Source: Geminicoccaceae bacterium
Lineage (GTDB): Bacteria; Pseudomonadota; Alphaproteobacteria; Geminicoccales; Geminicoccaceae
DNA length: 42,976 nt
NCBI GenBank assembly: GCA_020445645.1
Contig: JAGRGG010000071.1
Span: 1-42,976 of the forward strand
Reading direction: 5' to 3'
The translations under genes and the position numbers were made by a program. This document shows positions 1 to 42,976 of the stretch, in pieces (the first letter of the stretch is position 1; every line of letters starts with the position of its first letter). Below the pieces are notes generated by a model. That model saw nothing but the letters and a program-made list of their open reading frames with translations. It was not told the DNA's origin and made no database searches.

Positions 1-739
1 CGGCGCCGCCGATCGGGATGATGAGGAGGACGCCGAGCGCGAGCGCGAGCAGGATCATGAGCGTGAAGACGAAGCCGCTCGCGGTGGCGATGAACAGGAT
101 CAGGAGGATGAGAAGCGTGGCGCCGAGGCCGCCGTTGATCCAGTGGCGGTTCGGCAGCATGATCGGCCGGCTCGACATGACCCGGTTGACGGGGCCCTTG
201 AGCGGGCCGAGCGCCTTTTCGATTCCGGGCGCGAACTTCGCCTGGAGCTTCAGGAAGGCGATGATCGAGCCGGTGAAGGTCAGGGCGCCGATGATGGCGC
301 CGAGGCCCATCTCAAGCAGCGACACGCCCCTGATCTCGGGGTCGACGACGACCGCGTTCGCCGCGACCCGCTCGACCTCGACCTTGAGGATGCCGAAGTC
401 GGCGGGGTTGAGGAAGGCCGCGATGGCGACGAAGACGGCGGCGAGGCCGACCAGCGAGTGGAACGCCGCCACGAGCTGCGGCATCGCCGTCATCTCGATG
501 CGCTGGGCGACGACGTAGCCGACCGCCCCGCCGATGGCGATGCCGACGACGATGAGGAGGTAGGCGAGGAAGGAGGGGTGCGGCAGGACGAGAAGGGTGA
601 TGACGACGGCGATCGTCATGCCGGCCATGCCGTAGAGGTTGCCCTGCCGGGCCGTGGAGGGGTGGGACAGGCCGCGCAGGGCCAGGATGAAGCAGACGGC
701 GGCGATCAGGTAGCCGACGGCGGCGAGGTTGCTGCTCAT
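1..739 (-). CDS. pntB: NAD(P) transhydrogenase subunit beta, partial (3' end outside window)
   Basis: Membrane subunit of the proton-translocating transhydrogenase, which uses the proton gradient to reduce NADP+ with NADH. The visible N-terminal 246 residues are a run of hydrophobic helices separated by short loops. They include the PntB-like stretches MPQLVAAFHSLVGLAAV and FTGSIIAFLKLQAKF. The NADP(H)-binding domain should follow beyond the window edge. The start is the ATG at 737-739, preceded by a strong GGAGA-type ribosome site and separated by 11 bases from the stop of pntAB. It is the third gene of a pntAA-pntAB-pntB operon, the split-alpha arrangement typical of alphaproteobacteria. 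Identification is firm; only the C-terminus is missing. Confidence 0.95.
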   Translation of the reverse strand, partial: MSSNLAAVGYLIAAVCFILALRGLSHPSTARQGNLYGMAGMTIAVVITLLVLPHPSFLAYLLIVVGIAIGGAVGYVVAQRIEMTAMPQLVAAFHSLVGLAAVFVAIAAFLNPADFGILKVEVERVAANAVVVDPEIRGVSLLEMGLGAIIGALTFTGSIIAFLKLQAKFAPGIEKALGPLKGPVNRVMSSRPIMLPNRHWINGGLGATLLILLILFIATASGFVFTLMILLALALGVLLIIPIGGA

Positions 740-750
740 GGAGGGTCTCC

Positions 751-1038
751 TCAGCCGCGCTTCTTGAACATCGACAGCATCCGCCGCGTGACGAGGAAGC
801 CGCCGAAGATGTTGACCGACGCCAGCACCACGGCGAGGAAGCCGAAGAAGGTGGCGCCCCCCGTGGCCGAGCCCGTGGCGATCAGGGCGCCGACGATGAT
901 GACCGAGGAGATGGCGTTCGTCACCGACATGAGCGGCGTGTGCAGGGCCGGCGTCACCGACCAGACCACGTAGTAGCCGACGCAGACGGCGAGCACGAAG
1001 ACGATGAGGTCGAAGACCCCGGGATCGATGGCGTGCAT
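751..1038 (-). CDS. pntAB: NAD(P) transhydrogenase subunit alpha, membrane part (PntA2)
   Basis: A 95-residue membrane protein corresponding to the C-terminal hydrophobic half of fused PntA. It has three predicted helices and the conserved [17 protein letters not shown] segment that packs in the proton channel, and ends in [15 protein letters not shown]. The reading frame stays open upstream into pntAA, but homology begins at MHAIDP, so the ATG at 1036-1038 was chosen; AGAGAGAAA lies just upstream. It sits 19 bases after pntAA and 11 bases before pntB. The separate small alpha subunit is the Rhodospirillum-type arrangement. Confidence 0.94.
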
Positions 1039-1057
1039 GGGTTTCTCTCTTGCCCGA

Positions 1058-2167
1058 TCAGGCCTTGAGGCGCGGGTGGACGATCGCACCCCCCTCGGTG
1101 ACGAGGGCGCCGACGACGAGGTCGTCGTCCTTGTTGACGGTGAGCCCCTTGTCCTTGTCGACGAGGAGTGCCACGAAGTTCATCAGGTTCTTGGCGTAGA
1201 GCGTGCTCGCGGCGGGCGCCAGCCGCGCCGGCAGGTTGGAGGCGCCGATGATCGACACGCCGCCCTCGGTCTCGACCACCTCGCCCGGCTTCGAGCCCTC
1301 GACGTTGCCGCCCGAATCGGCCGCGAGGTCGAGGACCACCGAGCCCGCCTTCATCGAGCGCACCATCTCGCCCGAGACGATGCGCGGCGCCTTGCGGCCC
1401 GGGATCTGCGCCGTGGTGACGACGATGTCCTGGTTCTTCACGTGCTCCGCCACCATCTTCGCCTGCGCCTTCTGCTCGTCCTCGGTGAGCGCCCTGGCGT
1501 AGCCGCCCTCGCCGGGGTCGACCGGCACGCCGACAAACTTGGCGCCCAGGCTCTCGACCTCCTCCTTCGCCGCCGGCCGAACGTCGGTCGCGGAGACGAC
1601 GGCGCCCATCCGCCGCGCCGTCGCGATGGCCTGGAGCCCCGCGACGCCGGCGCCGACGATGAAGAACTTGGCCGGCGTCACCGTCCCGGCCGCCGTCATC
1701 ATCATCGGCATGACGCGGGTGTAGCGGGCCATCGCGTCGATCACCGCCTTGTAGCCGGCGAGGTTCGCCTGCGAGGACAGCACGTCCATCGCCTGCGCCC
1801 GGGTCGTGCGCGGCAGGAGTTCGAGCGAGAACGACGTGACCTTCTTCTCGGCCAGCTTGTCGAGAAGCGGGCGGTTGTTGTAGGGGTCGAGCTGGGTCAC
1901 CAGCACCTGCCCTTCCTTCATCCGCTCGGCCTCGTCGTCCTCCGGCCTTTGCACCTTGAGGACGATGTCGGCGCCCAGCGCCTCCTCGGCGCTGCCCAAG
2001 GTGGCGCCCGCCTTCTCGAAGGCGTCGTCGCCGATGGCGGCGCCCCGCCCCGCCCCCCGCTCGACGACCACGTCGAGCCCCTGGCCCCTGTAGCGCTTGA
2101 CGGTGTCCGGCGAGGCCGCGACCCGCGCCTCCCCCGGCCGCCGCTCCTTGGGTATTCCGACCTTCAT
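1058..2167 (-). CDS. pntAA: NAD(P) transhydrogenase subunit alpha, soluble part (PntA1)
   Basis: A 369-residue cytoplasmic NAD(H)-binding subunit (domain I) of transhydrogenase, homologous to alanine dehydrogenases. It opens with [20 protein letters not shown], the usual family start. The Rossmann motif [18 protein letters not shown] is followed by the [16 protein letters not shown] segment. The [19 protein letters not shown] and [16 protein letters not shown] motifs are intact. The ATG at 2165-2167 has a GGGAGG ribosome site about seven bases upstream. First gene of the pnt operon; its promoter must lie in the divergent region 2168-2789. Confidence 0.95.
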
Positions 2168-2789
2168 CGGCGTTTCGCCTCCCTGGTATACCAGACCCGC
2201 CGCCTGTCTAGCCGCAAGCCCGCTTCCTGACAATGCGGCGTACCGCGTTCCGATTCGAGCGCAGGAACGCCGTCCGTTGACGCCGCTGTCAAGGCGCTTC
2301 GCGCCTCTCCCCCCGAAGCCCGCTCGCGGAACCGGTCGGCGAAGGGGCCGTTTATGCGGGTCGGGTACGGCTTAGCGGCAAAAAAGCCACATGAGAAAGA
2401 GGGAAATGCAAGTCGACAGGCGGCCCGGCTCGCCCTGTGGCGGCGCCCCGTCCTAGAAGCAGGGACAGCCGCGACGTGGCCCGATCGGCCCGGGCTCTTA
2501 TTGCAACGCAGCAAAATCTGCCCATCTAACGTCTTGCTGCCCAAAGTCGGCCCTGTCCAGCACGTGCTGTCACCGCGAACCGATGCAGTTTTGCAAGGTT
2601 GGCACGGCTTGTTGTGCATTTGGTTGAATTTACCTTCGTAACAATTTGCAACACAACGTGATTGGCGGTTAACGGGTCGCCTACCTATCGTTCAGCCGTC
2701 GGCTTTCCTGCGGGCAGCCCCGCCCGTGGAAGGTCGTGGAGCGGAGGAAGGGACCGGTTGCGCGTCCCCCACAAGGTCGGAGCGTTGAG
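2168..2789. promoter_or_regulatory. Divergent intergenic region between pnt and the sphingolipid operon
   Basis: About 620 bases with no convincing gene; open frames here have no family-like sequence. Both the leftward pnt operon and the rightward acyl-AMP ligase operon must start from it. The part nearest the plus-strand gene, about 2606-2685, is clearly AT-richer than its surroundings, as expected for promoter DNA. The hexamer TTGCAA occurs three times (2501-2506, 2591-2596, 2646-2651). I cannot place a -35/-10 pair with confidence. Confidence 0.4.
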
Positions 2790-4571
2790 ATGGTGAAGCC
2801 CACGACGACGAGCAACGCGAGGCTTGCCTTCAGGTCCGAGGGCTTCGCCACGCTCGCCGAGGGTCTGGACTACGCGGCGGGCGGCGAGACCGGGGTCAAC
2901 TTCTTCGGTCCGCGCGGCGATCTGTTGCGGGCGCTTTCCTACGCCGAATTGCGCGGCCTCGCGCTCGACTTCGCCGCCCGCCTCGCCGCGACCCGGCTGA
3001 AGCGGGGCGACCGGGTCGGGATCGTCGCCGAGACCGGCCCCGACTTCCTCGTCGCCTTCTTCGGCTGCCAGTACGCGGGCTTCGTGCCGGTGCCGCTGCC
3101 CCTCTCGATCAATTTCGGCGGGCGGGAAGCCTACGTCGAGCGGCTGCGCGGGATGCTGCTCGCGGCGGGCGCCCGCGCCGCCATCGCGTCCGCCGACCTG
3201 CTGGGCACGCTTCAAGAAGCGGCGCGGCCGACGGCGACGGCTTTCGTCGCCACGGTAAGGGATCTCATGGACGGGCCTTGCGTCGGGGGCGGCCTCGCCC
3301 CGCTCGGCGCGGGCGATCCCTGCTACATCCAGTACTCGTCGGGCAGCACGAGCTTCCCGCGCGGCGTCCTCGTCACCCAGAGCGCCATCGCCGCCAACGC
3401 GCGCGCCATCGCCGTGGACGGCATCGCCCTTCGCCAGGGCGACCGCTGCACGTCCTGGCTGCCGCTCTATCACGACATGGGCCTCGTCGGCTGCTGCCTG
3501 ACGCCGATCCTCAACCAGATCTCGGTCGACTATCTGGCGACGACGAGCTTCGCAAGGCGCCCCTTCGTCTGGCTGAAGCTGCTTTCGGACATGGGCGGCA
3601 CGATCTCGTTCAGCCCCACCTTCGGCTACGAGCTTTGCGCGCGCCGGGCGGAGAACGGGCAGGTGCCCGCGCTCGACCTCGGCCGCTGGCGGGTCGCCGG
3701 GATCGGCGGCGAGATGATCCGCGCCAACGCGCTGCAACGCTTCGCCGAGACCTTCGCGCCGCTCGGCTTCGACCCCCGCGCCTTCCTGCCGTCCTACGGC
3801 ATGGCCGAGGCGACCCTTGCCGTCACCTTCGCCAAGCGCGGGCGCGGCGTCACGATCGACCGGGTCGCCCGCGGCGAGGCCTTGGAGCGGCGCAAGGTGG
3901 CCGAGCCCGCGCGGACGGCGAGCGCGCCGATCCGCGACTTCGTCGTCTGCGGCCGGCCGATGCCCGGCTACGCGGTCGAGGTCCGCGACGCGCACGACAA
4001 CCCCCTGCCCGAGCGGCACGTCGGCCGGGTCTGCATCCAGGGGCCGTCGCTCATGGACGGCTACTTTCGCAACGCGGACGCGACCCGCGCCGCGATCACC
4101 CCCGACGGCTGGCTCGACAGCGGCGACCTCGGCTACATGATGCACGGCGAGCTGGTCGTCACCGGGCGCAGCAAGGACCTGATCATCCTGGGCGGGCGCA
4201 ACATCTGGCCGCAGGACCTGGAGTGGGCGGTCGAGCGCCTGGACCGGGTGCGGGCCGGCGACGTGGCGGCGTTCGCCGTCACGGGCGAGGAGGACGAGGA
4301 GCGCCTCGTCGTCCTCGTCGAGTGCCGCACCCGCGATCCTTTGGAGCAGGTGACGCTCCGCCGCGCGGTCCAGGCCACCGTCCAGCGCGTCGCCGGCGCC
4401 GAGGCCACCGTCGTTCTCGTGCCGGTGCGCTCGCTCACCTTCACGACCTCGGGCAAGCTCAGCCGCGCCACCGCGAAGGGTCACTACGAATCCGGCCTGC
4501 TCCGCGACGTGGCCGAAGCGTACGAGGCCGGGACGGCCGTCCCGGTCGAGGCGTTCGCCGCCACGGCATGA
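2790..4571 (+). CDS. Fatty-acyl-AMP ligase / acyl-ACP synthetase of sphingolipid locus
   Basis: A 593-residue member of the adenylate-forming superfamily. It likely activates a fatty acid as acyl-AMP and loads it onto the carrier protein encoded two genes downstream. The phosphate-binding loop YSSGSTSFPRG is at residues 182-192. Further on are the SYGMAEATLAVTF adenine-site motif, a WLDSGDLGYM motif, and GRSKDLIILGGRNIWPQD near the hinge. The sequence looks more like fatty-acyl-AMP ligases than acyl-CoA synthetases. The ATG at 2790 was chosen because an upstream in-frame ATG (2736) would only add low-complexity residues. The stop overlaps the next start as ATGA, so translation is probably coupled. 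In Caulobacter an acyl-ACP synthetase sits in the same position beside serine palmitoyltransferase. Confidence 0.88.
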   Translation: MVKPTTTSNARLAFRSEGFATLAEGLDYAAGGETGVNFFGPRGDLLRALSYAELRGLALDFAARLAATRLKRGDRVGIVAETGPDFLVAFFGCQYAGFVPVPLPLSINFGGREAYVERLRGMLLAAGARAAIASADLLGTLQEAARPTATAFVATVRDLMDGPCVGGGLAPLGAGDPCYIQYSSGSTSFPRGVLVTQSAIAANARAIAVDGIALRQGDRCTSWLPLYHDMGLVGCCLTPILNQISVDYLATTSFARRPFVWLKLLSDMGGTISFSPTFGYELCARRAENGQVPALDLGRWRVAGIGGEMIRANALQRFAETFAPLGFDPRAFLPSYGMAEATLAVTFAKRGRGVTIDRVARGEALERRKVAEPARTASAPIRDFVVCGRPMPGYAVEVRDAHDNPLPERHVGRVCIQGPSLMDGYFRNADATRAAITPDGWLDSGDLGYMMHGELVVTGRSKDLIILGGRNIWPQDLEWAVERLDRVRAGDVAAFAVTGEEDEERLVVLVECRTRDPLEQVTLRRAVQATVQRVAGAEATVVLVPVRSLTFTTSGKLSRATAKGHYESGLLRDVAEAYEAGTAVPVEAFAATA

Positions 4572-5503
4572 GCCCCCGTATCGCCGTCACCGGCGGCACC
4601 GGCTTTATCGGCCGCCACGTCCTGCCCCTCTTGAGCGCGGACGGGTGCGGTCTGACGCTGCTGCAACGCCGGGGGCATGGCGGGACGTCGCCGTTCGGGC
4701 GCGTCGTGCCGGGCAATCTCGACGACGAAGGGGCGCTGGGCGCCCTCGTGGCGGGCGCCGACGCCGTCGTCCATCTGGCCGGGATCGTGCGCGGCCCGGA
4801 CCCCGCCGCCTTCGACGCCGTCAACGCCAAGGGCGCCGGCCGCGTCGCGGCGGCGGCGGCCAGGGCAGGGGTTCCCCGCTTCGTCCTGGTCTCCTCGCTC
4901 GCGGCCCGCCACCCCGAAGCCTCGGCCTATGCGAGGAGCAAGGCGGACGGCGAGGCGGCGGTGCGCCGGGCCTACAAGGGCGACCTCTCGATCCTGCGCC
5001 CGCCCGCCGTCTACGGCCCGGGCGACCGGGCGACGCTGCCGGTCTTCCAGGGGATGGCGAAGGGGCTGCTCGTCGTCCCGGCGCCGAAGGGGCAGCGGGT
5101 CTCGCTGATCCACGTCGAGGACCTCGCCCGGCTCGTCGTCCGCCTTGCCGAAACGGCGGGGACGGGCGATACCCCGATCGAACCCGACGACGGCAAGAAC
5201 GGGGGCGGGGGCGGCTATCGCTGGGCCGACCTCGCGGCCGGGGCCGAGGCGGTGCTGGGGCGGCGGGTGCGCCTCGTCTTCCTGCCGAGAAGCGCCGCGG
5301 CGGCGCTCGCCTTCGCCTTCGACCTCGCCGCCCGCGTCACCGGCCGGGCGATGCCGTTCGGGCGGGACAAGCTCGGCGAACTCTATTACCCAGACTGGGT
5401 GGCGAGGGCGGCCCCCGTCCCGGGCTGGCAGCCGCGAACGCCGCTCACGGAAGGTCTGCGGACGACCTTCGAGGGGTATCGGCAGGAAGGATGGATCGGA
5501 TGA
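4568..5503 (+). CDS. cerR: NAD(P)-dependent epimerase/reductase, ceramide reductase-like (CerR)
   Basis: A 311-residue extended short-chain dehydrogenase of the NDUFA9-like group. The nucleotide-binding motif TGGTGFIG is at residues 8-15. The VVHLAGIV strand, VSSLAA and the YARSK catalytic Tyr/Lys motif follow. The C-terminal half carries a hydrophobic stretch, SAAAALAFAFDLAARVTG. Proteins of this type beside bacterial serine palmitoyltransferase act in Caulobacter as reductase of the 3-keto sphingoid intermediate. Assignment to that step here is by family and neighbourhood. It overlaps the ligase and carrier-protein genes by four bases each (ATGA), so the block is one coupled operon. Confidence 0.82.
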   Translation: MSPRIAVTGGTGFIGRHVLPLLSADGCGLTLLQRRGHGGTSPFGRVVPGNLDDEGALGALVAGADAVVHLAGIVRGPDPAAFDAVNAKGAGRVAAAAARAGVPRFVLVSSLAARHPEASAYARSKADGEAAVRRAYKGDLSILRPPAVYGPGDRATLPVFQGMAKGLLVVPAPKGQRVSLIHVEDLARLVVRLAETAGTGDTPIEPDDGKNGGGGGYRWADLAAGAEAVLGRRVRLVFLPRSAAAALAFAFDLAARVTGRAMPFGRDKLGELYYPDWVARAAPVPGWQPRTPLTEGLRTTFEGYRQEGWIG

Positions 5504-5763
5504 CCCCGACGACGAACGAAGACGCGATCTTCGAGGCGGTGACGGGCCTCCTGGGGCGCCACCGGCCGGCGGGCGCTGTCGTCACGCCCGCGACCGAACT
5601 CGGCGCCGACCTCAACATCGACAGCGTCGCCGCGATGGACCTCATCATGGAGATCGAGGACCATTTCGAGATCGACATCCCCGTGAACCAAGTGGGCGAC
5701 ATGCGGACCGTGGGCGACCTCGCCGGGCTGGTCCGCAAGGAAGTCGCGGCCAAGCAGGGCTAG
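5500..5763 (+). CDS. Acyl carrier protein dedicated to sphingolipid synthesis
   Basis: An 87-residue acidic carrier protein with the phosphopantetheine site ADLNIDSVAAMDL; the modified serine is residue 42. DSV replaces the more common DSL. The helix MEIEDHFEIDIP is typical of the family. Two ATGs are available, 5491 and 5500. The AGGAAGG ribosome site directly abuts the first, so the second, overlapping the upstream stop as ATGA, is preferred. It probably delivers the acyl chain to serine palmitoyltransferase, whose gene follows 19 bases later. Confidence 0.9.
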   Translation: MTPTTNEDAIFEAVTGLLGRHRPAGAVVTPATELGADLNIDSVAAMDLIMEIEDHFEIDIPVNQVGDMRTVGDLAGLVRKEVAAKQG

Positions 5764-5782
5764 AGAAAGAGGAGCGGCCGCC

Positions 5783-6988
5783 TTGGACATCTTCGACAAG
5801 TTCAAGCCGACGATGGCGCGGCGGTCCGCCGTGCTCGCCGCCGGGCGCAACCCGTTCGGGCTCACCGTCGAGCGCGTGCTCTCGCCGACGGTCGGGATCA
5901 TCGAGGGGCGGGAGACGATCCTCGTCGGCACCAACAACTATCTCGGCCTCAGCTTCGACCCCGCCTGCATCGATGCCGCCCTTCAAGCGACGAAGGAGGA
6001 CGGCACGGGCACGACGGGCTCCCGGATCGCCAACGGCTCGTTCGGCCGCCACGTCCGGCTGGAGGAGGCATTCAGGCGGTTCTTCGGCAAGGGCCACGCG
6101 ATCGTCTTCTCGACCGGGTATCAGGCGAACCTCGCCACCATCGCAGGCCTCGCGGGCGAGGGCGACACGATCCTCGCCGACAGCGACAGCCACGCCTCGA
6201 TCTGGGACGGCTGCAGGCTCGCCGCCGCCGAAACCGTCGTTTTCCGCCACAACGACCCGGACCACCTCGACCGCCGCCTCGCCCGCCTGAAGGACAAGGG
6301 CGGCGCCAAACTGATCGTCGTCGAAGGGCTCTACTCGATCCTCGGCGACACGGCACCTCTGAAGGAGTTCGTCGCGGTGAAGCGGCGCCATCCAGGATCC
6401 TACCTCCTCGTCGACGAGGCGCACTCGTTCGGCGTCTTCGGCGAGAAGGGACGCGGCGTCGCGGAGGCGGAAGGCGTCGAGGACGGGGTCGACTTCGTCG
6501 TCGGCACGTTCTCCAAGAGCCTCGCCGGCATCGGCGGCTTCGCCGTCTCCGACCACGCCGGCCTCGAGCTGCTGCGCGTCGCCAGCCGCCCCTACATGTT
6601 CACGGCCTCGCCCAACCCCGCCGCGATGGCGTCGGTCACGGAAGCCCTGCACCAGATCGAGCGGCGCCCGGAACTGCGCGCCCGGATCTGGGCCAACGCG
6701 AAGCGGCTCCACGACGGCCTGGAACAGCTCGGCTTCACCCTCGCCGCCCCCTTGAGCCCCGTCATCGCCATCCGCCTCCCCGACGAGGCGACGGCGGTGC
6801 GGGCCTGGAACCTCCTCATCGACGCCGGGGTCTACGTCAACCTCGCCCTGCCGCCGGGCACGCCCAACGGCGCCTGCCTCCTGCGCTGCAGCCTCTCGGC
6901 GGCGCACGAGCCGGACCAGATCGACGAGGTCCTGCGCCGGTTCGAAACCATGCGGGACCGGCTGGAGATGCAGGCGGCGGCGGAGTAG
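5783..6988 (+). CDS. spt: Serine palmitoyltransferase
   Basis: A 401-residue alpha-oxoamine synthase of the PLP aminotransferase fold I class. It condenses L-serine with an acyl thioester to 3-keto-sphinganine, the first step of sphingolipid synthesis. Motifs: NNYLGLS at 51-57, SDSHAS with His137, DEAHSFG at 211-217, and the PLP lysine K245 in GTFSKSLAGIGG. The start is TTG at 5783, eight bases after a GAGGAG ribosome site; no in-frame ATG fits the family N-terminus. BioF and KBL enzymes share the fold, but the cluster of ligase, reductase-like and carrier-protein genes plus a facing ceramide synthase strongly supports SPT. It ends 30 bases before the stop of the facing operon. Confidence 0.9.
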   Translation: MDIFDKFKPTMARRSAVLAAGRNPFGLTVERVLSPTVGIIEGRETILVGTNNYLGLSFDPACIDAALQATKEDGTGTTGSRIANGSFGRHVRLEEAFRRFFGKGHAIVFSTGYQANLATIAGLAGEGDTILADSDSHASIWDGCRLAAAETVVFRHNDPDHLDRRLARLKDKGGAKLIVVEGLYSILGDTAPLKEFVAVKRRHPGSYLLVDEAHSFGVFGEKGRGVAEAEGVEDGVDFVVGTFSKSLAGIGGFAVSDHAGLELLRVASRPYMFTASPNPAAMASVTEALHQIERRPELRARIWANAKRLHDGLEQLGFTLAAPLSPVIAIRLPDEATAVRAWNLLIDAGVYVNLALPPGTPNGACLLRCSLSAAHEPDQIDEVLRRFETMRDRLEMQAAAE

Positions 6989-6990
6989 GT

Positions 6991-7018
6991 ACGCTTCGCG
7001 TCCGCTGGCGCGGGGCGT
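6991..7018. terminator. Hairpin between converging sphingolipid operons
   Basis: Arms ACGCTTCGCG (6991-7000) and CGCGGGGCGT (7009-7018) pair over ten positions around an eight-base loop, eight Watson-Crick and two G-U in the plus-strand RNA. It sits exactly between the two stop codons and is followed by TTT. It probably ends transcription from the left; the pairing is weaker in minus-strand RNA, where the two G-U pairs become A-C mismatches. There is no long T-run. Confidence 0.5.
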
Positions 7019-7924
7019 TTACCGTACCGCCCGCTTCAGCAGCAGCCGAACCAGCAACGGCCAAGCCGCGAGTACGGGGTGGCGCCTCCGCCAGGGGGTC
7101 ACTTCGAGTTTCACGCCCGAATGGCGCTCGATCTTGTAGGCGAGGTAGTCGGCGCCGTCGGTGAAAGTGTAGGCGGCCTTCAAGAGGCGCAGCACGGAGA
7201 GGAGCTTGCCCTGGGCGCGGCGCAGGCGCCAGCGCCAGAGGGCGTGGCGGCGGGTTTCGTGGGGCTCCAGGTAGCGGCCCCACTCGAACAGGGTCTCGAA
7301 GCGGGCTTGGTAGTGCGCGAAGATCTGGCGGGGGCGGTCGGGCTTCTCGACGCGCAATTCGGTGCGGTAGGTTTCGGTGAAGGCGCGCAGCCAGAAGGCT
7401 TCGGCGGTCTTCGGGCGCTCCTTGTAGAGGGGGAGGACCATGCGGAACAGGGTCTCGACGCTGCGGGCGAGCGCCCATTCGATTCGCTGGCGGACGGTCT
7501 CGTCGCGGGTCGCGACGAGGCCCATGGGCTGGGCGAAGCGGGCCCAAAAGTAGGGGTTGAGAACCCAGGGGCGGACGCGGTTGCCGAGCTGGCGCAGGCT
7601 GAGAAGCGCGAACTTGGCGCGCAGGCGCCGGCCTTCGTGGTCGGTTTCGACGTAGTAGACGTTCGGCGGGAGCACGGTGTTGAGGAACGCCATGATGCCC
7701 CTTCCGTGGACGGCCTCGTAGCTCTCGGCGATCAGATAGAGGTCGACGAGGCGGTCCTCGAAGACGCCGTCGCGCAGGCAGCTGCCGTAGTAGAGCACAC
7801 CCGCGATGACGGACGGGCCGCCCATCCTCGCCACCGCCGCCTCGGCCAACGCCAGGACCTCGGGCGCCGGCGGCAGCGCCAGTTCCGCGCGCACGACCTC
7901 AAGGGGGGTGCGGATCTCGGCCAA
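7019..7924 (-). CDS. TAM41-like nucleotidyltransferase of sphingolipid locus
   Basis: A 301-residue protein without signal peptide. The nucleotidyltransferase motif YYGSCLRD (Gly47-Ser48) is followed by VDLYLIAESYEAVHG (Asp61). Then comes PPNVYYVETDHEGRRL, then KFALLSL. This order resembles mitochondrial TAM41 (CDP-diacylglycerol synthase): a GS loop, an aspartate before a hydrophobic strand, and a VYY segment before a phosphate-site strand. The C-terminal third is basic and may touch membrane. By context it may form or transfer a nucleotide-activated lipid from ceramide phosphate. That is inference; the substrate is not visible. The start is TTG at 7924, with AGGAG upstream and 14 bases after the lipid-kinase stop. 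Last gene of its operon. Confidence 0.65.
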   Translation of the reverse strand: MAEIRTPLEVVRAELALPPAPEVLALAEAAVARMGGPSVIAGVLYYGSCLRDGVFEDRLVDLYLIAESYEAVHGRGIMAFLNTVLPPNVYYVETDHEGRRLRAKFALLSLRQLGNRVRPWVLNPYFWARFAQPMGLVATRDETVRQRIEWALARSVETLFRMVLPLYKERPKTAEAFWLRAFTETYRTELRVEKPDRPRQIFAHYQARFETLFEWGRYLEPHETRRHALWRWRLRRAQGKLLSVLRLLKAAYTFTDGADYLAYKIERHSGVKLEVTPWRRRHPVLAAWPLLVRLLLKRAVR

Positions 7925-7938
7925 GGGGTCGGTGTCTC

Positions 7939-8895
7939 CTAAAGGCGGACGAAGCGGACCCGCTCGGCGGCCGTCACCCGCGCGGGTTCGCCGGGCGCCG
8001 GCCGGAACAGCTCGCCGTCGAGGGCGATAGGGCCGTCCAGGCGAAGCTCCAGCCTTGCCGCGCGCAGGCTGCGGTAGCCCTCCGGCAGGCGTCGGCGGTC
8101 CCCCCCATAGAGGACGCGCGGCGTACGGCGCAAGAGTCCCCGGGCACCCGTGTCGATCTCGGTCCAGCGGAACCCCTCGCCCCCGCCCCAGAACGGACGG
8201 AAGCCGAGCATCAGGCGCTCCAGGGTAGTGGCGAGCGCCAGGAGCAGACGCCGCCGCGCGGGCTTGCCGCCGTCGATGGCGACGGTAAGCTCGTGCGGGC
8301 CGATCCGGGCGGCGGCGGGGCCGCCGAACGCCGCCCGCCCGAGGAGGCCGGCCACGGTGAGCGCGTGGCCGAGGGCGCCCTCCAGCCCCCGCGCGGCGGC
8401 GCCGCCCCGAAAACGTTTCATGCCGTCGACGATTCCGCCGAGCCCGAGGAACAGGCCGCGCTCGGGGCGGCGGCCCCCGCCGAGGTCGAGGCGGAGCACG
8501 CGGCGCTCCACGGTGAGGGGGGCAAGGGCGTCGGCCTCGGCGGCGGCGAAGAGGCGGGCAAGGTCGGACGCCCGGCCGCTGGCGATGCCGCAGTCGCGGG
8601 CCGTCATGTTGGCGCCGCCCCGCGCCATGTGGCAGAGGAGCGGGGGCCTGGGAAAGAGGTCGCCCCGCTCCAGGACCGCCGTCAGGACGTCCTGGAAGGT
8701 GCCGTCGCCACTGTTGACGACGACGAGTCCAGCGCCCGCTTCGGCGATCCGCCCCACCGTTCCCCCGGCCCGCTCGCCCGGTTCGAGCCGGAGGTGGCGG
8801 ACGCCCGGCCTTGCCGCCGCGACGGCCTCGATATCGGCCATGCCCCGCCTGCGGTTGCGGGTGCTCGTGGGGTTGCTGACGAGGACCGTCCGCAT
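7939..8895 (-). CDS. Diacylglycerol-kinase-type lipid kinase, probable ceramide kinase (CpgB-like)
   Basis: A 318-residue protein with the DAGK catalytic fold. The nucleotide loop NSGDGTFQDV has GDGT at residues 63-66, and RGGANMTARDCG corresponds to the family's substrate-site glycine-rich segment. The C-terminal ALDGELF resembles the closing DGE motif of lipid kinases. The Caulobacter sphingolipid locus has such a kinase, CpgB, which phosphorylates ceramide. The same role is likely here because every neighbour is sphingolipid-related. The ATG at 8893-8895 overlaps the upstream stop as ATGA. The open frame continues upstream only as a shadow of the permease gene. Confidence 0.78.
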   Translation of the reverse strand: MRTVLVSNPTSTRNRRRGMADIEAVAAARPGVRHLRLEPGERAGGTVGRIAEAGAGLVVVNSGDGTFQDVLTAVLERGDLFPRPPLLCHMARGGANMTARDCGIASGRASDLARLFAAAEADALAPLTVERRVLRLDLGGGRRPERGLFLGLGGIVDGMKRFRGGAAARGLEGALGHALTVAGLLGRAAFGGPAAARIGPHELTVAIDGGKPARRRLLLALATTLERLMLGFRPFWGGGEGFRWTEIDTGARGLLRRTPRVLYGGDRRRLPEGYRSLRAARLELRLDGPIALDGELFRPAPGEPARVTAAERVRFVRL

Positions 8896-9971
8896 CAGGC
8901 GGGGAGCCGGCGCGCCCGGCGCGACAGGAGGACGACGGCGGCGAGCAGGACGAGGGCCGGCAGGCCGGTGCCGACGATGGGGGCGACGAAGCCCGCTTCG
9001 GCCAGCGCCACGGCGATGCCGCTCGCGATGATGTAGAAGAACCCGGCGCCGAGGCCCTTCATGAAGAGGGGGCCGATCATCCCCCGGCGGCGGAAGCGGG
9101 TGGCAAGTGCGGCGGCCAGGAGGACGAGGAGGGTGGGGACGAAGGCGCCGAACAGGCGGTGCCAGAAGGCGGTGCGCTGGCTCTGGACGACGGCGACGCC
9201 GTAGCCGTCGTGACGGATGATGTCGGCGAGGTCGAGGAGCCCCAGCTCCTGCGGCGGGCGGGCCAGGACGGCGAGCCGGTCGGCGGCGACCCGGTTCGGC
9301 CACAGGGCCGCCGCTTCCTTTCCGATCGGGCTGCCGTTGCCGACTCCCTGCCGCGTCACCCCTTCGAGATGCCAGGAGCCGCCCTCCAGCCGCGCCCGCG
9401 CCGCCACCACGCGCTCGACGAGGTTGCCGTCCCCGCCCAGGCGAAAGGCGAGGAAGCCGTCGCTCCCGCCGGTCGCGGGGCCGGCGACGGGCAGGCGGAG
9501 CACGGCGTCGCCCTGGCGCAGCCACAGCCGCCCGACGTCGAGGCCGGGGCCGGCGCTCTTGAAGTCGCCGACCCCCCAGGCGCGGAGCGCGTCGATCGTC
9601 CGGGGCACGGCGAGGTCGTCGTTGCCGAGCTTCAGGGCGAGGAGGAGGAGGCAGGCGGGCCAGAGGCGGCGCATGACCCCGCCGGGCGAGACCCCGGCAC
9701 CCCAGATCACCGGCAGTTCGCTGTGGCGGAGAAGGTCGGCCATGAGGAAGAGGGCGGCGAGCACGGCGGCCATCGGCAGAAGTTCGCCCAGCAGGCTCGG
9801 CGTGCGCAGCGCCGCGTAGCGGAGCACCTCCAGCGCCCCGCCGCCGTGGGCCAGCAGCTCGTCGGCGACGTCGAGGAGGTCGAAGAGCATGGCGAACGCC
9901 CAAAGCCCGAGGAGGGCCGCGAGGAAGCGGGCAAGGAGCATCCGGTTGAGGTAGCGGGTGAGCGTGCTCAA
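8895..9971 (-). CDS. LptF/LptG-family permease (LptG-like paralogue)
   Basis: A 358-residue inner-membrane protein of the YjgP/YjgQ family. Hydrophobic helices lie in the first about 110 residues (LLARFLAALLGLWAFAMLF and following). A roughly 150-residue soluble domain follows, suited to a periplasmic jellyroll, then three more C-terminal helices (PTLLVLLAAALA and following). LptF and LptG form the transmembrane part of the lipopolysaccharide extractor. The canonical copies usually sit near lptD, surA and pdxA, not with sphingolipid genes. A role in moving sphingolipid toward the outer membrane is inferred. Start TTG at 9971 overlaps the upstream stop (TTGA). Confidence 0.8.
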   Translation of the reverse strand: MSTLTRYLNRMLLARFLAALLGLWAFAMLFDLLDVADELLAHGGGALEVLRYAALRTPSLLGELLPMAAVLAALFLMADLLRHSELPVIWGAGVSPGGVMRRLWPACLLLLALKLGNDDLAVPRTIDALRAWGVGDFKSAGPGLDVGRLWLRQGDAVLRLPVAGPATGGSDGFLAFRLGGDGNLVERVVAARARLEGGSWHLEGVTRQGVGNGSPIGKEAAALWPNRVAADRLAVLARPPQELGLLDLADIIRHDGYGVAVVQSQRTAFWHRLFGAFVPTLLVLLAAALATRFRRRGMIGPLFMKGLGAGFFYIIASGIAVALAEAGFVAPIVGTGLPALVLLAAVVLLSRRARRLPA

Positions 9972-11173
9972 GCGGTGCCCTCCCCGCCGGTGCGGCGCAG
10001 CACAAGGGCGGTGAGGCGTTCGGTCAGGGCGTCGAGCGCCGTGCGCCCGCCGGGGTTCGGCACGGTCGTCGCGGCGCGCACGAAGAGGATGCAGGCGAGG
10101 GCCGAGAAGGCCGCGAAGGGCAGCCAGAGGCCGAGCCATGCCCCGATGCGGCCGTCGTCGACCAGGGTCTCGCCGCTTTTGAGGATCTGGTTGAATCCCA
10201 CGAGGAGGACGATGCCGATGACGAAGCCGTAGGAGCGCCGGGCGCGGCGGCGCGGCAAGGCGAGCGGCAGGGCCAGGAAGGGGAGGACCGGGACGGCGAG
10301 CGTGCGGACGATCCGGGCGTGCAGCTCGGCCTCGATCTCGGGCGCCTCGATCTCGCCCCGGCTCGTGCCCCGCATCGCCCACAGCTCGGGAAGGGTCAGC
10401 TCGCGCTCGTTCTCGCCGCGCGGGCGGAAGGGCTTCGGCTCCTGGCCGGAGAGGTCGGTCGTGAGTTCGCCGAAGCGCAACGTGAGCGCCGGCACGCCCC
10501 CGCCTTCGCCGCCGCCGCGGGCCAGCTGCTGCACCCCGTCCTCCAGGCGCAGGAGCAGGGCGCCGCCCGCCGGCCCCGGCTCGATCCGGCCGCGCGCGGC
10601 GGTGAGGACGACGGTGCCCCCATCCCCCCGCTCCGAGTAGAGGAACAGCCCCTCGAAGCTGCGCCGGTCGGCCGAAAGCCGCTCGACCCTGTAGGTGGTG
10701 TCGCCGAGCGTGACGAAGCGGCCCGGCTGGATCAGCGACTGGAAGGAGGCGCTCGTCACGGCGTAGACGGCCGCCCGGTAGGCGTAGCGGCTGTAGGGCT
10801 GGAGGTGGCTGACGAGGGCCAAGTGGAGGAGGGCGACGACGAGGGCGAGCCCGAGGACCGGGCGGACCATGCCGGCAAGGCCGACCCCGGACGCCCGCAT
10901 GGCATCGACCTCGCTGTCGGTGCCCAGGCGGTTGAAGGCGAAGAAGATGCCCAGGAACAGGGCGACCGGCAAGGCGAATCCCAGGTAGTAGGGGACGAGG
11001 TAGCTCAGCATCTCGAAGATCATGACGACGCTGCCGCGCCAGCCGAGCACGATGTTGACGACGGAAAGGGCGCGCTCGGCGAGGAGGACCAGGAGGGCGG
11101 CCACGATCGTCGTCGTCGCGGGGCGGAGCACCTGCGCGAGCAGGTAGCGGGTGAGGGTCGAGGACGTCGGCAT
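9968..11173 (-). CDS. LptF/LptG-family permease (LptF-like paralogue)
   Basis: A 401-residue partner of the preceding permease. N-terminal helices (TTTIVAALLVLLAERALS) are followed by YLVPYYLGFALPVALFLGIFFAFNRLGTDSE, split here only in description, and the DAMRASGVG coupling segment characteristic of LptF/LptG where the ATPase contacts the permease. A central soluble domain is followed by C-terminal helices. The start is ATG at 11173. The stop overlaps the next gene, so both halves are made in a coupled way. No LptB-like ATPase or LptA/C bridge protein is encoded nearby, so the pair would have to borrow a shared ATPase or use one encoded elsewhere. Confidence 0.82.
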   Translation of the reverse strand: MPTSSTLTRYLLAQVLRPATTTIVAALLVLLAERALSVVNIVLGWRGSVVMIFEMLSYLVPYYLGFALPVALFLGIFFAFNRLGTDSEVDAMRASGVGLAGMVRPVLGLALVVALLHLALVSHLQPYSRYAYRAAVYAVTSASFQSLIQPGRFVTLGDTTYRVERLSADRRSFEGLFLYSERGDGGTVVLTAARGRIEPGPAGGALLLRLEDGVQQLARGGGEGGGVPALTLRFGELTTDLSGQEPKPFRPRGENERELTLPELWAMRGTSRGEIEAPEIEAELHARIVRTLAVPVLPFLALPLALPRRRARRSYGFVIGIVLLVGFNQILKSGETLVDDGRIGAWLGLWLPFAAFSALACILFVRAATTVPNPGGRTALDALTERLTALVLRRTGGEGTA

Positions 11174-11189
11174 CGGGGCGGGTCGACGC

Positions 11190-12137
11190 TCAGGCCGGGG
11201 CCGGGCGCCACGCGTGCTCGACCAGGGCGTAGCCGTCGTCCTGGCGCGCGATGCGGCCCTGCATGACGGGGTGGACCGAGCCCCTGGTCGGATCGAAGCG
11301 GCGCAGCTCGACGAGGATCGCCTCCCCGCCCGTCGGGTCGATCCGGTAGCGCAGGTAGCCGCCCGAGCTGATGTGGTCGCCCTTCAGGAGCGAGGCGGAA
11401 GGCCCGGCGACGACGGGGACGGGGGCCTTCGGCCCCGGCATCGAGCCGAGGAGGAAGACGTGCTCGTGGCCGGAAAGGACGAGTTCGGCACCGGCGTCCC
11501 GGACGACGTCGCGCAGCGCCTTCTCGTCGCGCAGGTGCCGCCGGCTGCCGATGAGCCTGTCGAGGGGCGGGTGGTGGACGAGGATGACGCGAAAGAGCCC
11601 TTCCTGGCCGAGCCCGGCCAGGAGGTCCTTGAGCGGCGCCACCTGGGCGGACCCCAGCCGCCCGGTCGCGTAGCCGAGCGGGCTCGGCACGGCCGAGGAC
11701 AGGCCGATCAGCGCCAGAGGCCCGACCCGGCGCACGAAGGGGAAGACGGGGGCGGCGGGCGGCTCGCCGTCGCCGCGCATGTAGGCGCGCCAGTTCACCC
11801 AGCCCGCCCGCCAGGAACGGCCGGAGTAGGCGTCGTGGTTGCCGGGGATCACGGTCACGTCCTCGGGCTCGCCCAGGCGCCGGAGCCACTGCCCGGCCTG
11901 CACGAACTCGTCCGGGAGCGCGATGTTGACGAGATCCCCCGTGACCGCCGTGTGGCCGGGCGGGTCGGCGTGGATGTCCTTGATGAGCGCGTCCAGGACC
12001 TCGACGCGGTGGATGAGGTAGCGCTTCCTGTGCCAGGAGATGTAGCCGATGCTCCGCTTCGAGAGCAGGTGCTTCGTCCGGGCATGGGGCAAGGGTCCCA
12101 GGTGCACGTCGGTGACGTGCGCAAGCTCGAAGGTCAC
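11190..12137 (-). CDS. Calcineurin-like metallophosphoesterase
   Basis: A 315-residue cytoplasmic phosphoesterase with the complete metal-site series in order: TDVHLG (Asp10, His12), GDLVNI, PGNHDAY, LVHHPPL and SGHEHVFL. No signal peptide or membrane segment is seen. The start is GTG at 12137, overlapping the upstream nucleotidyltransferase stop as GTGA. It lies inside the sphingolipid operon, between the nucleotidyltransferase and permease genes. It may hydrolyse a phosphorylated or nucleotide-linked intermediate of headgroup synthesis, or act like LpxH-type pyrophosphatases on a lipid. Neither can be decided from sequence. Confidence 0.85.
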   Translation of the reverse strand: MTFELAHVTDVHLGPLPHARTKHLLSKRSIGYISWHRKRYLIHRVEVLDALIKDIHADPPGHTAVTGDLVNIALPDEFVQAGQWLRRLGEPEDVTVIPGNHDAYSGRSWRAGWVNWRAYMRGDGEPPAAPVFPFVRRVGPLALIGLSSAVPSPLGYATGRLGSAQVAPLKDLLAGLGQEGLFRVILVHHPPLDRLIGSRRHLRDEKALRDVVRDAGAELVLSGHEHVFLLGSMPGPKAPVPVVAGPSASLLKGDHISSGGYLRYRIDPTGGEAILVELRRFDPTRGSVHPVMQGRIARQDDGYALVEHAWRPAPA

Positions 12138-12928
12138 GCTCTTTCCCCCCTCTTCGCCAGGATCGCCTCGGCAAGAACCAGATCCCCGGGCTTGTCGACG
12201 TCGACCGCCGCCGCCGCCGCGTCCAGCCGCACGACGGCGGCGGCGCACCCCATGATCGGCCCGATCCTTGCCAGCGCGGCGTCGAGGTCGAGGCGGCGGA
12301 GGAGGTAGGCCAGGAACAGGCGGGGGCCGAAGGCGGTGGCGATCCGCCAGGGCCGCTTGCGCTCCTGCTCCACCCGCCGCCAGAAGGCAACCGCCCCCCT
12401 CGCGTCGTCGTTCGCAAGGAGGAACAGGTTCGCCCCCGAAACGTCGCCGTCCCTGAAGGACAGATAGGTGCGCCGCGTCGCCGGCAGTTCGGCCTCGATC
12501 GTCTCGCGGCGGACGACGCCCGCGACGACGTCGGCGTCCCGCGCCCAAGCGGCGGCGAGGAAGGCGCCAAGGATGTCGGCCGTCAGCAGCGGGTGATCGC
12601 CCGTCGTGACGAGGAGCGGCGCGCCGAGCCGGTCGAGCGCCGCCATGACGGAAAGGCTCGGGCTCGCCGCCGCCGGCAGGACGAGGGGTGCCGCACCCGT
12701 GGCTTCGAGCAGGTGCCCGACCTCGGCGGGAGCGCCCGCCTCCAGCGAGACGGCGATCGGGCCGAGCCCCGGCATCGCCGCCAGCGTCGCCACGACCCTC
12801 GCCAGCATTGGCCGGCCGGCGACGGATGCGAGGCACTTGTGGGCGACGCCGGCGTGGCGGGCGAGCGGGTCATCGGGTCCCCGCGAGCCGGCGAGGACGA
12901 GGACGGGCAGGGAGGCGGGCGGGGTCAA
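12134..12928 (-). CDS. MobA-like NTP transferase, possible headgroup cytidylyltransferase (CpgD-like)
   Basis: A 264-residue GT-A-fold nucleotidyltransferase. The N-terminus VLVLAGSRGPDDPL and HKCLASVAGRPML are the family's nucleotide-binding loop and lysine segment. TTGDHPLLTA carries the metal-binding aspartate, and VDVDKPGDLVLAEAIL is the closing motif common to sugar and alcohol nucleotidyltransferases. A cytidylyltransferase acting on phosphoglycerate has been described for Caulobacter ceramide diphosphoglycerate synthesis (CpgD). Equivalence is plausible from locus content but not proven here. Start TTG at 12928 overlaps the ceramide synthase stop (TTGA). Confidence 0.72.
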   Translation of the reverse strand: MTPPASLPVLVLAGSRGPDDPLARHAGVAHKCLASVAGRPMLARVVATLAAMPGLGPIAVSLEAGAPAEVGHLLEATGAAPLVLPAAASPSLSVMAALDRLGAPLLVTTGDHPLLTADILGAFLAAAWARDADVVAGVVRRETIEAELPATRRTYLSFRDGDVSGANLFLLANDDARGAVAFWRRVEQERKRPWRIATAFGPRLFLAYLLRRLDLDAALARIGPIMGCAAAVVRLDAAAAAVDVDKPGDLVLAEAILAKRGERA

Positions 12929-14085
12929 AGGAGGGGCTTCGCGTAGATGCGGTAGGTCTTGTAGGGGCGCCCGCCCACCGTCTCGATCAGCCCCTGGATG
13001 CGGGGGTTGTCCTCCAGGATCCAGGACAGCTCGCCCCGCTCGATCCCGCGCCGGACGGCAGATACCCGCACCTTCTCGATGACGCCGAGGGCAAGGGCGG
13101 CGCCGGCGCGGGTGTTCTGCAAATGCCGTCTTACCCCCATGAGCGGCATCCGCATCGACTTGACGCCCGCGACCTTCAGCCGCCAGAGGAACTTCGCCCA
13201 GCCGAAGGGGAGGAGGCGCCCGTCCAGGCCCCGGATCGCCTCGTTCAGGTTGGGCAGGACCACCGTCATCGCCACGGGCTCGCCGTTCAGCTCGCCGATG
13301 GCGAACATGTCGGACGCCACGATGGGGCGGATCGAGGCGGCGAGGTACTGCGCCTCCGCCTCGCCGAACGGGATGAAGCCCCAGTTCTCCGCCCAGGCGT
13401 CGTTGAAAATGTCGCAGATCAGGTGGATCTCGGCCTTGTAGCGCTTCATGTCGAGGTGGCGAAAAGCGATCCCCGGCATCGCCTTCAGGCGTTCGTAGAG
13501 GGCGAGGCCGGGGGCGGGCCAGGGGACGGTCGCGTCGAAGGCGTAGGCGATGAGGTCCTTCTCCTTCGCGTAGCCCAGGTCTTGAAGGAGGCGGTCGTAG
13601 CAGGGGCGCCCGTGCGGCATCATCACGTAGGGAGGGGTGGAAAAGCCCTCGACCAAGAGCCCGGCCTCGTCGTTGATCGACGGGCTCAAGGGGCCGACGG
13701 CGCGGCGCATCCCCTTGGCGCGCAGCCAGACCTCGGCCGTCTCGGTGAGGAGGCGGGCGGCGTCCGGGTCGTCCAGGCACTCGAAGAAGCCGAAATGGCC
13801 GGTGGCGTCGGCGTAGCGCGCCAAATGCGCCTGGTTCACCTGGGCGCCGATCCGGCCGACGGGGCGGGGGCCGCGAAAGGCAGTCCAGTAGGCGGCCTCG
13901 ATGCTACGCATGAAGGGGTTCTTCTTCGCGTTCAGGTGGTCGAGCCGCTCGAAGGTGAGGGGCTGAACCCAGAGGGGATCGTCCCTGTAGACCTCGCGCG
14001 TGACGCCGATGAACCCCTTGAGGTCGCGCCGGTCGCGCACGGGCAGGATCGAAAGCGGCCCCCGCCCGTCGATCCCTACCGCCAT
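12925..14085 (-). CDS. bcerS: GNAT-family bacterial ceramide synthase
   Basis: A 386-residue GNAT-superfamily protein, likely the N-acyltransferase that joins a fatty acyl group to the sphingoid base. The N-terminal part begins ILPVRDRRDLKGFIGVTR. The region FNDAWAENWGFIPFGEAE and the C-terminal ELSWILEDN, GGRPYKTYRIYAKPL are hallmarks of the group found next to bacterial serine palmitoyltransferase. The Caulobacter member was shown to be ceramide synthase; function here follows by family and location. The ATG at 14085 has a strong GGGAGGAGG site upstream. It is the first coupled gene of the minus-strand block and begins 31 bases after the glycosyltransferase-fusion stop. Confidence 0.82.
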   Translation of the reverse strand: MAVGIDGRGPLSILPVRDRRDLKGFIGVTREVYRDDPLWVQPLTFERLDHLNAKKNPFMRSIEAAYWTAFRGPRPVGRIGAQVNQAHLARYADATGHFGFFECLDDPDAARLLTETAEVWLRAKGMRRAVGPLSPSINDEAGLLVEGFSTPPYVMMPHGRPCYDRLLQDLGYAKEKDLIAYAFDATVPWPAPGLALYERLKAMPGIAFRHLDMKRYKAEIHLICDIFNDAWAENWGFIPFGEAEAQYLAASIRPIVASDMFAIGELNGEPVAMTVVLPNLNEAIRGLDGRLLPFGWAKFLWRLKVAGVKSMRMPLMGVRRHLQNTRAGAALALGVIEKVRVSAVRRGIERGELSWILEDNPRIQGLIETVGGRPYKTYRIYAKPLL

Positions 14086-14116
14086 GTCCGCCTCCTCCCT
14101 GGCCGACCCCCGTCCC

Positions 14117-16480
14117 TCAGGCGGCGGACCGGCGGTCCTCCTGCATCAGCCGTCTTACCCGCTCGACGACGAGGTCGACGTCGTTGAGCGGGCGCTTCGT
14201 CGCGATCACCCGCCCGTCGTCGAGCCGGGTGACGAGGCCGCGCGCGGCCAGCGCCCGGTGCAGCCGCTTCAGGTCGCGCGGCAGCCTGAGCCAGCCCCTC
14301 GTCAGCAGGCGGTCGAGGAGGCGCGATACGGCGTGCTGCTGCAGGGGGGTGCCGCGGTAGCTGGTCCCGCCGCCGACCATGAGGCCGAGCAGGCGGCGGA
14401 TCGGCCGGGCCAGCGGGTAGCGGTCGAGCCGCTCCGGCGGCTCGAACAGGTCGACGGGCTTGCCGGCGGCGCAGGCGGCGGCGAGGAGGTCGACGTCGTC
14501 GCCCATGAGCAGGCAGCGGTCGGCGGCGCGCACCAGGGCTTCCCTCGCCCCCTCCCCGGCGGCGGACGGGTCGTCGCTCAGGACCGGCGCCTCGCGCCCG
14601 ACGCCCTCTTGGAGCGCCGCCCGCACCGCGTCCGGCGTATCCGGCTCGAACCATACCGCGAGCGAGCCGCCCAGGTCGTCGAGGCGCGCGGCGGCGAGTT
14701 GCCCGAAGCGCCGGGCCGCCGCGGCGTCGAGCCTGTAGGGCCGCTTGCCCGGCCCGGCGACGAGGACGGAACGGGGTGCCGCCATCGCTTCGAGCCGCTC
14801 GCGCCAGCGGCCCTCCAGCCGCCCGGCCGCCGCGTCGCGCCCGCCGGCCAGAGGGGCCGTGACGTGGAGGACGTTGTCGCGGATTGGCAGGCGGTGCTGC
14901 GGCTGGACGACGATGAGGTTGAACAGGCCGAACGCGGTCTCGGGCCGCCCCAATTGCACGACGCGGGTGCGCTTCCCTCCTTGGCGCCCGATCCAGGCGG
15001 CGACGCGGGCGGCCCGTCTTCCGGCGGCGATGACCAGGTCGGGCCAGGGAGGATCGAGGGGGTCGGAGCGGCGCCGGTCGAGCCCGCCGGGGGACGCGCC
15101 GCGCACGACGTTCGGCAGCCGCGACCAAGGGCCATGCGCGACGCGCTTCGCCGCAAAGCCCCAGCCCAGCGCCTCGGCGAGGCGCTTCACCTGCGCGTCG
15201 CGGCCGGGGTCGCCGTCCAGGAGCGCCCAGACGGCGGGGGCTTCCGGCCCGTCGTGACATCTGGCGCCGAACGCGCGCTCGGTGCCGGGGATCGGCGCCG
15301 CCCGGTCGGCCACGTCGAGGTGCCAGCTGACGCCGGAATGGAAGCGCGCGGCCTCGGCGAGGCGCTTTTCCCACCAACGCGCGCTGCCCATGCCCTCCGG
15401 CTCGGTCGCCGGCAATGCCGCGTAGAGGAGCTTCTCGGCCCTTTGAAACAGTTCGTTCAGAACCCAGGGCAGGTCGGCGGGCGGCAGGCGCTCCAGCAGG
15501 CCGCGGGCGATCACCATGTCGCGCTTGCCTTCCGGCCACGCGGCCGAAGGGGCGAGGTGGAAGCGATCGAGCGCGATCCCGCCCGGCAGGGCGCCGGGCG
15601 GCGGATCGCCCCCGATCGCCGTGACGAGGAGGGCCGAGCGGACGCCCAGATCCTCGACGAGGCGCCGGGCGTCCCCCGACAGCTTCGGCGCGGCGTCGGG
15701 CACTGCCCCGCCGTTGTTCGCGTCCAGGCGGCGGGCGAAATCGGGGCTCGGACGCTCCCGGTCGAACACTTCAAAGCCCTGCGCGTCGGCCTCGCGCTCC
15801 AGGTCGTGCCAGACGTAGGCGAGCGGGTTCGGGTGGTAGGAGTAGTCGCCGGGGAAGGGCTGCCAAGGCTGCTGGTGCAGGGCCGTGTAGTGCAGGCACT
15901 TGGTCAGCCCCTCGACGTATTCCTGGTCGCGGGCGTTCCAGTGCGGGTCGAGGCGCCCCCACAGGTCGGGGATCGCCGCCGGCTTGTTGATTAGCTCGTG
16001 TTTGCCCTTGGAAGCCGCCGTACCCCGGTTCCAGAGTTCGGCCATCCGGGCGCAGTCGATGAGCATGACCGACGTGTCCTTCGCCGAGATGGCGAGGTAG
16101 CCGTGGTCGCCCATGTCGAGGTCGAACAGGAGTGCCGGATCGGCGAGGTAGATCTGGTCCACGTCGTTGTAGATCGCCCGCCCCTTGAAGCCGGCGAACT
16201 CAGGGATGGCGTAGCGGTAGTTGGTGAAGCCCGTCCGCCAGCGGCTCCGGTCGAAGCCGGCGACGTTCTTCATCAGGTAGATCTCGTAGACGCGGGCGGG
16301 GTCGCGGACCTTCTCGATCGAGTAGAAGAAGATGCGCTCGGCCCTGTACTGCGCCTCCTCGGTGCCGAGGTAGATCCGCACCGGCGGCTTGTCGGACGGC
16401 CGCGTCCCCGGCCGCGCGTCCAGGACGACCCGGTCGGGGTCCTGGCGAGAGAAGGGCCAGCGGTCGAGGGAATCCGGCAT
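14117..16480 (-). CDS. Multidomain fusion: GT-A-like glycosyltransferase + middle domain + ELM1 domain
   Basis: A 787-residue protein in one uninterrupted frame. Residues about 30-250 resemble a GT8-like transferase: an initial VRIYLGTEEAQYRAERIF strand, and the metal-binding DxD in AIYNDVDQIYLADP. Residues about 270-400 look like a reduced methyltransferase domain, with KRDMVIARGLLERLPPADL. From about 420 on it matches the ELM1 (mitochondrial fission) family: PDLVIAAGRRAARVAAWI, VQLGRPETAFGLFNLIVVQ and NVLHVTAPL. The ELM1 group resembles GT-B glycosyltransferases. Same strand as the ceramide synthase and only 31 bases upstream, so it may be co-transcribed. A sphingolipid or lipid A glycosylation role is possible but unproven. 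The ATG at 16480 was taken as start. Confidence 0.75.
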   Translation of the reverse strand: MPDSLDRWPFSRQDPDRVVLDARPGTRPSDKPPVRIYLGTEEAQYRAERIFFYSIEKVRDPARVYEIYLMKNVAGFDRSRWRTGFTNYRYAIPEFAGFKGRAIYNDVDQIYLADPALLFDLDMGDHGYLAISAKDTSVMLIDCARMAELWNRGTAASKGKHELINKPAAIPDLWGRLDPHWNARDQEYVEGLTKCLHYTALHQQPWQPFPGDYSYHPNPLAYVWHDLEREADAQGFEVFDRERPSPDFARRLDANNGGAVPDAAPKLSGDARRLVEDLGVRSALLVTAIGGDPPPGALPGGIALDRFHLAPSAAWPEGKRDMVIARGLLERLPPADLPWVLNELFQRAEKLLYAALPATEPEGMGSARWWEKRLAEAARFHSGVSWHLDVADRAAPIPGTERAFGARCHDGPEAPAVWALLDGDPGRDAQVKRLAEALGWGFAAKRVAHGPWSRLPNVVRGASPGGLDRRRSDPLDPPWPDLVIAAGRRAARVAAWIGRQGGKRTRVVQLGRPETAFGLFNLIVVQPQHRLPIRDNVLHVTAPLAGGRDAAAGRLEGRWRERLEAMAAPRSVLVAGPGKRPYRLDAAAARRFGQLAAARLDDLGGSLAVWFEPDTPDAVRAALQEGVGREAPVLSDDPSAAGEGAREALVRAADRCLLMGDDVDLLAAACAAGKPVDLFEPPERLDRYPLARPIRRLLGLMVGGGTSYRGTPLQQHAVSRLLDRLLTRGWLRLPRDLKRLHRALAARGLVTRLDDGRVIATKRPLNDVDLVVERVRRLMQEDRRSAA

Positions 16481-16615
16481 CGTCGTTCGCTTCGCTCGCT
16501 GCTCGCCGCCGACGAGGCGGCGGAACGCGCCCGCCGGGTGACGGACGCCGGGGTCAGATAAGGTCGGGGGGCGCGCACGTCAAACGATCAAGGCGCCGTG
16601 TCCCTGCGCGCGCCC

Positions 16616-17743
16616 TCACGCCTGGGGCGGCCCCTCCCCCGGCAGGGCCGCCCTGCCCCCTGTAAGTTCCGGCCGCGTCGCCATCCACTCGCGCACGAGG
16701 GCGAGCCCGACGGCGAGTAAGGTGGGGCCGAGGAAGATGCCGAGCACGCCGAAGGCAAGCACGCCGCCCAGCACGCCGAAGAAGACGGGCAGGAAGCTGA
16801 GGTCCGAGCCCTTGCTGATGAGCCAGGGCTTGAGGAAGTTGTCGATGCCGCTGACGGCGAGGAAGCCCCAGGCGCCCAGGAAGATCCCAGAGGCGACGCT
16901 GCCCTGGTAGAACAGCCAGAGCGTCGCCGGCGCCCAGACGAGGGGTGCCCCGCCGACGGGGAACAGCGCCAGGACGAAGACGACGCAGCCGAGGAGGAAG
17001 GGGGCCGGCACGCCGGCCACGTAGAAGCCGAACGTGGCCAGCATGGCCTGCACCGCCGCCGTGCCGACGACGCCGTAGACGACGCCCCGGATGGTCCCGG
17101 CCGCGACCTCGATGAGCTGCCTCGCGCGCGGCCCGACGACGCGCTCGCTCATCCGGTGCAGGATCGCCTGCCAGCGCCGCCCGTCGCGGTAGCCGAAGAA
17201 GGCGATGAGCACGGCGAGCAGAAGTTCGAGCAGCCCCCGCCCGACGCCGACGCCCGCCTTGAGGAGGAGGTCGCGTAGGGTGGCGAGGACCGGGGCGAGG
17301 AAGCCGCCGACCTCCTGAACGAAGGCGCCCGTGTTGGTGACGAGGAGGCGCCAGTACGCGTCCAGGGTGGCGCCGACGAGGGGGAGCGAAGCGAGCCAGC
17401 CGGGCGGCGCCGCGATGTCCCCACCTCCCGCCTTGAAGCGGTCGAGAACGTCCTCCACATTGCCGGCGATGCTCGTGCCGAGGAGGACGAGGGGCAGGAC
17501 GAAGGCGGTGGCGAGCCCCAGGGTCATGATGAAGGCCGCGAGCCGGGTCCGCCCGCCCAGAGCGGCCTCGACCCGCTCGAAGAGCGGCCACGTCGAGAAG
17601 CACAAGATCAGGGCCCAGAGGATCGGCGACAGGAAGGGCCTGACGACGAGGAGGCAGCCGAAGGCGAGGAGGGCGAGCAGCACCCAGAACAGCGCCCGCT
17701 CGATGCCTCCCCCCTCGCCCAGGATGTCGCGGAAGCCGGCCAC
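16616..17743 (-). CDS. AI-2E family (PerM-type) membrane permease
   Basis: A 375-residue integral membrane protein of the AI-2E/PerM superfamily, whose members export small molecules or ions. Substrate cannot be read from sequence. N-terminal helices begin ALFWVLLALLAFGCLLVV. A central soluble stretch precedes the conserved C-terminal set LALFPVGGAPLVWAPATLW, ISKGSDLSFLPVFFGVLGG and GILGIFLGP-like GVLGIFLGP. The start is GTG at 17743. It follows the aldose epimerase stop by 33 bases on the same strand, so the two are probably co-transcribed. Confidence 0.88.
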   Translation of the reverse strand: MAGFRDILGEGGGIERALFWVLLALLAFGCLLVVRPFLSPILWALILCFSTWPLFERVEAALGGRTRLAAFIMTLGLATAFVLPLVLLGTSIAGNVEDVLDRFKAGGGDIAAPPGWLASLPLVGATLDAYWRLLVTNTGAFVQEVGGFLAPVLATLRDLLLKAGVGVGRGLLELLLAVLIAFFGYRDGRRWQAILHRMSERVVGPRARQLIEVAAGTIRGVVYGVVGTAAVQAMLATFGFYVAGVPAPFLLGCVVFVLALFPVGGAPLVWAPATLWLFYQGSVASGIFLGAWGFLAVSGIDNFLKPWLISKGSDLSFLPVFFGVLGGVLAFGVLGIFLGPTLLAVGLALVREWMATRPELTGGRAALPGEGPPQA

Positions 17744-17776
17744 CTGTCGTTCGTCCTTTGTCGGGACCGCGCGCCC

Positions 17777-18772
17777 TCAGCCGTCGAGGTGGAAGGAAAA
17801 GCGCATGGTCTGGCGGTAGGTCCGCCCCGGCCGCAGGATCACCGGGGGGAACGCCGGATGGTTCGGGGCGTCGGGGAAGCCCTCCGGCTCCAGGCAGAGG
17901 CCGTAGAGCGGCAGGAAGCGCTCGCCGTTCCGCCCGGTGCTGTCCAGCTTGAAGCCGTTATAGACCTGGAGCCCCTTCTGGTCACTCTCCAAGAGGAGCC
18001 GGACGCGGCCGTCGCCGCCCCAAAGCTCGGCCACCGGCCGAAGGCCGTCGCCGTTCGTCACGAAGCAGTGGTCGAGCCTGGGATCGGCGTCGCCGATGCG
18101 GCGGCCGGATCGGAAGTCGTAGACGGTGCCCCCGACGTCCGCGACCTCGCCCGTCGGGATCTGGTTCGGGTCGGTCGGCAGATAGGCGTCGGACGCCAGC
18201 TTCAGCCGGTGCTGGGCCACCGGCCCGCCCCCGTCCAGGTTCCAGTAGGCGTGGTGGGTGAGGTTGACGGGGCACGGCCGGTCGACCTCGGCAGTCAGCT
18301 CGACCGAGAGCGCGTCCACGGCGTCGAGACGGTAGCGGCAGGTGGCGCGGAGCGTGCCGGGATAGCCGCCCTCGCCGTCGGCCGAGACGAGGTAGAGATC
18401 CAGGCTCCGCCCGTCCGCCCCCTCGACCATCGTCCAGTTCTGGAAGGAGAAGCCCTTGGCGCCGCCGTGCAGGTGGTGGCGCCCGCCCTCGTTGCGGTCG
18501 AGGTCGAAGGTCTCGCCGTCCAATTCGAAGCGCCCGTGAGCGATGCGGTTGGCGACCCGCCCACAGACGGACCCGAAGTAGTCTGGGGGGTCGAGGTAGT
18601 CGCCAAGCCCGGCGAAGCCCAGCGTGAGTTCGCGCCGACCGCCGTCGATGGGCACGGTCAGCGAGCGCAGCACGGCGCCCTGGCTCATCACCCTGGCCCT
18701 GATCCCGCCCTCGCCGAGTTCGCCCATGAAAACCGGCCCCTCCGCCGTCTCGCCGATCCGTTCCAGCGCCAT
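17777..18772 (-). CDS. galM: Aldose 1-epimerase (galactose mutarotase)
   Basis: A 331-residue mutarotase interconverting alpha and beta anomers of hexoses. Conserved features are GRVANRIAHGRF, the substrate-arginine region, RHHLHGGAKGFSFQNW, NLTHHAYWNLDGGG with the catalytic histidine, DHCFV, and LCLEPEGFPDAPNHPAFP with the catalytic glutamate. The ATG at 18770-18772 is preceded by GGGAGGGCAGG, an excellent ribosome site; the longer open frame upstream has no matching sequence. It probably heads a small operon with the AI-2E permease. Confidence 0.93.
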   Translation of the reverse strand: MALERIGETAEGPVFMGELGEGGIRARVMSQGAVLRSLTVPIDGGRRELTLGFAGLGDYLDPPDYFGSVCGRVANRIAHGRFELDGETFDLDRNEGGRHHLHGGAKGFSFQNWTMVEGADGRSLDLYLVSADGEGGYPGTLRATCRYRLDAVDALSVELTAEVDRPCPVNLTHHAYWNLDGGGPVAQHRLKLASDAYLPTDPNQIPTGEVADVGGTVYDFRSGRRIGDADPRLDHCFVTNGDGLRPVAELWGGDGRVRLLLESDQKGLQVYNGFKLDSTGRNGERFLPLYGLCLEPEGFPDAPNHPAFPPVILRPGRTYRQTMRFSFHLDG

Positions 18773-18870
18773 CCTGCCCTCCCGTAAGCCTGCCCAGCGC
18801 GACGGTTCGTGATTTGCCACGAAGCGGCGCCTTCGGGAAACATGGGCGCGAACGGGCAGGGAGGCGAACG

Positions 18871-19098
18871 ATGCGGGGCGGTTTTCTGGTCCCGGCGGGC
18901 GCCCAGGCCGAGCGGGTGCGGGTGACGGGCGAGGTCGTCGACCCCTGGTGCGCCGTCGGCGGCGCGTTTGCGGCCGGACACCCCGAAGCTGAGTGGCAGC
19001 GGGGCCGCCCGCTCGTCGAGGCGCGCATCGCCAAGGACGGCAAGCTTGGCGACTCGGCCTCAAGCCGGAGGAACGGGCGAAATCGGCGGGGGGTTTAA
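18871..19098 (+). CDS. Small hypothetical protein, doubtful
   Basis: A 75-residue frame beginning ATG at 18871 with a GGGAGG site six bases upstream. The central GEVVDPWCAVGG is reminiscent of small secreted proteins with a VVDxWC motif, but no signal peptide is visible and the C-terminus (KLGDSASSRRNGRNRRGV) is low-complexity. It may be the remains of a longer gene. The neighbouring sulfotransferase begins 73 bases after its stop. It could equally be spurious. Confidence 0.25.
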   Translation: MRGGFLVPAGAQAERVRVTGEVVDPWCAVGGAFAAGHPEAEWQRGRPLVEARIAKDGKLGDSASSRRNGRNRRGV

Positions 19099-19171
19099 GG
19101 CTTTCTTAGGCAAAGACGGGCACTCTTGGGCTCGGCGCCGTCGCGCCCTGAACCAGCCTGGGTTGCCCGAC

Positions 19172-20146
19172 ATGCTCGCCGAGCCGCAATTCCTCGACTT
19201 CGTCCACATCGGCGGCCCCCGCGCCGGCTCGGCGTGGCTCTCGGCCGTCCTGCGCGGGCACCCGGACGTCTTCGTCCCCCCCGCCAAGGACCGGGGCTTC
19301 TTCGGCGACCGCTACCCCGCCCGCCCCGGCTTCGCCCGTATCGGCTCCCTGGAGGACTACAGGCGTCGCTTCGAGGGCGCGCCCTCGAACGCGATCCTTG
19401 GCGACGTGTCGCCCTTCCACATGGCCGACCCCAACTGCGCCGCCCGCCTCGGGCGGCACTTTCCCGACCTCAAGGTGGTGGCGATCCTCCGCCAGCCGCT
19501 CGACATGCTGGTCTCGCTCTACCGCCACCTGCGGCGGCGGGAGCGCCGCGCCGCCACCTTCGAGGCCGAGATCGAGGCCCGCCCGCACCTCCTCGACCTC
19601 GCCTACTACCACCGCCTCCTCACCCCCTGGTTCGACTGCTTCCCCCGCGAGCGGATCTTCGTCGGGATCTACGAGGACTTCTTCGCCGACGAGCGGCGGA
19701 GCCTGCCGGACCTCCTGCGCTTCCTCGCGGTCAACGACCGCTTCCGCTCGCCTCTGATCGGGCGCAAGGTGGGCCTCTCGACGGGCGCGCCCCCGAGCCG
19801 GATCGGCCGCCTCAGGGGCGACGTGCTCCGCCTTGCCCAGTCGCCCGTGATGCGCCCGGTCCGGGGTGCGCTCGAAACCTTGTGCGCCGAGCCGGCCCCG
19901 CTCAGGGGCGTGCGCAGGCGGTTCGCCACCGACCATCTCGCCGAGACGATCGACCCCGCCTTGCGCCGCGACCTCATGACCCGCCTCACCCCCGACATCA
20001 GGCGCCTGGAAGGCCTCCTCGGCCGCGACCTCGCCCGCTGGCGCGAGCCCGCGCCCGCACTCGCCCACGACAACGTCGTCTGGCTCGACCTCCGCCCCCG
20101 CCGCCTTCCCGCCCCGACGTCGAGCCTCCAGGGCACCGACGCCTGA
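19172..20146 (+). CDS. Sulfotransferase family protein
   Basis: A 324-residue P-loop sulfotransferase. It transfers sulfate from PAPS to an acceptor that cannot be named. The 5'-phosphosulfate loop appears as HIGGPRAGSAWLSAVLRGHP near the N-terminus. The 3'-phosphate site is VAILRQPLDMLVSLYRHL, and IFVGIYEDFFAD is the usual central strand. ATG at 19172 is used; a TTG three codons earlier is possible, and no clear ribosome site marks either. No PAPS-synthesis genes lie in the window. It stands alone between galM and a lipoprotein gene. Confidence 0.85.
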   Translation: MLAEPQFLDFVHIGGPRAGSAWLSAVLRGHPDVFVPPAKDRGFFGDRYPARPGFARIGSLEDYRRRFEGAPSNAILGDVSPFHMADPNCAARLGRHFPDLKVVAILRQPLDMLVSLYRHLRRRERRAATFEAEIEARPHLLDLAYYHRLLTPWFDCFPRERIFVGIYEDFFADERRSLPDLLRFLAVNDRFRSPLIGRKVGLSTGAPPSRIGRLRGDVLRLAQSPVMRPVRGALETLCAEPAPLRGVRRRFATDHLAETIDPALRRDLMTRLTPDIRRLEGLLGRDLARWREPAPALAHDNVVWLDLRPRRLPAPTSSLQGTDA

Positions 20147-20250
20147 TCCGGCCGTTTAGGTTTGGCAACGGGGCCAACGCCCCGGCAGGATCCCGCGCGC
20201 TTGGCCCCTTCGACGGGCGGAGCGGCCGAGGAGAAACGGGAGGATAGGTC

Positions 20251-20946
20251 ATGCGGCGCTACCTTGCCTTGTGTCTTGGCGCCCTCGCGCTCGCGGGCTG
20301 CGTCGTCCCGGTCGGCGACGGGCGCGCCGACGGCGGCATCTTCCAAGGCGGGGGGTTCGGCGACGTGTTCCGGCCCGTGGCCGATCGCCGGGACGACCGC
20401 TCGCTGGCCTTCCGCTGCGACGACGACCGCGCGTTCAGCGTTCGGTTCGACCGGCGCGGCGAGCGCGCCGCCGTCGAGACCGACGGTCGCGACTACGACC
20501 TGTCGCTCGCCGGGCGCGACGGCGACACCTACCGCTACACGGGCCGGAGCAACGGCGACGACATCCGCCTGTCGGTCAACCAGGACCGGGCCGAGCTGCG
20601 GATCGAGGACGGCGCCGACTATAAGGACTGCGAGCGCGCCGATGGCCGCTTCGCGGGCGACCGGCGGGGCGGGCGAGGACGCGACTCGTTCAGCGGCCAA
20701 AGGGTGTCCTACGCCTGCGACAGCGACCGCGGCTTCCTCGCCCAATTCGACAATCCGGGAGACGACGTCCGCATTTCGGTCGAGGGCCGCACCTACGCGC
20801 TCACCCTTGCGGATCGGGACGCCGGTTCCCGCCTCTACCGTGGCCGGAGCGACGGCGACGACCTGACCTTCGCCACCGAGCGCGGCCGGGGCTACTTCAA
20901 GATCGAGAACGGCAAGACCTACCGGAATTGCAGGGCACGCGACTGA
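20251..20946 (+). CDS. Lipoprotein with two MliC-like domains
   Basis: A 231-residue protein with a lipoprotein signal, MRRYLALCLGALALAGC, whose lipobox cysteine is residue 17. Two related units follow, about 50-130 and about 150-231. Each starts with a CDxDR(A/G)F pattern, has GR(D/T)Y and a YRYTGRSNGDD/LYRGRSDGDD stretch, and ends in a Y(K/R)(D/N)C. This matches the fold signature of MliC/PliC lysozyme inhibitors, here duplicated. Inhibition of C-type lysozyme is the family role, inferred only. ATG at 20251 follows a GGGAGGA site. It appears monocistronic. Confidence 0.72.
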   Translation: MRRYLALCLGALALAGCVVPVGDGRADGGIFQGGGFGDVFRPVADRRDDRSLAFRCDDDRAFSVRFDRRGERAAVETDGRDYDLSLAGRDGDTYRYTGRSNGDDIRLSVNQDRAELRIEDGADYKDCERADGRFAGDRRGGRGRDSFSGQRVSYACDSDRGFLAQFDNPGDDVRISVEGRTYALTLADRDAGSRLYRGRSDGDDLTFATERGRGYFKIENGKTYRNCRARD

Positions 20947-21130
20947 GCCGTCCCCATTACGTCGGCATCGGGGATCGCGTCCACGAGCCGCCGTCCGAGC
21001 GGTCAGGGTGGCTTTGCTTCCATCCCCGCAAAGCGAGCAAATTTATAAGATCTTGAGGGAGCGGCTTAACCATTTATCAATCGTTTTCGGGCATCTTTTC
21101 TTCAGGTAAGGCTTCTTGGAGGTTGAAAGC

Positions 21131-21307
21131 ATGTTCGGTTTGAAACGCTTCTACAAGGACCAGCGCGGCGCCACCGCCATCGAGTACGGGCTCATCGCAG
21201 CCCTGGTTTCGATCGCCGCCATCACGGCCCTGCAGACCTTGGGCACGACGCTCAATACAACATTCAGCAATATCGAGGCGACGATTTCGTCGAGCAACAG
21301 CCCCTAG
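21131..21307 (+). CDS. flp: Flp/Fap-type pilin
   Basis: A 58-residue type IVb prepilin. The short leader ends at QRG and the mature part begins ATAIEYGLIAALVSIAA, the diagnostic Flp motif cleaved by a TadV/CpaA-type peptidase after glycine. The C-terminus is short and serine/asparagine-rich. The ATG at 21131 has GGAGG eight bases upstream; an in-frame ATG at 21116 overlaps that site and is less likely. It is followed after 165 bases by cpaB and cpaC. No prepilin peptidase gene is in the window. Confidence 0.94.
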   Translation: MFGLKRFYKDQRGATAIEYGLIAALVSIAAITALQTLGTTLNTTFSNIEATISSSNSP

Positions 21308-21472
21308 TTGAACCTCGGGTGTGAGAAGCTTGTCGTGCGGCTCGCCGGCGCGCTTCGCCGTGAAGGCGCAGCCGCAGCAAGCCGTCTTTCGTCACCTGTC
21401 GCCGCTTGATCAGATCTTTATGGGAAAGAAGCTTGGCTTTAGATTTCTGCTAACAAACGTGAAGTACGATTC

Positions 21473-22303
21473 ATGAAACGATTGCTATCCTTGTTTTTCT
21501 CCGTGGTATTTGCCGTCGTTTCGACGTACGCGATCAAGATGATGCTTGAAGGGCGGGAAAAGGTCAGCATAGCCGAAGCCAAGCCGAGCGAGAGCAAGCC
21601 GACCGTCGTCAACAGGGTTCTGATCGCCAAACGAAAGCTGACGGTCGGCAGCTTCATCAGCGACGCGGATGTAGGGTGGCAGGATTGGCCGGACATCGAG
21701 GTTCCGCAGTCCTTCATCGTCAACAAGGTCGGCGAGGAAGCGAAGCTGTACGGATCGGTGGTCCGCAACCCGATAGCCGCCGGGCAACCCCTCACGCTCG
21801 ACAACGTCGTCGACCCAAGCGACCGCAGCTTCCTTTCGGCCATTCTTGAGCCCGGTATGAGGGCGATAACGGTACCCATGGATGAAGCGGGCGGAAACAC
21901 AGGGCTCATCTTTCCCGGCGACTACGTCGACGTAATACTTACACAATCGATCAACAATATTAGCTATGATGAAAAATCCTATAAAAAAAGCACGACGATA
22001 TTGACGAACCAGAAGGTGATTGCCATCGGCAGAAGGCTGAGCGAGCAGGAAAAAGGCGAGTCCAAGTCCGAAACGGCCCGAACGGTGACGCTTGAAGCGA
22101 CTCCGGAACATGCCCAGGAGATAGCTTTGGCCATGGACCTGGGCCGCCTCACGCTAGCCCTACGCAGCTTGGCCAGCACGGAAACCGGCAATGAACTTTA
22201 CGATAGGGAAAGCAGTTTTTCGAACGAAGAAAACACGGCAAAAAACAAAAAAGTAATCTTAAAAATTATAAGAGGCAATTCCGTTGATGAAACATCTAAG
22301 TGA
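21473..22303 (+). CDS. cpaB: Flp pilus assembly protein CpaB/RcpC
   Basis: A 276-residue periplasmic pilus assembly protein with an N-terminal membrane anchor (LLSLFFSVVFAVVSTYAI). A SAF-like region, VLIAKRKLTVGSFISDADVG, follows with PIAAGQPLT. The RcpC domain contains MRAITVPMDEAGG, GDYVDVILT and TVTLEATPEHAQEIALAMDL. The 3' end becomes markedly A/T-rich (lysine/asparagine codons AAA, AAT). Its end overlaps the start of cpaC by 17 bases. Codon use departs sharply from the GC-rich flanking genes, suggesting acquisition from elsewhere. Confidence 0.9.
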   Translation: MKRLLSLFFSVVFAVVSTYAIKMMLEGREKVSIAEAKPSESKPTVVNRVLIAKRKLTVGSFISDADVGWQDWPDIEVPQSFIVNKVGEEAKLYGSVVRNPIAAGQPLTLDNVVDPSDRSFLSAILEPGMRAITVPMDEAGGNTGLIFPGDYVDVILTQSINNISYDEKSYKKSTTILTNQKVIAIGRRLSEQEKGESKSETARTVTLEATPEHAQEIALAMDLGRLTLALRSLASTETGNELYDRESSFSNEENTAKNKKVILKIIRGNSVDETSK

Positions 22304-23705
22304 GCAAATTAAGTGGCCACAAGACATGCACTATAAGCAATTAGTCTTATTTTTATGCATATTTTCATTACTTTTTATTGTTCCTAATGCATGGGCAATT
22401 GAGACCCAGCAGTCCCTACAAATAGAGGTAAGGCAAGGGCAGATCATAAAACTGCCACGGCCTGCTTCTGCGGTTTTCGTGGCTGATCCCGAGACGGCCG
22501 ACGTACAAGCACATTCGCCGTCATTGATATATATCTTTGGCAAGAAAACCGGAACGACATCCATCTTTGCCGTAGACAGCAATGACGACGTTATCATGCG
22601 CAGCAAGGTAACTATCGTCCATCCTTTGACAGTCATGCAAAATGCCCTAGAAACGGTAGCTCCAGGAAACGATTTTCAGTTGAACTCTATCGAGGGCGGC
22701 GTCATTGTAAAGGGGACCGCTGCTTCGAAGGAAGTCGTGAACAACGTGGAAGCCGTCATAGGCCGCTTCATCGGTGAAAATGAGCGCATCATCAATCAGG
22801 TAAAAATAACAAACCCGCTACAGGTAAATTTGAAGGTAAAAATCGCCGAATTTTCTAGATCTTCAAATAAACTGATTGGTTTCAATTGGGAAAGTTTGTT
22901 TAATTTTGATAACTTGTCGCTGGCCTTCAGCGTAGGAAGAGAATTTCAAAGCGCTGCGGGTGGCTTTACGAGGCGAGTGGTTTCTTCCGGAAATGCCGGC
23001 CAGCTCGGCCTGGGTCTTTCAAGCAGCAATATCAATATTGATGGTATTATTGATATTCTTGAGCGTGAGGGCTTGGTAACAGTACTCGCCGAACCCAACC
23101 TGACGGCAAAATCAGGCGAAACCGCGAAGTTCCTGGCGGGGGGCGAGTTTCCAATCCCGGTTGCTCAACAAGATAATGAAATAAAGATCGAGTTCAAACA
23201 ATTCGGTGTCAGTCTTGAATTCACTCCGACAGTCTTGAACAACAATCAGATCAGCCTCAATGTCAAACCTGAAGTTTCCGATTTGAGCGATAACGGGTCG
23301 GTACAGATAGGCGATCTAAGAATCCCGGCATTGACGACCCGCAAGGCCGAAACGACCATCGAGCTCGGCGATGGCCAAAGCTTTGCGATCGGTGGCTTGA
23401 TATCCAACAGCATGGCGAGCAGCATCGAAAAATTTCCGGGCATCGGTGATCTACCGGTCGTCGGAGCCTTGTTTCGCTCAAGCGAATTTCGTCAGCAGCA
23501 GAGCGAGCTTGTCATTATTGTCACTCCTTACCTTATTCAGGATGAAAGGCGCTACAGCAACAACACCCTTGTAGACGACATTTCCTCACCAAGCATGTTG
23601 GATATGGTCTTACGCAATCATTTATCAGAAGGACTCAAGATTAATAGGTATAGCAGATCAAATCTTGATAAAATTCATGGACCTGCAGGCGTTTGGATTG
23701 ACTGA
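22287..23705 (+). CDS. cpaC: Flp pilus secretin CpaC/RcpA
   Basis: A 472-residue outer-membrane secretin. A signal sequence (LVLFLCIFSLLFIVPNAWA) is followed by the pilus-formation N-domain (RQGQIIKLPRPASAVFVADP) and a BON-like segment. The secretin core holds LVTVLAEPNLTAKSGETAKF, GGEFPIPV, FGVSLEFTPTV, and KFPGIGDLPVVGALFRS. It closes with ELVIIVTPYLI. ATG at 22287 is used, with AGAGG upstream; a TTG directly precedes it. The gene is very AT-rich for this genome: 22861-22920 has 18 G/C in 60. The expected cpaD, cpaE, cpaF and tad genes do not follow. Confidence 0.92.
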   Translation: MKHLSEQIKWPQDMHYKQLVLFLCIFSLLFIVPNAWAIETQQSLQIEVRQGQIIKLPRPASAVFVADPETADVQAHSPSLIYIFGKKTGTTSIFAVDSNDDVIMRSKVTIVHPLTVMQNALETVAPGNDFQLNSIEGGVIVKGTAASKEVVNNVEAVIGRFIGENERIINQVKITNPLQVNLKVKIAEFSRSSNKLIGFNWESLFNFDNLSLAFSVGREFQSAAGGFTRRVVSSGNAGQLGLGLSSSNINIDGIIDILEREGLVTVLAEPNLTAKSGETAKFLAGGEFPIPVAQQDNEIKIEFKQFGVSLEFTPTVLNNNQISLNVKPEVSDLSDNGSVQIGDLRIPALTTRKAETTIELGDGQSFAIGGLISNSMASSIEKFPGIGDLPVVGALFRSSEFRQQQSELVIIVTPYLIQDERRYSNNTLVDDISSPSMLDMVLRNHLSEGLKINRYSRSNLDKIHGPAGVWID

Positions 23706-24259
23706 TCGTCATTCATAATGAAATAGTCTTGTCTAATTCCTGTCATCTTATTCATCAACTTATGGACGGAACGGGAGGCATGGGCGGTTGTAGCCAGGAG
23801 CGACGAAGCGGAACGGCAGGCCGACTTGCGACCGAAGCGGGCGTGGCGGCGTACCGCCCGGCTCTTGATGCTCGTAACGGCAGGGGTAGACGTCGTTCCT
23901 GGCGGGGCAGCGGGCCTTGCGGCAGGCTTTTCAGGTATCGCACAGGGTCAAAGGACGGCCATGGTCTTCTCGCTCTGGCCCACCGGCGATCGAGCAGCTT
24001 GACACTGCGATCCCGCAAGGTAAGGACGGTTGCCCCAAGGAAAAACTATGAGCCTCCAAGCCCACGACTCGCGCCAATTTTCAAGTAGCACATCCAGCAA
24101 GGCGCGTCGACGGCCTGCCTTGACCCGCATAGGCTCATGAGGCATGTCCTCTGCCACCAAAAACGGTGTTTCGGCCCTGCAGCGCCAGCGCCGTCAAGTG
24201 CATCCGCACATCGTTGAGCGGCCTTGCATCACCCGCGGGTGATGCGCCGATGGCCGACC

Positions 24260-24414
24260 TTACAAGAACGCCCAATGGAACCGCCACTGCTCGACCCAAC
24301 GAAAGGCGAGGGAGGACGGCGGCGAGGAAGGCGGTGGAGCCGGGTGAGGGTACGCTCGACCAGCCAGCAGTGCCGACCGAGCCTGTCGTTGCGCTCGACG
24401 CCACGCCTTGCTAA
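24260..24414 (-). pseudogene. IS5-family transposase C-terminal remnant, frameshifted
   Basis: On the minus strand 24414-24328 reads LARRGVERNDRLGRHCWLVERTL and on to RLHRL, the conserved C-terminal ERT region of IS5-family transposases (compare LGRHRWVVERT). The family continues with an LAxRYERRxDIHxAFL-like segment. That continuation is present only in another frame, LAFRWVEQWRFHWAFL at 24310-24260, then a stop. The N-terminal two thirds and catalytic DD are missing. It cannot be active. Confidence 0.65.
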
Positions 24415-24464
24415 TGGCTTACAGTACAACTTTGCCGCGGTCGCGGTCCAGCTTGCTTGTCCCT

Positions 24465-24489
24465 CCCTTGAACGCGGCGCGTTCAAGGG
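24465..24489. repeat. 25-base near-perfect palindrome
   Basis: Left arm CCCTTGAACGCG (24465-24476) and right arm CGCGTTCAAGGG (24478-24489) are exact inverted copies around a single G. It could be a hairpin end of a mobile element or a dyad protein-binding site. There is no T-run for a terminator. It is 50 bases from the transposase relic. Confidence 0.6.
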
Positions 24490-24985
24490 GACGACGAGAC
24501 GAAACGAGACGGGGCCGCGGCAGGCCCGGCCCCATCCTTGGGCCATCCTTGGGCCATGCGGGGCCCAGGCTTGGCAAAGCCGGCCGAGGGCGCCGCGGCA
24601 TCATCGACGGCAGGGGCGCGCCGCCGGCCGGCGCCAGCATGCACGACGGCCGCGACCCCCTCCTGCCGGTCGATGCCGACCCGCCGGCGCCGGCCGCAAA
24701 AGCGGCCCCAGGAAGCCGACCGGGTCGCCAAGCCGGCCGGCCACGACCGCGGCCGCCGCCGGCGAGCGCCCGCCGCCTGGGTCGCGCAAGCCCCGCGGTC
24801 CGCCACGGGCGCCGTGCCCGCCTCTTCAGGCCGTCCCACCACCCCCCCGCCGCCGCCCGCGTCGCATCACCTTTCGCCCGGTCAAGCGGTGAGACAGTCT
24901 TGCTGGAGGCTCGAAGAAGCTTAGGCAGCTTCGACTCGGAAGGTATCATGGGAGGAAGGACGGCTTGCGCGGCGGCGGAATCGGT

Positions 24986-25095
24986 ACGAACGAACCCGAG
25001 CGGCGCTCAAGCGACCCGCTCCCGAACGATGGGCGGATCGGCAGCGTTCGCGTCGTCGGGTCCGATCTCGTAGGCGGCACGAACGAACCCGAGCG
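24986..25095. repeat. 17-base direct repeat straddling the deoA 3' end
   Basis: ACGAACGAACCCGAGCG occurs at 24986-25002, four bases beyond the deoA stop, and again at 25079-25095 inside deoA. The copies start 93 bases apart. It could mark a partial duplication of the deoA end at the junction with the decayed island. Confidence 0.55.
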
Positions 25096-26320
25096 CCGCC
25101 TCGGCCGACGCCTCGTCCCTCGCGTGGATCAAGGCGAGCGGCTCGTCCCGCACGACCGAACCCAGGCTCCGCACTCTGGAAAGCCCGACGGCGTGGTCGA
25201 TGGCGGCACTTGGCCGGACTCGCCCGCCGCCGAGGCGGACGACGGCCATGCCGAGGGCGCGGGCGTCGCAGGCGAGGAGGCGGCCCGTGGCGGGGGCCGG
25301 GACGGGCCGGACGACGGGGGCTTCGGGCGGCATCCAGTCGAAGGGGTCGGGGCCGCCCAGGTTCCGCACCATGCGGCCGAACCGCTCGGCGGCGGCGCCC
25401 GTAGCGAGGACGTGCCCCAGCCTCGCCCGCGCCTCGTCCGCCCCGGCGGCGAGCCCGCCCATGCAAAGGGCCTCAGCACCGAGCGCCAGGACGAGATCCC
25501 AAAGGCGCGGGTCGGCGGGCTCGCCCCTGAGCACGGCCACGGCCTCCGCCACCTCCAGCGCGTTACCGGCGGTCGTACCGAGGCACCAGCCCATGTCGGT
25601 GACGAGCGCCCGACACAGCAAGCCCGCCTCGGCAGCGACCCCGACGAGGGTGAGCGCGAGTTCGCGGGCGCGATCGATCTCGGCAAGGAAGGCGCCGGAG
25701 CCGCACTTCACGTCCATGATAAGCCTCTCCGGCCCCGCCGCCAGCTTCTTCGAGAGGATGGAGGCGACGATGAGCGGCACGCTCTCTACGGTCGCCGTCA
25801 CGTCGCGCACGGCGTAGAGGCGGGCGTCGGCCGGCGCCAGCCCCGCCCCCGCCCCCGCCCCGACGATGGCGCAGCCGGCGCGGGCGACGACGGCACGCAG
25901 ACGCTTCCGACCGGGCGCGACTTCGTAGCCCTCAAAGCTCTCCAGCTTGTCAAGCGTGCCGCCCGTGTGACCGAGCCCCCGGCCGGAGAGCATCGGCACG
26001 TAGGCGCCGCAGGCGGCCAGGAGGGGCGCCAGGATCAGGCTCGTCTTGTCGCCGATCCCCCCCGTCGAGTGCTTGTCGAGGACGGGACCGTCCAGACCCG
26101 GCCACGTCAGCACGTCCCCTGTGTCGCGCATGGCAAGGGTGAGGCCCACCGTCTCGCGCCGGTCCATGCCGTTCAGAAGGACGCTCATGGCGAACGCCGC
26201 CATCTGCGCCTCGCCGACCGTGCCCTCGGCGATGCCGGCGACGAAGCCCCGGATCGCGTCGCCCTCGAGCACCCGCCCGTCGCGCTTCGCCTGAATCACC
26301 TCCTGCGGCAGAAGCGCCAA
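25007..26320 (-). CDS. deoA: Thymidine phosphorylase
   Basis: A 437-residue pyrimidine nucleoside phosphorylase that splits thymidine or deoxyuridine to base and deoxyribose-1-phosphate. Motifs are KHSTGGIGDKTSLILAPLLA, SGRGLGHTGGTLDKLES, YAVRDVTATVESVPLI, SKKLAAGPERLIMDVKCGSG and ALGMAVVRLGGGR. It is close to E. coli DeoA in length and order. The start TTG at 26320 gives LALLPQEVIQAKRDG, aligned with the E. coli N-terminus; no in-frame ATG fits. It lies four bases after deoC and is the last gene of the nucleoside operon. Confidence 0.94.
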   Translation of the reverse strand: MALLPQEVIQAKRDGRVLEGDAIRGFVAGIAEGTVGEAQMAAFAMSVLLNGMDRRETVGLTLAMRDTGDVLTWPGLDGPVLDKHSTGGIGDKTSLILAPLLAACGAYVPMLSGRGLGHTGGTLDKLESFEGYEVAPGRKRLRAVVARAGCAIVGAGAGAGLAPADARLYAVRDVTATVESVPLIVASILSKKLAAGPERLIMDVKCGSGAFLAEIDRARELALTLVGVAAEAGLLCRALVTDMGWCLGTTAGNALEVAEAVAVLRGEPADPRLWDLVLALGAEALCMGGLAAGADEARARLGHVLATGAAAERFGRMVRNLGGPDPFDWMPPEAPVVRPVPAPATGRLLACDARALGMAVVRLGGGRVRPSAAIDHAVGLSRVRSLGSVVRDEPLALIHARDEASAEAALGFVRAAYEIGPDDANAADPPIVRERVA

Positions 26321-26324
26321 GGCT

Positions 26325-27098
26325 TCAGGCCCCCTCGACCCGGTGCAGGTCCTTGAGGAGGGACGACGCGCCGATCCTGAAGCGTTCGGGGCTGACCCAG
26401 TCCCTGCCCATGACCGCCTCCGCAAGGTGAAGGTAGGCGGCGGCCTCGTCGGCGGTGCGGACGCCGCCCGACACCTTGAGCCCGACTTGCCCCTCCGCCT
26501 CGGCGATCACGGCCAGGAGGGCGACGGCGGCGTCGAGGGTGGCGCCCTCGGGGGCCTTGCCGGTGGAGGTCTTGAGGAAGTCGACGCCTTCCATCACGGC
26601 GGCCCGCGCCGCCGCCGTGATGCGGTCGGGCCGCTCCAGCGTGCCCGTCTCCAGGATGAGCTTGAGGACGGTGCCCGCCGGCACCGCCGCGCGGCAGGCG
26701 GCGACGAGCTCGCCGACCGCGCCGATGTCGCCCTCCATGATCGCCGCGATCGGCGCCACCACGTCGACCTCGTCCGCGCCCGCGAGCGCCGCCGCCCGCG
26801 CCTCGTCGGCGGCCTTGGCGATGTCGTCCCCGCCCGCCGGAAAGGCGGCGACAGTGGCGAGCCGGACGCCCGAGCCTTCGAGGAGCCGCTTCGCCTGCGG
26901 CAAACAGGATGGATAAAGGCAGACGGCCGCGACCTCGGCCACCATCGCGTCCCGGCACAGCGCCCCGATCTCGGCGGGTCGCTCGTCGCCGTTCAGGGTC
27001 GTGAGGTCGAGGAGGCGGCGCAGCCGGGCGGCCGTTCCCCTGTCGGCCCGCGCGGCTTTCGCCGCCTCGATCAGCCCCGCCACGTCACGCGGCACCAT
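26325..27098 (-). CDS. deoC: Deoxyribose-phosphate aldolase
   Basis: A 257-residue class I aldolase that cleaves deoxyribose-5-phosphate to glyceraldehyde-3-phosphate and acetaldehyde. The Schiff-base lysine is K176 in FLKTSTGK. The second conserved lysine is in LKVSGGVRT, and ADEVDVVAPIAAI and LKLILETGTL complete the barrel signatures. ATG at 27098 has GGGAGGAAAA upstream. Its start overlaps the end of the deaminase-phosphorylase gene by 14 bases. No phosphopentomutase (deoB) gene lies nearby to convert the 1-phosphate, so that must be encoded elsewhere. Confidence 0.95.
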   Translation of the reverse strand: MVPRDVAGLIEAAKAARADRGTAARLRRLLDLTTLNGDERPAEIGALCRDAMVAEVAAVCLYPSCLPQAKRLLEGSGVRLATVAAFPAGGDDIAKAADEARAAALAGADEVDVVAPIAAIMEGDIGAVGELVAACRAAVPAGTVLKLILETGTLERPDRITAAARAAVMEGVDFLKTSTGKAPEGATLDAAVALLAVIAEAEGQVGLKVSGGVRTADEAAAYLHLAEAVMGRDWVSPERFRIGASSLLKDLHRVEGA

Positions 27099-28311
27099 CG
27101 TTTTCCTCCCTCGCCAGACGACCGGCAAAACCTTGAATCAATCGGGCGAGCCCGGGCGCCGCCGCACCCGCCTGCTTCAGCGTCTCTTCATGACTGAGCA
27201 CCGCCTTTTCCAATCCCGCCGCCCGATTGACGACGATCGAGACGGCGGCGAAGCGCAGGCCGCAATGCGCCGCCGCCAGCGCTTCCGGCACGACCGACAT
27301 CCCGACCACGTCGCCCCCGAGGGTCCGCAGCATCCGGATCTCGGCCGGGGTCTCGAAGGCGGGGCCGCGCCAGCCGGCGTAGACGCCCTGTTTCAGCTCG
27401 ATCCCCTCCGCCGCCGCCGCGTCCAGAAGTGCTGCAAGGCCGGTGTCGTAGGCGGCGCTCATGTCGGGGAAGCGGGGGCCGTAGCGGTCGTCGTTCGGGC
27501 CGATGAGCGGGTTCGTGCCCATCAGGTTCAGGTGGTCGGTGAGGCGGACGATGTCGCCTGTACCCAAATCGCCCCGGATGCCGCCGACGGCGCTGGTGAC
27601 GAGGAAGGCGGTGCAGCCGAGACTCCTGGCGAGGCGGACGAGACGGAGCGGCGCCTTGTCGTCGCCCTCGTAGAGGTGGGCGCGGCCCTCGAAGCAGGCG
27701 ACCGGCAGGCCCGCGATCGTACCCAACACGAGGCGGCCGCCGTGCCCGGCGACGCCGGGCCGGGGCAGGCCCGGCAGGTCGGCGTAGGGAATCGCGGCAA
27801 CGCCCTCGACGAGGTCCGCCACCTCGCCAAGGCCGGAGCCGAGGAGGAGGCCGAGAAAGGGGGCGAAGCCAGGCGCCCGGGCGCGGACGATTTCGGCGGC
27901 GGAAGCCGGCGCCGGGCCGTCGGCGCCGAGATCCTTGGGGCCGAAGGCGTGCGGGAGAAGGTCGCCCAGCGTCGCCGCGAACCCGTTGCCCTCCCGGTCG
28001 AGACAATGGACGAGGAGGGCGGGCGAGGCGAACTCGCGCAGCGCCTGACGGCAGCCGCCGCAGGGGGTGCAGGGTTCTGGGCCGGAGCCGATGACCAAAG
28101 CCTCCGCGATGCCGCGCTCGCCGGCCGCGATCATGGCGGCGATGGCGCCGCGCTCGGCGCACTGGCCGATGGGGTAGGCCGCGTTCTCGACGTTGGCGCC
28201 GACGACGACGGCGCTGGAATGCAGGCGAAGCGCGCAGCCGACCCTGAAGCCCGAATAGGGCGCGTAGGCGCGGGCCCGGGCCTCGCGGGCGGCTTCGAGG
28301 AGGTCGTTCAT
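27085..28311 (-). CDS. Fused cytidine deaminase - purine nucleoside phosphorylase
   Basis: A 408-residue bifunctional protein in one frame. Residues 1 to about 130 are a cytidine deaminase: YAPYSGFRVGCAL, NVENAAYPIGQCAERGA with zinc Cys51 and proton-shuttle Glu53, then PCGGCRQALREF with Cys84 and Cys87. A linker rich in Ala/Pro (about 127-142) leads to a trimeric-type purine nucleoside phosphorylase: LLGSGLGEVADLVEG (from about 156), GHGGRLVLGTIAG, FEGRAHLYEGDD, LVTSAVGGI, DHLNLMGTNPLIGPND, GWRGPAFETPAEIRMLR and VGMSVVPEALAA. ATG at 28311 overlaps the permease stop as ATGA. It would deaminate cytidine and phosphorolyse inosine/guanosine delivered by the upstream transporter. Confidence 0.88.
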   Translation of the reverse strand: MNDLLEAAREARARAYAPYSGFRVGCALRLHSSAVVVGANVENAAYPIGQCAERGAIAAMIAAGERGIAEALVIGSGPEPCTPCGGCRQALREFASPALLVHCLDREGNGFAATLGDLLPHAFGPKDLGADGPAPASAAEIVRARAPGFAPFLGLLLGSGLGEVADLVEGVAAIPYADLPGLPRPGVAGHGGRLVLGTIAGLPVACFEGRAHLYEGDDKAPLRLVRLARSLGCTAFLVTSAVGGIRGDLGTGDIVRLTDHLNLMGTNPLIGPNDDRYGPRFPDMSAAYDTGLAALLDAAAAEGIELKQGVYAGWRGPAFETPAEIRMLRTLGGDVVGMSVVPEALAAAHCGLRFAAVSIVVNRAAGLEKAVLSHEETLKQAGAAAPGLARLIQGFAGRLAREENDGAA

Positions 28312-29282
28312 CGTTCCTTCACGTAGGGCTGGCCGATCGCCTTCGGCGCCACGGCGCGGCCAACGAAGCCGGCGAGGAGAAGGATCGTGAGCAGGTAGGG
28401 CAAGGCCTGGATCGCCTGGGTCGGCAGCTCGCCGATGACGGGGAGGGTCACGCCCTGAAGACGGGTCTGAAGCGCGTCGGCGAGCGCGAAGAGGAGACAG
28501 GCAAGCAGGGTCGGCACGGGGCGCCACTTGCCGAAGATGAGGGCGGCGAGGGCGAGGTAGCCTTTGCCAGCGGTCATGTCGCGGACGAAGCCCGCACCCT
28601 GCCCGATCGAGAGGTAGGCCCCGGCGACGCCGCAGAGCAGGCCCGTCACCATGAGCGCCTCGTAGCGCATCCGGGCGACGGGGATGCCGGCGGTGTCGAC
28701 GGCGGCCGGGTTCTCGCCGACGGCGCGAAGGCGCAGGCCGAAGCGGGTCTGGTAGACGACGAAGGCGGTGAGCGGCACCGACAAGGCGGCGAGGTAGACG
28801 AGGAGGTTGTGGCCGCTGACGACCTCGGCGTAGAAGGATCCCATCAGCGGCACGGCGCGCGCCGCCTCGGCGAACGGCAGGTCGATCTCGGTGAAGCGCG
28901 TCCCGGCGCCGAAGACGGGGACGCGGCCCGCCTGATGGAACCACGCGTCGGCGAGGACGGGGCCGAGCCCGGCGACGGCGATGTTGATCGCCATCCCCGA
29001 CACCACCTGATCGCCCCGGTTCGTGATGGTGGCGAAGCCGTGGAGCATGGCGAGCAAGTAGGAGACGACGAGGGCGGCGAGGAGGCCGAGCCACGCGGAG
29101 CCCGTGTACGCGGCGGCGGCGGCGGCGGCGAACGCGCCGCCCAGCATCTTGCCTTCGAGCGCGATGTCGACGACCCCAGAGCGCTCGGAGAACAGCCCGG
29201 CCATCGCGGCGAGCACGAGGGGGGCCGCGAGCCGGACGGTGCTGTCCGTGACGAGGAGCGCCTGGAGCCAGACATCAGCCAC
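28308..29282 (-). CDS. Nucleoside ABC transporter permease (second permease)
   Basis: A 324-residue inner-membrane permease of the branched-chain-type family, equivalent to NupQ/YufQ of nucleoside transporters. Many hydrophobic helices, with SGVVDIALEGKMLGGAFA near the N-terminus. The coupling region GLRLRAVGENPAAVDTAGIP faces the ATPase. The start is GTG at 29282, overlapping the first permease by eight bases. It works with the ATPase, partner permease and BMP-family binding protein. Substrate nucleoside is inferred from the downstream salvage genes. Confidence 0.9.
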   Translation of the reverse strand: MADVWLQALLVTDSTVRLAAPLVLAAMAGLFSERSGVVDIALEGKMLGGAFAAAAAAAYTGSAWLGLLAALVVSYLLAMLHGFATITNRGDQVVSGMAINIAVAGLGPVLADAWFHQAGRVPVFGAGTRFTEIDLPFAEAARAVPLMGSFYAEVVSGHNLLVYLAALSVPLTAFVVYQTRFGLRLRAVGENPAAVDTAGIPVARMRYEALMVTGLLCGVAGAYLSIGQGAGFVRDMTAGKGYLALAALIFGKWRPVPTLLACLLFALADALQTRLQGVTLPVIGELPTQAIQALPYLLTILLLAGFVGRAVAPKAIGQPYVKER

Positions 29283-30396
29283 GCGCCGCCTCCCGCACGG
29301 CCGGCGCCGCGTCCCGCCGGCGGACGAAGATGCCGGTCAGGAAGGGGCGGAACATGTGCTCCAATGCTCCGGCGAAGAGGATGACGAGACCCTGGATGAC
29401 GACGACCATGTCGCGGCTGATGGCCGGCATGTCGAAGGCGAGCTCGGACCCGCCCTGGTAGAGGGCGCCGAAGAGGAGGGCCGCCAGCACGACGCCGAAG
29501 GGGTGGCTGCGGCCCATGAGCGCTACGGCGATGCCGACGAAGCCGTAGCCGCCGGAAAAGCCCAGGACGAGGCGGTGCTGCGCCCCCAGGACCTCGTTCA
29601 CCGCCATGAGCCCGGCGAGCACCCCGGACAGGGTCATGGCGAGGATCACCTTGTTGCCCGGCACGATCCCGGCGTAGCGGGCGGCGGGCTCGCTCTGGCC
29701 GACGACCCGGACCTCGTAGCCCGGCCTCGACTTCCAGACGAACGCCCAGACGAGGACGCAGCAGACGAGGGCGAGAACGAGGGAAAGGTTGAGCGGCGAG
29801 CGGCCGACATCGAGGCCGAACAGGTTCAAGAGGCCGTTCAGGCCCGGCATGTCTGCTCCGGGGCCGAAGCCGGCGCTTTCGGGGATCTGGCTGCCCCGCA
29901 CGATGAGGACGTTGACCATCAGGTAGGTCATGAGGGAGGCGGCGACGAAGTTCAGCATGATCGTCGTGATGACGACGTGGCTGCCGCGCTTGGCCTGGAG
30001 CCAGCCGGGGATGAAGCCCCAGACCGCGCCGAAAAGGGCGGCACCCAGCACGCAAAGGGGGAGGACGAGGAAGGGGGAGCCGCCGCCGAACGCCAGCGCC
30101 GCGAGCCCGGCGCCGAGACCGCCGATGTAGGCCTGCCCCTCACCGCCGATGTTGAAAAGGCCGGCGTGGAAGGCGAGCGCCACAGCAAGCCCCGTAAAGA
30201 TGAAGTTCGTCGCGTAGAAGAGGGTGTAGCCCCAGGCCTCGCCGTAGCCGAAGGCGCCGTAGACGAGGAGTTCGACTGCCTCCAGGGGGTTCTCGCCCAG
30301 GATGACGACGATGACGCCGGTGACGAGGAAGGCGAAGGCCAAGTTGAGGAGGGGCAGAAGGCCGAGTTCGACCCAGGCCGGCAGGGCGTCCCTCAT
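29275..30396 (-). CDS. Nucleoside ABC transporter permease (first permease)
   Basis: A 373-residue permease equivalent to NupP/YufP. Characteristic segments are FHAGLFNIGGEGQAYIGGLG, the loop HVVITTIMLNFVAASLMTYL, the coupling helix GYEVRVVGQSEPAARYAGI and LALMGRSHPFG-like VALMGRSHPFGVVLAALLFG. ATG at 30396 overlaps the ATPase stop (ATGA). Translation across the whole transporter block is thus probably coupled. Confidence 0.91.
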   Translation of the reverse strand: MRDALPAWVELGLLPLLNLAFAFLVTGVIVVILGENPLEAVELLVYGAFGYGEAWGYTLFYATNFIFTGLAVALAFHAGLFNIGGEGQAYIGGLGAGLAALAFGGGSPFLVLPLCVLGAALFGAVWGFIPGWLQAKRGSHVVITTIMLNFVAASLMTYLMVNVLIVRGSQIPESAGFGPGADMPGLNGLLNLFGLDVGRSPLNLSLVLALVCCVLVWAFVWKSRPGYEVRVVGQSEPAARYAGIVPGNKVILAMTLSGVLAGLMAVNEVLGAQHRLVLGFSGGYGFVGIAVALMGRSHPFGVVLAALLFGALYQGGSELAFDMPAISRDMVVVIQGLVILFAGALEHMFRPFLTGIFVRRRDAAPAVREAARG

Positions 30397-31940
30397 CAGG
30401 CGGCCTCCTCGGCGATCCCGGCCATGAGGAGCCCGATCCGCCGCTCGTCGGCTCCCTCCCCTGGCACCTCGCCCGTGATCGTGCCGTCGAACATGACGAG
30501 GATGCGGTCGGCGAGCGCCATCACCTCGTCGAGTTCGACCGAGACGAGGAGGATCGCCTTGCCCCGGTCGCGCAGGGCGACGAGGCGCTTGTGGATGAGT
30601 TCGATGGCGCCGATGTCGACGCCGCGCGTCGGCTGGCCGACGAGGAGGAGCCCCGGCTCGTGCTCCATCTCGCGGGCGAGGACCAGCTTCTGCTGGTTGC
30701 CGCCGGAGAATCCCCCCGCCTCCAGGTCGCAGCTCTGCGGGCGCACGTCGTGGCGGCGCATCCAGTCGCGGCACACGTCGCGGATGCGGCGGCGGCGCAT
30801 GAACCCGCCCTGCTCGTAGCGCGCGTCGCGCTGGTGGCCCAGCACCGCGTTCTCCCAGGCCGGGAAGGTGCGGACGAGGCCGACGCGCAGGCGGTCCTCC
30901 GGCACGTGGCCGACGCCGAGCGATCGTCCCTGAGCGGGGTTCAAGACGGGCTCGCCGCCCACCCGCACCTCCCCCTTCGTCGGATGGAGGATGCCCGACA
31001 GGACTTCCAGAAGCTCGCTCTGGCCATTGCCCGAGACCCCGGCGACGCCGACGATTTCGCCCGCCCGAACGTCGAAGGTGAGCCCCTTCAGGCGGGGCAC
31101 GTCCTGCCGGTCGTGTACCCAGAGGTCCCGCACTTCGAGGACGGGCGCGCCGGGGCGGGCGCGGCCCTTGTCGATGCGCAGGATCACCTTGTGGCCGACC
31201 ATGAGTTCGGCCAAGTCCTCGCGCGAGGTCTCGGCCGTCTCGCGGTGGGCGACCATAGCACCCTGGCGCATCACGCTCACCCGGTCGGTGACGGCCATGA
31301 TCTCGCGCAGCTTGTGGGTGATGAGGAGGACGGTGCGGCCCTGGTCGCGCAGGCCCGTCAGGATGCGGAACAGGTGGTCGGCCTCGGCAGGGGTGAGGAC
31401 GCCCGTGGGCTCGTCGAGGATCAGGATGCGGGCACCTCTATAGAGCGCCTTCAGGATCTCGACCCGCTGCTGGAGGCCGACAGGCAGGTCGTGGACCACG
31501 GCGTCCAAGGGCACGTCGAGGGCGTAGTCGCGGGCAAGCCGCCCCAGCTCGGCCCTGGCCTTCGCCCGCGAGCGGCGCAGGAGGGGGCCCTCCTCGGCGC
31601 CGAGGAGCACGTTCTCGACGACGGTGAAGGGCTCGACCAGCATGAAGTGCTGATGGACCATGCCGATCCCGGCCCGGATCGCGTCCTCGGGGCGGCGGAT
31701 GCGGCGGGGCTCGCCGTCGACCAGGATCCGCCCGCCGTCGGCTTCGAGGAAGCCGAAGAGGATGTTCATGAGGGTCGACTTGCCGGCGCCGTTCTCGCCG
31801 ATGATGCCGTGGATCGTGCCGGGCATGACGGCGAGGTCGATGCCCCGGTTGGCGTGGTTCGTGCCGAACCACTTGTCGATCCCCTGAAGCTCGACGGCGG
31901 GCGGGGGCGCTTCTCCCGGCCGCGTGGCGCCCGCCGCCAT
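30396..31940 (-). CDS. Nucleoside ABC transporter ATP-binding protein
   Basis: A 514-residue ATPase with two ABC domains in tandem, as in NupO/YufO and RbsA-type proteins. First domain: Walker A GENGAGKST, signature LPVGLQQRVEILKAL, Walker B ILILDEPTGVLTP. Second domain: a weakened Walker A, GVSGNGQSE, with signature FSGGNQQKLVLAREM and LLLVGQPTRGVDIGA. Loss of the lysine in the second Walker A is usual in this family. ATG at 31940, 11 bases after the binding-protein gene. Confidence 0.92.
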   Translation of the reverse strand: MAAGATRPGEAPPPAVELQGIDKWFGTNHANRGIDLAVMPGTIHGIIGENGAGKSTLMNILFGFLEADGGRILVDGEPRRIRRPEDAIRAGIGMVHQHFMLVEPFTVVENVLLGAEEGPLLRRSRAKARAELGRLARDYALDVPLDAVVHDLPVGLQQRVEILKALYRGARILILDEPTGVLTPAEADHLFRILTGLRDQGRTVLLITHKLREIMAVTDRVSVMRQGAMVAHRETAETSREDLAELMVGHKVILRIDKGRARPGAPVLEVRDLWVHDRQDVPRLKGLTFDVRAGEIVGVAGVSGNGQSELLEVLSGILHPTKGEVRVGGEPVLNPAQGRSLGVGHVPEDRLRVGLVRTFPAWENAVLGHQRDARYEQGGFMRRRRIRDVCRDWMRRHDVRPQSCDLEAGGFSGGNQQKLVLAREMEHEPGLLLVGQPTRGVDIGAIELIHKRLVALRDRGKAILLVSVELDEVMALADRILVMFDGTITGEVPGEGADERRIGLLMAGIAEEAA

Positions 31941-31951
31941 CGCCGCGCCCG

Positions 31952-32938
31952 TTACTTCTGGGTGCTATAATAGTCCTCGACGGCGATCTTGCCGTCGATG
32001 ATCTCCTGCTTCGCCTCATCGAGCTTCTGCTTGATCTCGGGCGTGATGAGGTCGGCGTTGTTCTCGTCCACGGCGTAGTCGACGCCCTTCTCGGCGAGGC
32101 CCAGCGACTCGGCACCCGCCTCCCAGGTGCCGTCCTGCGCCGTCTTGAAGGCATTGTAGACGGCCTCGTCGACCTTCTTGACCATCGAGGTGAGGATATG
32201 GCCGGGGTAGAGGTAGTTCTGGTTGCTGTCGACGCCGATGGCGAGTTCGCCCTTGTCGGCGGCGGCTTGGAGGACGCCGAGCCCGGTGGCGCCGGCGGCG
32301 GCGTAGACCACGTCGGCGCCCCTGTCGAACTGGCTGATGGCAAGCTCCGCGCCGCGCGCGGGGTCGCTCCAGGCGGCGGGCGTCGTGCCGGCGAAGTTCG
32401 AGATCACCTGCATGTCCGGCTTCGTCGCCTTCACGCCCTGCTCGTAGCCGTGGAGGAAGTTGCGGATGAGGGGGATATCCATGCCGCCGACGAAGCCGAC
32501 CTTGTCGGTCTTGGACGCCATCGCCGCCGCCATGCCGACAAGGTACGAACCCTCCTCCTCCTTGAAGGTGACGGACTGGACGTTCGGCAGGTCGACCACA
32601 GCGTCGATGATCGTGAACTTCACGTCGGGGTTGGCCTTGGCGATGGTCTCGACCGGAGTCGCGTTCTGGAACCCGACGACGACGACGATGTCGGCCCCCT
32701 TGCGGACCATCCGCTCCATCGCCTGCTCGCGCTGCGCCTCGTTGGTGATCTCGAATTCGAGGTAGTCGATGCCGGTCTCCTCCTTGAAGCGCTCGGCGCC
32801 GTTGAAGGCCGCTTCGTTGAAGGACTTGTCCATCTTGCCGCCCATGTCGAAGATGACGGCGGGCTGGAAGTCCTCCTGGGCCAGGGCGGTCGTGCCGAGA
32901 AGAGTGCCGGCGAGCGAGAGGGCCAGGATCGTCTTCAT
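31952..32938 (-). CDS. BMP-family nucleoside-binding lipoprotein/periplasmic protein
   Basis: A 328-residue substrate-binding protein of the Bmp/Med family. The signal peptide MKTILALSLAGTLLGTTALA is cleaved before QEDFQPA; there is no lipobox cysteine, so it should be soluble in the periplasm. Conserved parts include GGKMDKSFNEAAFNGAERF, EGSYLVGMAAAMASKTDKVG, FVGGMDIPLIRNFLHGYEQG and VDSNQNYLYPGHILTSMVKK. First gene of a seven-gene operon for nucleoside uptake and catabolism. The promoter must lie in the 80 bases upstream; none is clear. Confidence 0.93.
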   Translation of the reverse strand: MKTILALSLAGTLLGTTALAQEDFQPAVIFDMGGKMDKSFNEAAFNGAERFKEETGIDYLEFEITNEAQREQAMERMVRKGADIVVVVGFQNATPVETIAKANPDVKFTIIDAVVDLPNVQSVTFKEEEGSYLVGMAAAMASKTDKVGFVGGMDIPLIRNFLHGYEQGVKATKPDMQVISNFAGTTPAAWSDPARGAELAISQFDRGADVVYAAAGATGLGVLQAAADKGELAIGVDSNQNYLYPGHILTSMVKKVDEAVYNAFKTAQDGTWEAGAESLGLAEKGVDYAVDENNADLITPEIKQKLDEAKQEIIDGKIAVEDYYSTQK

Positions 32939-33018
32939 GCGTTCGTTCCCATCCTTGCCTGGGATTGCCTTGGGCTTCAGCGTAGGCGCGACATCGTTGC
33001 TTGCAAAGCCCTCCGCTT

Positions 33019-33975
33019 TCAGGCGGCGGCGCGGCGCAGGCGGTCGGCGATGGCCTCGCCCAGGCCCTCCTCCGGGATAGGCATCACGGCGATGGCGGCG
33101 GCGTCCGAGGCGTCGAGGCGGCGAAGGTGGGCGTAGAGGTTGCGCGCCGCCTCGTCGAGGCGCCCATCAACGCTCAGGTTGAGGACGATGCGGGCGCCCA
33201 TAAGCGGGTCGGGGCCGAAGGCGAGTAGGGCCTCGTCCGGCCCCACCTCGCAGGCGTCGAGCCGGATCGGCAGGCGGGGAGCGTAGTGACGGCCCAGGAG
33301 CCCCGGCGAGCGCAGAGGGGCTTCCGCTTCCGGTCCCAGCAGGGGGCCGATGAGCCCCCCCAGCACCGCGCGCGGCAGGCCGCCCGGCCGCAGGAGGCGG
33401 GCGCGGTCCGGCGACGATAGGTCGACCACCGTGCTCTCGACGCCGAGCGGACAGTCCCCGCCGTCGACGACGAGGTCGCGCAAGGGGTCGAGGGCGTCCC
33501 CTAGGTCGGCCAGGACGTGCGCCGCCGTCGTCGGGCTCGTCTGGCCCGAGGGGTTGGCGCTCGGCGCCGCGACGGGAAGGCCGGCGGCGGCGAGCAGCGC
33601 CCGGGCGACGGGGTGCCCCGGAAAGCGCAGCGCCACCGTGTCGAGCCCGGCCGTGGCGAGCGCGGACAGCCGGTTCGGTCGCCGCTGCGGCAGGACGAGG
33701 GTGAGGGGGCCAGGCCAGAATGCCTCCGCCAGAAGCTCGGCCCGGCCGTCGAAGGCGCCGAGGCGGCGGGCGGCCTCCAGGCTCGCCACGTGGACGATCA
33801 AAGGGTTGTGCGCAGGCCGACCCTTCGCGGCGTAGACGCGGGCGACGGCGCCGCCGTCGGTCACGGCGGCGCCGAGGCCGTAGACCGTCTCGGTGGGAAA
33901 AGCGACGAGCCCGCCCGCCTGCAACGCCCGCGCAGCGCGGGCGAGCCCCGCCTCGTCGGGCGAGACGGGCCGCAT
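33019..33975 (-). CDS. sua5: L-threonylcarbamoyladenylate synthase, Sua5 type
   Basis: A 318-residue enzyme that forms threonylcarbamoyl-AMP from threonine, bicarbonate and ATP for the t6A37 modification of tRNA. The YrdC domain has AFPTETVYGLGAAV, VYAAKGRPAHNPLIVHV, FWPGPLTLVL, APSANPSGQTSPT and GVESTVVDL. The SPGLLGRHYAPRLPI linker leads to the C-terminal Sua5 domain, so it is the long form. ATG at 33975 overlaps the bioY stop (ATGA). Confidence 0.93.
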   Translation of the reverse strand: MRPVSPDEAGLARAARALQAGGLVAFPTETVYGLGAAVTDGGAVARVYAAKGRPAHNPLIVHVASLEAARRLGAFDGRAELLAEAFWPGPLTLVLPQRRPNRLSALATAGLDTVALRFPGHPVARALLAAAGLPVAAPSANPSGQTSPTTAAHVLADLGDALDPLRDLVVDGGDCPLGVESTVVDLSSPDRARLLRPGGLPRAVLGGLIGPLLGPEAEAPLRSPGLLGRHYAPRLPIRLDACEVGPDEALLAFGPDPLMGARIVLNLSVDGRLDEAARNLYAHLRRLDASDAAAIAVMPIPEEGLGEAIADRLRRAAA

Positions 33976-34538
33976 CAGGGGCGGTTCAGCGTGCCCAGGC
34001 GGGCGAGGCCGAGTTCGGCGGCGGCGGCGGCCAGCGCCGACTTCAACAGGTCGCCGAGGAGGAAGGGCACGACGCCGACGGCGATCGCCTTCCCGAAGCC
34101 GCCGACGAAGCCCGAAAGCCAGAGCACGCCGGGAAGGTAGATCGCGGCGGAGGCGGCGAGGGTGACGGCGAACAGGCGCCAGCCGCGCATGCCCCGATCG
34201 GCCGCGAGCCCGCAGAGGAAGGCGGCGGCGATCCAGCCCGCGAGGTAGCCGCCCGTCGGGCCGAACACCACGGCGGGGCCGGCGATAGGCAGCGCGAGCA
34301 CCGGCAGGCCGAGGAGCGCCTCGCCCAGGAACAGGAGGATGGTGGCGACGGCGAGCCTCGACCCGTAGGCGAAGCCGATGAGAAGGACGACGGCCGTCTG
34401 GAAGGTGATCGGCACGGGGTAGAGCGGCACCTGTACCTTCGAGGACAAAGCGAGGACGGCGGTGCCGAGGACGGCGAGGACGACGGCCTGCCAGAGGGCG
34501 AGGCCCTTGGAAGCGGCGAGCGGCGAGCGGATGAGCAT
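33975..34538 (-). CDS. bioY: Biotin transporter BioY
   Basis: A 187-residue membrane protein of the BioY S-component family for biotin uptake. Segments include LSSKVQVPLYPVPITFQTAV, LGLPVLALPIAGPAVVFGPTGGYLAGW and the C-terminal FLLGDLLKSALAAA. About six helices. No bioM/bioN ATPase genes are adjacent, so it may act alone or with ECF components encoded elsewhere. ATG at 34538. Coupled to sua5, which has no known link to biotin. Confidence 0.92.
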   Translation of the reverse strand: MLIRSPLAASKGLALWQAVVLAVLGTAVLALSSKVQVPLYPVPITFQTAVVLLIGFAYGSRLAVATILLFLGEALLGLPVLALPIAGPAVVFGPTGGYLAGWIAAAFLCGLAADRGMRGWRLFAVTLAASAAIYLPGVLWLSGFVGGFGKAIAVGVVPFLLGDLLKSALAAAAAELGLARLGTLNRP

Positions 34539-34618
34539 GGGGCGGGGCCTTCGTGTTCCGGGCGATGCCGCGCAGCATAGGGGCATGGCGGCCGAGGGCA
34601 AGACGCGCGAAGCGTAAC

Positions 34619-35881
34619 CTACCCCGCCCGCAACGCCCGCCAGCCGATGTCGCGGCGGTAGAACCCGTCCGGCCAGTCGATCCGCTCGACGGCGGCGTAG
34701 GCCCGCGCCCTGGCCTCCTTGAGGGTGGCGCCGAGGCCGGTAACGCTCAAGACCCGCCCGCCGGTCGAGAGGAGGCGGCCGTCCTCGCGCCGCGTGCCGG
34801 CGTGGAAGAGGAGCACGTCCGGGTCGTCGTCGATGCCCTCCAGCGCGCCGATCGGGGTGTCCTTGGGGTAAGTGCCCGGGTAGCCCTTCGCCGCGAGGAC
34901 GACGGTGAGCGCGTGCTCCGGGTACCAGCGCAGATCCATGTGGCCGAGCATCCCGTCGACGGCGCCCTGCAGGAGCTGGGCGAGGTCGGTCATGAGGCGG
35001 GGGAGGACGGCTTGGCACTCGGGGTCGCCGAAGCGGACGTTGTATTCGAGGAGCTGCGGCCCCTCGTCCGTCAGCATGAGGCCGGCGTAGAGGAAGCCCT
35101 TGAAGGGCGCACCCTCCGCCGCCATCGCTGCCAACGTCGGGCGGACGATCGCGTCCATCACCCGCTCGGCGGCATCGCCCTCCAGGAGGGGGGCCGGGGC
35201 GTAGGCGCCCATGCCGCCCGTGTTCGGCCCTTCGTCGCCGTCGAAGGCCCGCTTGTGGTCCTGCGCCGTGCCGATGAGAAGCGCATCCCTGCCGTCGCAA
35301 AGGGCGAACAGGCTCGCCTCCTCGCCCGCCAGGAAGCGCTCGACGACGACGCCGTCGCCGGCGGCGAAAGCGTCGTCGAGCGCCGCCAGCGCCTCGGCAC
35401 GGGTCCCGGCGATGACGACGCCCTTGCCGGCGGCGAGTCCGTCCGCCTTGACGACGAGGGGCAGGGGCTCGGCGGCGACGAAGGCACGCGCCGCTCCGGC
35501 CTCGTCGGCGGCAAAGGCGCGCCAGGGCGCCGTCGGGATGCCGTGGCGGGCGCAGAACGCCTTCATGAACCGCTTCGAGCCCTCCAGCCGCGCGGCGGCG
35601 GCGGTGGGGCCGAACGCCTTGACCCCCTCGGCCTCCAGCCGGTCGACGAGGCCGAGGACCAAAGGCCGTTCAGGGCCGACGACGACGAGGCCGACGCCCC
35701 GCTCCTTGGCAAAGCGCACGAGACGATCGAGGTCGTCGGCCTCGATGCCGACGCAGGTGGCGGTGGCGGCGATCCCGGCGTTGCCCGGCGCGCAGTAGAG
35801 TCCGTCGACGAGCGGCGAACCCGAAAGCGACCAGCAGAGCGCGTGCTCGCGCCCCCCGCCGCCGACCACCAGCACCTTCAT
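34619..35881 (-). CDS. purD: Phosphoribosylamine-glycine ligase
   Basis: A 420-residue ATP-grasp enzyme, second step of de novo purine synthesis, forming glycinamide ribonucleotide. It starts MKVLVVGGGGREHALCWSL. Further motifs are VVGPERPLVLGLVDRLEAEG, KADGLAAGKGVVIAGT, DHKRAFDGDEGPNTGGMGAY and EYNVRFGDPECQAVLPRL. Full length and intact. ATG at 35881. Divergent from argC; monocistronic as far as can be seen. Confidence 0.96.
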   Translation of the reverse strand: MKVLVVGGGGREHALCWSLSGSPLVDGLYCAPGNAGIAATATCVGIEADDLDRLVRFAKERGVGLVVVGPERPLVLGLVDRLEAEGVKAFGPTAAAARLEGSKRFMKAFCARHGIPTAPWRAFAADEAGAARAFVAAEPLPLVVKADGLAAGKGVVIAGTRAEALAALDDAFAAGDGVVVERFLAGEEASLFALCDGRDALLIGTAQDHKRAFDGDEGPNTGGMGAYAPAPLLEGDAAERVMDAIVRPTLAAMAAEGAPFKGFLYAGLMLTDEGPQLLEYNVRFGDPECQAVLPRLMTDLAQLLQGAVDGMLGHMDLRWYPEHALTVVLAAKGYPGTYPKDTPIGALEGIDDDPDVLLFHAGTRREDGRLLSTGGRVLSVTGLGATLKEARARAYAAVERIDWPDGFYRRDIGWRALRAG

Positions 35882-35933
35882 CCGGTCGTTCCCCTATCCC
35901 GATGGGCTACTTAAGGAACGTTGGCCGGACAAG

Positions 35934-35970
35934 GCAAGCCTTCGGTCGGCGGGTACGAAGCCCGCCTTGC
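35934..35970 (+). promoter_or_regulatory. Possible hairpin in the argC leader
   Basis: GGCGGG (35948-35953) pairs with CCCGCC (35961-35966) around a seven-base loop, flanked by GCAAG and CTTGC. CCTTCGGTCGG is repeated directly at 35939-35949 and 35973-35983. It lies between the purD and argC starts. It could be leader structure or a binding site; no known motif was recognised. Confidence 0.3.
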
Positions 35971-36025
35971 GCCCTTCGGTCGGGCAGGGTTAAGCAGGCC
36001 CGGCATCACGGCAAGGCGGACGGAC

Positions 36026-37069
36026 ATGGCGGACAAGATCGGGATCGGCATCCTCGGGGCCAGCGGCTACACCGGGGCCGAGGCGCTGCGTCTCCTGGCG
36101 GGGCACAGGCAGGCCGAGATCCGCTGGCTCACCGCCGAGCGCAACGCCGGGCAGCCGGTCGCGGCCCTGTTCCCGCATCTGGGCGACCTCTCCTTGCCCC
36201 GGATGGAGCGGATGGACGCCGTCGACCTCGCCGCAGCCGACGCCATCTTGTGCTGCCTGCCGCACGGGCTGACGCAGGCGGCGCTCAAGGACCTGCCGCG
36301 GGGGCCGAAGGTCGTCGACCTGTCGGCGGACTTCCGCCTCCGCGACCCCGACCTCTACGCCGCCGTCTACGGCGCCCCGCACGGGGCCGTCGACTTGCAG
36401 AAGGAGGCGGTCTACGGCCTCACCGAGCACTACCGGGAGGCCGTGCGGGGGGCACGGCTCGTCGCCAACCCCGGCTGCTACACGACGACGGCGGAACTCG
36501 CCCTGGTACCGCTCCTCAAGGCCGGCCTCATCCGCGAGGACGGGATCATCGTCGACGCGAAGTCGGGGGTGTCGGGGGCCGGCCGCGCCGCGAAGGAGGC
36601 GAACCTGTTCACGGAAGTGAGCGAGGGCTTCCACGCCTACGCCGTCGCCACCCACCGGCACGCGCCCGAGATCGAGCAGTGCCTCTCCGACTTTGCGGCA
36701 AGGCCGGTGCGGATCACCTTCACGCCGCACCTCGTGCCGATGAACCGGGGCATCTTTGCCACGGTCTACGTGAAGCTGAAGGGGGGCGTCCGCGCCGAGG
36801 ACCTGCAAACGGGCCTGGAATCCGCCTACGCGGGCGAGCCCTTCGTCCGGGTCCTGCCTTTCAAGGGCCTGCCGGCGACGCGCCACGTCCGGGGCTCCAA
36901 CGCCTGCCTGCTCGCCGTCCACCCGAGCCGGATCGAGGGCGAGGCGATCCTGCTCAGCGTCACCGACAACCTGGTCAAGGGCGCCGCCGGGCAGGCGATC
37001 CAGAACATGAACCTGATGCTGGGGCTCGACGAGACGGGCGGGCTGGACCTGCCGCCGCTCTTTCCGTAG
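36026..37069 (+). CDS. argC: N-acetyl-gamma-glutamyl-phosphate reductase
   Basis: A 347-residue NADPH-dependent reductase of arginine synthesis, making N-acetylglutamate semialdehyde. The dinucleotide motif GILGASGYTGAE is at the N-terminus, catalytic Cys151 is in ANPGCYTT, and the active-site AVATHRHAPEI and HVRGSNACL motifs are present. Length agrees with the family. ATG at 36026, after a GCGGAC spacer; an upstream in-frame start would add unrelated residues. Stands alone. Confidence 0.95.
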   Translation: MADKIGIGILGASGYTGAEALRLLAGHRQAEIRWLTAERNAGQPVAALFPHLGDLSLPRMERMDAVDLAAADAILCCLPHGLTQAALKDLPRGPKVVDLSADFRLRDPDLYAAVYGAPHGAVDLQKEAVYGLTEHYREAVRGARLVANPGCYTTTAELALVPLLKAGLIREDGIIVDAKSGVSGAGRAAKEANLFTEVSEGFHAYAVATHRHAPEIEQCLSDFAARPVRITFTPHLVPMNRGIFATVYVKLKGGVRAEDLQTGLESAYAGEPFVRVLPFKGLPATRHVRGSNACLLAVHPSRIEGEAILLSVTDNLVKGAAGQAIQNMNLMLGLDETGGLDLPPLFP

Positions 37070-37156
37070 AACCGTTATAGGAAAATATTCTTTACAATTC
37101 GACCGTTCCAGCCTACCTTGACGGACCGATCAGCGCACCACGGGCCGCCCTCCGTC

Positions 37157-37645
37157 ATGACCGATCCGTCGTCCGAGCGTCCCCGCACGACTTCAGGCCG
37201 GCCAGGACCGGGCCTCGCCGAGGAGGGCCGGGCCTTCGACAAATGCTCCTTTACCGAGGAGAAGAGCCGGGAACTCGGCGCGATCGTGCTCCGCCTCGAG
37301 CGGATCGAGGTGTGGACGACGCACCTGCGCGACCGCTCGCAGAACGCGGACGCCGACGTGAAGCTGCTCGGCGAAACCCTGCGCGACGTGCAGCAGGCCT
37401 CGGCCCGCCTGTGCGAGTGGGCGCGGGTCAAGGAAACGCTCCAGCAGAAGGAAGAGCAGCAGCAGGCCCAGGTCCGGGTCGAGCTTGCCGCCCGCTTCCA
37501 GGCGATCGAGGCGAAGCTCGGCGGCCTCCTGCGCGACAAGGAACGGCTGCTCACGTGGTCGGCCGGGGCCTTCGCCGGCTACGTCGCGTGGCGCGGGGCG
37601 GAGGCGAAGGACCTGCTCGGCAAACTCCTGGGGCTGCTCCGATGA
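37157..37645 (+). CDS. Hypothetical coiled-coil protein with C-terminal membrane segment
   Basis: A 162-residue protein (13 more if the TTG at 37118 is used). The family was not recognised. The N-terminal 25 residues are polar and proline/serine-rich. Residues about 40-130 look like a long helix or coiled coil, with a glutamine-rich QQKEEQQQAQV patch. A moderately hydrophobic WSAGAFAGYVAWRG stretch near the end may touch membrane. Neither start has a good ribosome site. Its stop overlaps the next start as ATGA, so the two proteins are likely made together and may interact. Confidence 0.6.
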   Translation: MTDPSSERPRTTSGRPGPGLAEEGRAFDKCSFTEEKSRELGAIVLRLERIEVWTTHLRDRSQNADADVKLLGETLRDVQQASARLCEWARVKETLQQKEEQQQAQVRVELAARFQAIEAKLGGLLRDKERLLTWSAGAFAGYVAWRGAEAKDLLGKLLGLLR

Positions 37646-38217
37646 TCCGTGACTTCATCCTCGCCGCGCTCGCCTCGTTCGGCCTCTGGCTCGCGGGCGA
37701 GCGGATCGGCCTGTTCGCGCCCGAGCCGACGGTCGACCTGGAGGCGGAGGGGCCGCTCTTGATCGACGAGTACGTGCGCGTGGTGACGCCGGACGACCTC
37801 CCCTTGCTCGTGTCCGGCAACGGCGACGAAGCGAGCCTCGCGGGCCTCGTAGGACAGCTCGCCATCGGCGCGCGCCGGGCCGCGTGGACGATGGACTGCC
37901 CGCTCGTCGTCGGCGTCCGCGGCTGGAAGGACCACGGCAACGTGCGCCCCGCTGGGAACGCGCGCGGCATCGTACTGCCGGACGGCGCCACCTTCGTCCT
38001 GCGCGACGTGCAAGCGGGGCCGCAGACGCCGCACCTCACCGTTCCGGGCCCGCCGCCGCCCGGCCTCGACTACCGGCCGCCGATCTTCGTGACCCTCATC
38101 GAGGTGCCGGAGAACCGTCCCTGCGTCGATCCGAAGACGGGCCGCACGTGGCACGGCACCGCGACGGTGATCTCGGCGGCGATGGTGGCGCCTCCGCGGG
38201 ACGGGAAGGGATCGTGA
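37642..38217 (+). CDS. Hypothetical exported or membrane-anchored protein
   Basis: A 191-residue protein of unknown family. The N-terminus MIRDFILAALASFGLWLAGE could be an uncleaved anchor or signal. The rest is soluble, with an acidic ligand-like beginning (EPTVDLEAEGPLLIDEYVRV), a central VGVRGWKDHGN and a proline-rich PGPPPPGLDYRPP. Two cysteines (TMDCPL and RPCVDPK) could form a disulfide if the protein is exported. Overlaps the upstream coiled-coil gene by four bases. Ends 34 bases before the ECF promoter. Confidence 0.6.
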   Translation: MIRDFILAALASFGLWLAGERIGLFAPEPTVDLEAEGPLLIDEYVRVVTPDDLPLLVSGNGDEASLAGLVGQLAIGARRAAWTMDCPLVVGVRGWKDHGNVRPAGNARGIVLPDGATFVLRDVQAGPQTPHLTVPGPPPPGLDYRPPIFVTLIEVPENRPCVDPKTGRTWHGTATVISAAMVAPPRDGKGS

Positions 38218-38250
38218 GCACGAAGACGGCGCCGCCTTTCGCGCAACCGC

Positions 38251-38279
38251 TGATCCGATTCCGTTTCACCGGCGTATAA
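38251..38279 (+). promoter_or_regulatory. ECF (RpoE/ChrR-type) autoregulatory promoter
   Basis: TGATCC at 38251-38256 and CGTATAA at 38273-38279 are separated by 16 bases. This fits the TGATC ... TA-containing elements known for Rhodobacter RpoE-dependent promoters. It stands about 50 bases before the sigma-factor start, as expected for autoregulation. Confidence 0.65.
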
Positions 38280-38330
38280 TACGTTGAAACCACGAGGCCC
38301 GCAGAGGAGGGGCAACGGCAGAAGGGGCAG

Positions 38331-38939
38331 TTGGGCCTTGTTCACCCGCGCGTGCGAGGCTTGAATGGTGAGGTGAAACCGCCAGAACGCCCGAACGCCG
38401 ACACCCTGCTCGCCGACATGCGTGCAGTCGCCGAACGTGGGGATTGGGTGGCGTTCAATCGCCTCTTCACGTTCTACGGCGAGCGCGTGAAGGCCTACTT
38501 GCGGCATTCGGGGGTCGACGACGCGGCGGCGGAAGACCTGACGCAGGACGTTTTTTCCGTCGTCTGGCGTCGTGCCGGGCAGTTCGACCCTCGGCAGGGT
38601 GCCCTTGCCACCTGGATTTTCACGATCGCGCGCAACCGGCGGATCGACGTGCTGCGCCGGGAACGCAGACCCGCCCCCGACCCCACGGACCCTGTCCTGG
38701 CGCCGGAAGCGCCGATCCAGGGCGACGCGGCGGTCGAGGCGGAAGAGATGAAGGAAAGGATCAAGAGCGCCGTGGCCGACCTACCACCCGAGCAGGCGGA
38801 CCTGTTGCGCGCGTTCTACTTCGACGACAAGACGCACGTCGGGATCGCCGACGAGTTCGGCCTGCCGCTGGGCACCGTGAAGTCCCGCCTGCGCCTCGCG
38901 CTTGCCAAGCTGCGGGTCATCCTCGGACGAGAGCGATGA
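38331..38939 (+). CDS. ECF sigma factor, RpoE/ECF11 type
   Basis: A 202-residue extracytoplasmic-function sigma factor. Region 2: FNRLFTFYGERVKAYL, AEDLTQDVFSVVWRRA and ATWIFTIARNRRIDVLRRE for -10 recognition. Region 4: LPPEQADLLRAFYFDDKTH and GLPLGTVKSRLRLALAKLR, the -35 helix-turn-helix. It is closest to the sigma factors paired with ChrR in photo-oxidative stress. The start is uncertain: TTG 38331 (AAGGGG upstream) is used, with TTG 38361 or GTG 38373 as alternatives. Its stop overlaps the anti-sigma start (ATGA). Confidence 0.9.
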   Translation: MGLVHPRVRGLNGEVKPPERPNADTLLADMRAVAERGDWVAFNRLFTFYGERVKAYLRHSGVDDAAAEDLTQDVFSVVWRRAGQFDPRQGALATWIFTIARNRRIDVLRRERRPAPDPTDPVLAPEAPIQGDAAVEAEEMKERIKSAVADLPPEQADLLRAFYFDDKTHVGIADEFGLPLGTVKSRLRLALAKLRVILGRER

Positions 38940-39589
38940 ACCCGTCCACGCTCGACGAACTCCTCCTCGCGCACGCGGCGGGCCGCCTGCCCCTGCCCGT
39001 CGACCTCCTCGTCGCCTCCCACCTGACGCTGCGGCCCGAGAGCCGGCCGGCGCACGCCGTCTTCGAGCAGTTGGGTGGGGCGCTCTTGGAGGAGATCGAC
39101 CCGGAACCCCTGGACCCGAAGGCGTTCGAGCGCCTCCGGGACCGGCTCGACCGGGAGACCGGCCCCGAGGAGGCCCCTGCCCCGCCGGTCGAGCCTTCCG
39201 CCGGGGCCCCCGCCCTGCCGGCGCCGCTCCTCGCCTACGTGCCCGAAGGGATCGGGGGCCTGCGCTGGCGGCGCTACGGCCGTATCGCCGAGGCGGTGCT
39301 CGACCTGGGATCCCCCGGCTTCACGACCCGCCTCGTCCGCGCGGAGCCGGGCGCCGCCCTGTTCCGCCACACCCACGAGGGCCTGGAGGCGACGCTCGTC
39401 CTGGAGGGCGCCTACCGGGACGGGACGGGGCGCTACGGGCCGGGCGACATCGAGCTTGCCGACGGCGCCGTCGACCATCGGCCCACGGCGGAACCCGACG
39501 CGCCCTGCCTGTGCCTCACCGTCACGAGCGCCCCCCTGCGGCTCACCGGCCGCTTTCTGCGCTTCCTCAACCCCTTCGTTCGGCTGTAG
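38936..39589 (+). CDS. chrR: ChrR-like cupin anti-sigma factor with degenerate zinc site
   Basis: A 217-residue protein with the two-domain order of ChrR: an N-terminal anti-sigma domain (DELLLAHAAGRLPLPVDLLV) and a C-terminal cupin. Cupin metal ligands are conserved: HTHEGLEATLVLEGAYRD, and VDHRP. In the anti-sigma domain, the Rhodobacter ligands His6, His31, Cys35 and Cys38 align by eye with Ser4, His29, Arg33 and Ser36, so three of four are missing. ATG at 38936 overlaps the sigma stop. It probably still restrains the sigma factor, but not through the usual zinc-anti-sigma metal site. Confidence 0.85.
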   Translation: MNPSTLDELLLAHAAGRLPLPVDLLVASHLTLRPESRPAHAVFEQLGGALLEEIDPEPLDPKAFERLRDRLDRETGPEEAPAPPVEPSAGAPALPAPLLAYVPEGIGGLRWRRYGRIAEAVLDLGSPGFTTRLVRAEPGAALFRHTHEGLEATLVLEGAYRDGTGRYGPGDIELADGAVDHRPTAEPDAPCLCLTVTSAPLRLTGRFLRFLNPFVRL

Positions 39590-39694
39590 ACCGGGTTTGC
39601 GGAACGGCGAGGCGCTTGCGTCTCTTGCAACCGTTGATCATGATGCGCCGCCGAGTCTTCCACCTCACCTTTCGCCCGTACTAGGTGCCGCAAC

Positions 39695-40633
39695 GTGACC
39701 ACGACGATGGCCTCAGGACCGAGCTGCTCCAAGGGACCCGACTTCCTGCCCTTGCCGGGTCCGGGCGAGGCGCCGAACGTCACCCGCTTCGCGCCGAGCC
39801 CGACGGGCTACCTGCACCTGGGCCACGCCTACGCCGCGCTCTTCGCCTGCGAGGCGGCGCGGCGCAGCGGCGGGCGCTTCCTGTTGCGCCTGGAGGACAT
39901 CGACAGGCAGCGCTGCCGGGCGGAGTTCGAGGCGGCGATCCTGGACGACCTCGCTTGGCTCGGCCTCGCCCCCGACGGGCTGCGGCGGCAGGCGGACCAC
40001 CTCCCGGCCCACGCCCAAGCCCTGCAACGCCTCGCCGACATGGGCGTGGCCTATACCTGCTTTTGCACCCGCCAGCAGATCCGGGCCGAGGTCGAGGAGT
40101 CCGGCCGCGCGCCGCACGGGCCTTCGGGCGAGCCGGTCTACCCCGGCATCTGCCGCGACCTCGACCCGGACGAGCGCGCCTTTCGCGTCAAGAACGGGAT
40201 GCCCTACGCCTGGCGCCTCGACGTGGCGCGCGGCATGGCGATGACCGGGCCGCTCTGGTGGCACGACGTCCGCGCAGGCTGGGTCCAGGCGGAGCCCCAC
40301 CTGCTCGGCGACGTCATCATCGCCCGCAAGGACATCCCCACCTCGTACCACCTCGCCTGCACCCTCGACGACCACCTCCAGGGCGTCACCCTCGTCACCC
40401 GCGGCGAGGACCTGTTCCACGCCACCCACGTCCACCGCCTGCTTCAGGCCCTCTTGAACCTGCGCGTCCCCCGCTGGTACCACCACAACCTCGTCGTCGA
40501 CGGCCAGGGCCGGCGCCTCGCCAAGCGCAATCAAGCGACGACGCTCAAGCACGTCCGCGACCTGGGGCGGCAGCCGGCCGACCTCTGGCGCCTGCTCGGC
40601 CTCGAACCGGCCGGCCCCGCCTCCGCCCGCTGA
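39695..40633 (+). CDS. gluQ: Glutamyl-Q tRNA(Asp) synthetase
   Basis: A 312-residue paralogue of the catalytic half of glutamyl-tRNA synthetase, which attaches glutamate to queuosine in tRNA-Asp. The nucleotide site is RFAPSPTGYLHLGHA, a HIGH-type motif with HLGH, and the second signature is LAKRNQ in place of KMSKS. The zinc ligands Cys-X-Cys (CFCTR) and Tyr/Cys (VYPGICRD) are intact. No anticodon-binding domain, as expected. The start is GTG at 39695; an ATG four codons in is possible. No clear ribosome site. Confidence 0.93.
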   Translation: MTTTMASGPSCSKGPDFLPLPGPGEAPNVTRFAPSPTGYLHLGHAYAALFACEAARRSGGRFLLRLEDIDRQRCRAEFEAAILDDLAWLGLAPDGLRRQADHLPAHAQALQRLADMGVAYTCFCTRQQIRAEVEESGRAPHGPSGEPVYPGICRDLDPDERAFRVKNGMPYAWRLDVARGMAMTGPLWWHDVRAGWVQAEPHLLGDVIIARKDIPTSYHLACTLDDHLQGVTLVTRGEDLFHATHVHRLLQALLNLRVPRWYHHNLVVDGQGRRLAKRNQATTLKHVRDLGRQPADLWRLLGLEPAGPASAR

Positions 40634-40644
40634 ACGGCGCCCGC

Positions 40645-41559
40645 TTGCGTCTCGTCGCCGCCGTCCTTCTCCTGACCCTGCTCCTCGGCTGCGCCCTGCC
40701 CCGGATCGAGCCGGCGCATGGGCCGAAGCCGACGCTCCGCTTCCTCCCGGACGCGCCGCCGCGCGCCGTCGTCCTCGCCTTGCATGGCTTCAACGACCGC
40801 AAGGCCGCCTTCGCCGGGTTCGGCGCCTTCCTCGCGGCGAACGGTGTGGCGCTCGTCGCCTACGACCAGCAGGGCTTCGGCGCCAACCCGGACCGGGGCT
40901 TCTGGCCGGGGGCGGACGCCCTCGTCGACGACGCGGCGGCGGCGGTGCGGGCGACGGCGGCCGAATTCCCGCACGCAGCCCTCTACGTGCTCGGCGAGAG
41001 CATGGGGGTGGCGACCTTGACGCTCATGCTCGCCCGACCCGACGCGCCGCCCGTCGATGGTGCGATCCTCGTCGCCCCCGGCGTCTGGGGCGGCGACGCG
41101 CTCAACCCCTTCTACCGTCTCCTCCTCTGGGCGGCCGTCCACGTGGCGCCGGGCTATACCCTCACCGGCAAGGGGCTGAACCGCCGGCCTTCCGACAACG
41201 TGCCGATGCTGCGCGAGCTGGGGCGGGACCCACTGACCATCAAGGCGACCCGGATCGACGCCATCGCCGGCGCCGTCGGGCTCATGGGCAAGGCACGGGC
41301 GGCGGCGGCGGCGCTGCGGGTGCCGTCGCTCGTCCTCCTCGGCACGAACGACCAGATCGTCCCGCCCGGGGTCCAGGCCTCCTTCACCCGCGACATCGCC
41401 GCCACCGACTGCACGGCGGTCCGCTACGCCGAAGGCTGGCACATGCTCTTGCGCGACCTGGAGCGCGAACGGGTCTGGAAGGACGTGCTCGCCTGGATCG
41501 GGACGGGGCGCCCCTTGGCAACCGATGCCGTCCCCTGCCGCCGCCTCCCCGACCCCTGA
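40645..41559 (+). CDS. Lipoprotein-type alpha/beta hydrolase (lysophospholipase-like)
   Basis: A 304-residue serine hydrolase of the monoacylglycerol-lipase family. The N-terminus LVAAVLLLTLLLGCALP is a lipoprotein signal with lipobox LLLGC. The oxyanion strand is VVLALHGFNDRK, the nucleophile Ser is in LGESMGVAT, the acid Asp in LLGTNDQIVPP and the His in AEGWHMLLRD. Start TTG at 40645, 11 bases after the gluQ stop. Substrate may be lysophospholipid or monoacylglycerol at the outer face of a membrane; family inference only. Confidence 0.85.
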   Translation: MRLVAAVLLLTLLLGCALPRIEPAHGPKPTLRFLPDAPPRAVVLALHGFNDRKAAFAGFGAFLAANGVALVAYDQQGFGANPDRGFWPGADALVDDAAAAVRATAAEFPHAALYVLGESMGVATLTLMLARPDAPPVDGAILVAPGVWGGDALNPFYRLLLWAAVHVAPGYTLTGKGLNRRPSDNVPMLRELGRDPLTIKATRIDAIAGAVGLMGKARAAAAALRVPSLVLLGTNDQIVPPGVQASFTRDIAATDCTAVRYAEGWHMLLRDLERERVWKDVLAWIGTGRPLATDAVPCRRLPDP

Positions 41560-41710
41560 ACCCTCCCCTCGAGCCCTTGGCAAGCGCGGCCCCGCGTCGC
41601 ATCTGAGGGGGCCGCCCCCGAAAGCGGGCCGCGAGCCTTGCCTTCGCCGGGCCTGACGTGAGACGAGGGACCGACGCCCCCGACGGAGACCCGGGCCCCA
41701 ACGACGACCA

Positions 41711-41727
41711 CCGGCCCCGAGGGCCGG
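41711..41727 (+). other. Short strong hairpin upstream of the J-domain gene
   Basis: CCGGCCC (41711-41717) and GGGCCGG (41721-41727) pair around CGA. It is 13 bases before the ATG at 41741. A GGGGGCCGCCCCC palindrome lies near 41606-41618 as well. Either could help end transcription from the hydrolase gene or limit ribosome access; neither has a T-run. The rest of 41560-41740 shows nothing else. Confidence 0.4.
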
Positions 41728-41740
41728 CTTCGGGAACGAC

Positions 41741-42349
41741 ATGGACGAGCAGCAGCAACGACGCCCCCGGATGCGCGAGCGGAACAAGGCCACCCGCCTC
41801 GCCCCCGACGCCCCGCCCCGCCCCTGCGCGTGGCCGGACTGTCCGGAGCACGGGGCCTACCCTGCGCCCCGCGCCCGCGACGCGCTCCGCGACTACGTCT
41901 GGTACTGCCTGGAGCACGTCCGCGCGTACAACCGGGGCTGGGACTATTTCGCCGGAATGGACGCCGAGGGGATCGACGACCACCGCCGCGCCGACACGAC
42001 GTGGCACCGGCCCTCCTGGCGCTTCGGCGGCAACGGGTACGGCCCGCACGGGGTCAAGATGGGGCCGAACGGCCCCTGGCGCTGGCGCGACCCCCTCGAC
42101 GTGATGGAGGAAGGGTTCGGCGCCGAGCCCCCGCCGCCGCCGAAGCCCCCCGTCGGCAAGGCGGCCGAGATGCTGGCCGTCATGCAGCTCTCCTGGGGCT
42201 TCACGCTGGACGAGCTGAAGCGGCGCTACAAGGCGCTCGTCAAGCTGCACCACCCGGACCTGCACGGCGGCGACCGCGTGCAGGAGGAACGGCTGAAGCG
42301 GGTCAACGAGGCCTACGCCTACCTGAAGGACAACAAACTCTACGTTTGA
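41741..42349 (+). CDS. J-domain protein next to cobS
   Basis: A 202-residue protein. The N-terminal part has a cysteine/histidine set, CAWPDCPEHG and WYCLEHVRAYN, that could bind zinc. A C-terminal J-domain, GFTLDELKRRYKALVKLHHP then DLHGGD, carries the HPD motif and ends NEAYAYLKDNKLYV. J-domains stimulate Hsp70. This two-part architecture is regularly found beside the aerobic cobaltochelatase genes in alphaproteobacteria. ATG at 41741 with only a weak GGGAA upstream. Confidence 0.88.
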   Translation: MDEQQQRRPRMRERNKATRLAPDAPPRPCAWPDCPEHGAYPAPRARDALRDYVWYCLEHVRAYNRGWDYFAGMDAEGIDDHRRADTTWHRPSWRFGGNGYGPHGVKMGPNGPWRWRDPLDVMEEGFGAEPPPPPKPPVGKAAEMLAVMQLSWGFTLDELKRRYKALVKLHHPDLHGGDRVQEERLKRVNEAYAYLKDNKLYV

Positions 42350-42531
42350 GGTGGCGCCGGCGTCTGGTCTATATGACCTTCGGCCCTGGCGCGGCGGGGG
42401 GCCGGGCACCATCTTGGGGCAATGGGCAGGCGGGGGCGTGGCGCCTTTGCTTGGCCTGTGGCACTGCGAACGGCTGGGAGCGGAAGGTCTTGATCGAGGA
42501 CAGCACGAACGGCGGGGTGATCCTGCACGAC

Positions 42532-42976
42532 ATGCCCGAGCGGCCGGACCGGCGGGTCCGCGTGCGCGAGACGTTCGGGATCGACAGCGACCTCGAGGTC
42601 TTGGGCTTCGGGGCGCGCACCGACTACGTGCCCGAGATCGACACCACCTACCAGTTCGACAAGGCCACGACGCTGGCGATCCTGGCGGGGTTCATGCACA
42701 ACCGCCGCGTCATGATCCAGGGCTACCACGGCACCGGCAAGTCGACCCACATCGAGCAGGTGGCGGCGCACCTGAACTGGCCCTGCGTCCGGGTCAACCT
42801 CGACAGCCACATCAGCCGGATCGACCTCATCGGCAAGGACGCGATCGTCCTGAAGGAGGGTAAGCAGGTCACGGAGTATCGGGAAGGGATCCTGCCCTGG
42901 TCCTTGCAGCGGCCGGTGGCGCTCGTCTTCGACGAGTACGACGCCGGGCGCCCCGACGTGATGTTCGTCATCCAGC
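42532..42976 (+). CDS. cobS: Cobaltochelatase subunit CobS, partial (5' end)
   Basis: The N-terminal 148 residues of the AAA+ ATPase subunit of the aerobic cobaltochelatase, which inserts cobalt into hydrogenobyrinate diamide with CobN and CobT. It shows REVFGIDSD-like RETFGIDSDLEVLGFG and the Walker A MIQGYHGTGKSTHIEQVAA. RVNLDSHISRIDLIGKDAIV and the Walker B ALVFDEYDAGRPDVMFVIQ follow, ending at the window edge. ATG at 42532 fits the family; in-frame GTG 42517 or TTG 42490 are alternatives. The 42350-42531 stretch shows no gene and no recognisable cobalamin riboswitch. Confidence 0.94.
   Translation, partial: MPERPDRRVRVRETFGIDSDLEVLGFGARTDYVPEIDTTYQFDKATTLAILAGFMHNRRVMIQGYHGTGKSTHIEQVAAHLNWPCVRVNLDSHISRIDLIGKDAIVLKEGKQVTEYREGILPWSLQRPVALVFDEYDAGRPDVMFVIQ

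Follow-up and report, generated by a model that had tools for sequence, protein, structure and literature searches.

The window analysed here, a stretch of 42,976 nucleotides from a Geminicoccaceae genome (contig JAGRGG010000071.1), carries on its reverse strand two adjacent permease genes of the lipopolysaccharide (LPS) extraction family, lptF (9968..11173, 401 aa) and lptG (8895..9971, 358 aa). Both products belong to the PF03739 family (220 bits for LptF and 178 bits for LptG, with a cut-off of 27.9). LptF also passes the equivalog cut-off of TIGR04407 (237.7 bits vs. 230), and LptG scores 187.8 bits with TIGR04408, below the equivalog cut-off of 240. LptF is composed of a periplasmic jellyroll and surrounding TM helices, with the signature FRPRGENERELT at about residues 249-260. 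Its AF2 model has a pLDDT of 90, and the best 30 matches in the PDB are all LptF/LptG chains (30/30). The two genes are tightly packed with their neighbours. The stop codon of lptF (TGA, 9970-9968) shares bases with the TTG start of lptG (9971), and the stop codon of lptG (8897-8895) is overlapped by the ATG (8895) of a gene encoding a DAGK-fold protein. In the same cluster, the start of a phosphoesterase gene overlaps the stop codon of an NTP-transferase-fold gene (GTGA, 12137). The initial annotation had described a permease pair of this family coupled to ceramide-modifying enzymes. The PF03739 scores, the start/stop overlaps and the neighbouring serine palmitoyltransferase (SPT), ligase, acyl carrier protein and kinase genes bear this out: lptF and lptG of the window are real members of the family, translationally coupled to sphingolipid genes.

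Four genes of the forward strand, in the order aasR-cerR-acp-spt, encode a fatty acyl-AMP ligase (aasR, 2787..4571; NF006624, 755 bits, cut-off 600), an SDR reductase (cerR, 4568..5503; PF01370, 83.6 bits, assigned together with this gene order), an acyl carrier protein (acpR, 5500..5763; PF00550, 38.7 bits) and SPT (spt, 5783..6988; NF047599, 606 bits, cut-off 500). The other genes of the cluster are on the reverse strand, and the conservation of several of them was counted in 79 loci, obtained by a scan of named genomes with the LptF alignment only. Next to lptG, the DAGK-fold lipid kinase (7939..8895; PF00781, 35 bits) resembles ceramide kinase (CpgB/CC_1160) and, given its place in the conserved cluster, is a putative ceramide kinase. 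It is followed by a gene (7019..7924; 55/79 loci) whose product gave no match in the Pfam search. The AF2 model of this product (pLDDT 93) matches the cytidylyltransferase fold of Tam41 with CTP (7ecd, E = 3.2e-7, TM about 0.5), which makes it a probable equivalent of CpgC/CC_1161 of Caulobacter, annotated as CDP-DAG-synthase-like (PMC11324152). On the other side of the permeases, we found a metallophosphoesterase gene (11190..12137; PF00149, CC_1158-like by position, 68/79 loci) and a gene encoding a nucleotidyltransferase of the NTP-transferase fold (12134..12907, start codon provisional; PF12804, 45.9 bits, CC_1152/CC_1153-like). The next gene (12925..14085) had no family match in Pfam and NCBIfam profile searches, and it is a candidate ceramide synthase gene (cerS) from its context in the cluster, conserved in 61/79 loci. 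Finally, a gene adjoining the cluster in Geminicoccaceae loci (14117..16480) encodes a two-part protein with a C-terminal ELM1/glycosyltransferase-like domain (PF06258, 127.8 bits, residues 425-687). No CDP-alcohol transferase (CpgA-like) was seen within the cluster of the window.

The core Geminicoccaceae loci that we examined share the cluster cerS-nucleotidyltransferase-phosphoesterase-lptF-lptG-kinase-Tam41-like, which is rearranged in two other genomes of the family (G003 and G004). Moreover, cluster-type neighbour genes flank the LptF homologue in all 79 loci. With the gene order kept in the family and such neighbours at every locus, the linkage goes far beyond chance. The permeases could nevertheless export another envelope lipid or glycolipid, such as the product of the ELM1-like enzyme or a general phospholipid, the sphingolipid genes being neighbours by co-regulation. 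The presence of the glycosyltransferase-like gene (14117..16480) in the cluster of the family fits this explanation, and a sphingolipid cargo is itself predicted indirectly. However, the linkage of lptFG with cerS, the nucleotidyltransferase, the phosphoesterase, the lipid kinase and the Tam41-like gene holds across several orders, whereas the ELM1-like gene is restricted to some of these orders, and ceramide remains a sphingolipid even when glycosylated. A cofitness of 0.60 with CC_1159, a gene for phosphosphingolipids, is reported for Caulobacter mutants of CC_1156 (LptF2) (PMC11324152). We therefore consider a cargo other than a sphingolipid unlikely.

The genome containing the window (G000; 3.78 Mb, 291 contigs, 95.8% complete) is a fragmented draft of the family Geminicoccaceae. 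A family search of this genome identified exactly one LptFG pair, that of the window, and no second one. The initial annotation had called the two genes paralogues and expected a second pair elsewhere in the genome; the family identity holds, but the second pair does not exist among the genes searched. A gap in the assembly was rejected as the sole cause of this single pair, as a relative assembled in one contig (G005, 99% complete) and other good genomes have the same single pair. Complete or near-complete relatives thus repeat the pattern of this genome despite its fragmented draft.

A sole pair had been taken in advance as a sign of the LPS machinery, and a gene pair placed by chance in a sphingolipid region could indeed be the LPS-export LptF/LptG of the genome, all the more so as LptF passes the LptF equivalog cut-off. 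Yet family searches found neither LpxB nor KdtA in this genome. A gene of the LpxC family adjoins ftsZ, where lpxC of E. coli is also located. Its product displays R, Y, Q and T at the positions of H79, H238, K239 and D242 of E. coli, and the zinc ligands H79, H238 and D242 are therefore lost. Catalytic residues are also lost in the LpxC-like proteins of four relatives without LpxB and KdtA (G007, G011, G020 and G025), and they are intact in the genomes of the family with both enzymes. One genome (G017, 86% complete) is an exception, with intact LpxC residues and neither LpxB nor KdtA found. KdsD, an enzyme of the Kdo pathway, is still encoded, which counts against a loss of LPS. With LpxB and KdtA absent and the zinc ligands of the LpxC-like protein lost, there would be no lipid A to carry, so that a sole pair does not imply the LPS machinery here.

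We then compared 31 genomes of Geminicoccaceae. LpxB and KdtA have identical distributions, both absent in 23 genomes and both present in the eight others. SPT was detected in 22 of the 23 genomes without these enzymes and, among the eight genomes with them, in G004 and G006 only. The number of PF03739 matches in the 23 genomes is two in 21 of them, one in a single genome (contig edge) and three in another (8% contaminated). In the members of the family bearing LPS genes, a canonical LptFG pair adjoins lptD. G004, which combines LPS genes and SPT, possesses two LptFG pairs, one with lptD and the other in the sphingolipid locus. Two pairs were also found in a genome of another family (G056). 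These two genomes have one pair in each of the clades described below, yet a single LptB and a single LptD each.

The LptF and LptG trees each separate the proteins of sphingolipid loci (hereafter SL) from the canonical LPS ones. LptF and LptG of the window are both inside the SL clade, with those of other LPS-less Geminicoccaceae, and the canonical LPS LptFs form one clade that does not include LptF of the window (support 98/85; 97% of bootstrap trees). Where LPS-bearing genomes have two copies, these divide between the SL and LPS clades. Sphingolipid-locus LptFs of LPS-bearing bacteria (Pelagibius, Roseomonas, Hyphomonadaceae and Parvularcula) cluster with LptF of the window; the last two, as relatives of Caulobacter, stand in the tree for CC_1156/CC_1155. 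With this position of both proteins outside the canonical clade, the loss of lipid A genes and the canonical pair beside lptD in LPS-bearing members of the family, it is very unlikely that the permeases of the window export LPS.

The same association was found in 25 named genomes with a member of the SL clade. All 10 genomes with LpxB (including Pelagibius, Roseomonas, Belnapia, Siccirubricoccus, Hyphomonadaceae and Parvularcula) also have a canonical pair, i.e. two pairs each, and none of the 15 genomes without LpxB (Geminicoccaceae, Aestuariivirga, Anderseniella, Thermopetrobacter and other MAGs) has one. In these counts the LPS status was scored by LpxB alone, 4 of the 25 genomes repeat those of the family set, and absences in MAGs are prone to gaps. 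Additional LptFG-like matches in LpxB-less Aestuariivirga and in G071 were considered as possible LPS-type proteins and rejected, as they are outside the LPS clade, on the SL side; the branch of G071 is very long. The LPS status changes about three times on the tree, giving 2-3 independent contrasts, too few for significance in a phylogenetic sign test. The perfect association between LpxB and the canonical pair is thus partly due to shared ancestry, and we regard the 25 genomes as a consistent repetition of the pattern, short of a formal proof.

The SL proteins keep the residue that couples the permeases to the ATPase and differ from the LPS type elsewhere. The glutamate of the coupling helix, which contacts LptB (PMC5548808), is conserved in 34/35 LptFs and 34/34 LptGs of the SL type. 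Columns shared by SL LptFs and absent from the LPS type are a Glu-Arg in TM1 (33-34), a His-Tyr at 62-63 and a stretch FRxRG..ERE(L/M)T between the jellyroll and TM4. In the solved LPS-bound complex, K40 and K41 of LptG touch the 4'-phosphate and the inner core (PMC6744409). These positions are mostly Arg in canonical alphaproteobacterial LptGs and mostly Asp/Glu or small polar residues in SL ones. As K40E/K41E is tolerated in LptG of E. coli (PMC5548808), this difference is a hint of a different cargo. K34 of LptG was rejected as a cargo marker, since canonical alphaproteobacterial LptGs also have no Lys in that column.

The other components of the Lpt bridge are retained, with a single LptB and LptA (both on contig C143) and a single LptD (contig C164). 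The initial annotation was therefore right in that the pair is not located beside lptD. It had also proposed a dedicated sphingolipid exporter with an ATPase encoded elsewhere; phylogeny, the conservation of the locus and the single lptB on another contig support this proposal well, the transport itself being predicted from sequence. LptB, LptA and LptD are likewise retained in the LPS-less genomes of the family. One could also imagine permeases working in reverse or as regulators, for example in the recycling of lipids from the outer membrane, and sequence does not reveal a direction. But Lpt bridges of known type work outward, lptA, lptB and lptD are retained and the coupling helices are intact, which makes this the least probable of the explanations considered, and a highly improbable one.

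LptC, for its part, is gone from the core of the family. The order rnd-kdsD-lptA-lptB-rpoN was found in the genome of the window and in four relatives (G005, G012, G001 and G013), with a gap between kdsD and lptA of 0-84 nt (0 nt in the genome of the window). This gap, the site of lptC, is of 638-694 nt in G002 and G018 (LPS), G004 (LPS and SL) and G003 (LPS-less). A Pfam LptC match was found in it for G002, G003 and G018, and none over the threshold for G004. The gene lptC has thus been cleanly lost from kdsD-lptA-lptB in the core family, and none is detectable in the genome of the window. In E. coli, the LptF substitution R212G yields a bridge of six proteins, in which LptA replaces LptC (PMC9972910). 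At this position, the LptC-less members of the family have Gln, except for His in G005, and G003 has Arg. The absence of Arg was rejected as a strict marker of the absence of LptC, because several canonical LptFs from LptC-bearing genomes also lack it, and the change at this position in LptC-less members is suggestive only.

From these results, we infer that LptFG of the window probably forms with LptB an extractor of the LptB2FG type, whose cargo would be a complex sphingolipid, probably a phosphosphingolipid. The loss of LPS with retention of the SL pair alone is strong, if indirect, evidence for such a cargo. Based on homologues, the enzymes of the cluster would make ceramide and add a headgroup, and the resulting sphingolipid would arrive in the periplasmic leaflet of the inner membrane. 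LptB2FG would load it from this leaflet, driven by LptB through the conserved coupling helices. The lipid would then climb the jellyroll of LptF straight to LptA, without LptC, and LptA would hand it to LptD for insertion into the outer leaflet. As LPS is lost, the sphingolipid would be the only use of the Lpt bridge in this scheme. On a larger scale, it is likely, though less firmly so, that several alphaproteobacterial lineages lost LPS and that the sphingolipid wholly took over their Lpt bridge, the LPS-type LptFG being dropped and the SL pair kept. The core Geminicoccaceae would also have dropped LptC, leaving LptB2FG, LptA and LptD as a minimal machine for the assembly of an outer leaflet of sphingolipid.

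The initial annotation had suspected an earlier report for related loci, and there is one. Olea-Ozuna et al. (2024) named LptC2, LptF2 and LptG2 in Caulobacter crescentus, suggested as a proposal that phosphosphingolipids are moved in a manner analogous to LPS, and listed orthologues in other genera; the route of bacterial sphingolipids to the outer membrane was stated as unknown (PMC11324152). As with LptF2/LptG2 (CC_1156/CC_1155), for which a transport of phosphosphingolipids to the outer membrane has been proposed, the LptFG homologues of the window are encoded within a ceramide/CPG2 cluster, together with CerS, a ceramide kinase, a phosphoesterase and nucleotidyltransferases. In Caulobacter, however, they come in addition to an LPS pair, and a second LptC (LptC2) accompanies them, whereas here the pair is the sole one, the LPS genes are lost and LptC is undetectable. 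With the canonical LptB2FGC-LptA-LptDE system, the pair shares the fold, PF03739, the coupling-helix glutamates and the partners LptA, LptB and LptD; it differs by a separate clade, the absence of lipid A, the deletion of lptC, the replacement of most basic residues at LptG 40/41 and the FRxRG..ERE stretch in LptF. The bridge would be free of LptC, and residue 212 of LptF is not Arg, as in the R212G bypass of E. coli, but the latter is a laboratory suppressor that moves LPS and needs extra LptA (PMC9972910), whereas the loss of lptC is natural here and occurs without LPS. Sphingolipid-making Alphaproteobacteria without LPS are known among sphingomonads, e.g. Sphingomonas koreensis (cited in PMC11324152), and Geminicoccaceae are a different lineage. 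In the open-access literature, we found no earlier description of LPS loss in Geminicoccaceae or in the surveyed LPS-less Hyphomicrobiales, and none of the single-pair pattern or of the loss of lptC. The LPS-less, single-pair and LptC-less variant is therefore new as far as we searched.

These genomes represent a natural experiment: LPS has disappeared, and the Lpt bridge is left with sphingolipid-type permeases only. The route of sphingolipids thereby becomes testable in organisms without an LPS background, and cultured LPS-less relatives include Arboricoccus pini and Marinimicrococcus flavescens. Moreover, Geminicoccaceae offer a natural LptC-free Lpt machine. The sequence differences between the SL and LPS types may set the choice of cargo, LPS or ceramide lipid, and the FRxRG..ERE stretch of LptF could serve as a marker to predict sphingolipid-exporting bacteria and LPS-less lineages.

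Extra, divergent LptF/LptG-like genes were found in two Hyphomicrobiales lacking LpxB, Aestuariivirga (locus L264, 5855-7072) and the genome G071 (locus L265, 5150-7662), and their products are placed outside the clade of canonical lipopolysaccharide-type LptF/LptG. The genome G052 carries a second, very divergent LptFG-like pair (L251, G052:C2:499772-501927; 82 and 76 bits), which forms a long branch in the tree, and a search of this genome for serine palmitoyltransferase returned no match.

The conserved product of window positions 7019-7924 has no Pfam or NCBIfam match and its predicted structure is similar to the CDP-DAG synthase Tam41; on this model, it perhaps has the CpgC activity, activating ceramide-1-phosphate. 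Adjoining the ceramide synthase gene cerS, 14117-16480 of the window encodes a protein with a C-terminal ELM1-like glycosyltransferase-fold domain, a type found by cerS mainly in Geminicoccaceae loci, and possibly a sphingolipid glycosylation enzyme.

In the window's own genome (G000), lptC is absent between kdsD and lptA (L125, G000:C143, about 8563-10118), as in G001, G005, G012 and G013; the lptC gene space is retained in G003 and in LPS-bearing relatives. KdsD (arabinose-5-phosphate isomerase; L125, 9123-10118) is a Kdo-pathway enzyme, and G000 keeps it despite the absence of KdtA.

Finally, the LpxC-family protein gene adjoining ftsZ in G000 (L115, G000:C118, 10218-11144, minus strand) encodes a protein that has lost its zinc ligands, and catalytic residues are also lost in the LpxC-like proteins of G007, G011, G020 and G025. 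Judging from these sequences, these LpxC-like genes at the usual lpxC place in LPS-less Geminicoccaceae would be lpxC genes that are decaying or repurposed.
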